Source of the DNA: Candidatus Melainabacteria bacterium
GTDB taxonomy: Bacteria > Cyanobacteriota > Vampirovibrionia > Obscuribacterales > Obscuribacteraceae
DNA: 56,655 nt
Direction: 5' to 3'
Assembly: GCA_003963305.1 (NCBI GenBank)
Contig: RXJR01000030.1
Location: 1 to 56,655 of the forward strand
The translations under genes were made by a program, and so were the position numbers. Position 1 is the stretch's first letter; every line of letters starts with the position of its first letter. The notes beneath the pieces are model-generated. The model searched no databases. It worked only from the letters and a program-made list of their open reading frames with translations, and was not told where the DNA came from. Below are positions 1 through 56,655 of this stretch, in pieces.

Positions 1-162
1 TCCGGATGATGGTCCGATATTCCAGATGACATTCCGATATTCCGGATGATGGTCCGATATTCCAGATGACATTCCGATATTCCGGATGATGGTCCGATGT
101 TCCAGATGACATTCCGATATTCCGGATGACTGATATTCCGATTATATTCCGATATTCCGGAT
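1..162. repeat. 40-bp tandem repeat (two related 20-bp halves)
   Basis: Three near-identical 40-bp units run from 1 to 120, then a degraded copy continues to about 162. Each unit is two diverged 20-mers, TCCGGATGATGGTCCGATAT and TCCAGATGACATTCCGATAT. The unit length is not a multiple of three, so this is unlikely to be coding. It lies just behind the stop codon of the minus-strand gene that ends at 211 and may extend left of the window. Confidence 0.95.
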
Positions 163-210
163 GCATTGCGTGAGACGCACCCGGACGTACTGAATTTTTG
201 CCGACTGTAT

Positions 211-2850
211 CTATCCAGCCGCTACTTTTGTCATCGTGTGCTCTAACGAAAATCCGACAAGCTTGCCATTTGTTTCGAGGATACGCTTGCGAACTTCGTC
301 ACTGTTGGCTATGCCCATTTCAAGATCTCTGTAAATGCACAGCAATTGCATTGTAGTCATCAGTGCTAGATTTTTCTTGTGGGCAAAATCGGCTAGAGCA
401 TCCGAGTAGTCAGGCTCGCTGCGCTCGGAAGGTGGTTTGTCGGCCCATGTGCAGGAAACAAGGACTCCTTTCGGTTCCACTTCGTGTTCGCCCCAGAAAG
501 TGATCACCGATTGCGCCAATTGAGCAATGTCAGAACTCTTAGGTTGAGAATTTGTTCTCAGAACTCTGACTATCGCTTCCGGCCGATCAGCTGATAACAG
601 AAGTTCACTTGCAACGGGAGAATTAGGTCCTGCGCTCCAGCCTAAACGTTTGAAGACAAGCGCTGTAGCTTTCGTCAGCTCTTCACCCTCGGCGGCTAAT
701 AGTGCGTTTTTGAGCCCGTCTAGCTGCGAAATTTTGGTATCGATGGAGGATATTTTTTCTTGTGCTTGTTTGATCGAGTCAACTAATGCGGACTTTTCTC
801 GACGCAGATCATCTAAATCTGAAAACGAGTATTCCGCACACCAACCAGACGGAGCCGTTTTTGTCATTTCTTCCATCTTCTTCATGAGATCCTTTGCTTC
901 AGGTGTTTCTGTTTCGTGATTGTTGTTGCCAGATTCATAGCTGGCAGCCTTTACAGGTTGTGCTGGTTCCGGTTTGCTCACCTGCGGTGTTGCTGACGGT
1001 GCCGAAGTTTTCGCATCAGAACCGGGCCCTCTGGTATTCGTTACGCCAGCATTAGTTGCCGCAATTTTAGGGGGTTCAGCAGCGGCTGCCGGCGGCTCTG
1101 CGATACCGAATTTGTAACCGGGATCGCCAACGTTAGTGCTTTCAGCAGCGAATTTGTAGTTAGAGAAATCGGTGCTTGACTTGTCTGAAATCCCTTCCAC
1201 GGCTGGGGGCTCAGATTTCGATTCGACTGGTCCGGCAAGATTTTCCATCTCCTGGAGAAGATTTCTTGAACCTTCCTCGGCTCCTTCATCGTCTTTGCTT
1301 TCTTCAGCTGAAGATCCTTTTGTGCCTACCGATTCCAATTCCTTGAGCAGGTCAGCAGCGCTCGGGACGCCAGCTGCGTCTACATTTTGCTGAGGCTGAG
1401 TGGTGAAATTCGGAGCGATATCGGCAGTCGTGCGCTCATTGAATGGTTGCCGCTCAGTTGCCTCGGCTACTTCTGCTTGGGCAGAAACAGACTCGAGAAT
1501 CTCTTCTGCAGTCATTTTCTTTTTGGCACTGTCTGTGTCAGAAGGACCGTGCGGTTGACTGCGCGAAACTCTGGCATCGAATTTTTGAACTGGGGGCAGA
1601 CCGGTGCGCGAGGTTGTGGGATTTTGGGATGGCAGTCCGGTTCTCGATGAGTTTGGTGAACCAACTGTGGCTTCCTGTATCTCCGTTCTAGGAGACGATG
1701 GTGAAAGAGTGGACGCTGGCATACCAGTTCTCGAAGTGCCCGGTGCTTCTACACCTGGAGCTGCTCCACTTCTGGCAGCTGTCGGCACTGCCGTGTCGAT
1801 TGCCGAAGCTCCCGGCGATGCCGAGACTGCTTTTGCAGCAGAGACCTCTGGTTGAGTTATGGGCTGAGCTGTAGCAGCGGTTGCATTCGATACGACATGG
1901 CTCGGAGATGGCGTTGCGGCCGCTGTTCCGGCGCCTACATCAGCTGCAACGGCTGCGCTGCCGGCTGTCACCGCGCTGCCAGCTGCTTGAGCAGATCCGA
2001 CTGAAGCCGGTGATGGAGCTGGTTTCGATGGTGTTTGCTTTTCGATTGTCGGCGTTTGCTCTGGCTTCAGGAATGAAGTGTCGGGTTGTGGAAACTTCTG
2101 CGCGCTGCCGGAATTTTCGGCTACTTCAGGCACAGATTCTCCATTGCGTTTGTTGTACCAGCTATTTACGCAATCCATTAAAGTACGATCGAAATCCGGG
2201 GAGTAAGGCGCCGGAAGAAATACGATCCTTCCTCCATTGTCGCCGGCTATCAGATGTGCCGCGATACACTTGCGCGGACCGGCAGTGGCAAGCACGATGT
2301 AGCCTTCGGTGAGGAAATCAGTTCGAATGATTGTGTTCCATTCCAAACCGGTCTGTTGGAAATAACTGGCAAACTCTGTTTTTTCGGCTTGTTCTGTCGG
2401 TTCGATCGTTCGCCCGTGCGAGACTGCGCTCATATGCCGAACATTGTTCTCTACTGGCGTGTCTGGTGCCAGGCTCTCCAACCAGAAGTAGTTGTCCATC
2501 GAAAGTGATGAGCCCTGCAATAGAAATGGTCTGCAGAGGTAGTAGACGAGCAGCCCGCCACGTTCTAGAAAGCTGACGAGTTCGAAAATTCGTTTCTTCA
2601 GGTCCGATTCCAGTGCTTGCAGCAGCGAATCGTTTTTTAACGTAAACGACGTCAGCCCTTCGTCGAGCTTGCCATTAATTTCCTTCAAGACCTCAGGATC
2701 GCGATCGAAGAGATGCAAGATGCTTACCGGATTGGCAATTATGACATCATAGTTGTCGAGCGGTTTCGCCTTACCGATGGTGAGATATGACTCCTCACCA
2801 AACCCGGGGCAGTTCAGCCTGAGAACCTGCTCCCTGTGAATACTCTTCAT
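211..2850 (-). CDS. Large hypothetical protein with low-complexity centre, coiled coil and nuclease-like C-terminal domain
   Basis: 879 aa, family not recognised. Three parts are visible. Residues 1-230 form an alpha/beta globular region, with the hydrophobic strand VIIANPVSILHLF followed by a helix and GGLLVYYL. Residues about 240-690 are rich in Ala, Pro, Ser and Thr and carry a repeated SRTG(L/M)P motif, so they are probably disordered. Residues about 690-740 are a charged coiled coil. The C-terminal 130 residues (GEELTKATALVFKRLGW onward) have a pattern that recalls restriction-endonuclease-like folds, but no complete PD-(D/E)xK set is evident, so this is only a suggestion. There is no signal peptide, so it is probably cytoplasmic. 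The ATG at 2850 follows an AAGAAGGTAAG stretch that can serve as a ribosome site. A tandem repeat follows its stop. It is probably a single-gene unit. Confidence 0.8.
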   Translation of the reverse strand: MKSIHREQVLRLNCPGFGEESYLTIGKAKPLDNYDVIIANPVSILHLFDRDPEVLKEINGKLDEGLTSFTLKNDSLLQALESDLKKRIFELVSFLERGGLLVYYLCRPFLLQGSSLSMDNYFWLESLAPDTPVENNVRHMSAVSHGRTIEPTEQAEKTEFASYFQQTGLEWNTIIRTDFLTEGYIVLATAGPRKCIAAHLIAGDNGGRIVFLPAPYSPDFDRTLMDCVNSWYNKRNGESVPEVAENSGSAQKFPQPDTSFLKPEQTPTIEKQTPSKPAPSPASVGSAQAAGSAVTAGSAAVAADVGAGTAAATPSPSHVVSNATAATAQPITQPEVSAAKAVSASPGASAIDTAVPTAARSGAAPGVEAPGTSRTGMPASTLSPSSPRTEIQEATVGSPNSSRTGLPSQNPTTSRTGLPPVQKFDARVSRSQPHGPSDTDSAKKKMTAEEILESVSAQAEVAEATERQPFNERTTADIAPNFTTQPQQNVDAAGVPSAADLLKELESVGTKGSSAEESKDDEGAEEGSRNLLQEMENLAGPVESKSEPPAVEGISDKSSTDFSNYKFAAESTNVGDPGYKFGIAEPPAAAAEPPKIAATNAGVTNTRGPGSDAKTSAPSATPQVSKPEPAQPVKAASYESGNNNHETETPEAKDLMKKMEEMTKTAPSGWCAEYSFSDLDDLRREKSALVDSIKQAQEKISSIDTKISQLDGLKNALLAAEGEELTKATALVFKRLGWSAGPNSPVASELLLSADRPEAIVRVLRTNSQPKSSDIAQLAQSVITFWGEHEVEPKGVLVSCTWADKPPSERSEPDYSDALADFAHKKNLALMTTMQLLCIYRDLEMGIANSDEVRKRILETNGKLVGFSLEHTMTKVAAG

Positions 2851-2975
2851 AGTCCGTACTTACCTTCTTGAATTATCAAATTAGTAATCTGCTCCGAAGT
2901 GGTTATACCCACAATCTTGCTGCAATTTAGTCGCTTGAATCAAATATTCGTTGTCAAGGCAACCGATGAGCTCGA

Positions 2976-3647
2976 TTATTCAGAGTTATCAGAAGCTGGT
3001 TTGAGCCAGTCATCTAGATTCAGGGACTCCAGTGTACCTAAGATTTTGTCAGCTTTTGTGTGATCTTGATGTCGCGTGGTCGGACATGGAATCGCGATGC
3101 ACTTCATACCAGCTGCTTTTGCAGCCAAAACTCCGTTGAAGGAGTCTTCCACAACTAAACAGTTTATCGGTAAAACTCCAATTCTTTTGGCAGCCAACAG
3201 ATAAACATCTGGCGCTGGCTTTCCATGAGGCACTTCATCTCCGGAAGTTAACGTTTGGAAATATGCTGCGATGTCGAGCTTTTCAACAATCAGTTCGATC
3301 GTGGGTAAAGTGGCAGATGAAGCAACAGCGCAGGGAAGTGATAGTTCTCTCGCTTTTTTCAATACATTCAAAACGCCGGGCATGGGCTCGATGCTTGTTG
3401 AAAACAATCGAGCCAGGTTTTCTTCCTTCCGGGCAACAAGCTGCCAAGCGTCCATGGACAGTTGATGTTTACATATTAAATGTTCGGCAAGTTCCAGATC
3501 AGTGCGACCCAGGAATGGATGATTGTCGTCTTCAGTAAAAGTGATACCAAAAGTTTGGAGAAGCTCCTGATAAGCCTGCAAATGGAGTGGTTCAGAATCC
3601 AAAAGGACACCATCCATATCGAAAATCAGACCCTGAATCTGAAGCAT
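2976..3647 (-). CDS. HAD-superfamily hydrolase, beta-phosphoglucomutase-like (subfamily IA)
   Basis: 223 aa, the usual length for the family. Motif I is GLIFDMDGVLLDSEPLH near the N-terminus: the first Asp is the nucleophile and the second the acid/base. Motif II is the Ser/Thr in VASSAT, motif III the Lys in HGKPAPD, and motif IV the VVEDSFNG acidic pair. All catalytic elements are present. The helical cap between motifs I and II and the DSEP segment match phosphatases and phosphomutases acting on small phosphosugars, but the substrate cannot be read from sequence. It is cytoplasmic. It lies behind the exported protein gene at 3767-4177 in the same direction but is separated from it by a hairpin, so it may be transcribed alone. 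Confidence 0.9.
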   Translation of the reverse strand: MLQIQGLIFDMDGVLLDSEPLHLQAYQELLQTFGITFTEDDNHPFLGRTDLELAEHLICKHQLSMDAWQLVARKEENLARLFSTSIEPMPGVLNVLKKARELSLPCAVASSATLPTIELIVEKLDIAAYFQTLTSGDEVPHGKPAPDVYLLAAKRIGVLPINCLVVEDSFNGVLAAKAAGMKCIAIPCPTTRHQDHTKADKILGTLESLNLDDWLKPASDNSE

Positions 3648-3703
3648 TATCTAAGCCCCTATTTGTCTGCAGTGTTGGAGTCATTTATCGTTCATTCAAT
3701 GGG

Positions 3704-3736
3704 AAGCGCCAACTCCTGTGAGAGGCGTTGGCGCTT
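3704..3736. other. Hairpin with 10-bp perfect stem in the 3648-3766 gap
   Basis: AAGCGCCAAC (3704-3713) pairs with GTTGGCGCTT (3727-3736) across a 13-base loop, and outer TCATTC/GAATGA can extend it. No clear T-run follows on either strand, so it could be a weak terminator for the minus-strand gene ending at 3767 or another RNA structure. Confidence 0.5.
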
Positions 3737-3766
3737 GGAATGACTCGACTAACGATTGTATTTTCT

Positions 3767-4177
3767 TTAGTGCTCTTCGAGCTTTTCAGCGAGGCTGAGA
3801 GATTCTAGACTGAACGGCTTATCAACACCCTGCTGAATAGCGTTAGTGCCGCCCATGTAGACACCTTCAGCTGAGCCTACGATTAATCCGTAAGGCATTC
3901 CAACTACTGATGCAAAAATCACAGGTGGTGCACTTGTGTGTCCACCGATTTTGTCGGCGAAGCTGTTTGTATATTCGATCATGCGGTTGGATGCACGACG
4001 AGTGACGGCCATAGGAACGCCCACGACCAGTCCAGTTGCCACGCCGGCAGCTCGCAGAGGCAATCTGACAGTCTGACGTGCGGCGTCTCTCAGTCCATCC
4101 TCACCGGCTTGTGCAGCGGTCATCGGTGCCACGGTGAGAACCGCAAGTGAAAGCGCAATCGCTTGAAGTTTGTTCAT
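3767..4177 (-). CDS. Small exported protein with Gly-rich hydrophobic segments
   Basis: 136 aa from the ATG at 4177. That start is chosen over an in-frame ATG at 4246 because a perfect GGAGGA lies five bases upstream of it and it yields a clean signal peptide (MNKLQAIALSLAVLTVAPMT, then AAQA). The mature part is short and has two glycine/valine-rich hydrophobic stretches (AAGVATGLVVGVPMAV and PPVIFASVVGMPYGLIVGSAEGVY), so it may associate with a membrane. No catalytic motif is evident and I do not recognise the family. It is divergent from ispH across about 170 bases, which must hold both promoters. Confidence 0.8.
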   Translation of the reverse strand: MNKLQAIALSLAVLTVAPMTAAQAGEDGLRDAARQTVRLPLRAAGVATGLVVGVPMAVTRRASNRMIEYTNSFADKIGGHTSAPPVIFASVVGMPYGLIVGSAEGVYMGGTNAIQQGVDKPFSLESLSLAEKLEEH

Positions 4178-4346
4178 TTGTTCCTCCAGGTGAACTTGGC
4201 GAACCGATGGTTTGCTCTGTTTTAGTTCTTGGTAACTAGGATCCATAGTAAGCTCAGCACCGCAATAATATCACCGAGTATTCAGGTATTGCCTTCGCAA
4301 CTTGGTAAAATCGATTGATGCGGATGCAAAGTGAGTCGCAGGAAAA

Positions 4347-5537
4347 ATGAACAATTCTAATTATCATCGCAAGGGCTTTGGTCTCAAGGACGAAGTGCAG
4401 GGAGATTTGAAGTCCGCCTATGAGTCAGATCTAATCGGCAATCTGCGAAGTAATGGCAATACGCTGACAAAAAACGACATCACGATAAAGTTAGCTGAAG
4501 CGTTTGGATTCTGTTGGGGCGTTGATCGAGCTGTGTCTATGGCTTATGAGACTCGCAAGCACTTTCCCGACAGGCAGATTTGGATTACCAACGAGATTAT
4601 TCACAACCCGGTTGTGAACAGTAATTTGCGGGATATGAATATCGCCTTTGTACCAGTCCAAAGCGATGGAAGCAAAGATTTTAGCGGCATTAAGAAGGGC
4701 GAGGTAGTTATCTTGCCCGCTTTTGGTGCGAGCGTACAAGAAATGCAGTTGCTTGAGTCGAAAGAATGCGAGATCGTAGATACAACGTGTCCCTGGGTAT
4801 CCCGAGTCTGGAATCGTGTCGTCAAGTACGAAAGAAGTGACTTTACGGCAATTATTCACGGTAAATACAATCACGAAGAAACTGTTGCTACATCTTCGCG
4901 CTCGAAGCATTACCTGATTGTCCAAAATCTGGCGGAAGCAGAATGGGTTTGCAATTTTATTCTCGAAGGCGGAGACCCGAAGCAGTTTTTGCAGAAGTTC
5001 AAACAGTCTTGTTCCAACGGTTTTGATCCTCTCCGTAACCTCGAGCGCGTCGGTATTGCCAATCAGACGACGATGCTCAAAGGCGAGACGGAGATGATTG
5101 GCAAACTCTTTGAAAAAACAATGCTGCGTAAGTATGGACCTGAAAAGATCGACGAGCATTTTCTCAGTCCTGGTGACACCATATGCGATGCCACTCAGGA
5201 GCGGCAGGATGCTATGCTCAAATTGGTTGACGACCCACTCAACTTGATCCTCGTGATCGGTGGTTTCAATTCGTCTAACACCGGACATCTTCAGGAGATT
5301 GCTCAGAGCCGCGGTTTGCGCTCGTATCACATTGACGGTCCTGATTGTCTCGGACCTGGCAATGTGATTCGACATCTCGAAGATGGCCAGATGCACGTTA
5401 CGAGCGATTGGTTGCCATCTGGAGAGATCGTAATCGGTGTGACGGCCGGCGCCTCGACTCCCGATCAGGTTGTGGCTGAGGTGCTTGAGAAAGTATTTTC
5501 TAGTAGGCTTGCACCAAGCCAGATCGGACCTGCGTGA
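4347..5537 (+). CDS. ispH: 4-hydroxy-3-methylbut-2-enyl diphosphate reductase
   Basis: 396 aa. It catalyses the last step of the MEP pathway, reducing HMBPP to IPP and DMAPP with a [4Fe-4S] cluster. The three cluster cysteines are visible: C56 in [13 protein letters not shown]148 in VDTTCPW and C280 in [11 protein letters not shown]. The substrate-binding [11 protein letters not shown] motif is also intact. The roughly 40-residue N-terminal extension and the total length match the cyanobacterial and plant type rather than the E. coli type of about 316 aa, which supports a cyanobacteria-related host. The start has AGGA just upstream (GCAGGAAAAATG). The gene stands alone, convergent with the oxidoreductase that ends at 5637. 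Confidence 0.97.
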
Positions 5538-5590
5538 TCCGCGAAGCGAAAGCGTCAGCAGTATAGGTTTTGAACGCCGTCCTCTGGATT

Positions 5591-5610
5591 TCAACTGATA
5601 TCAGCTTAAC
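5591..5610. repeat. Dispersed GATATC palindrome, copy 1
   Basis: TCAACTGATATCAGCTTAAC, centred on GATATC at 5597-5602, lies between the convergent ends of ispH and the oxidoreductase. A half-site, TATCAGTTTA, follows at 5634-5643 across the stop codon of the oxidoreductase. Confidence 0.9.
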
Positions 5611-5636
5611 TTCTACCTTTTAGTGTTGAAAAGCTA

Positions 5637-6566
5637 TCAGTTTAGCTTTTTGACGGAGCCTTCAAACAATGTTCGAATATGGGCCGCTGCCATGGTCCCG
5701 TGTCCAGCCGCGACTGCTATGCGCGGATATCCCGGGTTCGTCAGATCGCCAACTGCAAATACTCCCGGCACATTAGTTTGGCAGTTTTGATCAATGAATA
5801 TGTGACCGCTGCTATCCATGTTTACCTGTCCCCGGAATGGTTCTGTGTTCGGCATGTAACCAATCTTGATCAGTAAGCATTCAGCCTCGATATCTCTGAC
5901 CTCACCGCTGCGACTGGATATTACTTGTAGACCAGCCAGCCTTTTCTGTCCAATTAACGAGTCGACTTCTGTCTCGAGCAAGAGGTTGATTTTGGGATTA
6001 CTGCGCACGGCGGTGACCAGGTCCGGTCTTGCTTTTAATTTGCTAGTGCGATGGATTAGATGAACCTGCGGCGAGCGCTGTGATAGTTCAAGGCATTGAA
6101 TAAGGGCCGAGTCACCGCCACCTATGACAGCAACTTTTTTTCCGGCGAACTCTGCTTCCTTTCCAGCAGTGCGATAGAAGACTGAGTCGCTGAAAATTGA
6201 AGTCCCGGGTAGCGGCAGTTCTTTTAGCCTGCAGCCCGTTGCGATGACGATGTATTTAGCCTTGTGCCGGTGCCCATTTACTACAACTGTTTTGAGTTTC
6301 AAATCTACCTGTTCGACATTGGCGTTGAATTCAACATTGGCCTTCATCACATCGGCGAGGTCGACCAGTCGTTGTGCTGTCAGTTCCCCACCGGGGCTGT
6401 AGCCGCCAACGAAATTACGAACAGAACTTTTCATGTCCCAGAGTTGTCCACCGACGCGGCTGCTTTTCTCGAAGACGATGTAACCAATCTTGCAGTCTTG
6501 CAGTTCTAATGCGCAACTAAGCCCAGCGGGCCCGGCGCCGATGATGATCGTTTCCAAGGAATCCAT
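5637..6566 (-). CDS. NAD(P)/FAD-dependent oxidoreductase, thioredoxin-reductase-like without CxxC
   Basis: 309 aa, two-dinucleotide-binding flavoprotein. The FAD motif GAGPAGLSCALEL is at the N-terminus, the NAD(P)H motif VAVIGGGDSALIQCLEL is in the middle and GVFAVGDLTNPGYPRI near the end binds FAD. The size and order match thioredoxin reductases. However, the redox-active CxxC that should sit just before the second Rossmann motif is missing: the stretch there reads FYRTAGKEAEFAGKK. It is therefore more likely a ferredoxin-NADP+ reductase of the YumC type or another TrxR-like reductase. It is cytoplasmic. It lies downstream of queD in the same direction, with about 200 bases and one palindrome between. 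Confidence 0.88.
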   Translation of the reverse strand: MDSLETIIIGAGPAGLSCALELQDCKIGYIVFEKSSRVGGQLWDMKSSVRNFVGGYSPGGELTAQRLVDLADVMKANVEFNANVEQVDLKLKTVVVNGHRHKAKYIVIATGCRLKELPLPGTSIFSDSVFYRTAGKEAEFAGKKVAVIGGGDSALIQCLELSQRSPQVHLIHRTSKLKARPDLVTAVRSNPKINLLLETEVDSLIGQKRLAGLQVISSRSGEVRDIEAECLLIKIGYMPNTEPFRGQVNMDSSGHIFIDQNCQTNVPGVFAVGDLTNPGYPRIAVAAGHGTMAAAHIRTLFEGSVKKLN

Positions 6567-6703
6567 AGGTTTGCTTCAGGTGCGCACTTGAGGTTGCTGT
6601 CTGGGTTTTGTCTGGACCGTGATCGTAGCACGAGGTCGCTTCGCCCGTGGCTGAATTGCCCATACAGTGCTGCTTGGGGCCGCTTAGACCTGAAAAGTAC
6701 TGA

Positions 6704-6727
6704 ATTTAAACCGATATCAGTTTAAAA
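6704..6727. repeat. Dispersed GATATC palindrome, copy 2
   Basis: AAACCGATATCAGTTT with A/T-rich flanks, GATATC at 6713-6718. It lies between queD and the oxidoreductase (both minus strand). The rest of the 207-base gap shows nothing else recognisable. Confidence 0.92.
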
Positions 6728-6773
6728 AACAGCCAATGCACTTAAAAGTGTATCTGGTGCAAGGATTCGCTTG

Positions 6774-7178
6774 TTACTGCCGACCGTAAGTAGCAAAGCA
6801 AGAGGTCGTTTCCCACAACGTTACTTTGGTGACAGGGAATCCATTCTCTGCAACAACGTCGAAAATTAACCTGGCAATGTTTTCAGCAGTTGGATTGGCT
6901 TTCATCACAAAGACAGGCTCGTTCTGTTGTCGAAGTAGTGGCAGCAAAGGATCCTCTTCCATGAGAATCATTCGGTGATCCAGGTTGTCATCTATCCACT
7001 GCGAGACTACGGCTTTTATATCTGAAAAGTCGATTACCATACCCAAACCATCGAGTTCTTCAGACTCTATTGTGATCACGGCCACGCCGTTGTGCCCATG
7101 CAGATTTTTGCACTTACCTGAGTAGTTGAGTAGTCTGTGACCGTAGCAGAAGTGTATTTCTCGAGTGACTTGATACAT
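6774..7178 (-). CDS. queD: 6-carboxytetrahydropterin synthase / 6-pyruvoyl-tetrahydropterin synthase family
   Basis: 134 aa from the ATG at 7178; an in-frame start at 7223 would add 15 residues unlike the family. The zinc histidines are seen in REIHFCYGHRL and NLHGHNG, and the catalytic Cys is four residues before the HGH (GKCKNLHGH). ETTSCFATYG at the C-terminus holds the conserved Glu that binds the pterin. QueD makes 6-carboxytetrahydropterin for 7-deazaguanine (preQ0/queuosine) synthesis. No other que gene is nearby, so the alternative biopterin role cannot be excluded by context. Confidence 0.9.
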   Translation of the reverse strand: MYQVTREIHFCYGHRLLNYSGKCKNLHGHNGVAVITIESEELDGLGMVIDFSDIKAVVSQWIDDNLDHRMILMEEDPLLPLLRQQNEPVFVMKANPTAENIARLIFDVVAENGFPVTKVTLWETTSCFATYGRQ

Positions 7179-7340
7179 AGATTCGCAGATCCCTTTTAGT
7201 GTGCTTAAGCATACACTGCTCAAATTGCCCGAGCTTGCGCCAAAATTCGCAAAAGTTGTTCAAGACAAGCCAAATGTCGCAGAGCTAGTGATTTTCCGTG
7301 ATAGGATTTCGTTTGCTGCCACCTTTTGGTTTTTTTGTTG

Positions 7341-8426
7341 ATGCCTACTGAGCACAATAAATCATGTTCTACGGTTTCTGCTTCACTTCAACAGACCGAC
7401 CCTTTGTTTTTACGTGCTTGTCGGCGTCAGACGGTCGACAGAACTCCGGTCTGGTTAATGCGTCAAGCCGGTCGCTTTCAGAGCGAATATAGAGCGATCA
7501 GGGAGAAAGTAAGCTTTCTAGAATTGTGCGGAACGCCCGAGCTGGCTGCACAGGTTACAGTTTTTGCAGTTGATCAGCTGAAAGTCGATGCCGCAATTAT
7601 ATTTGCCGACATACTTTTACCACTGGTTCCGCTTGGTGTTGGTCTCAAATTCGAACGTGGAGATGGGCCCGTCATTGAGCGGCCCATTGCTTGTTGTGCT
7701 GACGTTGATAACCTGAAAGAGTTTGATGTGCTAGATGAGCTTGGTTATGTAATGGAAGCAATCAGGTTAGTCGTAAAGGAGCTCAAGCCTGATATCCCGT
7801 TGATTGGCTTTGCTGGAGCCGCTTTTACGTTGGCTTCCTACATGATAGAAGGTGGTTCATCTCGAAACTTTGAGAAGACAAAGACCTTCATGTATACGCA
7901 GGAAACCGCCTGGCATAAGTTAATGGGCGTGCTTGCCACTATGACCGCAAATTATTTGAACGCTCAGATTGCTGCTGGCGCGCGCGCGGTTCAGTTGTTT
8001 GATAGTTGGGTCGGATGTCTGAGTCCTGATGATTATCGGCGCTTTGTTGCACCACATATGAAGGCAACAATTGGTGGCATAACACCTGGCGTGCCGGTCA
8101 TTCATTTCGGTACGGGAACTGCAACGCTGCTTGACGCGATGAAAGATGCCGGTGGCGATGTGATTGGTCTCGATTGGCGTTGTGAACTCGGACGTACGTG
8201 GGAAGGTCTAGGAGATGTAGCTGTGCAAGGCAATCTGGATCCGGTTGTTTTACTTGCCGAGCCGAAACAAATTCGCCATCACGTCGAACGTATCGTAAAC
8301 GAGGCAGCTGGTAGACCGGGGCATATATTCAATCTCGGTCACGGAATTTTGCCGATGACGCCAGTTGAAAATGTGAAATACCTCGTCGAGCTAGTTAAAG
8401 AACTTACCAGCACGCCCTCTGAGTAA
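7341..8426 (+). CDS. hemE: Uroporphyrinogen decarboxylase
   Basis: 361 aa from the ATG at 7341; a TTG at 7326 is in frame, and neither start has a good ribosome site. It decarboxylates the four acetate side chains of uroporphyrinogen III to give coproporphyrinogen III. The signature TPVWLMRQAGRFQSEYR holds the substrate-binding Arg residues, the catalytic Asp is in IIFADILLP, and GFAGAAFTLASYMIEGG and NLGHGILPMTPVENV are the other conserved blocks. The length is normal. It is the first gene of a probable hemE-hemG-GH15 operon, with 91 bases to hemG. No hem gene for the step between coproporphyrinogen and protoporphyrinogen is present in the window. Confidence 0.97.
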   Translation: MPTEHNKSCSTVSASLQQTDPLFLRACRRQTVDRTPVWLMRQAGRFQSEYRAIREKVSFLELCGTPELAAQVTVFAVDQLKVDAAIIFADILLPLVPLGVGLKFERGDGPVIERPIACCADVDNLKEFDVLDELGYVMEAIRLVVKELKPDIPLIGFAGAAFTLASYMIEGGSSRNFEKTKTFMYTQETAWHKLMGVLATMTANYLNAQIAAGARAVQLFDSWVGCLSPDDYRRFVAPHMKATIGGITPGVPVIHFGTGTATLLDAMKDAGGDVIGLDWRCELGRTWEGLGDVAVQGNLDPVVLLAEPKQIRHHVERIVNEAAGRPGHIFNLGHGILPMTPVENVKYLVELVKELTSTPSE

Positions 8427-8517
8427 TGCAATAAGGATGTCTCATGCAACAAAGCCATGAACTCGAGCCGACCAGAATAGTGTTTTAAAAGCTTTAGCGA
8501 GGAGAGGGGCTTACCAA

Positions 8518-9930
8518 ATGAAAGTTGTGATTGTCGGCAGTGGAATATCGGGATTAACTACCGCATTTTCCCTTCTGCGTAATAATCCTGACCTCGATGT
8601 GAAGATTCTCGAGGCCGACAATCGCATTGGTGGGACCATCTCAACGCGTCTTGAGAGTGGTTGTGTGATCGAGGAAGGTCCAGACTCTTTTTTAACTACG
8701 AAACCCTGGGCTCTCGAGCTTTGTAATTTGCTAAATCTGCAAGGTCAAATACTGCAAACTAATGATGCGAATCGTCGGGCCTTGATCGCTCTTAATGATG
8801 AGTTGTTGCCTCTTCCAGAGGGCTTTATGTTGCTGGCTCCAACTAAAATATACCCGTTTCTCGATTCGAAAATTCTCTCTTTGAACAGTAAGCTCAATGG
8901 CGCCATGGAAATCTTCAAGGCGCCCGCAAAGGACATCGGCGATGAGACGCTAAAGGAGTTTGCTGTGCGTCGATTCGGACAGGAGATGTTCGAGCGCATA
9001 ATTCAGCCTATGGTGGCAGGTATTTATACCGGGGATCCCGATAAATTGAGTGCAGCTGCTACTATTCCTCAATTTGTCGAGATGGAAAAGAACTTCGGCA
9101 GTGTCGGGAAAGCATTTTTAAATAATGCTGTTTCAAAATCATCCGATAGTGGTGCCAGATACAGTGCATTTATTACTTTGAAGTCCGGCTTGCAGACCCT
9201 TGTAGAGGCTCTTACTGCAGCTATCGGTAGTGAAAGAATAGAATTGGGATGCCGGGTTGAAAAACTGACTCCTGCCGATGGAAAGTGGAAAGTCAATTGT
9301 AGTGATGGGCGTCATTTCGATGCTGATGCAGTTGTTTTGGCAGCCTCCGCCAGGGCGTTGAGCGCAATTATTCGATCAACAGATGATGCACTGGCTGAGG
9401 CCCTCGGTCGGGTTGAATATAGTTCGTGCGCGGTTCTCAACATGCTATTTGATGCATGTCATATCGGGCGAGCTCTCGACGGATTCGGTCTGGTCGTACC
9501 TGAGATCGAGAAGAAGAAAATAATTGCCTGTAGTTTCGCCAGTACAAAGTTTGCCGGGCGAGCGCCTGCTGGAATGGCGTTAGTGCGAGTTTTCTTGGGT
9601 GGCGAGCTGCATCCTGAAATATTTGCTTTGAGTGATGGCGATATGATTCAAGCCGCTTTGCATGACTTGAGGACTTACTTGAAGATCAGTCACTTCCCTC
9701 GCAAGATTTGGATAAAGCGATGGACTAAGGCCATGCCACAGTATACGGTGGGTCATCTAGCGCTGGTAGAGAGACTGAAGGCACGGTTTGGTCAACATCA
9801 AGGACTTGTCTGGACGGGCAGTGCCCTCAGTGGAGTAGGCATCCCTGATTGTGTGCGTGCAGGCTTCGACGCGGCCGTTTCTGTGCAAGAATTGACCAAG
9901 AATAGTCAGAAGTCGCCAGCTTTGGTCTAA
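8518..9930 (+). CDS. hemG: Protoporphyrinogen oxidase, FAD-dependent (HemY/HemG type)
   Basis: 470 aa. It oxidises protoporphyrinogen IX (or coproporphyrinogen III in some bacteria) using FAD and oxygen. The N-terminal FAD site VVIVGSGISGLTTAF is followed by an acidic ribose-binding residue in ILEADNRIGG, then TRLESGCVIEEGPDSFL, typical of this family. Near the C-terminus TGSALSGVGIPDCVRAGFDAA is the second FAD-binding block. The start is an ATG preceded by GAGGAGAGGGG. It is the oxygen-dependent enzyme called HemY in Bacillus and PPOX in eukaryotes, not the flavodoxin-like E. coli HemG. It follows hemE and is 26 bases before the GH15 gene. Confidence 0.95.
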   Translation: MKVVIVGSGISGLTTAFSLLRNNPDLDVKILEADNRIGGTISTRLESGCVIEEGPDSFLTTKPWALELCNLLNLQGQILQTNDANRRALIALNDELLPLPEGFMLLAPTKIYPFLDSKILSLNSKLNGAMEIFKAPAKDIGDETLKEFAVRRFGQEMFERIIQPMVAGIYTGDPDKLSAAATIPQFVEMEKNFGSVGKAFLNNAVSKSSDSGARYSAFITLKSGLQTLVEALTAAIGSERIELGCRVEKLTPADGKWKVNCSDGRHFDADAVVLAASARALSAIIRSTDDALAEALGRVEYSSCAVLNMLFDACHIGRALDGFGLVVPEIEKKKIIACSFASTKFAGRAPAGMALVRVFLGGELHPEIFALSDGDMIQAALHDLRTYLKISHFPRKIWIKRWTKAMPQYTVGHLALVERLKARFGQHQGLVWTGSALSGVGIPDCVRAGFDAAVSVQELTKNSQKSPALV

Positions 9931-9956
9931 TACCGATAACTGCTCCGAGGAGACGT

Positions 9957-11918
9957 ATGCCTAGAGATTTGCCGGTCGGAAACGGTACGGTGCTGGTGAA
10001 TTTTGATGCCGATTATAATCTTCGAGATATCTACTTTCCATTTGTAGGTAAAGAAAATCAGACTGTTGGACATCTCAATCGTTTTGGTGTCTGGGTGGAT
10101 GGTGTATTTTCCTGGATCGGGCGGGATTGGATCATCGATCGTAGGTACGTGGACGAATCACTGGTAACCAATGTTGTACTTAGAAACGACAATTTGGGGT
10201 TGGAGATTACCGTTAATGACGCAGTAGAATTTTTCCTCTATGTTTTCTTACGTCAGATTTCAGTCAGAGATCTGCGCGGAACAAACCGGGAAGTGCGGCT
10301 GTTTTTTCATCACGATTTTCATCTTTATGAACACGAGGTTGGAGACACCGCATTTTATGATCCTCGCACTCAGTCTGTAATCCACTATAAAGGAAGCCGC
10401 TATCTCTTGATCAATGGTGGCACCGAAGGTCGTTCGGCAGTAGATCAATGGGCTGTCGGGCAAAAAGAGATGCAGGGGATGGAAGGCACATGGCGTGATG
10501 CCGAGGACGGCATATTGAGCGGCAACTCTATCGCTCAGGGCTCTGTAGATTCAACAGTTGGCATATCAATTACTGTCCCCGCCCATGGTGCGCGGTCTGT
10601 ATATGTGTGGATTTGTTTTGGATATGCATACGAGAAAGTCGTAAAGCTGAATCGCATAGTGAGCGAACGTTCCCCCGCTAAGTTGCTGCAGCGCACGCAG
10701 AACTATTGGAAGCTATGGGTTAATAAGGAGAGTTCAGATTTTCAAAATCTTCCTGAGTCTGTGGTTAAGCTGTACAAGCAAAGCCTTTTGATTATTCGCA
10801 GTCAAATTGACGATCATGGCGCGGTCATTGCGGCAAACGACCAGGACATTGCTCAGTTTGCGCGTGATACTTATTCCTATATGTGGCCGCGCGATGGTTC
10901 GCTTGTTACGTATGCGCTCGTAAAAGCAGGCTATCGTGAGGTGGGTCATTCGTTTTTCAAATTCTGTCTTGACGTAATTGGCGAAGACGGGTATTTCCTG
11001 CATAAGTACAATCCCGATAAAACTCTGGCATCGAGCTGGCATCCCTGGGTGCGGGACGGTAATTTTGATTTACCGATTCAGGAAGATGAAACGGCGCTTG
11101 TCCTCTGGGCGCTGTGGCAGTACTTTGCTAAATTCAGAGATGTTGAGTTCATTAGACCGTTATATCGTCGTTTGATTTCTAACGCCGGTGACTTTATGTG
11201 CCAGCATCGGGACCGTGAGACACACCTGCCTTTGCCTTCCTGGGACCTTTGGGAAGAGAGGTACGGCGTGCACCTGTTTACAGTTGGAGCGGTAGTGGGT
11301 GGATTGCAGGCCGCAGCCAACTTTGCCAGAGCCTTTGGCGAACAGGAACAAGCGTCCACCTATGAGAAGGCGGTTGATGAAATTAGAGTTGGCATGAAGC
11401 AACATTTGTGGAATGCTGACGAGAAACGTTTCTGTAGGATGGCCACACGCACAGAGACTGGCTATCATCTCGATATGACACTGGATGCGTCTATGTATGG
11501 TGTTTTCGCCTTTGGCGCGATGCCCGTAGATGATGACATGGTTGTCCAAACCATGAGTGCTATGAAGGAGCGGCTCTGGGTGCGGACCGAAGTCGGCGGT
11601 CTGGCTAGATACGAAAATGACTACTATCAGCAAGTATCCAGAGATATTGAGAACGTTCCTGGAAATCCCTGGTTTGTCTGCACTTTATGGCTGGCTCAAT
11701 ACTATATTGCTAAAGCTAAAAGTTTAGGAGAACTGGAGCAGGCACTGCAGATCCTCGTTTGGGTAACCGAGCATGCATTACCTTCGGGCGTGTTGGCTGA
11801 GCAGGTAGATCCATACAGCGATGCACCACTTTCGGTGTCGCCTTTGACGTGGAGCCATGCCTCATTTGTTGCGTGTGTATGTGAGTATCTCGAGGCTAGA
11901 ACTCGATTGCTAGCCTGA
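9957..11918 (+). CDS. Glycoside hydrolase family 15 (glucoamylase / trehalase-like)
   Basis: 653 aa. There is an N-terminal beta-sandwich (residues 1 to about 260) and a C-terminal (alpha/alpha)6 barrel. TYSYMWPRDGSLVTYAL (about 304-320) is the substrate-binding WPRD block. WDLWEERYGVH (about 425-435) carries the predicted catalytic acid Glu. AEQVDPYSD followed by PLTWSHASF (about 613-635) carries the predicted base and the family end motif. No signal peptide is seen, so it probably acts inside the cell on alpha-glucans, oligosaccharides or trehalose. The 26-base gap suggests co-transcription with hemG although the functions look unrelated. A GH31 enzyme at 38-40 kb could act on similar substrates. 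Confidence 0.93.
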   Translation: MPRDLPVGNGTVLVNFDADYNLRDIYFPFVGKENQTVGHLNRFGVWVDGVFSWIGRDWIIDRRYVDESLVTNVVLRNDNLGLEITVNDAVEFFLYVFLRQISVRDLRGTNREVRLFFHHDFHLYEHEVGDTAFYDPRTQSVIHYKGSRYLLINGGTEGRSAVDQWAVGQKEMQGMEGTWRDAEDGILSGNSIAQGSVDSTVGISITVPAHGARSVYVWICFGYAYEKVVKLNRIVSERSPAKLLQRTQNYWKLWVNKESSDFQNLPESVVKLYKQSLLIIRSQIDDHGAVIAANDQDIAQFARDTYSYMWPRDGSLVTYALVKAGYREVGHSFFKFCLDVIGEDGYFLHKYNPDKTLASSWHPWVRDGNFDLPIQEDETALVLWALWQYFAKFRDVEFIRPLYRRLISNAGDFMCQHRDRETHLPLPSWDLWEERYGVHLFTVGAVVGGLQAAANFARAFGEQEQASTYEKAVDEIRVGMKQHLWNADEKRFCRMATRTETGYHLDMTLDASMYGVFAFGAMPVDDDMVVQTMSAMKERLWVRTEVGGLARYENDYYQQVSRDIENVPGNPWFVCTLWLAQYYIAKAKSLGELEQALQILVWVTEHALPSGVLAEQVDPYSDAPLSVSPLTWSHASFVACVCEYLEARTRLLA

Positions 11919-11959
11919 TTGCTTCTTTGCACTAGCCGGCGGGGCTATTCACAATTGTT

Positions 11960-13039
11960 TTGCATCTTTGTTTTGCGAGGTCTGGTTCAATAAGTATCAA
12001 ATCCGATATTGCTAAAGTGTCGACTCGTTGCAATCTTTGCAATGCGGATGATTTTCAGTTGGTGACCTTCGGACAGGAACATGAATACGACAACACAACA
12101 TCTGATCAGTTTCGCGTAGTGAAGTGCAATCAGTGTGGATTGGTTTACTTGAACCCCCGGCCTGATAGTTCCGAGTTATCTACCATTTATCCGCCAAATT
12201 ACTACTCCTACAACCAGAAAGCATTGCGAGATCAGGCTAATCCCAACTCGATTCTCCACAAGCTCAGATATAAGGGGTTTACCGCAAAAATTCAAAAATC
12301 TTTGCAGCTGTGTGGTGCAGGAGCCAGTCAGTATGACGTGTTGGATATTGGCTGTGGAGACGGGCACACTCTCGACTTATATCAGCGGCACGTTGGTGTA
12401 AAAACTTACGGGGTTGATTTCAATTTAGAGGCTCTTAAAATTGCCAGAGCCAACGGACACATCTGTTATGAAGGCGCATTTGAGAGCGCCCAATTACCTG
12501 TCGAAAAATTCGATCTGGTGACGGCGACGCATGTTATCGAGCACGTTGCCGATCCTCGGCAGTTTCTTGTTAAGGTACACTCGGTGCTTCGTTCTGATGG
12601 TATTTTGTGGCTGGAAACGCCGAACATCGACTCAGTAGAGGCTCAGTGGTTTCGGCAGAAACATTGGGGCGCCTACCACTTCCCTCGCCATTGGTATTTC
12701 TTTTCTCGAGCGTCGTTGACGAAATTAGCCGCCGGTGCTGGCTTTACGCCTGTATTTGTTGATTTCGTTCCAAACGCTATTTTTTGGTTCTGGACGTTTC
12801 ACTCGATGTTGATTGAAAAATTTCCTCGGTCCCGAAAATTTATCGATATGCTTCTTCCTCCTATAGATTTTCAAAGAGACACCTTTGCCAACTTTGTTCG
12901 AATCTGCTTCTTCTGCATTATCGATGTAATCATCAAGAAGGTGACGGGCGAAACCTCCAATATGATTATTGCGTTTAAAAAAGTTGAGATTCCAATTCCT
13001 ACTCCTCAGTCAGACTTTGAAGAGTCATCCGCAGTCTGA
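11960..13039 (+). CDS. Class I SAM-dependent methyltransferase with N-terminal zinc ribbon (paralogue A)
   Basis: 359 aa from a TTG at 11960; a GTG at 12017 would remove 19 residues and give a start close to that of its paralogue. A zinc ribbon is formed by CNLC and CNQC in the first 75 residues, followed by GLVYLNPRPD. The SAM site is VLDIGCGDGHTLDLY, with an acidic residue in YGVDFNLEA and ATHVIEHVADP as motif II/III. The architecture matches methyltransferases of sugar or lipid-linked intermediates in cell-surface gene clusters. It is clearly homologous along its length to the gene at 17297-18301 (shared EHEYDNTT, YLNPRPD, FPRHW, TSNM). It lies 41 bases after the GH15 gene and is followed convergently by the glycosyltransferase. 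Confidence 0.9.
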   Translation: MHLCFARSGSISIKSDIAKVSTRCNLCNADDFQLVTFGQEHEYDNTTSDQFRVVKCNQCGLVYLNPRPDSSELSTIYPPNYYSYNQKALRDQANPNSILHKLRYKGFTAKIQKSLQLCGAGASQYDVLDIGCGDGHTLDLYQRHVGVKTYGVDFNLEALKIARANGHICYEGAFESAQLPVEKFDLVTATHVIEHVADPRQFLVKVHSVLRSDGILWLETPNIDSVEAQWFRQKHWGAYHFPRHWYFFSRASLTKLAAGAGFTPVFVDFVPNAIFWFWTFHSMLIEKFPRSRKFIDMLLPPIDFQRDTFANFVRICFFCIIDVIIKKVTGETSNMIIAFKKVEIPIPTPQSDFEESSAV

Positions 13040-13049
13040 TTGCTTTATT

Positions 13050-13071
13050 TGATAGCGACCCGAAGCTATCA
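13050..13071. other. 7-bp hairpin in a convergent gap
   Basis: TGATAGC (13050-13056) pairs with GCTATCA (13065-13071), loop of eight bases. It lies between the stop codons of the methyltransferase and glycosyltransferase genes. No T-run follows, so a terminator role is only possible. Confidence 0.4.
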
Positions 13072-13116
13072 CATCTGGCCCGGGAGATCCGGTCCGATGT
13101 TTGTTGGGGCATTGCG

Positions 13117-13788
13117 TCACCTGCCTCGGCGCCACTTCCACAATCTCTTGAGTGTCCAAAATGTGCCTGGCAGTGGTTCTAATTTGGAATTTCCTGTTCG
13201 TTCAAAATAATCGATTGCTATTTCTTTGAACTTGAAGCCCTGAGAAACTGGTCCTACGAGTAGTTCAACCGGAAGAGCCATACCATGGGGATCGTAGTTG
13301 AATGCATTCAGCAGCGACTTTCTGTAGGCTCGCATACCAGTGTGCACGTCTGTTGTTTTGACACCGCATATAATGTCGGCTAGTTTGGCAAAAATCGTGT
13401 TTGCCAGGTAATTCGGCCAGGGCATCGCCCTCGGTCTGTGGATCATCCTGGATGCAGAGACAATGTCATAGCCATCAGTAATTAATTGCCAGAGGATTGG
13501 GATAGCTTCAGTTGGATAGGTGTTATCGCAGTCAATTGTGACAATAACATCTCCGACTGCTTCTTTGAGAGCAAGAGCTAAGGCGGGTCCATAACCCTGA
13601 GGGGGAAATTGCCGTATGACTCGACATCCAAGCGCTGCAGCCCTGTCGGCTGTATTGTCTGTGCTGCTGTCGACGACGAGAATTTCCAGTGGTTTTGCTA
13701 CGGCATTGATATTATTGACGACCGAACTTATTGACTCCTCTTCGTTGAGGGTAATCATCACCACTGATAGTGCAAAAGGTTTTGTCAA
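13117..13788 (-). CDS. Family 2 glycosyltransferase (dolichol-phosphate-mannose-synthase-like)
   Basis: 223 aa, a soluble single GT-A domain. SVVMITLNEEESI at the N-terminus and VVDSSTDNT bind the nucleotide. VTIDCDNTYPTEAI contains the metal-binding DxD (DCD), and TGMRAYRKSLL lies in the acceptor-binding half. There is no membrane helix pair at the C-terminus, as in short DPM1-like enzymes that move a sugar from a nucleotide sugar to a polyprenyl phosphate. It starts at a TTG with AGGA about nine bases before it. It sits among two methyltransferases and an epimerase, which fits surface glycan synthesis. Confidence 0.9.
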   Translation of the reverse strand: MTKPFALSVVMITLNEEESISSVVNNINAVAKPLEILVVDSSTDNTADRAAALGCRVIRQFPPQGYGPALALALKEAVGDVIVTIDCDNTYPTEAIPILWQLITDGYDIVSASRMIHRPRAMPWPNYLANTIFAKLADIICGVKTTDVHTGMRAYRKSLLNAFNYDPHGMALPVELLVGPVSQGFKFKEIAIDYFERTGNSKLEPLPGTFWTLKRLWKWRRGR

Positions 13789-13895
13789 CTGGCAAGTCCT
13801 GGCTTTGTTTAGTCATCATAAGTCAGTTTTGGAAGTAAAATAGCTGTGGTAAGACAGATCTATCAAAATTTAGTGAAATAATCGGCGGTGCTGAC

Positions 13896-14564
13896 ATGAC
13901 TATGAAATGGGAAACCTTGAGTAAGCAGGCTGAGACCTCGTATCAACAAGGAAACTTTGCAGACGCTGAATCTATGTGGCTGGCAGCACTGGAAGAGACC
14001 AGAAATATGGCTGCTGACGATTTGAGAGTGGCTTTGACCGTTGATTGTCTAGCCGATGTCATGACACGTCAGTCAAAAATCGTCATAGCGGAGCTGTTTT
14101 ATAAGCAGTCTGTGCACCTGAGAACGCAGATTCTTGGAGCTGATCACCTGGCAGTAGCTGCAAGTTTAAATAATCTTGCTAAATCCTATTATTTGCAGGG
14201 GAAGTTTAATTTGGCGGAGCCGCTTACACTCCGCTTTGTACAAATTTACGAAGAAAAACTCGGTGAGAAGCATACGGATGTCGCCACCGGATTGCATAAT
14301 CTTGCCACGCTTTACCATATGCAGGGCAAGTATCGTGAGGCTGAGCCCGTCTACAAGAAAGCTCTGAAAATCAGACAGAAAGCTCTTGGTGAAGATCATC
14401 CGGACACGATAAAGTTGATGAAAAATCTTGCCAGTCTGATGCAATCAACTCGTCGTGCCGCTGAGGCCGAAGATTTAAACGCCAAAGCCGTCGGACTAAT
14501 TTCGGGAAGTTGGAAGGCCCTTCCTCCTCCCGATGAGAGTGAAAATTTGATGCGTAATGAATAG
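13896..14564 (+). CDS. TPR protein, kinesin-light-chain-like
   Basis: 222 aa made almost wholly of tetratricopeptide repeats with a 42-residue period. The best units read VAASLNNLAKSYYLQGKFNL and VATGLHNLATLYHMQGKYRE, followed by ALKIRQKALGEDHPDT. No signal peptide or enzyme domain is present, so it is probably a cytoplasmic scaffold. The start is ATG in GACATGACT; the ribosome site is weak. It faces the epimerase gene convergently with a 22-base gap. The same repeat class returns at 48343. Confidence 0.88.
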   Translation: MTMKWETLSKQAETSYQQGNFADAESMWLAALEETRNMAADDLRVALTVDCLADVMTRQSKIVIAELFYKQSVHLRTQILGADHLAVAASLNNLAKSYYLQGKFNLAEPLTLRFVQIYEEKLGEKHTDVATGLHNLATLYHMQGKYREAEPVYKKALKIRQKALGEDHPDTIKLMKNLASLMQSTRRAAEAEDLNAKAVGLISGSWKALPPPDESENLMRNE

Positions 14565-14586
14565 TGGCGTCAAGCCGATCTCTGTT

Positions 14587-15510
14587 TCAGACAACTTTTG
14601 CAGAGGTCATTTCTGAGAGCGCCTTTTGAATAGCGGCTTTAGAGGTCAATTGCGGTTTCCAGCCGAGTTCTCTGAGTTTTGAAGTGTCCATCCTGATTGT
14701 CGGTACGTCGCCAATCCAACCGACTATTCCACCTGTGTAAGCCAGGCTCACATCCTTTAAATTCAGGAAATCTATCACTGTCTGAGCAATGCAGTTCACA
14801 TCGATCAGGTCTGCGGATGCTACGTTGACGAGGCGTACTGATTCATTCTGATTGGTCAGTGCTACTTCAATCGCTTCAACTAAATCATCAATGTGTAAGT
14901 ACGATTTCTTTTGTTGTCCGTTACCGAGTACTTCTAAGCGCTGATGATCACGTTTTAGCTTGCGTACAAAATCGAAAAGGACTCCATGAGTTTGTCCTCC
15001 ACCCACAATGTTGGCGGGACGAAGTATAGTGGCATGCATGTTGAACATACTGGCAAAAGCGCTAATGAGTCCCTCTGCTGCAAGTTTGCTGGCCCCATAA
15101 AGACTAACGGGAAGAAGTGGACCTGAGTCTTCTCTGGCGATTTTGTTACCGATATTTCCGTAAACCCCTGAGCCAGAGAGAAAGAGAATCGATCGAATAT
15201 CATTTACACGCATTGCTTCTAGAACGTTGTATGTGGACATCGTGGTCATCTGCAAATCGAGAGAGGTGTTTTGAAACCCCATTGAAATGTCAGCATTCGC
15301 TGCAAAATGATAAACAATATCGACGTCGACAATGGAAGCTTTTACTTTTTCCAGGTCAAGTAGATCACCTTCGATGTACTTGCATGATTTTATCGACTTA
15401 TCGCAAGGCGGACGTTTATCGAAGATTGTCACGTCGAAATTCTTTTTTGAGAGACGCTGGGTTACAGCCGTACCAATGAACCCAGAACCTCCAGTAATTA
15501 GAGCTCTCAT
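14587..15510 (-). CDS. NAD-dependent sugar epimerase/dehydratase (extended SDR)
   Basis: 307 aa. The NAD site is ALITGGSGFIGTAV at the N-terminus, VDIVYHFAANADI is the usual second strand, LFLSGSGVYG holds the catalytic Ser/Thr region and SLYGASKLAAE holds Tyr and Lys of the active site. The substrate half includes LRPANIVGGGQ. This matches UDP-glucose/GDP-sugar 4-epimerases or dehydratases; the sugar cannot be fixed. The context of a GT2 and two methyltransferases suggests supply of an activated sugar for a surface glycan. It is transcribed away from the gene at 15905, with two palindromes between. Confidence 0.9.
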   Translation of the reverse strand: MRALITGGSGFIGTAVTQRLSKKNFDVTIFDKRPPCDKSIKSCKYIEGDLLDLEKVKASIVDVDIVYHFAANADISMGFQNTSLDLQMTTMSTYNVLEAMRVNDIRSILFLSGSGVYGNIGNKIAREDSGPLLPVSLYGASKLAAEGLISAFASMFNMHATILRPANIVGGGQTHGVLFDFVRKLKRDHQRLEVLGNGQQKKSYLHIDDLVEAIEVALTNQNESVRLVNVASADLIDVNCIAQTVIDFLNLKDVSLAYTGGIVGWIGDVPTIRMDTSKLRELGWKPQLTSKAAIQKALSEMTSAKVV

Positions 15511-15719
15511 AGTGCCTCAAATCTTGACGCGCATACGATACGAGACGATAGCATGTTTTTTCCGGTTCAAACAAAATTGGGTTTGTAAATCATTAATTCT
15601 ATGTGCCCGGGTGTTTGCTTGTCTGTATGCGATCCAATGCACTGCACGTGGTGCATCGCGTTTTGATTGATCTCCTTAAAGTCCTTGTATATGGGGCTTT
15701 TGAATTGCCTGTTCAGGTT

Positions 15720-15739
15720 TTGAACCGATATCAGTTTAA
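15720..15739. repeat. Dispersed GATATC palindrome, copy 3
   Basis: TTGAACCGATATCAGTTTAA, with GATATC at 15727-15732, lies in the 394-base divergent gap 15511-15904. Apart from copies 3 and 4 nothing else is recognisable in that gap. Confidence 0.9.
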
Positions 15740-15753
15740 CGTTTGCGTGCATG

Positions 15754-15775
15754 TTTTAAGGCGATATCAGTCAAA
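15754..15775. repeat. Dispersed GATATC palindrome, copy 4 (degenerate)
   Basis: TTTTAAGGCGATATCAGTCA, GATATC at 15763-15768, is 36 bases centre to centre from copy 3 and about 140 bases before the transposase-derived gene. Confidence 0.8.
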
Positions 15776-15904
15776 GATCTGTCTGGCTTCTCAAAATTGG
15801 CAATGCCTGGACGTTTCGTCAATAAACTTTCTATTTTTTCGTTCGATTGAACTTTTTCGCTACTAATTACGTTCTTAAAGTTAGGTGCGTCCAAGGAGGG
15901 TCAA

Positions 15905-17059
15905 TTGAAAGTTCAAAAGCAAATCCAAAAGGCGCCGGTTCATTACTTGCTTGCACTTGCTGCGGTAGATGAGGTCGATCGGCTTTATCCAACTGAAAAA
16001 GCCTGTATGAGACAAATTTGGAGACGTATTCGTAAGGAGAAGCGCTGTCAATTTTGCAGTAGCAGAAAGTTGAAGCTTACTGATTGCCGCACTGGCAATT
16101 GCGGGTCCTGCGGAAAAATGTTTTGGCTTACCGCTGGTACAACATTTGATCGGATACGGTCTGCGCGACCCTATTTGATAGCGATCCACCTCGTTGAAAA
16201 ATGTATTCCATTTAGTGCCCGTATGCTGAGCCGACTTTGTTCAATTGCCTATGCTTCGGCGCTGGCAATTTTCAAAAAGATAATGGGGGCGGTATGGCTG
16301 GCCATGCCGTCCTCTGTTGCTTTAGTTTCCTCGTTTGAGTTCGATGATGCGATTTGCAAGCGCAGCTTTGAGACTGAGGCGAGAAAACATCCAATCAGTG
16401 AACAGGAAAATCTGTTGGTTGATTCTTTGTCGTTGTCCGGCTTAAATGCGTCAATTCTCGAGTCGGGGCTGCCGTCTATGAGTCGCATTGCGACCGCCGA
16501 AGATGGTCTAGAGACTGATGTGACTGAAGAAGTGAAAGTCGACAGTGGACTTGTTCAGTTTGAAGCAGCTCAGTTTGCCCCATCAACTGGATGTGAAACT
16601 TCTGCTTTGCCGGCGAGCAGATCGCAAGACCACACAAATTCAGTTGAAGAGATAGTCTACAATGTGCTCACTTATGAAGCTCAAACAATTGATTCACTTG
16701 TGTCGGCGACGAGGCTGAATTCGTCTGTGGTTCTCGGTGCACTCTCAATACTTCGATTGACTGGGCTGGTCTGTATGGTCGATGGTAATAGAGTTGCACT
16801 CTCCCTTGAACATTTGAAGGCATCTCCCATGCCCCTACCTCCGGCTGTTCAAGAGTCAGTGAGGCGAACAATCAAGTTCATCAAAAAGATTTTCCACGGT
16901 GTTAGCAGGAGATACATACAGATCTATTTGGCAGCTTACTGGTGCTTCTTTGATAGAGACAGATGGACGTCAGAGGAGGTGTTCAGACAGTGCTGTCGGA
17001 CTAAGTTTCAGCTCCGTAACTTTGTTTCTCCCTTGCAATTGAAGCTCTGGAGTATGTAG
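15905..17059 (+). CDS. Chimeric protein: IS1595-type transposase ends around a DprA-like winged helix
   Basis: 384 aa from a TTG with a very strong AAGGAGGG four bases upstream. Residues 40-130 resemble the N-terminus of IS1595/ISXO2 transposases: a zinc ribbon (C48xxC51 and C66xxC69), then FWLTAGTTFDRIRSARPYL and a helix-turn-helix. Residues about 140-240 are of low similarity to anything I know. Residues about 244-298 (EEIVYNVLTYEAQTIDSL onward, to MVDGNRVAL) look like the winged helix found at the C-terminus of DprA. Residues about 314-355 include FHGVSRRYIQIYLAAYW, close to the C-terminal end of the same transposases. The DDE catalytic core between the two ends is gone, so it cannot transpose. 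No terminal inverted repeats were found. It is probably a domesticated DNA-binding protein. Confidence 0.75.
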   Translation: MKVQKQIQKAPVHYLLALAAVDEVDRLYPTEKACMRQIWRRIRKEKRCQFCSSRKLKLTDCRTGNCGSCGKMFWLTAGTTFDRIRSARPYLIAIHLVEKCIPFSARMLSRLCSIAYASALAIFKKIMGAVWLAMPSSVALVSSFEFDDAICKRSFETEARKHPISEQENLLVDSLSLSGLNASILESGLPSMSRIATAEDGLETDVTEEVKVDSGLVQFEAAQFAPSTGCETSALPASRSQDHTNSVEEIVYNVLTYEAQTIDSLVSATRLNSSVVLGALSILRLTGLVCMVDGNRVALSLEHLKASPMPLPPAVQESVRRTIKFIKKIFHGVSRRYIQIYLAAYWCFFDRDRWTSEEVFRQCCRTKFQLRNFVSPLQLKLWSM

Positions 17060-17104
17060 TGAAAATCTAAAGCTGTCGGGAGCAAATAGGTAAAAATAAA
17101 AGAA

Positions 17105-17223
17105 GGGCTCTGGAGGTCTGCTGTGCCAGCTGACCAACCTTCACCCTTTTGAGCCCCGACTATCAGGGGCAAAGCCACGCAAACCAGAAACCGATCTTGA
17201 CTGCTATCTTTATGCCCGCCTCC
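17105..17223 (-). ncRNA. Structured RNA candidate in a convergent gap
   Basis: On the minus strand GGGCTC (17156-17151) can pair with GAGCCC (17110-17105), which is followed by TTCTTTTATTTTT, like a terminator. Inside that stem GGTCAGCTG and CAGCAGACC form a nine-step hairpin with one A-A mismatch. GCCCC (17170-17166) can instead pair with GGGGC (17157-17153), excluding the first stem, and GGAGG/CCTCC (17223-17219 with 17116-17112) can close the whole region. The family is not recognised: SRP, 6S, tmRNA and RNase P signatures were looked for by eye and not found. Strand choice rests on the T-rich tail. Confidence 0.4.
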
Positions 17224-17296
17224 AGTTATCCTAAACCGAATCAACATTAACCTCTGGTAATGAGCAGGGGTAGTCGGACTTTGAAACAGTACTTCT

Positions 17297-18301
17297 TCAG
17301 CTTGGATTCGGTTTACGCAGCAAAATAGACATGTTCGACGTTTTTCGAGTAAATGTCTGTTGCAGTATGTCCAGGAGAGTGAACAATGATACAGCACACA
17401 GATTTTTCAAATTGTTTTGCTGAAAATCGGCGGGAGGGAAAAGGTAGTCCACTAGCCCTTTATACGGTAATTTGTCCACTAGCAGTGAGTGGAATGACCA
17501 GTTCCAGAATGCAGGAGCCGGATGATAACGAATTTCGATGATGTCGAAGCCCAATTCCTTCATCAGATTTGTAATTGTATCGGCGTCGTAGAAAACCCAA
17601 TGGCGAGGGAAGTGGTATCCGCCCCAGTGTCTATGGCGAAACAACATGGCATCAAAAGAATTGATGTTTGGAGTTTCCAAAAGTAAAATTCCGCCGGGCT
17701 TTATCACATCCAGGGCGCGTTTGGCGAAGGCTTTTGGGTTTGCGACGTGTTCAATTACGTGAGTTGCGACGGCCATATCAAAGAAGTTTTGTGGAATTTG
17801 TGCTTCTTCAAAAAGACCTTCGTATATCGTGTGGCCAGCCTCGCGTGCCTTTTGTACGGCGATGGGATCAAAATCGACACCAAAAGTTCTGACATTTTTT
17901 GATTCGATTTTTTTATACCAGTTAAGAGCGCGTCCATCGGCGCATCCTATGTCGAGTACTTTCAATTCCTCGTTTGCGAGGCAGTGAGAAAGAGCTTTTT
18001 CAAGACGATTGAGGTAAACAAATTTGCGTGCGCGATAAAGTAGAGAGTCTCGATTTTCGCTTTCAACATTTTTCGTTTGGAGGTGGTACGCGTAGTATTC
18101 GGCTGGGTAGATTGTCTCGAGTTCAGATACGTCTGGTCTGGGATTCAAGTAATGCAAATTGCAGTGCTTGCACTTGACCACAGTAAATTCGTCTTTGGTG
18201 GTGTTGTCATATTCATGTTCAACCCCGGTTGTGACAAATTCCGAGTCGGGTGAACCACAATTGTTGCAACATACTACAACTTTCTTGATGTCGTTTTTCA
18301 T
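17297..18301 (-). CDS. Class I SAM-dependent methyltransferase with N-terminal zinc ribbon (paralogue B)
   Basis: 334 aa. A zinc ribbon (CNNC, CKHC) in the first 50 residues leads into LHYLNPRPDVSELETIYP. The SAM motif is VLDIGCADGRALNWY, then FGVDFDPIAV and VATHVIEHVANPKAF. The C-terminal half, with HRHWGGYHFPRHW and a helical end LPYKGLVDYLFPPADFQ, matches paralogue A block by block. Probably it methylates a sugar or lipid-linked glycan intermediate. It is divergent from the Ppx/GppA gene with only 37 bases between starts, so the two promoters must overlap or lie in the 5' ends. Confidence 0.9.
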   Translation of the reverse strand: MKNDIKKVVVCCNNCGSPDSEFVTTGVEHEYDNTTKDEFTVVKCKHCNLHYLNPRPDVSELETIYPAEYYAYHLQTKNVESENRDSLLYRARKFVYLNRLEKALSHCLANEELKVLDIGCADGRALNWYKKIESKNVRTFGVDFDPIAVQKAREAGHTIYEGLFEEAQIPQNFFDMAVATHVIEHVANPKAFAKRALDVIKPGGILLLETPNINSFDAMLFRHRHWGGYHFPRHWVFYDADTITNLMKELGFDIIEIRYHPAPAFWNWSFHSLLVDKLPYKGLVDYLFPPADFQQNNLKNLCAVSLFTLLDILQQTFTRKTSNMSILLRKPNPS

Positions 18302-18338
18302 TACCTGAATCGCTTCCCAAGCTTCTGTTCTAAATTAT

Positions 18339-20054
18339 ATGCACGCTTGCCCTGCAAGCATCCTCGGCAGCTTACAATTTAGAAGTCGTCGAGATGCTCA
18401 AATGCAAAGTCGGAAGATCAATAAACCAAGAAGTAAGCGCACCGGGTCTTGGGTCCGTGTCAGAGGCGGTCCGGTTTTCGCCTGTATAGACATGGGAACG
18501 AACTCCTTTCATATGGTTGTGTGTCAGGCCACTCCGGAGCGAGACCACTTTGAAGTAATTATCAAAGTCAAGGAAGCTGTGCCCTTTTTCAGAAGGGCTT
18601 TATCGGCTCATTACATAGACGATGTGGCCATGCGTTCAGCGTTGCGTATTCTCAAGGATATGCTTAAGAAAGCGAACGAACATGATGCTACTAGCGTTGT
18701 TGCGGTAGCAACTTCTGCCGTTCGTGAATCTAAAAATGGCGAGGAGGTTCTGCAACGTATACGCCAGGAGCTGAAACTCGACGCCAAAATGATTTCCGGC
18801 AAAGAGGAAGCTCGTTTGATCTACTTGGGCGTACTCTGGAGCATGCCCGACCTGGACGATACTTTTGCCATAGTCGATATTGGCGGTGGTAGCACAGAAG
18901 TCATTGTTGGCAATCGCGCGCAAACGTTGTTCACTGAATCTTATAAATTGGGTGCCGCCCGTCTGACCCAGCGCTTTTTTAAGAAGGGCGAACCAACTGA
19001 AGACAGCGTCCGTGAGCTGCACGACGAAGTTCGCGGCGTGCTGCGACCAGCGGCAGCGAGGGTTGACTCAGTCGGAGGTTTTAAGACCCTGATCGGCACA
19101 TCGGGAACTGTTCAGGCATTAGCCAAGATCGACCGAGAGCGTATGAAGAAACCCTATGCCGAGCTTCATGGATGGACTCTGAGTATTGAACGCCTGCAGA
19201 GTATCGTTCATTACCTGGAAGAAGCGTCGCTCCGAGGAGATCGAATCAAGGGCGTAAGCGCCGACCGCAATCAGACCGTTCTAGCAGGTGCGGTTGTGCT
19301 ATTGGAAGCGATGCGTTCCTTGCAGGCGAAAGAGACGATCGTTTGCTCCGCAGCACTCAGAGAGGGCGTTATTGTCGACCGCTTTCTGCAGACAGGATGG
19401 CTAAATGCTGGGCTTGAGCAGCACAGGGATCCACGTTCGGCCAGCGTGCATGCGTTGCTTGATAAGTATCATGGGAGTTTTGACCACGCGGAGCAAGTTG
19501 CTCGACTTTCAAGCGAAATTTTCTTGCAAACAAGAGGCATATTGCACGACTATTCGGAGGATGTTGGACACTTGTTGTGGTCGGCTGCCATGCTCCACGA
19601 CGTCGGAATGTTTATCGGCAGAAATGGACACCATAAGCATTCCTACTATCTAATTAGGCATGGTGGCATGCTTGGTCATTCGGAAGAGGAAGTGTCCGTA
19701 ATCGCGAGCATAGCTCGCTATCATCGCGGCAGCGAACCCAAGGACTCTCACGAAGCCTATTTCACAATCGCCCCGGAAGAGCGCAAGATTATGTGGGATA
19801 TGGCTGCCATTCTGCGTCTGGCTGAGTCTTTAGATCGTAGCCATCGGCAAGTCGTTAGGAATTTGCTTGTAACCTTTGACGATTCAAACGGTTCAGGACC
19901 CCCACAAACTATGCGCTTAAGCCTAAATATTGCACCGGGAGAAAATGCCCATTCTGAGGTCTGGGCACTTAATGAGAAGAAAAGCTTTTTTGAAGATTGC
20001 TTTCACGTAAAGCTTGAATTGAGTGTGGGGACTGAAAAAGTATCAGCCCGCTAG
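18339..20054 (+). CDS. Ppx/GppA phosphatase with C-terminal HD domain
   Basis: 571 aa; the N-terminal 40 residues are basic and may be excess, since an ATG for MQSRKINKPRSK lies inside. The ASKHA-type fold is shown by FACIDMGTNSFHMVVC (phosphate-1) and FAIVDIGGGSTEVIVG (phosphate-2, near residue 178), with VAVATSAVRES between and GTSGTVQALAKI after. The C-terminal HD domain has FDHAEQVARL, MLHDVGMFIGRNGHHKHS and RYHRGSEP. The family degrades inorganic polyphosphate or converts pppGpp to ppGpp; which one applies here is unknown. It is cytoplasmic. No ppk is nearby. Two palindromes follow its stop. Confidence 0.93.
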   Translation: MHACPASILGSLQFRSRRDAQMQSRKINKPRSKRTGSWVRVRGGPVFACIDMGTNSFHMVVCQATPERDHFEVIIKVKEAVPFFRRALSAHYIDDVAMRSALRILKDMLKKANEHDATSVVAVATSAVRESKNGEEVLQRIRQELKLDAKMISGKEEARLIYLGVLWSMPDLDDTFAIVDIGGGSTEVIVGNRAQTLFTESYKLGAARLTQRFFKKGEPTEDSVRELHDEVRGVLRPAAARVDSVGGFKTLIGTSGTVQALAKIDRERMKKPYAELHGWTLSIERLQSIVHYLEEASLRGDRIKGVSADRNQTVLAGAVVLLEAMRSLQAKETIVCSAALREGVIVDRFLQTGWLNAGLEQHRDPRSASVHALLDKYHGSFDHAEQVARLSSEIFLQTRGILHDYSEDVGHLLWSAAMLHDVGMFIGRNGHHKHSYYLIRHGGMLGHSEEEVSVIASIARYHRGSEPKDSHEAYFTIAPEERKIMWDMAAILRLAESLDRSHRQVVRNLLVTFDDSNGSGPPQTMRLSLNIAPGENAHSEVWALNEKKSFFEDCFHVKLELSVGTEKVSAR

Positions 20055-20082
20055 GGTGGCTGAATTCGCTACATTCTGACCG

Positions 20083-20105
20083 TTTTAAACTGATATCGTT
20101 TAAAA
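20083..20105. repeat. Dispersed GATATC palindrome, copy 5
   Basis: TTTAAACTGATATCGTTTAA, GATATC at 20092-20097, lies in the convergent gap between the Ppx/GppA and SRPBCC genes. One base pair of the right arm is missing relative to the consensus. Confidence 0.9.
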
Positions 20106-20118
20106 CTCTCGACTGTAA

Positions 20119-20142
20119 TTTAAAGCTGATATCAGTTTAAAA
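20119..20142. repeat. Dispersed GATATC palindrome, copy 6
   Basis: TTTAAAGCTGATATCAGTTT plus AAAA, GATATC at 20128-20133, is 36 bases centre to centre from copy 5, the same spacing as copies 3 and 4. Confidence 0.93.
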
Positions 20143-20179
20143 CGTGATACCAGCAATTTGAGTTCTTCGTAGCTCAGTC

Positions 20180-20851
20180 CTATTCGGTCTTCGTGCCAGA
20201 CGCAGCTACCTTGGAATGTACGCCTTCAGCCATCTCTTTGATGTGCGCAAGACGTTTATCTAATTTCTTTTGGGTCAAATTGTTGAAGATCAATTTTGGC
20301 ACAGGCACACCCATATCTAGATGGGTCGATAACTCCAGGATTGTTGCTTTGCCATTTTCGGCTGGTGTGAAGGTCCAGCTGCCCTCCATGGCTTTGAAGT
20401 GGTCAGACTTGAGAAGCTTGTAGTCGATCCGCTGGTTTGGCACCTCTGTATGGTGCATGACGCAAGTGGCTGAGCCTATTACTGGAAGCAAACAGAACTT
20501 TTGCTCTAGTTTCTGTTCATTAACTCCTTGCTCGAGGACTTTGCTGTACGCGATATCAGGGTCGTGTTTTCGTTCTTCGTGCACCGAGTACCAAACTACT
20601 TCAGGTGGCGCCTTAATCAGAATTTTCGAAGCAATTCTCTTTTTCTCTGAGGCGGGTTTGTCCGGCACATCCAGCAGCTTCGGAGCTTCCTCTCCTTTAG
20701 CGCCAGTTTGCTGAGCTTGAACTGCGTCTGATTTCTGTCCTGGAAGTTTGAATGCTTGACCAGGAGTTTGAGCGCTCAGGGATACCAGAAGCACTAAGTA
20801 CGAAAGCACGGTTGCTCGGATCTTTGCTGAACGAATGGGATGCTGGTTCAA
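20180..20851 (-). CDS. Exported SRPBCC (START-like) family protein
   Basis: 223 aa from a TTG with GGAGAG five bases upstream. A basic start and the hydrophobic stretch VLSYLVLLVSLSAQTPGQA form a signal peptide. A charged linker follows, then the helix-grip domain from about residue 70: ASKILIKAPPEVVWYSVHEE, later QRIDYKLLKSDHFKAMEGSW and a long C-terminal helix after VPVPKLIFNN. Such domains bind hydrophobic ligands (coenzyme-Q-binding/cyclase type). No catalytic residues are obvious. It points the same way as the operon 21249-23394 but is separated by about 400 bases. Confidence 0.85.
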   Translation of the reverse strand: MNQHPIRSAKIRATVLSYLVLLVSLSAQTPGQAFKLPGQKSDAVQAQQTGAKGEEAPKLLDVPDKPASEKKRIASKILIKAPPEVVWYSVHEERKHDPDIAYSKVLEQGVNEQKLEQKFCLLPVIGSATCVMHHTEVPNQRIDYKLLKSDHFKAMEGSWTFTPAENGKATILELSTHLDMGVPVPKLIFNNLTQKKLDKRLAHIKEMAEGVHSKVAASGTKTE

Positions 20852-21248
20852 GTTCTCTCCAATGCTGACAAAACTAGCTCGGCGTCAGCTTTTCCTTTTG
20901 CTTGATAACTAGACTACGATAGCGCAAGAATGCCCTGTTTTATTGACCGGACCATTAGAAAAAACTGAGGTTGGCAAGTGGTTGGCCGTAGAAATTCCGA
21001 ATTCTCAGTCATCTGCGTTTTTGGTTCGTATAACAAAAAGGTAATCTTTTAAGTTGTGGTGCTCAAGTTGAACTGTCTGGATGCTGCTTGGATGCGGCAG
21101 CCTCACGTCTCATCAGCTGCCTCATGCCGGCAGCTAGCCTGTCGAACAGATGAGTGCGGCGAGTCTGCCGCCCACATCATATCCTTTCAGCCAGACAGCT
21201 GAGCGAAGGCACAAGCGTCTCAGAGCCAAACGTTTGAGACTTCTCTCG
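20852..21248. other. 397-base gap with two small hairpins
   Basis: AGCTGCC (21115-21121) pairs with GGCAGCT (21129-21135). GTCTCA (21217-21222) pairs with TGAGAC (21235-21240) just behind the stop of the ICMT-like gene and may be part of its minus-strand terminator. No coding potential I can support. Confidence 0.4.
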
Positions 21249-21896
21249 CTAGACTCCAATGGGGAAGAAGCGGGGAACCAAACGTCGCCACTTCATGTTT
21301 TCAGCATAATCTTTGTAGCTCTGTCCGAGATTTTCTATCAGTAGCTGCTCCTCGTACTTCGCTCGACGAAGCCACAGTGGAGCCACTACGAACAGTGTAA
21401 AGAGTGCTGCGGGCACTGAAGTTGCTGCAAGTGATGAACCTAGCAGCGACTGGATGATACCCGAGTATGCTGGATGCATTACCAGGCTTAATAGACCTGT
21501 GTCGCGTACGGAATGATTATCCATGACTTCCGCGTCTGTGGAGAACATCTCGCCCAATGAATACCAGCCGCCAATCATAAAGATCAAACCGCTCAGGAGT
21601 ACAACGCAACCAGTCCAGGACATCACCGTCACAAGTCCGCTTGGCTCTCCAGACACCAGGGCGAAGAATGGCACCAGACTTGGCGGTAGCACACCCATGT
21701 AAGTTAAAAAGCCCACTGAAATTATGCCGATGTTGGCTAGTGACATCAGCTGCGGTGCTCGCTGAATGAGGAAGTTCTGTTCGTATTTGACGCCCGTTCC
21801 TCGGCGCGTAAATCCTTTGAATAACACCGGAGCGGAAATCAGCGCGCCTAGTCCCAGCAGGCTGAGTGCCACCAGCGAAGGTGTGTTAATTGCCAC
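21249..21896 (-). CDS. Isoprenylcysteine carboxyl methyltransferase-like membrane protein
   Basis: 215 aa with about five membrane helices. The C-terminal part has the family features: GLLSLVMHPAYSGIIQSLLG (the R/MHPxYxG block), a helix pair, then RRAKYEEQLLIENLGQSYKDY with the conserved E-E-x-L and Y-x-x-Y. The family (ICMT/PEMT/NnrU-like) methylates lipid or isoprenoid acceptors with SAM in the membrane; the bacterial substrate is unknown. The GTG start directly follows the TAA of the upstream gene (AATAAGTGGC), so the two are translationally linked. It is the last gene of a three-gene operon. Confidence 0.85.
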   Translation of the reverse strand: MAINTPSLVALSLLGLGALISAPVLFKGFTRRGTGVKYEQNFLIQRAPQLMSLANIGIISVGFLTYMGVLPPSLVPFFALVSGEPSGLVTVMSWTGCVVLLSGLIFMIGGWYSLGEMFSTDAEVMDNHSVRDTGLLSLVMHPAYSGIIQSLLGSSLAATSVPAALFTLFVVAPLWLRRAKYEEQLLIENLGQSYKDYAENMKWRRLVPRFFPIGV

Positions 21897-22661
21897 TTAT
21901 TTGTCCCCCTTCATCATAAATACGTCATCTGATAGATTTGTTGCCTTGAAGTTGCTCCAAGTGCTGTGAGCCCACAAGTTTCCGTCTCTATAGTCCCACC
22001 ATTCAACTGGTAGATTTGAGTCGGGGTCAAATAGCGCTCGTTTGAATATCGGTCCATTCGGACCACCCTTATAGAGTTCGAAAATGTGCAGTTTTTCTGC
22101 GTGACCAGGCACCTGGACAGGCGTCTCAGTCATTTTAGGCACATCGCCGTTTTTGATGTATCCTTCGACGGCCTCAGCCAGAGATACAAAGTCTGACTTG
22201 ACCATTGGCCATCCGTTTGCAGAGAGCAACATGTTGCTATCTGGAGACAGCGTGGCTGTGAAGAACTTGAATGCGCCGCCTGGATGCGCTCGCACCTTGC
22301 CGTCGCTTTGCAGGACCGCTACCGAGCCCTTCTTAGGACCGCCTGTCTGTTCGATACGCAGCAGACGTTTTTTCTTGAAGAACAGATTGCCCGTGTCTGT
22401 GACCGTGCCGTCGCTCTTGTAGCAAGTCATTTGATAGTTGAATTGATAGCTGTTCAGCGAGTCCGATGACTTCAGCCAATTGTCGATAAGTTCTTTACCG
22501 TCTTTCGTGGCGTTAGCGAAATTCTCTCGCGATAAGCCGGCTGCGTTACCCAGCAATTCTTTCTTGGCGCGAGCAACTGCGCTCTGGGAAAGCGTTCCGG
22601 ACAACGCCATCACGCATAGTGCCACTGTCAAGATTTTTGTGCTGACGGATTTACCGCTCAT
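21897..22661 (-). CDS. Exported LolA-like / DUF1571-type protein
   Basis: 254 aa. The signal peptide is KILTVALCVMALSGTLSQSAVA. The mature part has the pattern of a curved beta-sheet lipid carrier: LNSYQFNYQMTCYKSDG, NLFFKKKRLLRIEQTGG, VAVLQSDGKVRAHPGGAF and, near the end, LPVEWWDYRDGNLWAHSTWS. This resembles outer-membrane-lipoprotein-sorting or DUF1571 proteins. The role is likely periplasmic lipid or lipoprotein handling; that is inference. It lies 19 bases after the gene at 22681 and abuts the ICMT-like gene. Confidence 0.75.
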   Translation of the reverse strand: MSGKSVSTKILTVALCVMALSGTLSQSAVARAKKELLGNAAGLSRENFANATKDGKELIDNWLKSSDSLNSYQFNYQMTCYKSDGTVTDTGNLFFKKKRLLRIEQTGGPKKGSVAVLQSDGKVRAHPGGAFKFFTATLSPDSNMLLSANGWPMVKSDFVSLAEAVEGYIKNGDVPKMTETPVQVPGHAEKLHIFELYKGGPNGPIFKRALFDPDSNLPVEWWDYRDGNLWAHSTWSNFKATNLSDDVFMMKGDK

Positions 22662-22680
22662 TTTCTAGTTCCTATCCTCG

Positions 22681-23394
22681 TTACTTCTTAGCCAGACTGA
22701 GATCTTTTTTCGTCGATATTTCTTGAGAAGGGCACCCTAAAAATGCGAAAACCGCATGCAGCACTACTTCTACTTGCTCGGGCAGCTGATCTGATTTTTG
22801 TTGCTCCAGATCCTCGAGCATTCGCTTCAGCCAGAGTGCATGCTTTGTATGCGGCTTGGTATGCAGGTGAAGCCACTCCAACCCTTCCTCAATTTCCTTT
22901 TCTGAATACGAGTTGCCGCAGGCTGCGAAATATTTCTCAAAAAGCGGTAATGCCGAGCGGCAGAAGGCCGTGGCTGCCAGTTCAGCAGTGACGATTGCCA
23001 GAATGCCATCTTGATAATTTCCACTTTGACAAAAGGTGCGCATTACTTCGCAGAGGTTCTGAGTAGAGGGACTTGGAACTTCTAACGCAAGTTCCTGGGG
23101 ATTTAGGCGGGCTAATTGACATTGCTTAATGAACAATTTTTGATAAATGCGCTCGTCGTCTGCCAGTTCACTGAGCAAAAGCCGGGCCGCGTCCATGTGA
23201 GGGGGCAGAGCATCGCGCACCGAGGCAATGTTGGACGGGAGTTCTTGTATGAAATGCCATAACTGGCGGCAGCAAGCACGTCCCGATTGAAATGTCTCGA
23301 TTGAGTCTTCTTGAGATTCGAAGATGGAGCTATTGGTGCAACCCCAGTTGATCTGGCGAAGTAAGCTCGGCATCCAGCCCGGCAGCCGCCGCAT
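22681..23394 (-). CDS. Probable haem-oxygenase-like (TenA/PqqC/CADD-like) helical protein
   Basis: 237 aa, all-helical, cytoplasmic. The spacing of acidic and histidine residues fits the haem-oxygenase-like diiron fold: LPPHMDAARLLLSELADDERIYQ in the first half, then SEKEIEEGLEWLHLHT followed by KPHTKHALWLKRML. Several such proteins are iron-dependent oxygenases or the CADD enzyme of folate synthesis. No family name is certain, and a non-enzymatic fold relative remains possible. It is the first gene of the operon that continues with the LolA-like and ICMT-like genes. Confidence 0.6.
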   Translation of the reverse strand: MRRLPGWMPSLLRQINWGCTNSSIFESQEDSIETFQSGRACCRQLWHFIQELPSNIASVRDALPPHMDAARLLLSELADDERIYQKLFIKQCQLARLNPQELALEVPSPSTQNLCEVMRTFCQSGNYQDGILAIVTAELAATAFCRSALPLFEKYFAACGNSYSEKEIEEGLEWLHLHTKPHTKHALWLKRMLEDLEQQKSDQLPEQVEVVLHAVFAFLGCPSQEISTKKDLSLAKK

Positions 23395-23682
23395 AGTGAA
23401 TATCCTCTAATTTAGTCGCACAATCCAGATGAATACTTTACTACGTGTGCCGCTTGACGATGTTTCATGACGCTAATGTTCAGTGCATTTTCCTCATAAT
23501 GCTAATGATTCGTAATCTACAGCCACCGCCGGAAGCAAAGAGGTGTTAAACTCAAGCGAGGCGCACCCGTTCGCGATTGTTGTGCTGTCCAGCTGGCAAT
23601 AAATTTGCAGCTTTGCTGAACTCGGCAACATTCTCCGATATTGTGGACTTTACAGGTACAGGGTAGAGGGTAAGACGAAACG

Positions 23683-24600
23683 GTGGCCAACGATTCGCTG
23701 TCTATTCTCACGGATAAGAGCAGTCACCAGGTCAGATTCGTAGCCGGTAGTGATGGGCAGCCGCTCGCTTGTCGCGTCTGGTTGGGTCGGGAAGAACTGC
23801 CGGTGGCCGTCTATCTGCATGGCATCGAAGGGCACAGCCAGTGGTTTCAAAACACCGCTAACGTCCTTTCCCAACGGGGAATCGCCGTTTATGCGCCAGA
23901 CCGACGCGGAGCTGGGTTGAACCAGGGTGAACGCGGACATCTCCAAAAGTGCCAAGAGCTGCTTGCCGACATTGAAATAATCTTACGACTGGTGGCAGCT
24001 GAGAATGTTGGAAGACCGATTGTGTTGGTCGGTAATTGCTGGGGCGGTAAGCTTGCTTCAGTTTTGGCTCGTGTTGATTATCGCTGCACTGACGCAAAAT
24101 TCCTTCCTCCGCTAGCTGGCCTGATTCTCATTTGTCCGGCGATTCATACTAAAGTAGATTTTGATTGGCGCATTAAACTGGATATCGGTTTATCTGTGTT
24201 GAAAGGCGATGTTCCGTCACGTGCACAATTAGAAATTCCCATAGAACCCACGATGTTTACCCAAGATCCGATGTACCTGGACTTTATCAAAAACGACCCT
24301 TTGCGCTTGATCAGTGCCAGCAAGAAGTTTTTCTTCGAACAATTCTTTCTTACAGTTCGAGCCAAACGCTCGGCCGGCAAGTTGACTTTGCCGACTTTGT
24401 TGATTGAGTCTGGACGCGATGAGATTGTCGATGTGTCGCTGCTCGATCGCTGGTTTGCAAATGTGCCAGCGCCGGACAAAACCAAGAAGTTGTTTGCCGA
24501 GGCCGCTCACAGCATTGAATTTGATCCTCTCTGGTTCGAACAATACTGTCAGCTTCTGGTCGAATGGATCATTGCTCGTGCACCAGGAGCAGTGGCATGA
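23683..24600 (+). CDS. Alpha/beta hydrolase with Cys in the nucleophile elbow
   Basis: 305 aa from a GTG with GAGGG about 12 bases upstream. The fold is that of serine aminopeptidase S33/monoacylglycerol lipase-like enzymes: VAVYLHGIEGHSQWF (oxyanion), YAPDRRGAGLNQGERGH, a nucleophile elbow VLVGNCWGGKLAS, the acid in LIESGRDEIVD and the His in AEAAHSIEF. The elbow has Cys119 where Ser is normal; dienelactone hydrolases use Cys in this way. It is the first gene of the cluster 23.7-32.4 kb, and its TGA overlaps the ATG of the next gene. Confidence 0.9.
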   Translation: MANDSLSILTDKSSHQVRFVAGSDGQPLACRVWLGREELPVAVYLHGIEGHSQWFQNTANVLSQRGIAVYAPDRRGAGLNQGERGHLQKCQELLADIEIILRLVAAENVGRPIVLVGNCWGGKLASVLARVDYRCTDAKFLPPLAGLILICPAIHTKVDFDWRIKLDIGLSVLKGDVPSRAQLEIPIEPTMFTQDPMYLDFIKNDPLRLISASKKFFFEQFFLTVRAKRSAGKLTLPTLLIESGRDEIVDVSLLDRWFANVPAPDKTKKLFAEAAHSIEFDPLWFEQYCQLLVEWIIARAPGAVA

Positions 24601-25790
24601 AAATTAGTTCCATAGACTCTTTTTTGATTACATTGCCTTTTCGGTTCTCGTTTAAGCATAGTCTTGCTTCTCGAGATCGTTCAGAGAACCTGGTCGTCAG
24701 GGTGACGATTGAACACAACGGTAGAACGTATGTCGGGTTTGGTGAAGGCATACCGAGAGATTACGTGACTGGGGAAAATCCAGCCGGTGCACTAGCTGCG
24801 GTTGCTAACCAGTACGCTCCGCTGCTGCTTGGCCAACAGTTCCCCGGTGCGGACGAACTGATCGCAGGTTTAGGTGAAGTCTGGAACCAACTCCGTCTGA
24901 GCAGCCGACCGCAGGGTGCTTCGTTCTGTGCTCTTGAGTTGGCTCTTTTAGACGCTGCCGGAAAGTGTGTTGGTAAGACCGTTTCGGAGTTGGTCGCTTG
25001 TCCAACTGCGCCCCTCCCTGATGCTATTACATATGGTGCAGTAGTTCCGTTTGGCGGTTCGAAAGCTTTGTCTGCCGTGCTCTGGTTCTATAAAGCCTAC
25101 GGATTTAAAACAGTAAAGCTCAAAGTTGGTAAGGACCTGGAATTTGATTTGCATCGACTTAAGGTGGCGCGCAATCTGCTCGGTCGAGACGTCAATATTA
25201 GAGTCGATGCTAACTGTGCCTGGACGTATGACGAAGCTGTAAGGGCTGCGGAACAGATGCGAGCTTTCGGCGTCAAATCTTACGAGCAGCCACTTCCTGC
25301 CGATCGCTTTGATGAGTTGGCTGCTCTTACGAAAGTGTTACCCGAGCAAATTCTGGCGGATGAATCATTGTGCACTGTAGATGATGCGCACCACCTGGCT
25401 GAAAATAAGATTTGCAGCGCCTTCAACATTCGTATCTCGAAGGTGGGTGGAATTATGGCCGCTCGCCAGATTGCGGCGATTGCTCGTCAGTTCGGAATTG
25501 CCTGTCATATGGGGGCGCAGGTTGGTGAAAGCGGTATCCTGAGCGCTGCCGGGCGAGCGTTTGCCGCTATTGAGCCGCCGTTCGATAATTACGAGGGCTC
25601 AAACAACTTCTTTCTGCTCAAGCAAGACATTACAGATGAGAATTTAAATGTCGGATGGGGAGGACAGGGAAAAATCCTAAAAAATCACGGACTGGGAGTT
25701 AACGTGAGAAATCAACGTTTACAGCAGTACCTTAATTCCGAAACTTTAAGTAATCTCCAGCCACCGCTAGTTCCCGAGCGTATTGTGTGA
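24597..25790 (+). CDS. Enolase-superfamily epimerase (dipeptide epimerase / muconate cycloisomerase-like)
   Basis: 397 aa from the ATG that overlaps the previous stop (ATGA); an in-frame ATG at 24564 inside the hydrolase gene is unlikely. The catalytic KxK is in TVKLKVGKD (about 172), the metal ligands are Asp in RVDANCAW (about 203), Glu in SYEQPLP (about 231) and Asp in LADESLC (about 255), and the second catalytic Lys is in RISKVGG (about 281). This is the muconate-lactonizing subgroup, which includes L-Ala-D/L-Glu epimerases and o-succinylbenzoate synthases. No menaquinone genes are nearby, so dipeptide epimerase or a new substrate is favoured. Confidence 0.9.
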   Translation: MKISSIDSFLITLPFRFSFKHSLASRDRSENLVVRVTIEHNGRTYVGFGEGIPRDYVTGENPAGALAAVANQYAPLLLGQQFPGADELIAGLGEVWNQLRLSSRPQGASFCALELALLDAAGKCVGKTVSELVACPTAPLPDAITYGAVVPFGGSKALSAVLWFYKAYGFKTVKLKVGKDLEFDLHRLKVARNLLGRDVNIRVDANCAWTYDEAVRAAEQMRAFGVKSYEQPLPADRFDELAALTKVLPEQILADESLCTVDDAHHLAENKICSAFNIRISKVGGIMAARQIAAIARQFGIACHMGAQVGESGILSAAGRAFAAIEPPFDNYEGSNNFFLLKQDITDENLNVGWGGQGKILKNHGLGVNVRNQRLQQYLNSETLSNLQPPLVPERIV

Positions 25791-25799
25791 GGCAATAAG

Positions 25800-27467
25800 T
25801 TGTTAAAGAACCTCGATATTTCAGTTGGCCAGTTGTTCCGTGCCTCTACGCATGTCAGACGTTTCAAGTCAGCTATGAACGATCCGCGTTCGGCGCAGGA
25901 ACAGAAACTTCTTCAGATTATCAGGGCTAACGAGAATACCGCCTTCGGCAAGAAACATCACTTCGATAAGATCAATTCCATTGCGGATTATCAGAACCGT
26001 GTCGGCGCCAACAAATATGAAAATTTGCATCCGTACATCGAGGCTTTAAAAAATGGTGAGAAGAATCAGTTAACCGCCGAATCTCCGTTCATGTTTGCCA
26101 CTACTAGTGGTACTACGGCTCAGCCAAAGTTTATTCCGATCACAAACTCGCATCTGAAAGATTATACGCATGCTTTCCAGATTCATAATTATCAAATGAT
26201 TGTCGATCACCCTGAGTGCTCGGTTGGAAAGTTTTTGATCATAACCAGCAATGACGAAGAGGGCTTCGTAGAAAGTGGTGCTCCGTATGGGGCTGTCTCT
26301 GGATTGCTCAACAAGCGTCAGTCAGCCATACTGAAGCATCACTTTTCCGTTCCCTACGAGCTTTGCAAGATCAAAGATGTAGATATGAAGTATTACTTGA
26401 TGTTGCGCATCGCCATGGCGCAGAATGTGACGGCGGTCATTTGTTGCAATCCGTCAAGCCTTCTGCTTCTAGCTGATCAGCTGAAAGAACACGCAGCAGA
26501 TCTCGTTGCTGATATATGCGATGGTACCGTCAAATCTGTGTATGCGCCGCCTCCGCATTTAGCCGCTGCTTTTGCCCGATATCTCAAACCCAATCGCCAG
26601 CGAGGCATGCAGCTTCAACGTCTGCTGGAACAGCGAGGCACGCTCAGTCCGCAACTGCTCTGGCCTAACCTGAGCGGACTAATCTGCTGGAAGGGTGGAC
26701 CCATGTCCTTCTATCTCGAGCGCTTGCCTGAGTCATTCGGCGATGTTCCCGTGCGGGATTTCGGCTACATGGCAAGCGAAGGACGCGGCTCTATCCCGCT
26801 CAGTTCAGATGGTGCCGGTGGTGTTGTTGCTCTCACCAGTCACTTCTTTGAGTTCGTTGCCGAAGAAGATGCTGATTCTGCTTCTCCAAAATTTCTTACG
26901 GCCGATCAGTTGCTCGTCGGTGGACGCTACTACATTTACTTTACGACTAACTCAGGTCTGTACCGCTATGACATCAATGATCTGGTGGAAGTGGTTGGCA
27001 TGCAATCCAACGCTCCAATCATTCAGTTCGTTCGCAAAGGGCTAGGCATTAGCTCGATTACGGGTGAAAAATTGACGGAAGAACAAGTTCTGGTTGCTCT
27101 GCAAATGGCCGTGCGACAGCTTAATCTTGCCGAGATCACTCACTTCACATCAGAGGTAGAGCTTGGCTTCCCCCCTCATTACGTGTGTTTCGCCGAACTA
27201 AATTCCGGGCTGCCTGAGTCAGTCAAAAATGAATTCATTAGAATCTTTGATCACTCGCTCAAAATGCAGAATCCCGAGTATGCTGACAAACGCTCGACCA
27301 AGCGACTGGGACTGCCTGAACTGCGGACACTTCCTTCCGGAACTTACATGCGTCTCAGACAGCAGCGCGTTGAGGAAGGCGCTCCCGAGGCGCAGGTGAA
27401 AATTCCTTTGCTCAGCTCGCCGAAATCCTTTTCGCAGAGGTTGGAACTGTTGAAAACGACCTGTTGA
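25800..27467 (+). CDS. GH3-family acyl-adenylating protein (auxin-responsive GH3-like)
   Basis: 555 aa from a TTG with GAGG eight bases upstream. The N-terminus AFGKKHHFDKINSIADYQ and the motif MFATTSGTTAQPKFIPIT (nucleotide-binding loop, about residue 98) are typical of the GH3 superfamily, as are the later YMASEGRGSIPL, GRYYIYFTTNSGLYRYDIND and TGEKLTEEQV. Plant GH3 enzymes adenylate a carboxylic acid and join it to an amino acid; bacterial members are poorly known. Here it probably activates a carboxylate made or used by the neighbouring hydrolase, epimerase and SDR genes. Its last codons and stop form the first unit of a tandem repeat. Confidence 0.93.
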   Translation: MLKNLDISVGQLFRASTHVRRFKSAMNDPRSAQEQKLLQIIRANENTAFGKKHHFDKINSIADYQNRVGANKYENLHPYIEALKNGEKNQLTAESPFMFATTSGTTAQPKFIPITNSHLKDYTHAFQIHNYQMIVDHPECSVGKFLIITSNDEEGFVESGAPYGAVSGLLNKRQSAILKHHFSVPYELCKIKDVDMKYYLMLRIAMAQNVTAVICCNPSSLLLLADQLKEHAADLVADICDGTVKSVYAPPPHLAAAFARYLKPNRQRGMQLQRLLEQRGTLSPQLLWPNLSGLICWKGGPMSFYLERLPESFGDVPVRDFGYMASEGRGSIPLSSDGAGGVVALTSHFFEFVAEEDADSASPKFLTADQLLVGGRYYIYFTTNSGLYRYDINDLVEVVGMQSNAPIIQFVRKGLGISSITGEKLTEEQVLVALQMAVRQLNLAEITHFTSEVELGFPPHYVCFAELNSGLPESVKNEFIRIFDHSLKMQNPEYADKRSTKRLGLPELRTLPSGTYMRLRQQRVEEGAPEAQVKIPLLSSPKSFSQRLELLKTTC

Positions 27468-27541
27468 GCAAAGGAAGCGACCTGTTGAACCGGGGGAGAC
27501 GACCTGTTGAGCAAGGGAAGCGACCTGTTGAGCCAGGCATG
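27457..27541. repeat. 21-22-bp tandem repeat covering a stop codon
   Basis: Four units starting CGACCTGTTGA at 27457, 27478, 27500 and 27521. The TGA of the first unit is the stop codon of the GH3 gene. The last unit runs into the ribosome site of the next gene. Confidence 0.95.
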
Positions 27542-27557
27542 ATCGGAGGACATTTAT

Positions 27558-28634
27558 ATGGCAGATCCAACGCGCGGTGCGACGGTAGCAGTTACCGGTG
27601 CCAGTGGGCTGGTTGGCAGTCACGTGGCGGAACATCTAGCTAATCGAGGTTTTCACGTTGTCGCCGTGTTACGCAAGCCCCCTGAATTTTTGGAGAAATT
27701 TATCTCTTCATACGACGGTCAGGGCTCGATCAGAGTGGCCATTGCGGACATCGAGGACGCAGACGCTCTCAAGACGGCTTTTACTGGAGTACAAGCGGTT
27801 GTCCATGCGGCTGGTAGCGTCGATCCTTTTGGTTCTCGTCAGTCTATCTTTGCCACTAATGTCGGTGGCACTCAAAATGCCCTGAAGGCTGCTGATGCCG
27901 CAGGTGTGCGACATTTTGTTTTTATCAGTTCTTTGTCTGTTATCACAGGGCAGGGAGATCAATATGATGTCGATGAATCGGCCCCTCTAAGACCTTGTGG
28001 GGAATCATATGCTGACTCCAAAATTGAGGCTGAAACTGCCGTCATGAATTTCAGGGGCTCCAGTTCCATGCAGGTAACTTCGCTGCGTCCTGGATTTATC
28101 TATGGTCCACGTGAACGATCATGGATGCCGCGGTTGATCAATTCCATCGGTACTGGTAAGGCAATGCTCATCGATGGTGGTACCAAACAGACAAATGTAA
28201 TTTTTGTAGGCAATTTAGCCAGAGCTGTCGAGCTTACTCTGTTCAACGAACGAACCTACGGTCAGGTGTACAACTTGACTGACGGACAGAAAATCTCGAA
28301 AAAAGAATTGTTTGATGCCATCGCTGATGGTTTGAGCTTGCCCCGTGTCACTAAGAAAGTGCCAGGTGCCCTGGCAAAGCTGGTTTGTCTGACTGTATCC
28401 GCCATCGCCCCGTCTCTTTCAATAGAAAAGCAGAGAGGCCTGGCGAGATTTTCGAAGGCGGCATTTCGTCTGGCGGCCGTTAATCAAGGATTCAGTGTCG
28501 CTAAAGCGGAACAAGATCTTCCTTATACCGAGCGTGTTCCCTTTCAAGAAGGCATGCGCAGTACTCTCGCGACCTTTCGCACATCTGATCAGGCTTTGTC
28601 GATTAAGCCTACCAGTGGAGCGCTTTCAAGATGA
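27558..28634 (+). CDS. Extended SDR, 3-beta-hydroxysteroid-dehydrogenase/dihydroflavonol-reductase-like (SDR 1)
   Basis: 358 aa. The start has GGAGG eight to nine bases upstream. The NAD(P) motif is VAVTGASGLVGSHVAEHL, the catalytic residues are Ser in FVFISSLSV and Tyr/Lys in GESYADSKIEAE, and the substrate side begins with SLRPGFIYGPRE. Members reduce or oxidise hydroxyl groups on sterols, flavonols, lipids or sugars. The last codons overlap the ATG of the Mpo1-like gene, showing coupling. Two more SDRs of this class follow, which suggests several redox steps on one scaffold. Confidence 0.9.
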   Translation: MADPTRGATVAVTGASGLVGSHVAEHLANRGFHVVAVLRKPPEFLEKFISSYDGQGSIRVAIADIEDADALKTAFTGVQAVVHAAGSVDPFGSRQSIFATNVGGTQNALKAADAAGVRHFVFISSLSVITGQGDQYDVDESAPLRPCGESYADSKIEAETAVMNFRGSSSMQVTSLRPGFIYGPRERSWMPRLINSIGTGKAMLIDGGTKQTNVIFVGNLARAVELTLFNERTYGQVYNLTDGQKISKKELFDAIADGLSLPRVTKKVPGALAKLVCLTVSAIAPSLSIEKQRGLARFSKAAFRLAAVNQGFSVAKAEQDLPYTERVPFQEGMRSTLATFRTSDQALSIKPTSGALSR

Positions 28635-28897
28635 TATTGAATCCCGTTGTGGCATTTCTAATTGATTATTGTCAGCGTCACAAACACCCAGTCAACGCCG
28701 TTTTGCATGTATTCGGTGTGCCAGCCGCATTTTATGGTATCTATCTTCTTTTTGTTGGGCAAGCCGGACTGGGGTGTTTACTGATCTTTTTCGGCTATTT
28801 ATTTCAATATCTTGGTCATCGGGCCCAGGGAAACGAAGTTGGCGAGGTCACCTTGATCAAGAGCATCTGGCGTAAGTTAAACAAGAGAGGATCATGA
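28631..28897 (+). CDS. Mpo1-like / DUF962 membrane protein
   Basis: 88 aa with two hydrophobic helices. Conserved histidines are in RHKHPVNAVLHVFGVPA and FQYLGHRAQGNE. This pattern matches the YGL010w/Mpo1 family; yeast Mpo1 is an Fe(II)-dependent dioxygenase that shortens 2-hydroxy fatty acids by one carbon. The protein is shorter than yeast Mpo1 but keeps the core. It overlaps both neighbours by four bases (ATGA), so it is firmly part of the cluster. It suggests a fatty-acid or lipid substrate for the pathway. Confidence 0.85.
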   Translation: MILNPVVAFLIDYCQRHKHPVNAVLHVFGVPAAFYGIYLLFVGQAGLGCLLIFFGYLFQYLGHRAQGNEVGEVTLIKSIWRKLNKRGS

Positions 28898-29877
28898 TGA
28901 CGGGCCTTAAAGAGCAACGTGTGCTGGTCGATGGTGCTACTGGTTATCTTGGCTGTCATCTGATCCACAAGCTTTGTCTCTCCGGCTCAGATGTGCGGGC
29001 ACTTGTTCATCCAGGTGCCCGTAGTGCAGACGTTGACCTTTTGAAAAATTTTGGCGCAGAGATTTTTACGGCAGACCTCAGTGTTGCAAATCCGGAAATG
29101 ACAGAATTGACCGGACAGGCGTTTTCTGGATGCACTTCGGTAGTGCACTTGATTGGTAGTGTGGCGCCGAAAAAGGGCGAGCGTCTGGAAGATTTGCACA
29201 CAGGGCAAACGCGCAATTTAGTAGCTGCTTGTAAAAAGGCTGGTGTCAAGCGCATTGTCATGATTACATCGCTTGGCGCCAGGCAGGATGCCGATAACTC
29301 TTACCACGCAACAAAGTGGATGGCTGAAAACGAGATTCGCAAAAGTGGTCTGGAATTTGTGATTTTGCGTCCACCGTTGTTATTTGGTCGCTTAACTGGA
29401 AAGCGCGACAGCAAGCTGGTCAATCGCTACAGAGAGATAATCTTGAATAAGAAAGTCGTGCCTCTTATAAACGGTGGAAAGAATAAGATCCAACCCCTTT
29501 TTATAGGCGATTTAGTCGAAGCTATTTGTCTATCATTGGAATCCGATGAACAGGGCGTCGTCAATCAGACTCTTGAAGTTGGTGGACCGCAAGTTATGAC
29601 GTTGCAGAAGTTTGTTGAAGAGTTCATGGATGCCCTCAACGTGCGCAAGCCTATCGTTGCTTTACATCCGGGAGTAGCGAGCCTTCTGGCTGTTGTCTGC
29701 GAAGCTGTGCAGACGGTGCCTACGGTTAACCGCGATCAAGTTAAGCTGGCATTGTCAGACAATGTATGTGCAGAAAATGCCTTACTGAGCGTTTTCAAGC
29801 TGGATCCGACGCCTGTAAAGAGAGCTTTTGAAAGTTACAATTCTGCAGATTCTGAAGTTGGTGCCGTTAAGTTATGA
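28894..29877 (+). CDS. NAD(P)H-binding SDR, NDUFA9-like (SDR 2)
   Basis: 327 aa, starting with ATG in an ATGA overlap with the Mpo1-like gene. The cofactor motif is VLVDGATGYLGCHLIHKL, with TSVVHLIGSVAP, IVMITSLGA and SYHATKWMAE as the later SDR blocks. FVILRPPLLFGR starts the substrate side. It belongs to the atypical SDR group that contains complex I NDUFA9 and YcfA-like proteins. The Tyr-x-x-x-Lys pair is present, so it may be active. It ends the tightly overlapped part of the cluster. Confidence 0.88.
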   Translation: MMTGLKEQRVLVDGATGYLGCHLIHKLCLSGSDVRALVHPGARSADVDLLKNFGAEIFTADLSVANPEMTELTGQAFSGCTSVVHLIGSVAPKKGERLEDLHTGQTRNLVAACKKAGVKRIVMITSLGARQDADNSYHATKWMAENEIRKSGLEFVILRPPLLFGRLTGKRDSKLVNRYREIILNKKVVPLINGGKNKIQPLFIGDLVEAICLSLESDEQGVVNQTLEVGGPQVMTLQKFVEEFMDALNVRKPIVALHPGVASLLAVVCEAVQTVPTVNRDQVKLALSDNVCAENALLSVFKLDPTPVKRAFESYNSADSEVGAVKL

Positions 29878-29928
29878 GTTTTAGCTGGTGAAGCGGGCAC
29901 TAGTGCTTTTTTCTGGACTTTCTTGAGT

Positions 29929-29950
29929 TTTTAACTGATATCAGCTTAAG
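29929..29950. repeat. Dispersed GATATC palindrome, copy 7
   Basis: TTTTTAACTGATATCAGCTT, GATATC at 29937-29942, lies between SDR 2 and SDR 3 (both plus strand). This 230-base gap may divide the cluster into two transcripts. Confidence 0.9.
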
Positions 29951-30107
29951 CTCGCTAAATCTTTCCAAAACTCCCTGATATTCAGGAAACTGCAAGATTT
30001 TTCGTCCTTGCTGACAAGGCCCCTAACTGGCTTGCCTCGGATACACTATCTTCAGGATAGTTCGTCGAACCTGTTTCCTTTGAGCATGGTCCGACAGAAC
30101 GGAGCAA

Positions 30108-31196
30108 TTGCCGTTGGTAGACCACGAAAAACAAGAGAAAAAGATTCTGGTGACCGGAGCCACAGGCTTTATTGGTTCCAAACTGGTTCGGCGTTTACAC
30201 GAACTTGGTCATCATGTGAGAACTTTTGGGCGTAGCAGCGGACTCTCCAATCAGTTTGCCGGTATGAATATCGAGCACTACGGTGGAGATATCACCAATC
30301 CGGAGCAAGTATCGTCGGCGGTGCAAAATTGCGATGTGATTTTTCATTTGGCCGGGTTGGTTTCATATAAGAAGCGCGACATTCAGCGACAGTTCGGTGT
30401 AAACGTGCTCGGTACTCGCAACGTTCTTGAAGCGGCGCAGAAGCACCATGTCAAACGGGTTATTCATACAAGTTCCGTAGCCGCCATAGGCATACCGCCA
30501 CGCGGAGAAATCGGCACTGAGGAACTCGAATACAATTTGCTTGGAAAAGGGCTGAATTACTGCGATTCGAAGTACGAAGCTGAATTGCAGGTCAGGCACT
30601 TCTATCAAGAGGGTGTCCCGGTTCTCATGCTCAATCCGGGCATTATTTTTGGAGAAGGTGATACACATCCTCATCATCACGCTATTTTCGAGTCGATGTC
30701 TAAGGGAAATCTATTTGGCGTTCCCCCTGGCGGCATTCCATTCTCTGATATCGACGACGTTGTCGATGCGCACATCACCGCAATGACTAAAGGACGGCTC
30801 GGCGAGAGGTATGTTCTGGTCAGTGCCAATTTGAGCTTCCGTGATGCAGCGCTAGTTTTCTGCAATCAGATGCACACGAAACCTCCTGCATTCGAATTTC
30901 CGGGATGGCTTCTGGTTGCAGCCGGTACGTTTTGTGAAAATGTCTTGCCAAATTTGCCCAAATTGAAAATTGGCAAACTGACTATCTCCAAGCCTATCAA
31001 TGCTCCACTCACCAGGCAACAGACCTGGTTGAGCCAGCACAAGATCTTTTTCAGTTCTCAGAAAGCAATCGACGAATTGGATTTTCATCAGACTGCATTT
31101 GAAGAGACTGTTAGGCGAACGGCGCCTTATTATCTGGGCGTTCAAAGGAATCGATTGGGAATAAAAGATGCCGGTGCCACAAGCGGGCAGGCGTAG
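30108..31196 (+). CDS. Extended SDR, dihydroflavonol-4-reductase-like (SDR 3)
   Basis: 362 aa from a TTG with GGAG five bases upstream. The cofactor motif is ILVTGATGFIGSKLVRRL, followed by DVIFHLAGLVSYK, VIHTSSVAAIG (Ser) and LNYCDSKYEAE (Tyr/Lys). The C-terminal third, after IPFSDIDDVVDAH, matches hopanoid-associated or flavonol-type reductases. It is distinct from SDR 1 and SDR 2. It is followed 85 bases later by the His-rich membrane protein. Confidence 0.9.
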   Translation: MPLVDHEKQEKKILVTGATGFIGSKLVRRLHELGHHVRTFGRSSGLSNQFAGMNIEHYGGDITNPEQVSSAVQNCDVIFHLAGLVSYKKRDIQRQFGVNVLGTRNVLEAAQKHHVKRVIHTSSVAAIGIPPRGEIGTEELEYNLLGKGLNYCDSKYEAELQVRHFYQEGVPVLMLNPGIIFGEGDTHPHHHAIFESMSKGNLFGVPPGGIPFSDIDDVVDAHITAMTKGRLGERYVLVSANLSFRDAALVFCNQMHTKPPAFEFPGWLLVAAGTFCENVLPNLPKLKIGKLTISKPINAPLTRQQTWLSQHKIFFSSQKAIDELDFHQTAFEETVRRTAPYYLGVQRNRLGIKDAGATSGQA

Positions 31197-31281
31197 GGTG
31201 ATTCTAAGTTGTTACCGGCATAAATGGCGGGTTGACGATGGCGCCGATTGCTATTTCAGAGCTTGCCTCACGATTTGAAAT

Positions 31282-32445
31282 TTGAACTATCCGGGTAAGA
31301 TGCGAAGTAGCTTCTCACCCAGGGCTTTCTACTTGAACAGTAACTCCGCGCAGACATCGCCGCAGTCACCAGTCAAACTTTATCCATGGATTGTTAATCG
31401 ATTCGTAGATTTTTTCTTTGTCTACGGAGGACTGGTCTGGATTTTTTTGCTCGTAAATTTGCTTGTTCTTGGTTGGAGTGTTCCGTCCAGTGCAAATTCC
31501 GGAACTCCTTTTGCAAGAGCCTTGCTAGTTGCGGTGTTATTAGGGCAACATCTTTTTGCTGATTCTCACACGGCCGCGACTTATTTACGTATTTATCCCG
31601 GTGCCGACAGCAGGCAGCGTTTTGAATTTTTTACGAAGTATTTGCCACTCGCTCTGGTGCCGACTTTTTTTTATGGACTGATCGCTCCTGGTGGTGCGGG
31701 TGATCTTATTTATCTCTACCTGCTTTTAGTATTCTGGCACTATGCGGCCCAGAGTTTTGGAATCTCTCTGATCTATTGCTATAAGCGTGGTTATTTTCTG
31801 AAGAGCTGGGAGCGTGAGACTTTCAGGTGGTTTGTCTATACCATGATCATTTTTATTTTTATTCGCATGTTGACCTTTCGCGAATTCAGTCCACATGCGT
31901 TTCTCGGCATTAGATGCCCATTTTGGGGACCTCTTCCAGTTTGGCTATATCAAGTTTCTCAGCTCGTTTTTATTGTAGTATCAGCTCTATTCTCAATCAC
32001 GCTCGTCAGGAAGACTCTCATAGAAAGAAAGCTGCCACCATTTCCATCGATTTTGCTGATTGCGACTGTAGCTTTGATTGGTTTTAGCCAGGGGGCGCTG
32101 AACTCAATGTGTTGGCTGTACGGACCTGCTTTCTTTCATGGCAGTCAGTACATTGCCGTTTCTATGGCGTACTACCTGAAAGAGCGTGGGTTGCCTGAGG
32201 GAGCGCCTCCAACGGCGGTAACTGCATTGTTCTGGAAGTCCTCTACATTCGAGTATATGGGACTGATAGTTTTGTCAGGCGTGTTCATTTACGTTGGTAT
32301 ACCGCATTTCTTCCAGCAAATCGGATTTGATTTCGCATCCGTAGCCGTCGTCTGTCTCGCTGTATTTAATTTCCATCACTTCGCTACTGACGCGGCAATC
32401 TGGAGACTGCGCGATCCAAATCAGCGCCGAATACTTCTCGCGTAG
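31282..32445 (+). CDS. Polytopic membrane protein with conserved-looking His clusters
   Basis: 387 aa, about eight membrane helices (starting near residue 45 with VDFFFVYGGLVWIFLLVNLL). Family not named. Histidines sit at helix ends in LGQHLFADSHTAATY, VFWHYAAQSFG, PAFFHGSQYIAV and FNFHHFATDAAIWRLRD, a distribution seen in membrane di-iron enzymes such as desaturases and hydroxylases, though the canonical HxxxH/HxxHH spacing is not met in full. It could be an oxidase acting on the product of the cluster, or a transporter. The ATG at 31302 and the start at 31282 are both possible. It is convergent with the TPR gene that follows. Confidence 0.75.
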   Translation: MNYPGKMRSSFSPRAFYLNSNSAQTSPQSPVKLYPWIVNRFVDFFFVYGGLVWIFLLVNLLVLGWSVPSSANSGTPFARALLVAVLLGQHLFADSHTAATYLRIYPGADSRQRFEFFTKYLPLALVPTFFYGLIAPGGAGDLIYLYLLLVFWHYAAQSFGISLIYCYKRGYFLKSWERETFRWFVYTMIIFIFIRMLTFREFSPHAFLGIRCPFWGPLPVWLYQVSQLVFIVVSALFSITLVRKTLIERKLPPFPSILLIATVALIGFSQGALNSMCWLYGPAFFHGSQYIAVSMAYYLKERGLPEGAPPTAVTALFWKSSTFEYMGLIVLSGVFIYVGIPHFFQQIGFDFASVAVVCLAVFNFHHFATDAAIWRLRDPNQRRILLA

Positions 32446-32506
32446 AAAAATGATTCGTCAGAAATTGGCCGCGTTAGACTTCTTTTCTAGCTTTGATTTG
32501 TTGGAG

Positions 32507-33424
32507 TTATTTGGGCGTGATTTGCTGCCAGGTGCTGGTGGACTCACCACCCGTCGTTTGAGTGGCTGTGTTGCCTACAGTAGCGGCAGTTTTCGCTGTG
32601 TAAATCAACTCAAGCAGAGTGCGGTAATACTTTTGCACTCGCGGATCGCGATTTTGCTGTCCGATTGTCAGTTGTGTCATCGCTTCAGGGAATTTTGAGT
32701 CATATGCATAGGCTTTGATTAAGTCGCCTCGTGCCGCATCGTTCCTTGGCTCTACCGCCACTACTGCTTTGAAAGCATCTTGAGCGGCGGTGTAGTTGCG
32801 TAAAGATAGGTAGGCTTCGCCTAAATTGAAGTTGTCGAATGTCGTTGGTGCATTAGGTTTGAGCATGTTGGTCAACAGTACGAGTTGATTGAGTGCTTCG
32901 GCTGGTCTGGCGATACGGATCAACGCATAGGCGAGATAACGCCTGGCAACTATGCTGTTAGCGTCAGCGCGTACGGCTTCGTTCAGCAATTGCACTGCGT
33001 TTGCAAACTGATTTTTACGCATCTGGTCGTAGGCTCTGTTCAGCAATGCCTGGGCGGCGGCGTTAGCGGGTCTGAAACTGACGTTGCCGCCTGGTGCAGA
33101 CTTTGTGGCTGTGCTCGAGACGGTTGCTGAAGGGGTGGACTGCGTGACGGTGGTGCTGCTGGTCGTTGTGGTCGTTGTGGCCGCAGGCTGCGGCTGGGTA
33201 GTGACAGTAGTCGTTGTAGTCGTAGTGATCGCGCCAGGTTTCTTGACTGGATAAGTCTGTACGTACTTAGAGCGGTCGAATACAGGCTTCGGGGTGTCTT
33301 CATCAGGGGGCGGCGGCGGCAGCGTGTCACCGTCCGCCAGGGCCGCTAAACCACACGTGCCAGCTAGTAAGAATGCGGACCCGACCATCGTCAAGTAACG
33401 AATCGACTTGTTTACCGAAACCAT
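32507..33424 (-). CDS. Exported TPR protein with Pro/Thr-rich linker
   Basis: 305 aa. A signal peptide (YLTMVGSAFLLAGTCGLAALA) is followed by PPPPP and a linker rich in Thr, with runs such as TTTTTTT and TTTTTTSS up to about residue 120. From about residue 125 there are three to four TPR units, for example ANAVQLLNEAVRADANS and NFNLGEAYLSLRNYTAAQDA. It is probably periplasmic or surface-attached through the linker and serves as a protein-binding scaffold. The Thr tract is coded mainly by ACT/ACG/ACC repeats and may vary in length between strains. Confidence 0.85.
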   Translation of the reverse strand: MVSVNKSIRYLTMVGSAFLLAGTCGLAALADGDTLPPPPPDEDTPKPVFDRSKYVQTYPVKKPGAITTTTTTTVTTQPQPAATTTTTTSSTTVTQSTPSATVSSTATKSAPGGNVSFRPANAAAQALLNRAYDQMRKNQFANAVQLLNEAVRADANSIVARRYLAYALIRIARPAEALNQLVLLTNMLKPNAPTTFDNFNLGEAYLSLRNYTAAQDAFKAVVAVEPRNDAARGDLIKAYAYDSKFPEAMTQLTIGQQNRDPRVQKYYRTLLELIYTAKTAATVGNTATQTTGGESTSTWQQITPK

Positions 33425-33521
33425 CTAAAGCCTCCGCGAGGATGGACTGCAACACCAGTGTCATCTTAACACCTGTGCCAAAATTACCCCATTTACTATG
33501 TTCCTTGACAATCAATTTCGG

Positions 33522-33546
33522 TTTTAAGCTGATATCAGTTGAAAAC
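33522..33546. repeat. Dispersed GATATC palindrome, copy 8
   Basis: TTTAAGCTGATATCAGTTGA with flanking A/T, GATATC at 33531-33536, lies in the 324-base gap 33425-33748 between two minus-strand genes. Confidence 0.92.
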
Positions 33547-33680
33547 TTGTCTTTATATCTAAAAGCTCGTCTCTGTAAGGCTTTTCGGAATCTGCTTGAC
33601 TTCGAAAAGTGTCGAGATCTGGCGGTTTTATTTTCATCGTATGTCTGTAAATGAAATGCATTCGGGCTGAATTTTCACGA

Positions 33681-33704
33681 GGTTAAGCTGATATCGGTTG
33701 AAAA
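33681..33704. repeat. Dispersed GATATC palindrome, copy 9
   Basis: GGTTAAGCTGATATCGGTTG plus AAAA, GATATC at 33690-33695, lies 159 bases from copy 8 in the same gap. Nothing else was recognised in the gap. Confidence 0.9.
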
Positions 33705-33748
33705 TCGAAGCTACCTCTTTCACAACCCGGCTGAACGTACTTGAAAAG

Positions 33749-34525
33749 TCACTCTTCAGCCAATTCGACTCTTGAATTACTGGCCGCCAGAGTCTGGTTC
33801 AGCTTGTGTAAAATTCCAAGCAGTAGTTCCGATTCTCGTTTGGTGGGATTGGCGTTTTGGTAAAAACGTCGAATCTCCTTTGTGACAACCTTTTTGTTGA
33901 AAGTGCGCGAAAATTCAATACGTTCTAGCAATTTGTCGAGTGACTGAAATAGTTCATCGTTGTCTTTCCCGGTAGGCAAGGTCGTCTTTTGAGCCGCCTG
34001 AATTGACTGTGAAGGTGCTGAACTTGTCAGGGCACAGCTTTTTGAGAGCTCATAGGCGATGATGCACGCTGCTTGCGCAACATTCAATGAAGGGAACCGA
34101 CTGGAGGTCTCTATCTTAACCAGGATATGACAGAGACTGATTTCATCGTTAGTAAGACCGTTTCGCTCGTCACCGAGTACGATAGCTAGTTTGTTGCCGC
34201 TGATCGCTTCAATCTTCTCGATCGAGTGGGAGAGTGACACCAGCGGTTGTGTTCGTTGTTGTCCTGCCGTCGTACCGATGACATAGGTGATATCCTGCAG
34301 CGCGTCACTGAGAGTTTCGAAATTTTCCGCTCTCTTGAGCACTTCAAAAGCTCCCACAGCCATTTTTCGAGCCTCGGCATCCTTGTAATTTTTGGGAGCC
34401 TGGACTAATCGTAAATTCTCAAAACCGAAGTTCATGCATGCTCTGGCCACCGCGCCAATGTTTCCTAAAAAGTTAGGTCGCACCAAAATGAAGTTTATGT
34501 CTTGCGGATCGAGAGAGTGATTCAT
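33749..34525 (-). CDS. trmJ: SpoU-family tRNA/rRNA 2'-O-methyltransferase (TrmJ type)
   Basis: 258 aa. The SPOUT motifs are in order: RPNFLGNIGAVARACMNFGF (motif 1, with the conserved Asn and Arg), LAIVLGDERNGLTNDE (motif 2) and FPSLNVAQAACIIAYEL (motif 3, knot). The long C-terminal helical tail with LLERIEFSRTF matches TrmJ, which methylates position 32 of tRNA; other TrmH-like roles are possible. It is cytoplasmic. The MFS transporter gene lies six bases upstream in the same direction, so they form an operon. Confidence 0.9.
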   Translation of the reverse strand: MNHSLDPQDINFILVRPNFLGNIGAVARACMNFGFENLRLVQAPKNYKDAEARKMAVGAFEVLKRAENFETLSDALQDITYVIGTTAGQQRTQPLVSLSHSIEKIEAISGNKLAIVLGDERNGLTNDEISLCHILVKIETSSRFPSLNVAQAACIIAYELSKSCALTSSAPSQSIQAAQKTTLPTGKDNDELFQSLDKLLERIEFSRTFNKKVVTKEIRRFYQNANPTKRESELLLGILHKLNQTLAASNSRVELAEE

Positions 34526-34531
34526 CTTATA

Positions 34532-35794
34532 TTAGGCTGTCTTTGAAGATAATTTTGATTTGCCTTTCCGCCGTGCTTTGTGCCATCTGGCTTTTAGACC
34601 CGTAGATGTTATCGCTGTAAATCCAACACAAAACAGCCATGCTCCACAAATGATTTTGATGATGGTGTGAGCAGAGTACTGGATCGTTATTTGCTCGATT
34701 CCTACAGCTGTGAGAGTGTATACAGCTGCTGTCAGGGACAGTATTGCTCCGTACACTTTACCTCTCACGTTAGCGCCGAATTCTTTTTGCATTAGTGAGT
34801 TTATGCTGATTAAGGTAGTGGCGCCCGCGGTGCCCACGCTGAGTAAGAAAAGCCTTAGCAAGGAGGAAGTGTTCCCAATAGCTATGAAAATTAGGCAAGC
34901 TAATGCGGTGCAGAGAGTGCTGTAGCCAATCAATCTACTGGGCTTTGTGCGTCTGAGAAATGTTAGTGACGCGATCGCACCGGCTATGAATCCTGTCGCC
35001 AGAGTCGCGAATATGTTTGAAATCTGGGCATTATTGAATTGGGTGTTTTGTATACAAAACACAAGGAAGAGGCTGAAGAAAATTCCATGTGCCAATTGCA
35101 CTATGAATGACATTCTGAACAGAGCAATAGAGCCTTTCTTTACTCTAAAAAGCTTCGCCAAATCTTGTTGATCACCTCCGATCGGCGATAGCGCCGCAGT
35201 ACTTGATCGACTCATGCTCCAGAAGAAGACCATGGCAAGAAAGTACATTAAGGCGACTACGCGCAAGGATTCATGAGGTAGCCAGATCTCTGCAAGAGCT
35301 GGAGCACAAACTACAGCGCTCAGTGTAGCGGACGTGTTGACCAGTAGTAAGGCGGCATTGGCCGAGCGAGATTGTTCGAACCGTGAAAGCAGTCGAGGCA
35401 GGAGCGCGAAATCGAGAATGCTCGAGCTGACAGTGCACATACAGAGCGCAAAGATGGTCGAAGGAATGATTATTCCGGTTGCACCAAATGACACAAGTAC
35501 GGTCGGAATACCGATCATGAGTAATCCACGCAGAGCGCTAGTAAAGATCAGGAGTTTGCGATTGTCTCGACTGTCGACCAGGGCACCAAATCCATAGCTA
35601 AAAAGTACGAATGGCATCAAAAGCGCCAGGGTATTCGAGCCGAGCCCTTGTCCATCAGGACCTGACATTACGACTGTGGAGAGCAACTGCACCTGGGCTA
35701 AGCGGTCTGCAAAAGTCGCCACGCCGGTGCCAAAAAGATATCGAGCTAGTTGCCAATTCACCAGGCTTGTCTCAAGTAATAGCTTCCGGTCCAC
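34532..35794 (-). CDS. Major facilitator superfamily transporter
   Basis: 420 aa with about 12 membrane helices. YGFGALVDSRDNRKLLIFTS between helices 2 and 3 is the family loop motif (G-x-x-x-D-x-x-x-R-K/R), and FLRRTKPSRLIGYSTL is the matching loop in the second half. The short cytoplasmic loop after helix 6 and the overall pattern resemble drug/siderophore exporters of the NreB/EntS type. The substrate is unknown. It is co-transcribed with trmJ. The ATG at 35794 is used; no signal of other starts. Confidence 0.9.
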   Translation of the reverse strand: MDRKLLLETSLVNWQLARYLFGTGVATFADRLAQVQLLSTVVMSGPDGQGLGSNTLALLMPFVLFSYGFGALVDSRDNRKLLIFTSALRGLLMIGIPTVLVSFGATGIIIPSTIFALCMCTVSSSILDFALLPRLLSRFEQSRSANAALLLVNTSATLSAVVCAPALAEIWLPHESLRVVALMYFLAMVFFWSMSRSSTAALSPIGGDQQDLAKLFRVKKGSIALFRMSFIVQLAHGIFFSLFLVFCIQNTQFNNAQISNIFATLATGFIAGAIASLTFLRRTKPSRLIGYSTLCTALACLIFIAIGNTSSLLRLFLLSVGTAGATTLISINSLMQKEFGANVRGKVYGAILSLTAAVYTLTAVGIEQITIQYSAHTIIKIICGAWLFCVGFTAITSTGLKARWHKARRKGKSKLSSKTA

Positions 35795-35962
35795 TGCGCC
35801 GGTCTATGATGTCTGAATCATACTCCCTATGCGCCTTTAGCGGCATAAAAAAATCAGTCAAGGCGTCCTGTTGGTGCATATTTCAATGTGGTACTAGAGC
35901 TATAGAATTACTATATAAGCGGTCGAGCATGCGACAATGTGCAAACTAATTGGAGAAAGTTC

Positions 35963-37276
35963 TTGTTGTTCTTGGCGTCAACCAGCTGTCAGCGCGCATC
36001 GTTTCTTGCTTTCATTCTTGCCCTCAATTGTCTTCAGGCGGAATCAGTCGAAGTCAAAGATAAAATGTTGCAGAGCTATGTTGCTTATCGTCAGGTATAT
36101 TCAACTGAAACTGACAAGCATTTGAGTCTGGGGATGACCACCGGAGCCGCAGATGACTGTCCAGCCGTTGCAAATTCACAGACGACGGAGAATGCTTTGC
36201 TGAGAAGTTCGTCGACGACTGCACCTACGGCTGACCCTTCCTCTGGCGACCAGTCTGTGTCTGATGTTCTGAAGGCGGAACAAAAAAGAGAGAAGGAGCT
36301 GCTCGAACTTTCTAAAACCAAAAAAGGCGTCAAGGTCGGCAATGCGCCTTGCCTGACCTGGCTGCCTCCTGATGGCAATACAAGAGCGGTGATTCTTTGT
36401 GTGCATGGATTGGGACTTCACAACGGAACTTATGCCGATTTTGGTCAGGTCATGTCCAGTAAGGGATTTGCAGTTTATGCAATCGATGTTCGTGGATTCG
36501 GCTCCTTTATGGAAGCTAAAGGGCGCGAGAATGTGGATTTTGATGGTTGCCTGAACGATGTCCAGGCGACGCTAAAGGTGTTGCATCGTGCTCACAAGGG
36601 ATTGCCGGTCTATTTGCTTGGAGAGTCTATGGGCGGGGCAATCGCACTGCGGGCTACGGCTATTTATCCCGAGCTTGTTGATGGGCTGATTTCTTCGGTG
36701 CCTGCCAACGATCGTTTCAGGCAAAATCACACGCGATTAAGTGTTGCCATTCATTTGCTGGAAAATCCAGATAAACCATTTGACGTCGGCAAAGACATTG
36801 TTTCGCAGGCGACAAATAAACAAGATCTGCGTGATCAGTGGTGCAAGGATCCTCTCAATAAGCTGAACTTGTCGCCGAAGGAACTTTTGCAATTTCAGCA
36901 TTTCATGAATCAAAATCATAAGGCGGCCAGGCTAATCCAGGTGACACCGGTGTTGTTTGTTCAAGGCTGCAATGACAAATTAGTCAAGCCCATGGGAACA
37001 GTTGAGTTGTTTAATGAGCTGGCCACCAAAGACCGACGGTTGGACTTGCTTCCAAATACGGAACATCTGATCTTCGAAGAAAATCAATTTACGGCGGAGG
37101 GGATAAACAAAGTGATTGATTGGATTGACGCACATCTGGTACCTGATAATGCAACTGGAGTGGACGGCAAGTCTCGCACCGCATCTGGTGCGGAATCTAG
37201 TGTTGGATCAGTGAATAAGGTGCCCACATCACCTACAAATCGATCTGACGGCACTGCTGGTATCCAATCGTTTTAG
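35963..37276 (+). CDS. Exported alpha/beta hydrolase (lysophospholipase/monoacylglycerol-lipase-like)
   Basis: About 437 aa from a TTG at 35963, chosen because GGAG lies seven bases upstream; a GTG at 35939 is in frame and adds eight residues. A hydrophobic N-terminus (ASFLAFILALNCLQA) looks like a signal peptide. After a low-complexity spacer the fold begins near residue 135: VILCVHGLGLHNGTYADFG, YAIDVRGFG, nucleophile elbow LLGESMGGAIAL (Ser), acid in FVQGCNDKLV and His in PNTEHLIF. All catalytic residues are present. The Ser/Thr-rich tail after residue 385 is variable-looking. It is followed 41 bases later by the TPR-thioredoxin gene. Confidence 0.88.
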   Translation: MLFLASTSCQRASFLAFILALNCLQAESVEVKDKMLQSYVAYRQVYSTETDKHLSLGMTTGAADDCPAVANSQTTENALLRSSSTTAPTADPSSGDQSVSDVLKAEQKREKELLELSKTKKGVKVGNAPCLTWLPPDGNTRAVILCVHGLGLHNGTYADFGQVMSSKGFAVYAIDVRGFGSFMEAKGRENVDFDGCLNDVQATLKVLHRAHKGLPVYLLGESMGGAIALRATAIYPELVDGLISSVPANDRFRQNHTRLSVAIHLLENPDKPFDVGKDIVSQATNKQDLRDQWCKDPLNKLNLSPKELLQFQHFMNQNHKAARLIQVTPVLFVQGCNDKLVKPMGTVELFNELATKDRRLDLLPNTEHLIFEENQFTAEGINKVIDWIDAHLVPDNATGVDGKSRTASGAESSVGSVNKVPTSPTNRSDGTAGIQSF

Positions 37277-37317
37277 TGGGAATGTCATCATTTGGGTGAG
37301 AGCAGGAGATTCTATTT

Positions 37318-38019
37318 GTGCGTAAACTAGTCCGAATTATTTTTTTTGTAATGCCATACCTCTTGTCACTGTTTCTGCCTCCGTTTAATGCCGCTGGTGC
37401 GGCTGTTGACTCACTTACTTGTGGGAAACAGTGCATGAAGCGAGGTCAGTACAAGCATGCGCTTAGCGATTTCCAAATGGCTGTAAAAAAATCGCCAAAG
37501 AGTTGCGAGGGACACCTGCTACTTGGACAGGTCTACTGCAAATTGAAGCAGTATAAAAATGGCAAAGAACAGTTACGTCTGGCAATTCGCTATGGGCACG
37601 GTTCGACAAATGCTCAACAGGCGAATGTTGAGATGATGAAATTGCCGCAGGAATTAATTGCACCTAAAACGGGACCTGAGACGCAGAAGCTTGCAACGAT
37701 TTTAAGCACACAATCTGGCGGAGGCAATTCTCCCAGACCAACGGTGATTGATTTTTATGCTACCTGGTGCAATCCGTGTCAGCAATTGCACACGATTTTG
37801 GAAAAGGCGAAAGTCGAGTACGGCGATAAACTAGCTGTTATTCGTGTTGATGTGGATGATGAGAAGAACCAGAATCTGATTGATCAGTATGATGTCAGTC
37901 CGATACCGACGCTTGTATATTTAGACGCTCATGGCCAGGTCGTTTCCTTTTCAGTCGGATACCCCGGTGAGGCCGCCATTAACCAGGAATTGAAGAAAAT
38001 TCTCGCATCAGGGCTGTAA
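37318..38019 (+). CDS. Exported TPR-thioredoxin protein
   Basis: 233 aa from a GTG. The N-terminus (LVRIIFFVMPYLLSLFLPPF) is a signal peptide or anchor. One to two TPR units follow (LLLGQVYCKLKQYKNGKEQL), then a thioredoxin domain from about residue 140 with IDFYATWCNPCQQLHTIL; C151 and C154 are the redox pair and the cis-Pro is in SPIPTLVYLD. Its site is CNPC rather than CGPC, which can shift the redox potential. It probably acts in the periplasm as a disulfide reductase or cytochrome/thiol partner. Confidence 0.9.
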   Translation: MRKLVRIIFFVMPYLLSLFLPPFNAAGAAVDSLTCGKQCMKRGQYKHALSDFQMAVKKSPKSCEGHLLLGQVYCKLKQYKNGKEQLRLAIRYGHGSTNAQQANVEMMKLPQELIAPKTGPETQKLATILSTQSGGGNSPRPTVIDFYATWCNPCQQLHTILEKAKVEYGDKLAVIRVDVDDEKNQNLIDQYDVSPIPTLVYLDAHGQVVSFSVGYPGEAAINQELKKILASGL

Positions 38020-38119
38020 AGAGTGTGCCATAACCCGCGATTAACTATTCGCCTGTTTGCTTGCAGCTGAGGGGTATTATATGAGCGGTTGTTTGAGGAA
38101 TATGTAAAGCAGTCTGACC

Positions 38120-38225
38120 TGTACGATTGTTCTATTTATTCCATTTGTTCGATTCGATCTTTTGTTCTGTCCGTTTTGTTCTGTCCGTTCTGTCGCTCTA
38201 TCCGTTCTATCTGTTCATCTGTTGA
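38120..38225. repeat. Degenerate TTCTGTCCGT-type short repeats
   Basis: A pyrimidine-rich stretch with imperfect copies of TTCTGTCCG(T) and TTCTATC(T/C)GTT every 9-12 bases, for example around 38161-38215. It fills most of the 252-base gap between the TPR-thioredoxin stop and the GH31 start. An open frame through it exists but the repeat and lack of a ribosome site argue against translation. Confidence 0.8.
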
Positions 38226-38271
38226 CCTGTTTGACCGTGAGAGTGGTTGCTCGAATTCTGGAGAGTGCGCT

Positions 38272-40614
38272 TTGAAGCCTGTTGAAGTGGCCGCAGATTG
38301 GGAATCTGCCCGAAAATTACCGACCCGAGTCGAAGCAAAGAGGCAGCCTAATATCTTCGCTGGCGGGTCAATTGTTGAGAGTGCCATATTTTCTGGAGTT
38401 GAGGTTTTAAGGATAAGTGCCTGGCCCGAAGGGCACACAGCCCCTCCTCACTCGTTTGCTGTTATCCATGCGACGTCGTCCAGTCAGGCAGAGGAACTCG
38501 GAGACCCGCATGAAGAAGAACCATGGCCCGACGACATGGAGGACGAACTGGATGGACCAGATCGTCGGGTTGATCAAAAGGGAGATGAGTTCGCCAGGGA
38601 GTTCGCCGACGTAGTCGCAGAGGGACATTGGCAGGCAGTCCTTGAGCCGAGCTTGCCCCTGAAGCTTGAATGGCAGCAAACGTCTGAATCTAGCTGGCAT
38701 TTCTTTTTCGACCTGGCTCCTGGTGCCCGCTGTCTCGGTCTGGGAGAGAGGAATTCATCGCTGAATTTACGCTCAAGCGCTCATACACTCTTCAATACTG
38801 ACAACCATTTGCACATCGAGTCGATGGATTCGATGTACAAGTCAATTCCGTTTTTAATAGTCGAGCAAGGTCAGCAGTATATCGGCTTGTTTCTGGATTC
38901 GCCGGCGCGCCAACGTTGGGAGCTTGACACTCTCATGAACTCACAAGGTTCGGTCGAATTACTGTCTCGGCGTGGATGGCAGCTCTATTGCATTGGTCCG
39001 ACCACGTTGCCGCAGATCGTAAAAACTTTTACAACTTTGACGGGACGCGCTAAATTGCCGCCTATGTGGGCTATTGGACATCAGCAGTGTCGCTGGAGTT
39101 ATCCAGATCAAGACACCGTGATTCGAATCGCTCATGAGTTCAGGCAAAGACAGATTCCGTGCGATGGTATCGTCCTTGATATCGATTATATGGACGATTA
39201 TCGCGTCTTCACTTCTTCGAAAGAGCGTTTCCCTGACTTCAAAGACCTTATCGCGGACTTGAATCGCAATAACTTTAAGGTGACTGCGATTATTGATCCA
39301 GGTGTCAAAGAAGACGAGAAATTTTTCGTTTTCACCGATGGTGTCAAGCATGACTATTTTTGCAAGAAATCAGATGGCAAGCCGTTTATCGGTGAGGTCT
39401 GGCCGGGAAGATCTGCGTTTCCTGATTTTCTCAAACAAGAAGTGAGGATGTGGTGGGCAGCGCAACACGGCTTCCATACCGAAAACGGAATTGCCGGAAT
39501 CTGGAATGACATGAATGAGCCGGCCATTTTCAAAAATCAGGAGCCTTTAGATTGGTCAGCCGAAGCGCTTCCTGATGATAAAGATCAGCTGTTTTTGCAG
39601 GAAACGCCGGAAGGAAAGATTGGTCACTTCGAGGTGCGAAATTTATACGGAAGCATGATGAGTCGCTCCAGCTTTGAAGGCATGCTGGCTCTACGTCCAA
39701 ACCAGCGGCCTTTCGTATTGACACGGTCCGGTTACGCCGGAGTGCAGCGCTATGCCGCAGTTTGGTTGGGTGATAACATGTCGTGGTGGCATCATCTGGC
39801 TCGCAGTATTCCCATGCTTTTGAACATGGGTCTTTCTGGTGTCGCATTTAGTGGCGTTGATATCGGTGGATTCGGACACAATTGCTCAGGTGAGCTTTTG
39901 ACGCGGTGGTACGCCCTGGGGATGTTTTATCCGTTCTTTCGAAATCACTGTTGGATGAAAGGCGATGCCCAGGAACCATGGGCCTTTGGACCGATCGTAG
40001 AAGCGCACTGCAAGAAGTTTATTGAAACCAGATACAGATTATTGCCGTACATCTATTCACTTTTTTGGGAGAATTATCGCAGTGGAGCTCCGTTGATGAG
40101 ACCCATGTCGTGGCATTATCCCGAAGATCAGTTTGCTTGCGAACTGGACGATCAATTTTTATTTGGCGAGAGTATGTTGGTCGCTCCGATCTTAGAGCGT
40201 GGGAGAACGTGGCGCAGTGTCTATTTGCCGGAAGGTCTCTGGCATCCTTTTGAAGGAGGCGAACCGCTCCAGGGAGGCAAGGTCCACAAAGTTCAGTGGA
40301 CTCTAGATGCAATTCCGGTTTTCGTCAAAGATGGTTCGATTATTCCAATGGCAGATATTATCCAGAGCACTGCGGAATATGCTGAAGTTCCGGTTACCTT
40401 TCAGTGTTTTGGGAAATCTGGAAAAGGAATCTTCGTTGAAGACGATGGCCTGTCATTTGATTATGAGAACGGTGATTACAACGAGTGGAGACTTAAAGTC
40501 GACGAGGGGCAATTCACTGCCCAACCAGTTGAGTTGGGGTTTGATTCGATGAGAAGTAATTATCAGCTCCGCTGTAATGGAAAGACTGAATCTGTAACGC
40601 TCTCCATACATTAA
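38272..40614 (+). CDS. Glycoside hydrolase family 31 (alpha-glucosidase-like)
   Basis: 780 aa from a TTG at 38272 with GGAGAG six bases upstream; starts further left would translate the repeat tract. An N-terminal beta-sandwich has an acidic insertion (EELGDPHEEEPWPDDMEDEL). The catalytic barrel has DGIVLDIDYMDDY (about 298), the nucleophile Asp413 in GIWNDMNEPAIF and the acid/base Asp501 in VWLGDNMSWW, then GVDIGGFGHN. A C-terminal beta domain follows. It hydrolyses alpha-glucosides; no signal peptide is visible, so it is likely cytoplasmic and could work with the GH15 enzyme at 9957. Confidence 0.93.
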   Translation: MKPVEVAADWESARKLPTRVEAKRQPNIFAGGSIVESAIFSGVEVLRISAWPEGHTAPPHSFAVIHATSSSQAEELGDPHEEEPWPDDMEDELDGPDRRVDQKGDEFAREFADVVAEGHWQAVLEPSLPLKLEWQQTSESSWHFFFDLAPGARCLGLGERNSSLNLRSSAHTLFNTDNHLHIESMDSMYKSIPFLIVEQGQQYIGLFLDSPARQRWELDTLMNSQGSVELLSRRGWQLYCIGPTTLPQIVKTFTTLTGRAKLPPMWAIGHQQCRWSYPDQDTVIRIAHEFRQRQIPCDGIVLDIDYMDDYRVFTSSKERFPDFKDLIADLNRNNFKVTAIIDPGVKEDEKFFVFTDGVKHDYFCKKSDGKPFIGEVWPGRSAFPDFLKQEVRMWWAAQHGFHTENGIAGIWNDMNEPAIFKNQEPLDWSAEALPDDKDQLFLQETPEGKIGHFEVRNLYGSMMSRSSFEGMLALRPNQRPFVLTRSGYAGVQRYAAVWLGDNMSWWHHLARSIPMLLNMGLSGVAFSGVDIGGFGHNCSGELLTRWYALGMFYPFFRNHCWMKGDAQEPWAFGPIVEAHCKKFIETRYRLLPYIYSLFWENYRSGAPLMRPMSWHYPEDQFACELDDQFLFGESMLVAPILERGRTWRSVYLPEGLWHPFEGGEPLQGGKVHKVQWTLDAIPVFVKDGSIIPMADIIQSTAEYAEVPVTFQCFGKSGKGIFVEDDGLSFDYENGDYNEWRLKVDEGQFTAQPVELGFDSMRSNYQLRCNGKTESVTLSIH

Positions 40615-40759
40615 TGCAGGTGGAGCTGGTTAGTTCGCTTCAGTTTCGGTTTTCTTTGAAACTGATGCAGTAGTTGTCTATCAAACTAGCACTAGGTGTT
40701 GCCTGCTAAAATTGCGAAAGCGGTCGTCGCTCGACCGTCTAAATCTCTGGAGATTCTCG

Positions 40760-41437
40760 ATGGATGGCATCGACGAGCCTAAGCTCAACATTTTTATCGC
40801 CGATGACCACGAGATAACTCGTGTCGGTCTGCGTTTGACTCTCGAGCAGGTGCCAGGATTTTCGGTCGTTGGCGAGGCGGCAGACGGCAAAATGACTGTC
40901 AAAAAAGTTGTCGAGCTAAAGCCTCAAATCGTTTTAATGGATATTGGTTTGCCTTTGATGGATGGGATTGATGCCACCACTAAGATCAAGCAGGATGTGC
41001 CCGGAACACGCGTTATTATGCTCACCTCGCATGATAGTGATCGAGATATTTTTGCCGCTCTAGGGGCGGGTGCCGACGGCTACTGTTTAAAAGAAGTATC
41101 TGGTCCGCAACTGATAATGGCTATTCGCGCTGTAGCAGATGGTGTGGCCTGGTTGGCACCCGGCGTTGCCAGCCGGGTCTTACGTGCCTGCGCTTCTGCT
41201 TCTCCCTCTCCCGGTGCTAATGGCGCCCGGGTTCACTCAATTACATCGCCTCTTTCTCAACGAGAGTTGGAGGTTCTTAAGTTGGTTGTAGAGGGGTTAA
41301 CCAATCAAGAAATAGCTGGGAAATTGATTCTCAGTGTTGAGACCGTCAAGACGCATATGCGCCATATTATGGAGAAACTGGCTGTATCTGATCGTACGCA
41401 GGCGGCTGTCAAGGCGATGCGAGAAGGGCTTCTATAG
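40760..41437 (+). CDS. NarL/FixJ-family response regulator
   Basis: 225 aa from the ATG at 40760, seven bases after CTGGAG; an in-frame start at 40712 lacks a good site. The receiver domain has FIADDHEI (acidic pair), phospho-acceptor Asp61 in VLMDIGLPLMDG, Thr in IMLTSHDSD and Lys in YCLKEVSG. A linker with a Ser/Pro patch (SASPSPG) leads to the LuxR helix-turn-helix: PLSQRELEVLKLVVEGLTNQ, then EIAGKLILSVETVKTHMRHI. No histidine kinase is adjacent, so it is an orphan in this window. A strong two-way terminator follows its stop. Confidence 0.95.
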   Translation: MDGIDEPKLNIFIADDHEITRVGLRLTLEQVPGFSVVGEAADGKMTVKKVVELKPQIVLMDIGLPLMDGIDATTKIKQDVPGTRVIMLTSHDSDRDIFAALGAGADGYCLKEVSGPQLIMAIRAVADGVAWLAPGVASRVLRACASASPSPGANGARVHSITSPLSQRELEVLKLVVEGLTNQEIAGKLILSVETVKTHMRHIMEKLAVSDRTQAAVKAMREGLL

Positions 41438-41480
41438 TTTTTGGTTTTGCGATCAGCCCGTGGCCGGATCAATGTAGGGA

Positions 41481-41531
41481 GCAATGCAATAAAAAACCGC
41501 GCGTTTTCCGCGCGGTTTTTTATTGCATTGC
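41481..41531. terminator. Bidirectional rho-independent terminator
   Basis: A perfect 23-bp inverted repeat (41481-41503 with 41509-41531) around a five-base TTTTC loop. The GC core is CCGCGCG/CGCGCGG, flanked by six A's on the left and six T's on the right, so it ends transcription from both the response regulator and the convergent exported-protein gene. Confidence 0.97.
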
Positions 41532-41542
41532 TAGCGTTCTTT

Positions 41543-42346
41543 TTAGTGAGCGCGTGCTGCCGATGCCGCTGATGTGTTAGTTGGCAGCAATGGTGCGCAA
41601 TTGATGTTGTAGATTGGATCAATAGCCTTAGGTACGTTGACATTGTTCAGAGCGAAATTGTTGAAAACTCCGTTCACATATGTTCCGTCCGTGCCAAGGT
41701 TCACCAGTGCTGTACCGATTCCAAGCAATTGGAAATTGGTTGCGTTTTTGCCTGGATCGCAACCAATCAAATTGACCAGGTAACCACCATTGTACAAGTC
41801 GGTCAGCGTTGTATTGGTGACTAGCGAGACGCTAATCGACTTGTTCTTGATGGCATGGTTCGTGAATGCGGTGGTGCCGGTAACGAAACTGCTTGGAACG
41901 AAGCTGATACCATATTTGGTGCAGCCCCAGTTGTTTACCCAGCTGTATGCAACTGCTTGATCGATGGCTGCATCACCTGTAAATGTGAACGGATAAACTG
42001 TGGCAGTATGGCTGAAGGTGCCTTGAGGCAATGGTGAGGTGAATGTTGACAAGTCAGTCAGATCGAGATTTGCAACTGGTGTGAATACGACACCGCCCGC
42101 ATAGCCGCCTGTGAGTGAAGACACTTCATTGACTCTGAGGTTGAGTGGGAACCCAGGTCCTGCCTGGAAGCTGGCTTGTGTGAGCGAGTCAGTTCCGCAT
42201 TCGGCAGGGAAAACATAAGTCTGACCGAGAGTTAGACCCTGATTGATAAACTTTGCCGGATTTTTGGCTTCCACATTGGACATGCCAAAACCAGCGACAA
42301 CTGCTACAAGCGTTAGGCTCGCGGCTAGTAATTTGGACAACTTCAT
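41543..42346 (-). CDS. Exported hypothetical protein, Asn/Thr-rich
   Basis: 267 aa from the ATG at 42346, which has GGAGGAG four to five bases upstream; a start at 42418 is rejected. The signal peptide is KLLAASLTLVAVVAGFGMSNVEA. The mature protein is rich in Thr, Asn, Val and Gly, has few charges and carries three to four cysteines (PAECGTD, NNWGCTKYG, LIGCDPG, NINCAP), which could form disulfides. It resembles secreted beta-rich proteins in general; no family recognised. The strong ribosome site and strong terminator suggest high expression. Confidence 0.85.
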   Translation of the reverse strand: MKLSKLLAASLTLVAVVAGFGMSNVEAKNPAKFINQGLTLGQTYVFPAECGTDSLTQASFQAGPGFPLNLRVNEVSSLTGGYAGGVVFTPVANLDLTDLSTFTSPLPQGTFSHTATVYPFTFTGDAAIDQAVAYSWVNNWGCTKYGISFVPSSFVTGTTAFTNHAIKNKSISVSLVTNTTLTDLYNGGYLVNLIGCDPGKNATNFQLLGIGTALVNLGTDGTYVNGVFNNFALNNVNVPKAIDPIYNINCAPLLPTNTSAASAARAH

Positions 42347-42881
42347 GCACTCCTCCTTTGCTCCTGATGATGTCAGGAATTGGATCTTGTATTTAGACAG
42401 AGACTCCAGTGTTTCCATAAGTCTTGAGGCTACAAATCACCTGCTGCACCAGTAAATATAACTTATTGCAGATGAATCAACCATAAACACTTACCCATTA
42501 GGGTAACATCGAAATCATCTTGGCATGTTGCTAAATAGCGATTGTTTCAAAATTCTGAGATATTCGCCGCATTATTCGCCGGTATCATATTTGGTGATAG
42601 ATTTGCATTGTCGCCGGATCTCAAGTGGTGCTTGTTCACCACTAAGCCGACATGAACAGTAGCAAGAAAACTTAGGGCCGCAAATCCGCTGGGTCGAACC
42701 GGCTTGTGTTTCTTCATGTTTCTGCATCTGTGCAACCATATACGATGGGCGATTGCATATTCTCTAATCAGCTGTTGGAACCATTTGCGGTGCCCTTTTG
42801 GCTAGCAGAAATTAGATAGACCGACCAGTTCTTTGCCCCTAGGCAGAATCATGAGTGGCAGGAGTCTGCTTCTGACACGGC
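42347..42881. other. Long non-coding gap with a small inverted repeat
   Basis: This stretch upstream of the exported-protein gene is AT-rich near 42440-42560. TTACCC (42491-42496) and GGGTAA (42501-42506) form a 6-bp inverted repeat with a four-base spacer, a possible operator about 145 bases upstream of the start. A 62-codon open frame at 42547-42735 lacks a ribosome site and is not called. Confidence 0.45.
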
Positions 42882-42907
42882 AAAACGCTCGCTAAGGCGA
42901 GCGTTTT
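42882..42907 (-). terminator. Rho-independent terminator behind the GlsB-like gene
   Basis: AAAACGCTCGC (42882-42892) pairs perfectly with GCGAGCGTTTT (42897-42907) across a TAAG loop. It lies about 85 bases behind the stop of the minus-strand GlsB-like gene; read on the minus strand the stem ends in TTTT. Confidence 0.9.
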
Positions 42908-42992
42908 ACGTACTGATCATCTCGTCTGTTGTGTCGTTAAGCGTTCCGAATTTCCTCGGATACAACGCTCTGGTCCATTCAGGTTGCTCAGG

Positions 42993-43262
42993 CTAAATCG
43001 CGCCGCGGCGGTTGAATCCACGTGACAACAATGCTCCAAGGAAAACGCAGATGGCAGAACCTAAGATGCAGGGAATTAACGAAACACCTGCCAGGTCGGG
43101 ACCGACGTGTCCAATCATACTTCCGCCTACCCAGGCTCCGATGATACCGACGATAGCCGAAGTGAGAAATCCGCCAGGAATTGCACCAGGTACCAATCTC
43201 TCAGCTATCCAAGCGCATGCCGCTGCGACAATCAAAAATAGGATGAAACTCAAAATTCCCAT
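42993..43262 (-). CDS. GlsB/YeaQ/YmgE-family small membrane protein
   Basis: 89 aa, three hydrophobic segments with many glycines: MGILSFILFLIVAAACAWIA, GGFLTSAIVGIIGAWVGGSM and IPCILGSAICVFLGALL. This matches the transglycosylase-associated protein family, which is linked to stress responses in many bacteria, with no proven enzymatic role. The start has GGAGG six bases before ATG. It is monocistronic, with its own terminator. Confidence 0.92.
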   Translation of the reverse strand: MGILSFILFLIVAAACAWIAERLVPGAIPGGFLTSAIVGIIGAWVGGSMIGHVGPDLAGVSLIPCILGSAICVFLGALLSRGFNRRGAI

Positions 43263-43565
43263 AAATCCTCCAGGCTATTCGCTCAAATCTTGTGACCCAG
43301 TGAATGAAGGTTTATCGGGACAAAAAGTTCCAAAAATACCGAGTGATTTTTCATCGACTTTTGCCGATCTCCAATTGAGCCGGGTTTCCAGTAAACCTGG
43401 ACAGAGTTGTCCCAGGCAAAGGCGGTCGGTTGATCACGCGGTAGGTCTCACCGCAAGTACCTGCGCGGAGACTCTTTACGACCGTCTGATCGCACAGACC
43501 CGTCGCACAGAGAAACGTCAAGGTGGTTTGGTTTAATCCCGCATTGCTGTACTGTGCGCACCGTA
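43263..43565. other. 5' leader and gap upstream of the GlsB-like gene
   Basis: 303 bases between the GlsB-like start and the HtpX stop. CCTGGACA (43396-43403) can pair with TGTCC-C-AGG (43408-43416) with one bulge, and a weaker palindrome-like stretch lies at 43437-43475. It may form a structured leader on the minus strand. No gene supported. Confidence 0.4.
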
Positions 43566-44417
43566 TTAGAGTCGACCTGTTTTACTTGCCATTTCTCTTA
43601 AGCGCTGTATGCGTTCAGCTGTGGGCGGATGCGTCGACATCAGTTGAACGAACCAGCTCTGAGGATCTGGCGGAATGATGTAGAGGGACGAGAGGGCCGG
43701 GTTAGCATCTTGAAAAGGAATGGCTCTGGCTGTCTGGTCAATTTTGGCGAGTGCATTTGCCAATGCCAGAGGGTGACCGCAAAGTTCGGCACCACTGGCA
43801 TCAGCTTCGAATTCTCTCGACCTCGATATAGCAAGGTTTATTAGAGTTGCAGCGATTGGAGCCAAGATGGCCATCAACACAACAAAGATTGGATTTGAGC
43901 CTTCTCGCCTGTCATCTGAATAGCTACCGAGATAGTATCCGTAGTGAGCGACGGTGGTTACCACAGATGCCAGAACGGCAGCTATTGTTGTGATCAGTAC
44001 GTCGCGATTTCGTACATGGGCTAGCTCATGAGCCAGCACGCCTTCCAACTCATCCCAGTTGAGAAGCCTCATGATGCCCTCTGTTACAGCTATCGAGGAG
44101 TGCTCTGGGTCCCGACCTGTGGCGAAAGCATTTGGCGAATCTGTTGGAATAACGTAGATGCTCGGCACGGGAATTTGTGCATGGCGAGCGATGCGTTCCA
44201 CTATGTCGTACAACTCTGGCGCTTGCTGTCGTGAGACTGGTTGAGCGTTACTCATGCGCAGAGCAATTGGCGCTGAAAACCAGTAGCTGAATACATTGGT
44301 ACAGACGGCAAAGAAAAATGCCACAGTGATGCCGTCTCGTCCGCCCAGCACGCCGCCTATGGCGACGATCAGTGCGGTTAAACAGCCCATCAGAACGAGA
44401 GTCTTAAGTGTGTTCAT
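43566..44417 (-). CDS. htpX: HtpX-type zinc metalloprotease (M48)
   Basis: 283 aa from the ATG at 44417, with AAGGGA seven bases upstream; an in-frame start at 44540 would add a hydrophilic 41 residues. Two N-terminal membrane helices (TLVLMGCLTALIVAIGG and the next) are followed by PNAFATGRDP and the zinc site GVLAHELAHVRNRD (HExxH near residue 127). Two further helices and SRSREFEADASGAELCG (third zinc ligand Glu) complete it. It is an inner-membrane protease for damaged membrane proteins, often heat induced. It is divergent from fumC with a palindrome between. Confidence 0.94.
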   Translation of the reverse strand: MNTLKTLVLMGCLTALIVAIGGVLGGRDGITVAFFFAVCTNVFSYWFSAPIALRMSNAQPVSRQQAPELYDIVERIARHAQIPVPSIYVIPTDSPNAFATGRDPEHSSIAVTEGIMRLLNWDELEGVLAHELAHVRNRDVLITTIAAVLASVVTTVAHYGYYLGSYSDDRREGSNPIFVVLMAILAPIAATLINLAISRSREFEADASGAELCGHPLALANALAKIDQTARAIPFQDANPALSSLYIIPPDPQSWFVQLMSTHPPTAERIQRLREMASKTGRL

Positions 44418-44604
44418 TTGATTTCCCTTCAAGAACTCTACTAGTTTTATGTAATCCAAACCAAACGGCAAGAGGTCGTTTTTTTCTGAACTCTTAATCT
44501 TGCAGCCTGGCAGCGTTTTGCCTCTTTTCTCAAATCTCAACCGAAATCCACATTAGCCTATAAATTCGCTCTGAGGGCAGGTATGCGTGCACGGGCGCAG
44601 GTAA

Positions 44605-44628
44605 TCTTAAGTTGATATCGCTTGAAAT
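44605..44628. repeat. Dispersed GATATC palindrome, copy 10 (degenerate)
   Basis: TCTTAAGTTGATATCGCTTG plus AAAT, GATATC at 44614-44619, lies in the 354-base gap between htpX and fumC (divergent). Nothing else was recognised there. Confidence 0.8.
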
Positions 44629-44771
44629 TCGAAGGGGCGTCGGAAGTATTGATTGTGTTTGCGTTTCATCGATCAGAGAATGATTTGACGACTGTCACCT
44701 GTAGTCACCGAAAGTCTATAATTTCAGTCGTATCAGGGTGATGTTCTCGGCAACTGCAAGGAAAATATGTT

Positions 44772-46172
44772 TTGACTAAACCTACTCGCGTCGAGCGCGA
44801 CTCTATGGGAAGCATGGATGTTCCAGCTGACGTCTATTACGGCGCCAGTACTCAGAGAGCGGTACTTAACTTCCCGATCAGTGATTTGCGATTGCAGCGT
44901 TCCTTCATCAAGGCGCTCGGTTTGATAAAGTACGCCGCTGCTGAAATAAACGAGGAATTCGAGGATATCGATGCAAAGATCTGCGGTGCTATCAAATTAG
45001 CTGCGCAGGAGGTTATTGACGGAGTGCTTGACAATCAGTTCGTTGTGGATGTTTTTCAGACCGGCTCCGGAACATCAACTAATATGAACGCTAACGAGGT
45101 TATTGCCAATCGTGCCATTGAAATTCTCGGTGGAAAGCGTGGGGAACGGACCCTGGTTCATCCCAATGACCATGTAAATCATGGTATGTCATCGAATGAT
45201 GCAATTCCGACTGCAATTCACATCGCTGCTTTGATTGATATTAGAGAAAGACTTCGTCCTGCGCTTGCCCGGCTTGAAAGGACTTTGCGGCAAAAGTCGA
45301 ATCAGTTTATGAATGTGATAAAGACTGGTCGCACACATTTGCAGGATGCCACGCCGATACGCCTTGGGCAGGAGTTCCTGGGTTATGCCGGGCAGTGTGA
45401 ACGCGCTCTGGCGCGTCTTGATCATGCCGAGGAACGGCTATCGGAAGTCGCGCTTGGAGGAACTGCAGTCGGAACTGGAATCAATACACGACCGCAGTTT
45501 GCAGGCAAGGTTCTCGCGAGGGTCTCTGAAATATCTGGGGTTAGAGTGAAAGAGACAGAAAATCACTTCCAGGCGCAAAGCACTTTAGATGAAATCGTTG
45601 AGGTCTCGGGAGTTTTAAAAACTATCGCGGTCAGCTTATTGAAAATTGCCAATGATGTGAGATGGCTTAGTTGTGGACCGCGCGCCGGAATTGCCGAAAT
45701 TGCGCTTCCGGAAGTGCAACCGGGAAGTTCCATAATGCCGGGCAAGGTCAATCCTGTGATTGCAGAAGCTTTGTGCATGGTGGCGGCTCAGGTAATCGGC
45801 AATGATACAACCATTGCCATCGCCGGTGGTTCTGGTAATTTTGAGCTGAATGTTATGCAGCCAGTGGCTGCTTACAATCTACTGCAGTCGATCAATTTGT
45901 TAGCGAGCGCCGTCGATAATTTCACGAGCAAGTGCGTTGACGGCATAGTTGCGACTGAGCGTGGTCCTGAACTGGTTGAACGCGGGTTAGCCCTGTGCAC
46001 GGCACTTGTGCCTGAAATCGGTTATGACGCAGCGGCCGCAATATCGCACGATGCTTACGAATCTGGCGAGACTATTAGAGAAGTAGCGCGCCGAAAGACT
46101 GACTTGACTGAATCGACGCTGGAAAAGCTACTTGATCCGTTCAAAATGACCAGCGGTAATCAGTACTTGTAA
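44772..46172 (+). CDS. fumC: Class II fumarate hydratase
   Basis: 466 aa from a TTG with AAGGA about ten bases upstream; a nearby ATG (44767) runs straight into a stop. It interconverts fumarate and malate in the TCA cycle. The family signature is GSSIMPGKVNPV (about residue 318). TGSGTSTNMNANEV, NHGMSSNDAIPTA and GRTHLQDATP are the substrate-binding blocks. Iron-sulfur cysteines of class I are absent. The aspartase branch shares these motifs, but the NFPISD start and the length favour fumarase. Confidence 0.95.
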   Translation: MTKPTRVERDSMGSMDVPADVYYGASTQRAVLNFPISDLRLQRSFIKALGLIKYAAAEINEEFEDIDAKICGAIKLAAQEVIDGVLDNQFVVDVFQTGSGTSTNMNANEVIANRAIEILGGKRGERTLVHPNDHVNHGMSSNDAIPTAIHIAALIDIRERLRPALARLERTLRQKSNQFMNVIKTGRTHLQDATPIRLGQEFLGYAGQCERALARLDHAEERLSEVALGGTAVGTGINTRPQFAGKVLARVSEISGVRVKETENHFQAQSTLDEIVEVSGVLKTIAVSLLKIANDVRWLSCGPRAGIAEIALPEVQPGSSIMPGKVNPVIAEALCMVAAQVIGNDTTIAIAGGSGNFELNVMQPVAAYNLLQSINLLASAVDNFTSKCVDGIVATERGPELVERGLALCTALVPEIGYDAAAAISHDAYESGETIREVARRKTDLTESTLEKLLDPFKMTSGNQYL

Positions 46173-46329
46173 ACCGTTGCGGGGCACAATATCATTCAGA
46201 CCAAGGTCTTCCTCCGAAAGGACGTTGCGAAGTGGACTATTATGCCGAATTATGCCTGGCAAAAGCGGCTTAGTAATGGTAATTTGGACCAATTAACAAC
46301 GAGATGAAAGCATTTCGTGCATAGGCATT

Positions 46330-48264
46330 ATGACGGACCGCAGGGCTCACACAAGATATAACAAATTTCGGCGTTGGTTTTTTCAGGGCATCAGAGAAAG
46401 CCACAAAAAGCCAACTGCCGTTCACCAGGATGTCTGGTGGAAAGTCATGTGCTTGACCGGTGTCGATTACTTCTCGACACTGGGTTATCAGCCTGGAATC
46501 GCGTTTCTTGCTGCAAGCTACCTGGCACCATTTGCGACACTAATACTTGTCCTGGTAACTGTCTTTTGCGCTCTACCAGCGTATTTTATAGTGGCAAAGG
46601 AAAGTCCACATGGACAGGGCAGTATTTCCATGCTGGGTAATTTGCTTCCCGGCTGGTACGGTAAGGCTGTGGTCTTGCTTCTATTGGGATTTGCTGCAAC
46701 TGCTTTTATTATCACAATCACTTTGTCAGCTGCTGACGCTACGGCGCACTTAATCGAGAACCCACTAATACCTCCGTGGATTCACAATCATGATCGAATC
46801 GGTGTAACGTTGGTGCTGCTCACCATACTTGGTGGCGTTTTCTTAATTGGTTTTCGTGAGGCGATTGGTGTTTCATCTGTCATCGTCGCCGTGTACTTAT
46901 CCTTGAACGCAGTCGTTCTGGTCAAGTGTCTTACCCTGATATCCGAAAATCCTCAATTTTGGGATGGCTGGCACCAGAATCTTCTCGCCATCCCAGAATC
47001 GCACGGTAACCCGTGGTTGATTTTGACCACATCACTGCTGCTCTTTCCGAAACTGGCTTTAGGCCTGTCCGGATTTGAAACGGGTGTGGCTGTAATGCCT
47101 CTGGTTAAGGGAGACCCAACAGATACGCCTGAAAATCCGGTTGGGCGTATTCGTAATACGAAATTTCTCTTGTCCTCCGCCGCTCTGATTATGTGTGTTT
47201 ATCTGGTGGCCAGTAGCATCGTCACAACGCTGATGATTAAAGCTGTCGACTTTAAAGAAGGTGGTTCGGCAAATGGACGCGCGCTGGCTTATCTTGCGCA
47301 TAAGCATTTGGGCGAGGGCTTCGGCACCATATATGACCTGAGCTCAATTTTGATTCTCTGGTTTGCGGGCGCGTCTGCCATTGCAGGTTTGCTCAGTCTG
47401 GTGCCGCGCTACCTGCCTCGATTTGGTATGGCACCTGAGTGGGCTGCTGCAACGCGGCCACTGGTTGTATTTTTCACGGCCGTTGCCTTCATAGTCACCT
47501 TCATATTTAAGGCAGATGTAGATGCTCAAGCTGGAGCATACGCTACAGGTGTTCTAGTGCTGATAACATCAGCTGCGGTGGCAGGTACACTCACCGTCTG
47601 GGAAAAGAAGCCACGACTAAGATACGGATATCTGTCAATCGCCCTCATTTTCGTATACACAACAATAGTCAATTGCGTCGAAAGACCTGAAGGCGTACAC
47701 ATTGCGCTTTCTTTTATTGCCACTATATTTTTTGCATCGGTGATTTCGCGTGCCTTGCGATCTGTAGAATTGCGCGTGCATAAAATCGATCTGGATCCTT
47801 TGGCTAAGCAGTTCGTCGAGTCTGCTGCGAAAACCGGAAGTATCAGAATATTGGCTCATCGTCCTGGCGGCACGGACTATGCCGAAAAGGAAGCTGAATC
47901 ACGCGAAATACATAGCATTGGCAAAGACGAAGGTGATTTTATTTTCTTAGAAGTCAGCCTTGGCGATGCATCAGACTTTATTGAAGATTGTCTGGAAATC
48001 TCCGGGCACGAGATCGACGGTTTTCACGTGTTGCGCTGTACCAGCCCTGCTATACCAAACGCCATTGCAGCATTCTTGTTGCATTTGCGAGATAAGACGG
48101 GAGTGATCCCGCACGCCTATTTCGGATGGACGGAAGGCAATCCGATTGGCTACATCTTTAAGTATATTTTCCTCGGAGAAGGTGAAACTGCGCCCGTGTG
48201 CAGAGAAATTTTGAGAGAGCTGGATAGCGAACCATCACGCCGTCCAAAGATTCATGTTGGATGA
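46330..48264 (+). CDS. APC-superfamily amino-acid permease with cytoplasmic C-terminal domain
   Basis: 644 aa. About 12 membrane helices run from residue 35 to about 475. [19 protein letters not shown] in helix 1 and [13 protein letters not shown] are the unwound substrate-binding segments. After the last helix there is a soluble domain of about 160 residues ([20 protein letters not shown] onward) that looks like a regulatory domain. The substrate is unknown. Its TGA is the first codon of a 13-bp tandem repeat. The ribosome site is weak. Confidence 0.9.
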
Positions 48265-48300
48265 TGGTATCTGTTGATGGTATCGGTTGATGGTATCGGT
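48262..48300. repeat. 13-bp tandem repeat beginning at a stop codon
   Basis: Three copies of TGATGGTATC(T/G)GT at 48262, 48275 and 48288. The first TGA is the stop codon of the APC permease. Confidence 0.95.
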
Positions 48301-48342
48301 TGTAGTGCCAGTGCTGCGTGACGACAGTCGGAGATCATAGCG

Positions 48343-48939
48343 ATGGACCCACTTTATATTGCCTTTTTCGTTGTTCTACTCTTGATTTCGGCTGTAATTA
48401 TTCCCAAAGTCTTGAAAGCTCCTGCAAGCGAGGCTGATAGTCTTTTGACGACGGCACTTTTGAAAAAGCAGAGTGGTAGCTTCAGCGAAGCAGCGTATTA
48501 TCTCGAGCGAGCTCTAGCAGAATTCGAAAGTGAAGCTGTACCAGACTTCGGCAAGATGTGTACATGTATAGTCCAATTGGCTGAGTGTCAAACACGTTCT
48601 AGCAACTATGCCGAGGCCAGGAAACTCTATGAGCGATTGATTGAGCTGTGGATGACGGCAATTTCTAAAGATAATCCCGAGGCTTATCTTGACATAGATT
48701 ATTTGGCTTCAACTGCCAGTTTTGGAGCTGGAACATCTGATGTGGTCGATGCCTATGAAAAGGTAATTGAGGCAAAACGGAAGGTTTTCGGTCAGAACCA
48801 TCCCGATGTGGCAAACTCTCTGCGGATTCGCGCTCTATTGTTGAGGACGCTGGGCCGCGAGGACGATGCTAAGCAGTCTGAGGCGGCAGCCGAGAGCATC
48901 GGAGCTGCACGAGAGAAACCTGGCAGCTCCTCAGACTAG
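48343..48939 (+). CDS. Membrane-anchored TPR protein
   Basis: 198 aa. An N-terminal membrane helix (LYIAFFVVLLLISAVIIPKV) anchors the protein. TPR-like units follow: SFSEAAYYLERALAEFES, NYAEARKLYERLIELWMTA and VVDAYEKVIEAKRKVFGQNH, then PDVANSLRIRALLL. The last unit is kinesin-light-chain-like, as in the gene at 13896. It is a probable scaffold at the membrane. It lies 78 bases after the permease, with the tandem repeat between, and may be co-transcribed. Confidence 0.85.
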   Translation: MDPLYIAFFVVLLLISAVIIPKVLKAPASEADSLLTTALLKKQSGSFSEAAYYLERALAEFESEAVPDFGKMCTCIVQLAECQTRSSNYAEARKLYERLIELWMTAISKDNPEAYLDIDYLASTASFGAGTSDVVDAYEKVIEAKRKVFGQNHPDVANSLRIRALLLRTLGREDDAKQSEAAAESIGAAREKPGSSSD

Positions 48940-48974
48940 CGTTTGAGGCAGGCAGTATCTCGGACTAGTGTTTG
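48922..48974. repeat. 24-bp imperfect direct repeat around a stop codon
   Basis: Copies at 48922-48945 and 48951-48974 share GGCAG and the (A/G)GACTAG(C/T)GTTTG core; five mismatches. The TAG in the first copy is the stop codon of the TPR gene. Confidence 0.8.
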
Positions 48975-49048
48975 TCAAAGGACGGGGCACGCTAATTCTG
49001 TGTTTTTTATTCGAGAGCCTTTACTAGTCAGGCTTACAAGTCTTTTCC

Positions 49049-49078
49049 CGATTTTAAGCTGATATCAGTTTAAAATCG
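49049..49078. repeat. Dispersed GATATC palindrome, copy 11 (longest)
   Basis: A 30-bp palindrome with a single mismatched pair; core TTTTAAGCTGATATCAGTTT, GATATC at 49061-49066, outer arms CGAT/ATCG. It lies between the TPR gene and the FIST gene (both plus strand). Confidence 0.95.
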
Positions 49079-49224
49079 GATTTGGTTCCTTTCGGGCTAT
49101 AGAATTCAAGCAGGCAAGGCGTTTTCGAACTAATTCGTTTTCAGCCTATGGTACTTGGTAGAATGGTCAATTTGCAGCTCTTTCGCGACAGCGCGGAGTC
49201 TGTTTATCCAGTTGAGGGTTCTTA

Positions 49225-50442
49225 ATGAAGTGGGCGTCAGCGCTAGCCGGCAACGACTTGCCGGGAAAACGCAAATATGGAGGAGCCAGGCAGTTACTGG
49301 CCGAGTGTGCAGAAAGCATTAACTTTCAGCTGACTGACGCGGAGCCGGATCTGGTCATCGGATTTTTCTCCTCTGATTTCATGACTGAGTTTGATGATAT
49401 ACCTCAGCTCGTTCAGGATCACTTTCGTGCAAAGCACTTTATTGGTTGCTCTGCTGGCGGTTTGATCGGTGGCGGATTCGAGCTTGAGAAGGAAAAAGGA
49501 ATAGCAATTACGGCAGCAGTTTTGCCTGACGTCGAGATTAAAACCTTTCATCTCGAGGATTCTGATTTGCCCGATCTCGATTCTGCGCCTGCTGCCTGGG
49601 AAAAAGCTATCGGTGTAGAAAACAGCTCTGCTCCGCAGTTCATACTGCTTCCCGACCCATTCAGTTTCAAACTCGATCTGTTAATGCAAGGGTTGGACTA
49701 TGCTTTCGCTAAGTCTGTGAAATTGGGCGGATTGGCTAGTGGTGGCAACCGTAGTGGCATGAATGCTCTTTTCTGTGACCAGAAAGTTTTTCGAAGTGGC
49801 GCAGTAGGTGCGGCACTCTGTGGAAACGTCCAGGTTGATTCGGTGGTAGCTCAAGGATGCCGACCAATCGGGCATCCGATGCGGGTCACTAAATGTCTGG
49901 ACAATTTTTTGATTGAGCTTGATGGTGAGCCGGCCGTTCATGTTCTCAAAGAAGCAATCATGAAACTCAGCCCTTCTGATCAAAAGCTCGCTTACAACTC
50001 CTTATTTCTTGGCGTAGTGATGGACGAGTTCAAGGACGATTTTCGCGCAGGCGATTTTCTCATACGCAACATTATCGGGATTGAACAAAAGTCAGGTGCG
50101 TTGATGGTTGGTGAGATTCTCAGGAATGAACGAACAGTCCAATTTCATTTGAGAGATGCAGCAACGTCATCTGAAGATTTGCGTTTGATGCTCAAAAATT
50201 ATAGAGAAAAACAATCTGGCACTGACGCTGCAGGCGCGCTGCTTTTTTCTTGTTTGGGACGTGGTAAGCATCTCTACGGCGAGTCCAATCACGATAGCGA
50301 GTGTTTTCGTGAGTTCCTGGGTGACATTCCCCTGGGCGGATTCTTTTGCAACGGTGAGATCGGACCAGTTGGTGGCACGACTTTTTTGCACGGGTATACG
50401 TCGTCGTTTGGCATCTTTCGAGAGAAGTCTGCGGTTAAATAG
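49225..50442 (+). CDS. FIST-domain sensor protein (FIST_N and FIST_C)
   Basis: 405 aa; ATG preceded by GAGGG at six bases. The N-terminal half has PDLVIGFFSSDFM and HFIGCSAGGLIGGGFE, the core of FIST_N. The second half, with FRAGDFLIRNIIGIEQKSGA, GALLFSCLGRGKHLYG, and the final GGFFCNGEIGPVGGTTFLHG, is FIST_C. FIST proteins are soluble small-ligand sensors, often coupled to histidine kinases or diguanylate cyclases; here no output domain or partner is adjacent. It precedes the TonB-C-like gene by about 50 bases. Confidence 0.93.
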   Translation: MKWASALAGNDLPGKRKYGGARQLLAECAESINFQLTDAEPDLVIGFFSSDFMTEFDDIPQLVQDHFRAKHFIGCSAGGLIGGGFELEKEKGIAITAAVLPDVEIKTFHLEDSDLPDLDSAPAAWEKAIGVENSSAPQFILLPDPFSFKLDLLMQGLDYAFAKSVKLGGLASGGNRSGMNALFCDQKVFRSGAVGAALCGNVQVDSVVAQGCRPIGHPMRVTKCLDNFLIELDGEPAVHVLKEAIMKLSPSDQKLAYNSLFLGVVMDEFKDDFRAGDFLIRNIIGIEQKSGALMVGEILRNERTVQFHLRDAATSSEDLRLMLKNYREKQSGTDAAGALLFSCLGRGKHLYGESNHDSECFREFLGDIPLGGFFCNGEIGPVGGTTFLHGYTSSFGIFREKSAVK

Positions 50443-50491
50443 CATTGCCTCAACAGCCGTATAATGTTTAGTGCAGCCTCATGGAGGAACT

Positions 50492-51013
50492 ATGGACAAA
50501 AAAATGTGGCTTCCGATATTTGTAGCCGGCTTTGCTTTATTGCCAGTTGCCGTCGAGAGTCGACCAGCTGCTCGGCCTCCTGCCAGACCCGCTCGCGCCG
50601 GTGCAAGTTCCGGAGCCTCAAATACCGCCGCTTACACTGCCTATCTTGCCAGATTGCGAGGCAAGCTTCTGAACAATTGGGACGTTCCCAACGGCAAGAA
50701 CAAAGTGACACTTACAACTACTGTGGCTGCAGACGGTTCTGTCGGCGATGTTGCACTGAGCAGCTCACCGAAGAGTGCCGATGCTGAGATTGCTGGTAGC
50801 GAAGCGTTTGCCAAGTCTCAACCTCTGGAGACCATCCCTGGTGGTGCGCAGGTGAAGTTGATTCTGACGTTCGAATCAAGCGCTGATCCTCACGGCGATA
50901 GCAGCTCCAACGTCTACACGCAAATTGTTCCCATACCTGCTGCAAAAGCAGCTTCTGCTGCCAGCAACACTGCGTCGGATCCTTCATCTGCAGGCGCTGC
51001 ACAGACTAAATGA
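50492..51013 (+). CDS. Exported TonB-C-terminal-like protein
   Basis: 173 aa from the ATG at 50492, four bases behind GGAGG; a GTG at 50471 would translate the ribosome site itself. The signal peptide is KKMWLPIFVAGFALLPVAVE. A Pro/Ala/Arg-rich linker (RPAARPPARPARAG) follows, then a compact domain: YLARLRGKLLNNWDVPNGKN, VTLTTTVAADGSVGDVALSS and ETIPGGAQVKLILTFES, matching TonB-C-like energy-transducer fold features. The last 35 residues are Ala/Ser-rich. It is probably periplasmic. It precedes the MEMO1-AMMECR1 gene by 15 bases. Confidence 0.8.
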   Translation: MDKKMWLPIFVAGFALLPVAVESRPAARPPARPARAGASSGASNTAAYTAYLARLRGKLLNNWDVPNGKNKVTLTTTVAADGSVGDVALSSSPKSADAEIAGSEAFAKSQPLETIPGGAQVKLILTFESSADPHGDSSSNVYTQIVPIPAAKAASAASNTASDPSSAGAAQTK

Positions 51014-51028
51014 AAGAAATCGAAGAGA

Positions 51029-52579
51029 ATGAATAATTTCATCAGCAGAGCCGGGTTAAACTTCTCGCAAAAGCGACAAGCCGCCTTTGCTGGTACCTGG
51101 TACGAATCGGATCCCAAAAAACTGCGTGCTCAGATTGATTCATTTCTTTCCAGCGCCCAGGCGGCATTGGTGACCAGACCTGTCGAGACCGGATTCAGCC
51201 AGAATCTTGAGCCAACTGCACCGATTCTGGCGATAGTCTCTCCCCATGCTGGATACATGTTCTCCGGCAGTACTGCCGCTTTTGCCTATGAGCAAGCAAG
51301 ACGACAGCGACCGAAACGCATTTTCTTGTTGGGTCCCAGTCATTACGTTGGTTTTGAAGGGGCCGTTTTACCCACCGATTCGATATTTGCTACCCCTTTA
51401 GGTGATTTGCTCGTCGACAAAGACGTTACTGAGGAACTCTCCGATTTCCCCTTGTTCCGTCAATCGAGCCAGGTACACAAAAGAGAACATTCACTGGAGA
51501 TGCAGCTGCCCTTTATACGGGCAACATTTGGAGATGTGAAGATTGTCCCGATAATTATCGGATCACTTCCTGACGAAATGGATGTGCAACTGATGGGACA
51601 GATTTTGCGACGTTATTTGCAGCCGGATGATCTGGTTGTCGTTAGCTCTGATTTTACTCACTACGGACCACGTTATGAGTATCAGCCATTTGAGAGTGAT
51701 TGGAAAGAAGGCGTGCGACGACTCGACGCAGAAGCTTTTGCACACTTGAGCAAACACGATGTGCATGGATTTCTCGATTTTAAAGAGCGTACAGCTGATA
51801 CTATATGTGGTTTCTATCCGTGTGCGGTTCTCTCCGCGATGCTGCCAGAAACTGCCTATGGAAGCGCGTTGCAGTATCGAACATCTCAGGATGCCATCGT
51901 TGAGGACGACAATAATTCAGTTTCGTATCTCGCTCTTGCCTTTTCTGACTCTCGTAAACTAGGCTGGGAGCCCCTTCAGCACATTGGTAGTGAAAGGGAC
52001 AGTAGCTTGCCAGATTCAGTCAAAGACAATTTGCTTGCTCTGGCTCGTTTGACTCTGGAGCGGGCGGTCACGGAAAACAGGCGACCATCCGAGAGTGAAA
52101 TTCAGTTCGCCGTTAATGATTTTACAAAAACAAAGATGGGTGCGTTCGTAACGCTGTACAGAGTCGATCCTGAGAAAACCGATCAAAAGGAGCTGCGCGG
52201 TTGTATTGGATACATATGGCCAGTCAAACCGCTATTTCAAACCGTTATTGATAATACAATCGGTTCCTCATCTAGAGATTATCGATTTCAGCCCGTCTCA
52301 AAATCAGAATTGAAAGAGTTGGAAATTGACATAAACGTTCTTACTGCCCCTCATCGCGTCAATAGCTACAAAGATATTGTAGTCGGGAGAGATGGAGTGG
52401 TGCTTTACAAAAACGGCAGGCAGTCTGTTTTCCTGCCGTCTGTTGCGACTGAGTTCGGCTGGGATTTATCCGAGTTGTTGACGCAGCTATCTCTCAAAGC
52501 TGGATTGCCTGCCGATGCGTGGCAGCATGGGGCTCGATTCGATGTCTTTCAATCGCAGTCGATATCCGAAAGAGAATGA
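51029..52579 (+). CDS. AmmeMemoRadiSam system fusion: MEMO1 domain plus AMMECR1 domain
   Basis: 516 aa. The MEMO1 domain spans residues about 15-300: AFAGTWYESDP, IVSPHAGYMFSG (metal-site His), LLGPSHYVG, REHSLEMQLPF and VVVSSDFTHYG are its hallmarks. The AMMECR1 domain spans about 330-510 with the invariant LRGCIGYIWP (about 389), then SRDYRFQPVS and SVFLPSVATEFGWD. In many bacteria and archaea these two occur with a radical-SAM protein as the AmmeMemoRadiSam set; the biochemical role is uncertain, and a link to protein or small-molecule modification is only proposed. No radical-SAM gene is seen in the window. A 23-bp tandem repeat follows its stop. Confidence 0.95.
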   Translation: MNNFISRAGLNFSQKRQAAFAGTWYESDPKKLRAQIDSFLSSAQAALVTRPVETGFSQNLEPTAPILAIVSPHAGYMFSGSTAAFAYEQARRQRPKRIFLLGPSHYVGFEGAVLPTDSIFATPLGDLLVDKDVTEELSDFPLFRQSSQVHKREHSLEMQLPFIRATFGDVKIVPIIIGSLPDEMDVQLMGQILRRYLQPDDLVVVSSDFTHYGPRYEYQPFESDWKEGVRRLDAEAFAHLSKHDVHGFLDFKERTADTICGFYPCAVLSAMLPETAYGSALQYRTSQDAIVEDDNNSVSYLALAFSDSRKLGWEPLQHIGSERDSSLPDSVKDNLLALARLTLERAVTENRRPSESEIQFAVNDFTKTKMGAFVTLYRVDPEKTDQKELRGCIGYIWPVKPLFQTVIDNTIGSSSRDYRFQPVSKSELKELEIDINVLTAPHRVNSYKDIVVGRDGVVLYKNGRQSVFLPSVATEFGWDLSELLTQLSLKAGLPADAWQHGARFDVFQSQSISERE

Positions 52580-52613
52580 CAGTCTGCTCGCTGACGACGG
52601 GCAGCAGTGGCAG

Positions 52614-52697
52614 GACTTACGTCGCCTCATCGAGATGACTTACGTCGCTGCATCGAGATGACTTACGTCGCTGCATCGAGATGACTTCTTCGAGATT
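52614..52697. repeat. 23-bp tandem repeat
   Basis: Units at 52614, 52637 and 52660 (GACTTACGTCGCTGCATCGA plus GAT); a partial fourth starts at 52683. It fills the convergent gap between the MEMO1 fusion and the M48-like gene. Confidence 0.97.
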
Positions 52698-52708
52698 CTC
52701 TTCGGAAA

Positions 52709-53257
52709 CTAGTGCAGGTAGGCGATCAGAAGATGTTGCAGCATCACCTGTAATACCGTGAACACTAAAAATACAAATGTATGATCTTGACTGGCAAATT
52801 TTGTCAGTTCTGCTTCGATACTAGGAATGGTGTGAGATTTTTGCTCTCTTGTGAGAAAACTCGTGGGCAAGACCATTCTTGGATTTGAACGCCACAAACC
52901 ATAGCTGAAGACATCTTCGCTGTTCGTTTCGATTACGGCAAATCTCAGTCCCGGAATTGATAGCTTCTCGCATTGCTCGGTTATTACAGCCGCCAGTTCA
53001 GGATTTTCCTGGGCGACCTCTTCAAGCTGCATAAAGCGTGCTTTGAAATACCGAGATTCTGCCCAATCCATGACCAGGGGCAGGACCATGATGAACAGAA
53101 CGTTCCAACATAGAGTCAGTATGGCTGCTCCCCGTGCGCCTAGTTCGTTATGTTGAACTGCCTGGGCGACAGGTACTGTAAATACCAGACCGGCTATCAA
53201 GGTCGCGAGGTAATAAACTTTCAAAATGCGCGAAGGTCGCATGGATATTTGTCCCAC
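52709..53257 (-). CDS. M48-like membrane protein lacking the zinc motif
   Basis: 182 aa from a GTG at 53257 or ATG at 53242. Two membrane helices (VYYLATLIAGLVFTVPVAQA and ILTLCWNVLFIMVLPLVMDW), a soluble part and one C-terminal helix (FVFLVFTVLQVMLQHLLIAY) match the layout of M48/HtpX. The segment SIPGLRFAVIETNSEDVFSY aligns with the P-x-V-x-V-I...NAFATG block, then PRMVLPTSFL with the conserved beta strand. Where HExxH should be, the sequence reads IEAELTKFASQDH: both zinc histidines are replaced. The third ligand region is missing. It is therefore probably a catalytically dead relative, perhaps a regulator of HtpX (43566). Confidence 0.65.
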   Translation of the reverse strand: MGQISMRPSRILKVYYLATLIAGLVFTVPVAQAVQHNELGARGAAILTLCWNVLFIMVLPLVMDWAESRYFKARFMQLEEVAQENPELAAVITEQCEKLSIPGLRFAVIETNSEDVFSYGLWRSNPRMVLPTSFLTREQKSHTIPSIEAELTKFASQDHTFVFLVFTVLQVMLQHLLIAYLH

Positions 53258-53403
53258 GGAATCGGCTCTTTGTACGGATCAGACCTGTGCTGTACTGTTA
53301 TTGTTCCCCGCGGTTAGCTCGTCAAACCAGTTGACAACCTGTATTGAACAGTTCCTTTTGAAAGTGTTGTCGAGCACACATCTTCCATATCGTGAAACAC
53401 GCT

Positions 53404-53443
53404 ATTGTTACTATGTCGACTGGATTGTTACTTTGTCGACTGG
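53404..53443. repeat. 20-bp direct duplication
   Basis: ATTGTTACTATGTCGACTGG and ATTGTTACTTTGTCGACTGG stand head to tail with one mismatch, in the gap between the M48-like gene and the small membrane protein. Confidence 0.95.
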
Positions 53444-53485
53444 CTGGGTAAACTGAAAACTCTGGTAATTTTATCGGCAACAATC

Positions 53486-53827
53486 ATGTCACCGAATCTT
53501 TCACTAGCCGAGTATCAGGTTTTCATTACGACGCGTTTGCGCGCATTCGAAGAGCGTCGGGCTGCCGGTGACCCGGAAAAACTTCGATTGCTGGCTTCAA
53601 TGCCTGATTCGATGCTTCTACGAAAGTGGCTCTTAATCGTTTCGGGTGTAGGCTTTCCTATAAGCTTCGTCGTGCTCTTTCTTCTTGGCATAATTTCGCC
53701 ACACCTTCCGGCTTTTCTGAGCACTATTCTCTGGGTGTTGGCCAAAGGTGCTATGGGGATTACTTTTCTAATTTTCTTGCTCGGTATCTATTTGACGCTA
53801 AACAAAAGCGATGGGGACGGTCGGTGA
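53486..53827 (+). CDS. Small two-helix membrane protein
   Basis: 113 aa from the ATG at 53486; starts further left translate the duplication. A short amphipathic N-terminus (LAEYQVFITTRLRAFEERRA) leads to two membrane helices: KWLLIVSGVGFPISFVVLF and ILWVLAKGAMGITFLIFLL. No family recognised. The TGA stop overlaps a GTG that could start the next gene, so it looks like the first gene of the GS/amidohydrolase operon. Confidence 0.7.
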   Translation: MSPNLSLAEYQVFITTRLRAFEERRAAGDPEKLRLLASMPDSMLLRKWLLIVSGVGFPISFVVLFLLGIISPHLPAFLSTILWVLAKGAMGITFLIFLLGIYLTLNKSDGDGR

Positions 53828-53832
53828 CATTA

Positions 53833-55179
53833 ATGGCTCAAAAAAGTGTGGATGAAATTGTTACTCTGGCGCAAAAGTCTGCTATTTCACTCGTGCGTTT
53901 CATATTCTGTGACAGCGCGAGCATTATTCGTGGAAAGTGCACCCGCACTGATAAGTTAAAAGAACGGATTGAGTCCGGAATTGGATTGGTGAAGGGCACG
54001 ATGGCAATGAATCTCCTGGATCAGCTCCAGGCTGATACCGGTCTTGGTGCTACCGGCGAAATTAGATTGATTCCTGATTTGGAAACCTGGGCGGTGTTGC
54101 CTTACGCAGAGCGTTCAGCTTCGTTAATCTGTGACATGCAGGAGCTGAACCATAAACCCTGGGATCACTGTCCGCGAAATATTCTTAAGAGTGTTGTTGC
54201 CGAGGCGAAATCACTGGGTTACAGTTTTCAGGTGTCTTTCGAGCCGGAATTTACACTTGGCACTTTCGCGGACGGCGAATATAAGCCAATTGATAGAAGT
54301 TTGTGTTTTTCCACGGATGGCATGAATCGGGCCGCGAAATTCATAAATCGATTTGTCGATTCTCTGGAGAGGCAAGGCATAGAGGTCGAGCAATACTATC
54401 CGGAACTGGGACCTGCACAGCACGAGCTCAGTATCAGGCATACGGCTCCATTGAAAGCATGCGATCGCCAGATTTATTACAGAGAAACATTGCGAGGGGT
54501 GGCATTGGAGCATGATTTAGATGCAATGATCGCTCCGAAACCATTTGATGATCAGCCTGGCAACGGTTGCCATTTGCATTTGTCAGCGTGGGACGTTTAT
54601 CAGGAGCGCAATCTTTTCTGGGCTGAAAATGGATTGAGTGATTTTGGCAGATTTTTTGTTGCCGGTATTCTCAATCATTTGCCTGCGTTGGTGGCATTGA
54701 CCTGTCCTTCGGTCAACTCATATCGGCGCCTTCGTCCTCGTTCGTGGAGTTCTGCATACACATGCTGGGGATTTGAAAATCGAGAAGCTGCGGTGCGCGT
54801 ACCCTCTGTCTACTGGGGGCAGGAGATGGCGACTACGAATATAGAATTGAAATGCGTTGACAGTTCTTGCAATCCGTACATCGCCCTTGCCGCTGTGCTG
54901 GCATGCGGGCTAGACGGTGTAAAACGTCATTTGCCGTTGCCACCGCCCGTAGAGGTTGACCCAAGCACCTTTTCTGCAGATGAAATGATCGATCGAAAAA
55001 TTCACAGATTGCCGTCAACATTGCAAGAGGCTCTTATCGAGCTGGAAGAGAATGAAATTTTGATGAAACTGTTGGGGAATTTCGGCAATACTTTCATCGC
55101 TGTAAAAACGTCAGAGTGTGGTGCATTTGCCGGTGCGAATACTGAGTTTGAACTGAGCCAACACCGCACCAGGTTCTAA
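53833..55179 (+). CDS. Glutamine-synthetase-family protein (FluG-like GS domain)
   Basis: 448 aa from the ATG at 53833 (a GTG at 53824 is an alternative that overlaps the previous stop). GS-fold motifs: SFEPEFTLG (metal Glu), AQHELSIRH, PGNGCHLHLS (metal His/Glu region), RLRPRSWSSAYTCWGFENRE (Arg residues for ATP/substrate) and DSSCNPYIALAAVLACGLDG. Several positions differ from GlnA, as in gamma-glutamyl-polyamine or glutamate-methylamide synthetases. With the adjacent amidohydrolase it recreates the domain set of fungal FluG and plant nodulin/GS proteins. It probably ligates an amine to glutamate or a related acid; the partner is unknown. Confidence 0.9.
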   Translation: MAQKSVDEIVTLAQKSAISLVRFIFCDSASIIRGKCTRTDKLKERIESGIGLVKGTMAMNLLDQLQADTGLGATGEIRLIPDLETWAVLPYAERSASLICDMQELNHKPWDHCPRNILKSVVAEAKSLGYSFQVSFEPEFTLGTFADGEYKPIDRSLCFSTDGMNRAAKFINRFVDSLERQGIEVEQYYPELGPAQHELSIRHTAPLKACDRQIYYRETLRGVALEHDLDAMIAPKPFDDQPGNGCHLHLSAWDVYQERNLFWAENGLSDFGRFFVAGILNHLPALVALTCPSVNSYRRLRPRSWSSAYTCWGFENREAAVRVPSVYWGQEMATTNIELKCVDSSCNPYIALAAVLACGLDGVKRHLPLPPPVEVDPSTFSADEMIDRKIHRLPSTLQEALIELEENEILMKLLGNFGNTFIAVKTSECGAFAGANTEFELSQHRTRF

Positions 55180-55181
55180 GG

Positions 55182-56318
55182 ATGATTAATCTAAGCCGCA
55201 TCATCCTGATAGACCATCATGCTCACTCCGTTTTGAAAGACTTTTCGCAATTAGATGCTATCGGTTTTCGACAGGCGTTTAGCGAAACCAATTCTCTTTC
55301 TATGTTGCAGTCTCATGCCCAGCATTCTCTGCATTACATGCATATGTTGCACGAACTGAGTGAATATCTGGATGTTGAAGAGGAAGAGGCGAATATTTTG
55401 GAGATGCGATGCCGTCTGGGCAAAACTGACTATGTGCAAATGCTTTTTGATGATGCCTCAATTGGAGCTGTTATTGTTGATGCCGGATTTCGTAATGATG
55501 ACATGGCTTCCCTGGAAAGTTTTGCGGCTCTCGCTGCACGGCCCATTTATCAGTGCGTTCGGATAGAGGCGGTAATTGAGTCCGTCCTTCATGCAGCAAA
55601 TTCCTACGAAGAAGCTCATGATGAATTCGTAAACAGACTTACGCATCCTTCAGGTTCAAGGACAGTTTCCTTTAAGACGATCGCTGCCTATCGAGGCGGT
55701 CTGTCAATAGATCAAGTAGATAAAGGGTCCGCTCAAAAGAATTTTTCACAGTTGAAGTCCAACGATGTATCGAACAAACCTGCGCGAATCAGTCGTGGTG
55801 CCCTGTACCATTACTGGTTGCGGCTTGCCTTCGAGGTCGCGCAGGAGCTCAGTATTCCAGTACAGATCCACTGCGGACTGGGCGATGCCGACGCTGACCT
55901 TAGAGACGCGAACCCCTGGTGTTTTCGCAGTATTCTTGAAGACCGCAAATTCGCTAAGACCAATTTCGTCTTTTTGCATTGCTATCCATATGTTCGCGAG
56001 GCGGCTTTGCTTGCATCGTTGTATAACAACGTATACATGGATCTGTCACTGGCTCTCTCATTGATTTCCACACAAGCCGGAAGTTTGTTTGCAGATGCGC
56101 TGGCTGCTGCGCCATCCAGCAAGGTTTTGATTGCGACTGACGGGCATAGCGTTCCTGAGACTTATTGGTACGCGTCTCACTCGGCGCGGCGAGGACTGGC
56201 AGCTGTACTTTCATATCTGATCGGCAATGGCTTTGTAAATGAGGTGCAAGCCATGTCAATCGCAGAGCGACTTTTTCATAAGAATGCTCAAGACTTGTAT
56301 TTGAGTGGCAACTTCTGA
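55182..56318 (+). CDS. Amidohydrolase-family protein (FluG-like N-terminal domain type)
   Basis: 378 aa, beginning two bases after the TAA of the GS-like gene. Metal ligands: IILIDHHAHSVL (HxH), IPVQIHCGLGDAD (His on strand 5), FVFLHCYPYVREA (His on strand 6) and LIATDGHSVPETY (Asp on strand 8). The lysine on strand 4 may be FKTIAAYRGGL. This is the amidohydrolase-2 type, TIM barrel, cytoplasmic. In FluG and the nodulin-like proteins the same domain is fused in front of a GS domain; here the genes are separate and in reverse order. It probably hydrolyses the product or an analogue made by the neighbour. Confidence 0.9.
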   Translation: MINLSRIILIDHHAHSVLKDFSQLDAIGFRQAFSETNSLSMLQSHAQHSLHYMHMLHELSEYLDVEEEEANILEMRCRLGKTDYVQMLFDDASIGAVIVDAGFRNDDMASLESFAALAARPIYQCVRIEAVIESVLHAANSYEEAHDEFVNRLTHPSGSRTVSFKTIAAYRGGLSIDQVDKGSAQKNFSQLKSNDVSNKPARISRGALYHYWLRLAFEVAQELSIPVQIHCGLGDADADLRDANPWCFRSILEDRKFAKTNFVFLHCYPYVREAALLASLYNNVYMDLSLALSLISTQAGSLFADALAAAPSSKVLIATDGHSVPETYWYASHSARRGLAAVLSYLIGNGFVNEVQAMSIAERLFHKNAQDLYLSGNF

Positions 56319-56367
56319 GCTCGCATGCAGTCTTGAATTTGGATGTAAAAATTTCAGGAGAGTAATT

Positions 56368-56460
56368 ATGGTAATTCTCTGGCTCCCCAGTATTTTGTTG
56401 AGCATACTGTTAAGCGTTGGATTGACTGTGCTTTTGAACGCATTGTTTCGACGGTCATAA
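56368..56460 (+). CDS. 30-aa small membrane protein
   Basis: The ORF MVILWLPSILLSILLSVGLT, continuing VLLNALFRRS, is 30 aa with one membrane helix and a basic end. The ATG has AGGAGAG six bases upstream, a clear ribosome site. It lies 49 bases behind the amidohydrolase stop and is followed by a small hairpin, which supports a real gene. No family known. Confidence 0.65.
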   Translation: MVILWLPSILLSILLSVGLTVLLNALFRRS

Positions 56461-56469
56461 GATGCGCGG

Positions 56470-56488
56470 AACATCCTGGAAGGATGTT
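56470..56488 (+). terminator. Possible weak terminator hairpin
   Basis: AACATCCT (56470-56477) pairs with AGGATGTT (56481-56488), loop GGA; two further T's follow. It lies ten bases behind the small membrane protein. Confidence 0.5.
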
Positions 56489-56533
56489 TTACGATATCGA
56501 GAGCATGAACCCTCAACACGGGACAATTGAGAA

Positions 56534-56563
56534 AAGCAGAGTAGCTACTCTGCTTCTTCTCTT
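56534..56563 (+). terminator. Hairpin terminator in front of the intron-like sequence
   Basis: AAGCAGAGT (56534-56542) pairs with ACTCTGCTT (56547-56555), loop AGCT; the T/C-rich tail CTTCTCTT follows. The core AGCAGAGTAGCTACTCTGCT is a perfect 20-bp palindrome. Confidence 0.75.
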
Positions 56564-56655
56564 GTGCGCTGGGCATGTTCAACAACTCGGAGGTGAAAGT
56601 CTTCTACACAGTTTGATGGCAACGAAGTGTTAGTGAACCGCAAGGGCGTAACCGC
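56564..56655 (+). mobile_element. 5' end of a probable group II intron (truncated by the window)
   Basis: The sequence starts GTGCG, the group II intron 5' consensus (GUGYG). GCTGGGCATG and GGAGGTGAAAGTCTTCTACA then resemble domain I of bacterial introns. It lies directly behind a terminator hairpin, which is where class C introns insert. The reverse-transcriptase gene and the 3' end would lie beyond the window, so this remains unproven. Confidence 0.5.

Follow-up and report, generated by a model that had tools for sequence, protein, structure and literature searches.

A conserved GH3 and enolase-superfamily gene cluster of the Obscuribacterales, a candidate locus for acyl-amide synthesis

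Introduction

To our knowledge, no role has been assigned to the majority of bacterial GH3 enzymes, and in the literature we found no characterised bacterial GH3 other than OlsH. In Singulisphaera acidiphila, OlsH is a GH3 enzyme that makes N-acyl-ornithine, and OlsI is an alpha/beta-hydrolase O-acyltransferase (PMC12493201). Here we describe a locus in the window, i.e., the whole stretch of 56,655 nucleotides that was analysed, which is contig C30 in a genome of 7.48 Mb. The named relatives of this genome, identified as GH3 profile matches, are Candidatus Obscuribacterales / Melainabacteria, which lie on the non-photosynthetic side of the Cyanobacteriota.

Like the OlsH/OlsI/OlsG system (PMC12493201), the locus combines a GH3 enzyme with a co-located protein of alpha/beta-hydrolase fold. 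However, it adds an enolase-superfamily enzyme, three short-chain dehydrogenases/reductases (SDRs), an Mpo1-like protein and membrane proteins, and it has no OlsG-type methyltransferase among genes A-H; an epimerase goes unmentioned in the main text of the OlsH/OlsI/OlsG paper. Two more direct connections to ornithine lipids were considered and rejected: the GH3 protein of the window scores 104.7 bits against the NCBIfam model NF052613 for OlsH (cut-off 620), and the OlsB family, on which another route to these lipids is based, is absent from 49/49 family genomes. Judged from its gene content, the cluster resembles OlsH/OlsI ornithine-lipid synthesis in outline but is not that pathway.

Results

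The eight open reading frames of the preliminary description (A-H) are all present on the plus strand between 23683 and 32445 (Table 1). Its ATGA overlaps at 24597 (A/B), 28631 (D/E) and 28894 (E/F) proved real, and Pfam bore out the families that it had assigned, the matches of D, F and G being to NAD-dependent epimerase/3Beta_HSD SDRs. Scanning for promoters and terminators gave no signal above that of shuffled sequences. Upstream, the polyketide cyclase/START-like family to which gene w belongs includes members that transport lipids.

Table 1. Positions of the cluster genes and of the divergent upstream block in the window
Gene	Position	Strand	Description	Basis
w	20180..20851	-	polyketide cyclase/START-like protein	
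v	21249..21896	-	ICMT/PEMT-like membrane methyltransferase	
u	21897..22661	-	protein with N-terminal hydrophobic segment	weak match (19.7 bits) to a planctomycete DUF1571 protein adjoining B
t	22681..23394	-	TENA/THI-4, CADD-like protein, divergent to A	
A	23683..24600	+	alpha/beta-hydrolase, Hydrolase_4, monoglyceride-lipase type	PF12146, 138.7 bits
B	24597..25790	+	muconate-lactonizing-subgroup enolase-superfamily enzyme	Pfam MR_MLE_C
C	25800..27467	+	GH3 acyl acid amido synthetase	three GH3 Pfam domains
D	27558..28634	+	extended SDR, 3Beta_HSD/OleD-like, YxxxK present	Pfam, NCBIfam
E	28631..28897	+	Mpo1-like (PF06127/DUF962) small membrane protein	Pfam
F	28894..29877	+	extended SDR, NmrA-like, YxxxK present	
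G	30108..31196	+	extended SDR, HpnA-like, YxxxK present	
H	31282..32445	+	polytopic membrane protein, many invariant His, accessory	

Orthologues of the GH3 gene (C) were found in 48 of the 50 genomes of the window's family, at 54-89% identity. We compared 47 neighbourhoods, counting a locus as eligible when its contig was long enough, and observed that A-B-C-D-E-F-G is collinear and on one strand in 35/35 eligible loci, down to ~53% GH3 identity. The next genes downstream, i, j and k, are kept in only 7, 5 and 4 of 33 loci, respectively, which places the downstream boundary of the cluster before them; this difference also indicates that the gene order of A-G is more than chance. Co-location in related genomes, on which the preliminary description had staked its proposal, is thus found in the Obscuribacterales, and the genes constitute the real co-inherited functional unit that it had envisaged. 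Gene H is kept in 18/33 loci, sometimes as two copies. Furthermore, the divergent block w-v-u-t (20180-23394) is kept in 35, 37, 33 and 27 of 37 loci, respectively, which extends the conserved region beyond the limits given in the preliminary description. A second GH3 gene of the same genome (C13, ~42% identity) was considered as a further cluster member and set aside, since this paralogue is not close to any of the cluster genes and therefore lies outside the unit. On the evidence of this synteny, the cluster is a core, predicted biosynthetic unit of the Obscuribacterales and is not strain-specific.

The association between genes B and C was assessed by co-occurrence in a sample of 343 Planctomycetota genomes, with a strong B match defined as E<=1e-80 and GH3 as a match to PF03321. 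GH3 was present in 99/343 genomes and strong B in 28/343, and all 28 strong-B genomes carry GH3 (hypergeometric p=3.5e-17, a value that ignores phylogeny). As a control, genomes whose best match was another enolase paralogue (E 1e-54 to 1e-25) had GH3 in 22/128 cases (17%), and those without any B match in 36/170; these low rates indicate that GH3 is linked with the B subfamily specifically. GH3 was found in 13 of the 17 genomes of the intermediate band (1e-80 to 1e-54), and strong B in each of five further planctomycetes that were chosen by GH3. Five GH3-bearing Spirochaetota/Bacteroidota genomes that we checked lack B, which is thus not general to GH3. The two genes are often not adjacent in planctomycetes, with ~11/28 pairs lying within ~3.3 kb, and the GH3 tree requires at least 5 changes of the label "with B", which indicates repeated gains or losses of the linkage rather than one inherited event. 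Nearer to the window, one family genome (98% complete) has neither GH3 nor strong B, and in one genome of the same order strong B is present and no GH3 was detected.

We used HMMs built from the orthologues to search distant GH3 loci and the neighbourhoods of strong B homologues from Chloroflexota, Planctomycetota and one nanoarchaeal phylum. Among the Chloroflexota, A-B-C is present in L185 and L186; L180 has A and B fused as one 693-aa ORF with C directly after it; and L181 has D, A, another GH3, G and E, followed by B and C. Six planctomycete loci (L189-L194) have the order A>B>C, three others (L182, L197 and L199) have the triad genes rearranged, and L187 and L207 have B-C. In the archaeal contigs (L183, L184), B is followed by one intervening gene and then C; of 237 genomes sampled from that phylum, only the seed genome has strong B. 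Genes D-H are linked less widely than A-B-C: a homologue of D adjoins B in planctomycete L198 and also occurs in L181 and L199, and a homologue of E was found in L181. On this gene-order evidence, A-B-C is a functional module.

The neighbours of the module outside the Obscuribacterales are indicative of acyl metabolism. In L199, GH3 adjoins a reducing type I polyketide synthase (PKS) with a thioesterase; in L178, PlsX adjoins B; in L190, the triad is followed by a patatin and another alpha/beta-hydrolase; and in L182, it is followed by an AMP ligase and UbiD. An HpnH-like radical SAM protein adjoins a solo B in L195. The claim that the cluster lacks PKS genes holds within the window, but the homologous locus L199 does have one.

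Gene C exceeds the cut-off for all GH3 domains (PF03321, 220.1 bits; PF23571, 69.6 bits; PF23572, 78.6 bits) and aligns over its full length with JAR1 (4epl, E=9e-49). The nucleotide-binding motifs of GH3 enzymes are SSGTSxGxPK, YGSSE and GLYRYRLGD (PMC12493201). All three have counterparts in C, namely TTSGTTAQPK (101-110), YMASE (323-327) and GLYRYDIND (386-394), and 19 orthologues share the core residues of these motifs. C thus keeps the predicted active-site motifs of a GH3 enzyme, and in these motifs and its full-length homology it is like the plant acyl acid amido synthetases JAR1/GH3.11 and GH3.12, from which it differs by its distant sequence and its location in a bacterial operon.

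The nearest PDB entries of gene A are monoglyceride lipases (MGLs), with which it shares the fold family and the Asp and His of the catalytic triad. However, A does not carry the GxSxG of serine hydrolases: its motif is GNCWGGK, in which Cys119 (codon 24037-24039) aligns with the MGL Ser. The preliminary description had been right to call it a Cys-hydrolase, and Cys119, Asp246 and His276, the predicted Cys/Asp/His triad, do not vary across 19 aligned sequences. Chloroflexota L180, L181 and L185 and Planctomycetota L182 and L197 likewise have Cys; most planctomycete homologues of A have a Ser nucleophile. We note that this Ser is also compatible with a plain hydrolase.

Gene B (residues numbered from the Lys codon at 24600) was modelled by AF2 with a pLDDT of 89.6. 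Its best sequence matches are dipeptide epimerases, and its model matches N-succinyl Arg/Lys racemase 2p88 (Z 47) and N-succinylamino acid racemases (NSARs; Z 45). Fold was discarded as an arbiter of the reaction of B, given that muconate lactonizing enzymes, NSARs and dipeptide epimerases match the model about equally (Foldseek/VIA). B shares with all three the metal ligands (D203, E229, D254) and the KxK base (K173/K175), which are conserved in 81/81 homologues. Enolase-family racemases work with a Lys/Lys pair (PMC8142540), K162/K266 in the dipeptide epimerase 3RIT (PMC3965090). In contrast, the residue of B that aligns with K266 is Arg278 (codon 25431-25433), and 80/81 homologues have Arg at this position, the single exception (L179) being also the weakest match among the 81. 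B further differs from the three enzyme types in conserved loops of its own (H20, R25; PRxYVTGE). From these residues, B is placed in the muconate-lactonizing subgroup with a Lys/Arg acid-base pair, and it looks like an undescribed enolase-family type. The replacement of the Lys/Lys pair speaks against the label of epimerase that B had been given, and classical epimerase activity is improbable for B.

The best NCBIfam matches of gene D are OleD-type 2-alkyl-3-oxoalkanoate reductases, at 145.7 and 131 bits versus a cut-off of 580. Gene E passes PF06127 (36.8 bits, cut-off 24) over profile positions 4-63 of 95 and has H17, H26, H63 and E69 as invariant residues. The reaction that defines the Mpo1 family is Fe(II)-dependent alpha-oxidation of 2-hydroxy fatty acids; no paper on the active-site residues of Mpo1 was found in the open-access literature searched. 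Gene H matched no Pfam family and no PDB sequence, and its AF2 model (pLDDT 60.5) was too poor for a structure search. Its invariant His residues include H90, H96, H153, H286, H342, H365 and H366.

Discussion

In our judgement, there is about an even chance that the region is a core biosynthetic cluster whose product is an acyl-amide compound; an aminolipid-like component of the membrane or envelope would be the likeliest such product. In such a pathway, C would convert a fatty or polyketide carboxylic acid into its acyl-adenylate with ATP and would then couple it to an amine, which is probably an amino acid. A would act as an acyltransferase by way of an intermediate that is an acyl-thioester (Cys) or an acyl-ester (Ser), in the role that OlsI has beside OlsH; the likeness of A to OlsI (Sinac_1601) rests on shared fold class and gene context. 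D, F and G may set keto and hydroxyl groups on the acyl chain, leaving a hydroxyl free for O-acylation, and E and H may oxidise or trim that chain. B, whose substrate role is drawn from gene context, would remove the alpha-proton of a carboxylate of the pathway with its KxK lysine and, because the second lysine is missing, would most likely catalyse a one-base beta-elimination/dehydration or a cycloisomerisation; from its residues, we infer that either is more likely than classical racemisation. A lipid or acyl-amide product had been suggested in the preliminary description. That suggestion fits OlsH/OlsI (PMC12493201) as well as the PKS/thioesterase, PlsX, patatin and AMP-ligase contexts. As an extension that we put forward tentatively, B may represent an undescribed Lys/Arg isofunctional family that shares its acyl or N-acyl-amino-acid substrate with the GH3 enzyme, and amide lipids of a new class may be the product of A-B-C in Cyanobacteriota, Chloroflexota, Planctomycetota and, as B-C, nanoarchaea.

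Other explanations were weighed against this proposal. If the GH3 enzyme makes an N-acyl-L-amino acid, B could be an N-acylamino-acid racemase/epimerase that inverts the alpha-carbon and gives a D-configured acyl amino acid. An N-acyl amino acid is indeed the expected product of the neighbour of B, and both the fold similarity to 2p88 and NSARs and the dipeptide epimerases among the best sequence matches agree with this idea. However, we consider it unlikely, given that the Lys/Lys pair of such enzymes (PMC3965090; PMC8142540) is Lys/Arg in almost all homologues and that muconate-lactonizing enzymes equal the racemases on fold score. Quite improbable, in our view, is a conjugation/deconjugation system for signalling or detoxification, in which GH3 would cap an acid with an amino acid and A would hydrolyse the conjugate, as in plant hormone turnover. 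The alignment of C to JAR1/GH3.12 over its length and the homology of A to monoglyceride lipases would suit it, but the genes are kept in nearly all family members along with three SDRs and membrane proteins, the PKS/PlsX/patatin contexts point elsewhere, and a Cys nucleophile is unusual in an amide or ester hydrolase.

The OleD-type matches of D raise the further idea of an Ole-like pathway, in which A, C and D would replace OleB, OleC and OleD and turn a 2-alkyl-3-keto acid into a beta-lactone or an olefin; D does have an adenylating enzyme and an alpha/beta-hydrolase beside it. Nevertheless, D falls far under the OleD cut-offs, neither A-H nor the scanned flanking genes include a thiolase (OleA), C as a GH3 enzyme is not an OleC, A is a Cys enzyme resembling monoglyceride lipases, and B would be left without a role, all of which makes this pathway highly improbable.

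Under the acyl-amide reading, the product is likely to be a structural part of the cell, because almost the whole of a large and largely uncultured family retains the cluster. The preliminary description had called the pathway unreported, and no paper on a GH3 and enolase module was found in the open-access literature, most subscription journals lying outside the scope of that search. One large group of bacterial GH3 enzymes is now tied by near-perfect co-occurrence to a specific partner enzyme, whose active-site change predicts a different reaction, and the triad provides a concrete three-gene unit for expression. The product may possibly be a lipid that has already been seen, yet not assigned, in environmental lipidomes.

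Genes adjoining the cluster and related genes elsewhere

The Ppx/GppA phosphatase gene is kept next to the divergent block w-v-u-t by most relatives. On the downstream side of cluster A-H, the second alpha/beta-hydrolase has a Ser nucleophile in the motif GESMG, and in several genera (e.g. loci L053, L063 and L074) gene G, encoding an extended SDR, lies directly 5' of its orthologue. This placement after G is resembled by that in planctomycetes, where a second hydrolase follows GH3.

Most Obscuribacteraceae carry a second GH3 clade (~42% identical) outside the cluster, and the third GH3-like gene of the window's genome is adjoined by a Rieske-type oxygenase-like gene, which was identified by eye.

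Genes for the enolase-superfamily enzyme B also occur alone. In some planctomycetes, a gene for an HpnH-like radical SAM protein (DUF3463), of the hopanoid-pathway type, is divergent to solo B; this assignment was made from Pfam at L195 and by eye at L177, a Gimesia locus. In two archaea with reduced genomes of 1.4-1.7 Mb, one protein of ~610 aa is encoded between B and GH3.

Coordinates of flanking and related genes
Feature	Locus	Position	Remark
Ppx/GppA phosphatase gene	window	18339-20054	immediately beyond block w-v-u-t
Second alpha/beta-hydrolase	window	35939-37276	
TPR-thioredoxin protein	window	37318-38019	
Second GH3 clade member	L085	9026-10705	
Third GH3-like gene	L089	8978-10588	window's genome; very divergent
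Solo B	L195	8402-9658	planctomycete; beside HpnH-like gene
Solo B	L177	10622-11791	planctomycete; beside HpnH-like gene
B, one gene, then GH3	L183	10811-12661	archaeal
B, one gene, then GH3	L184		archaeal
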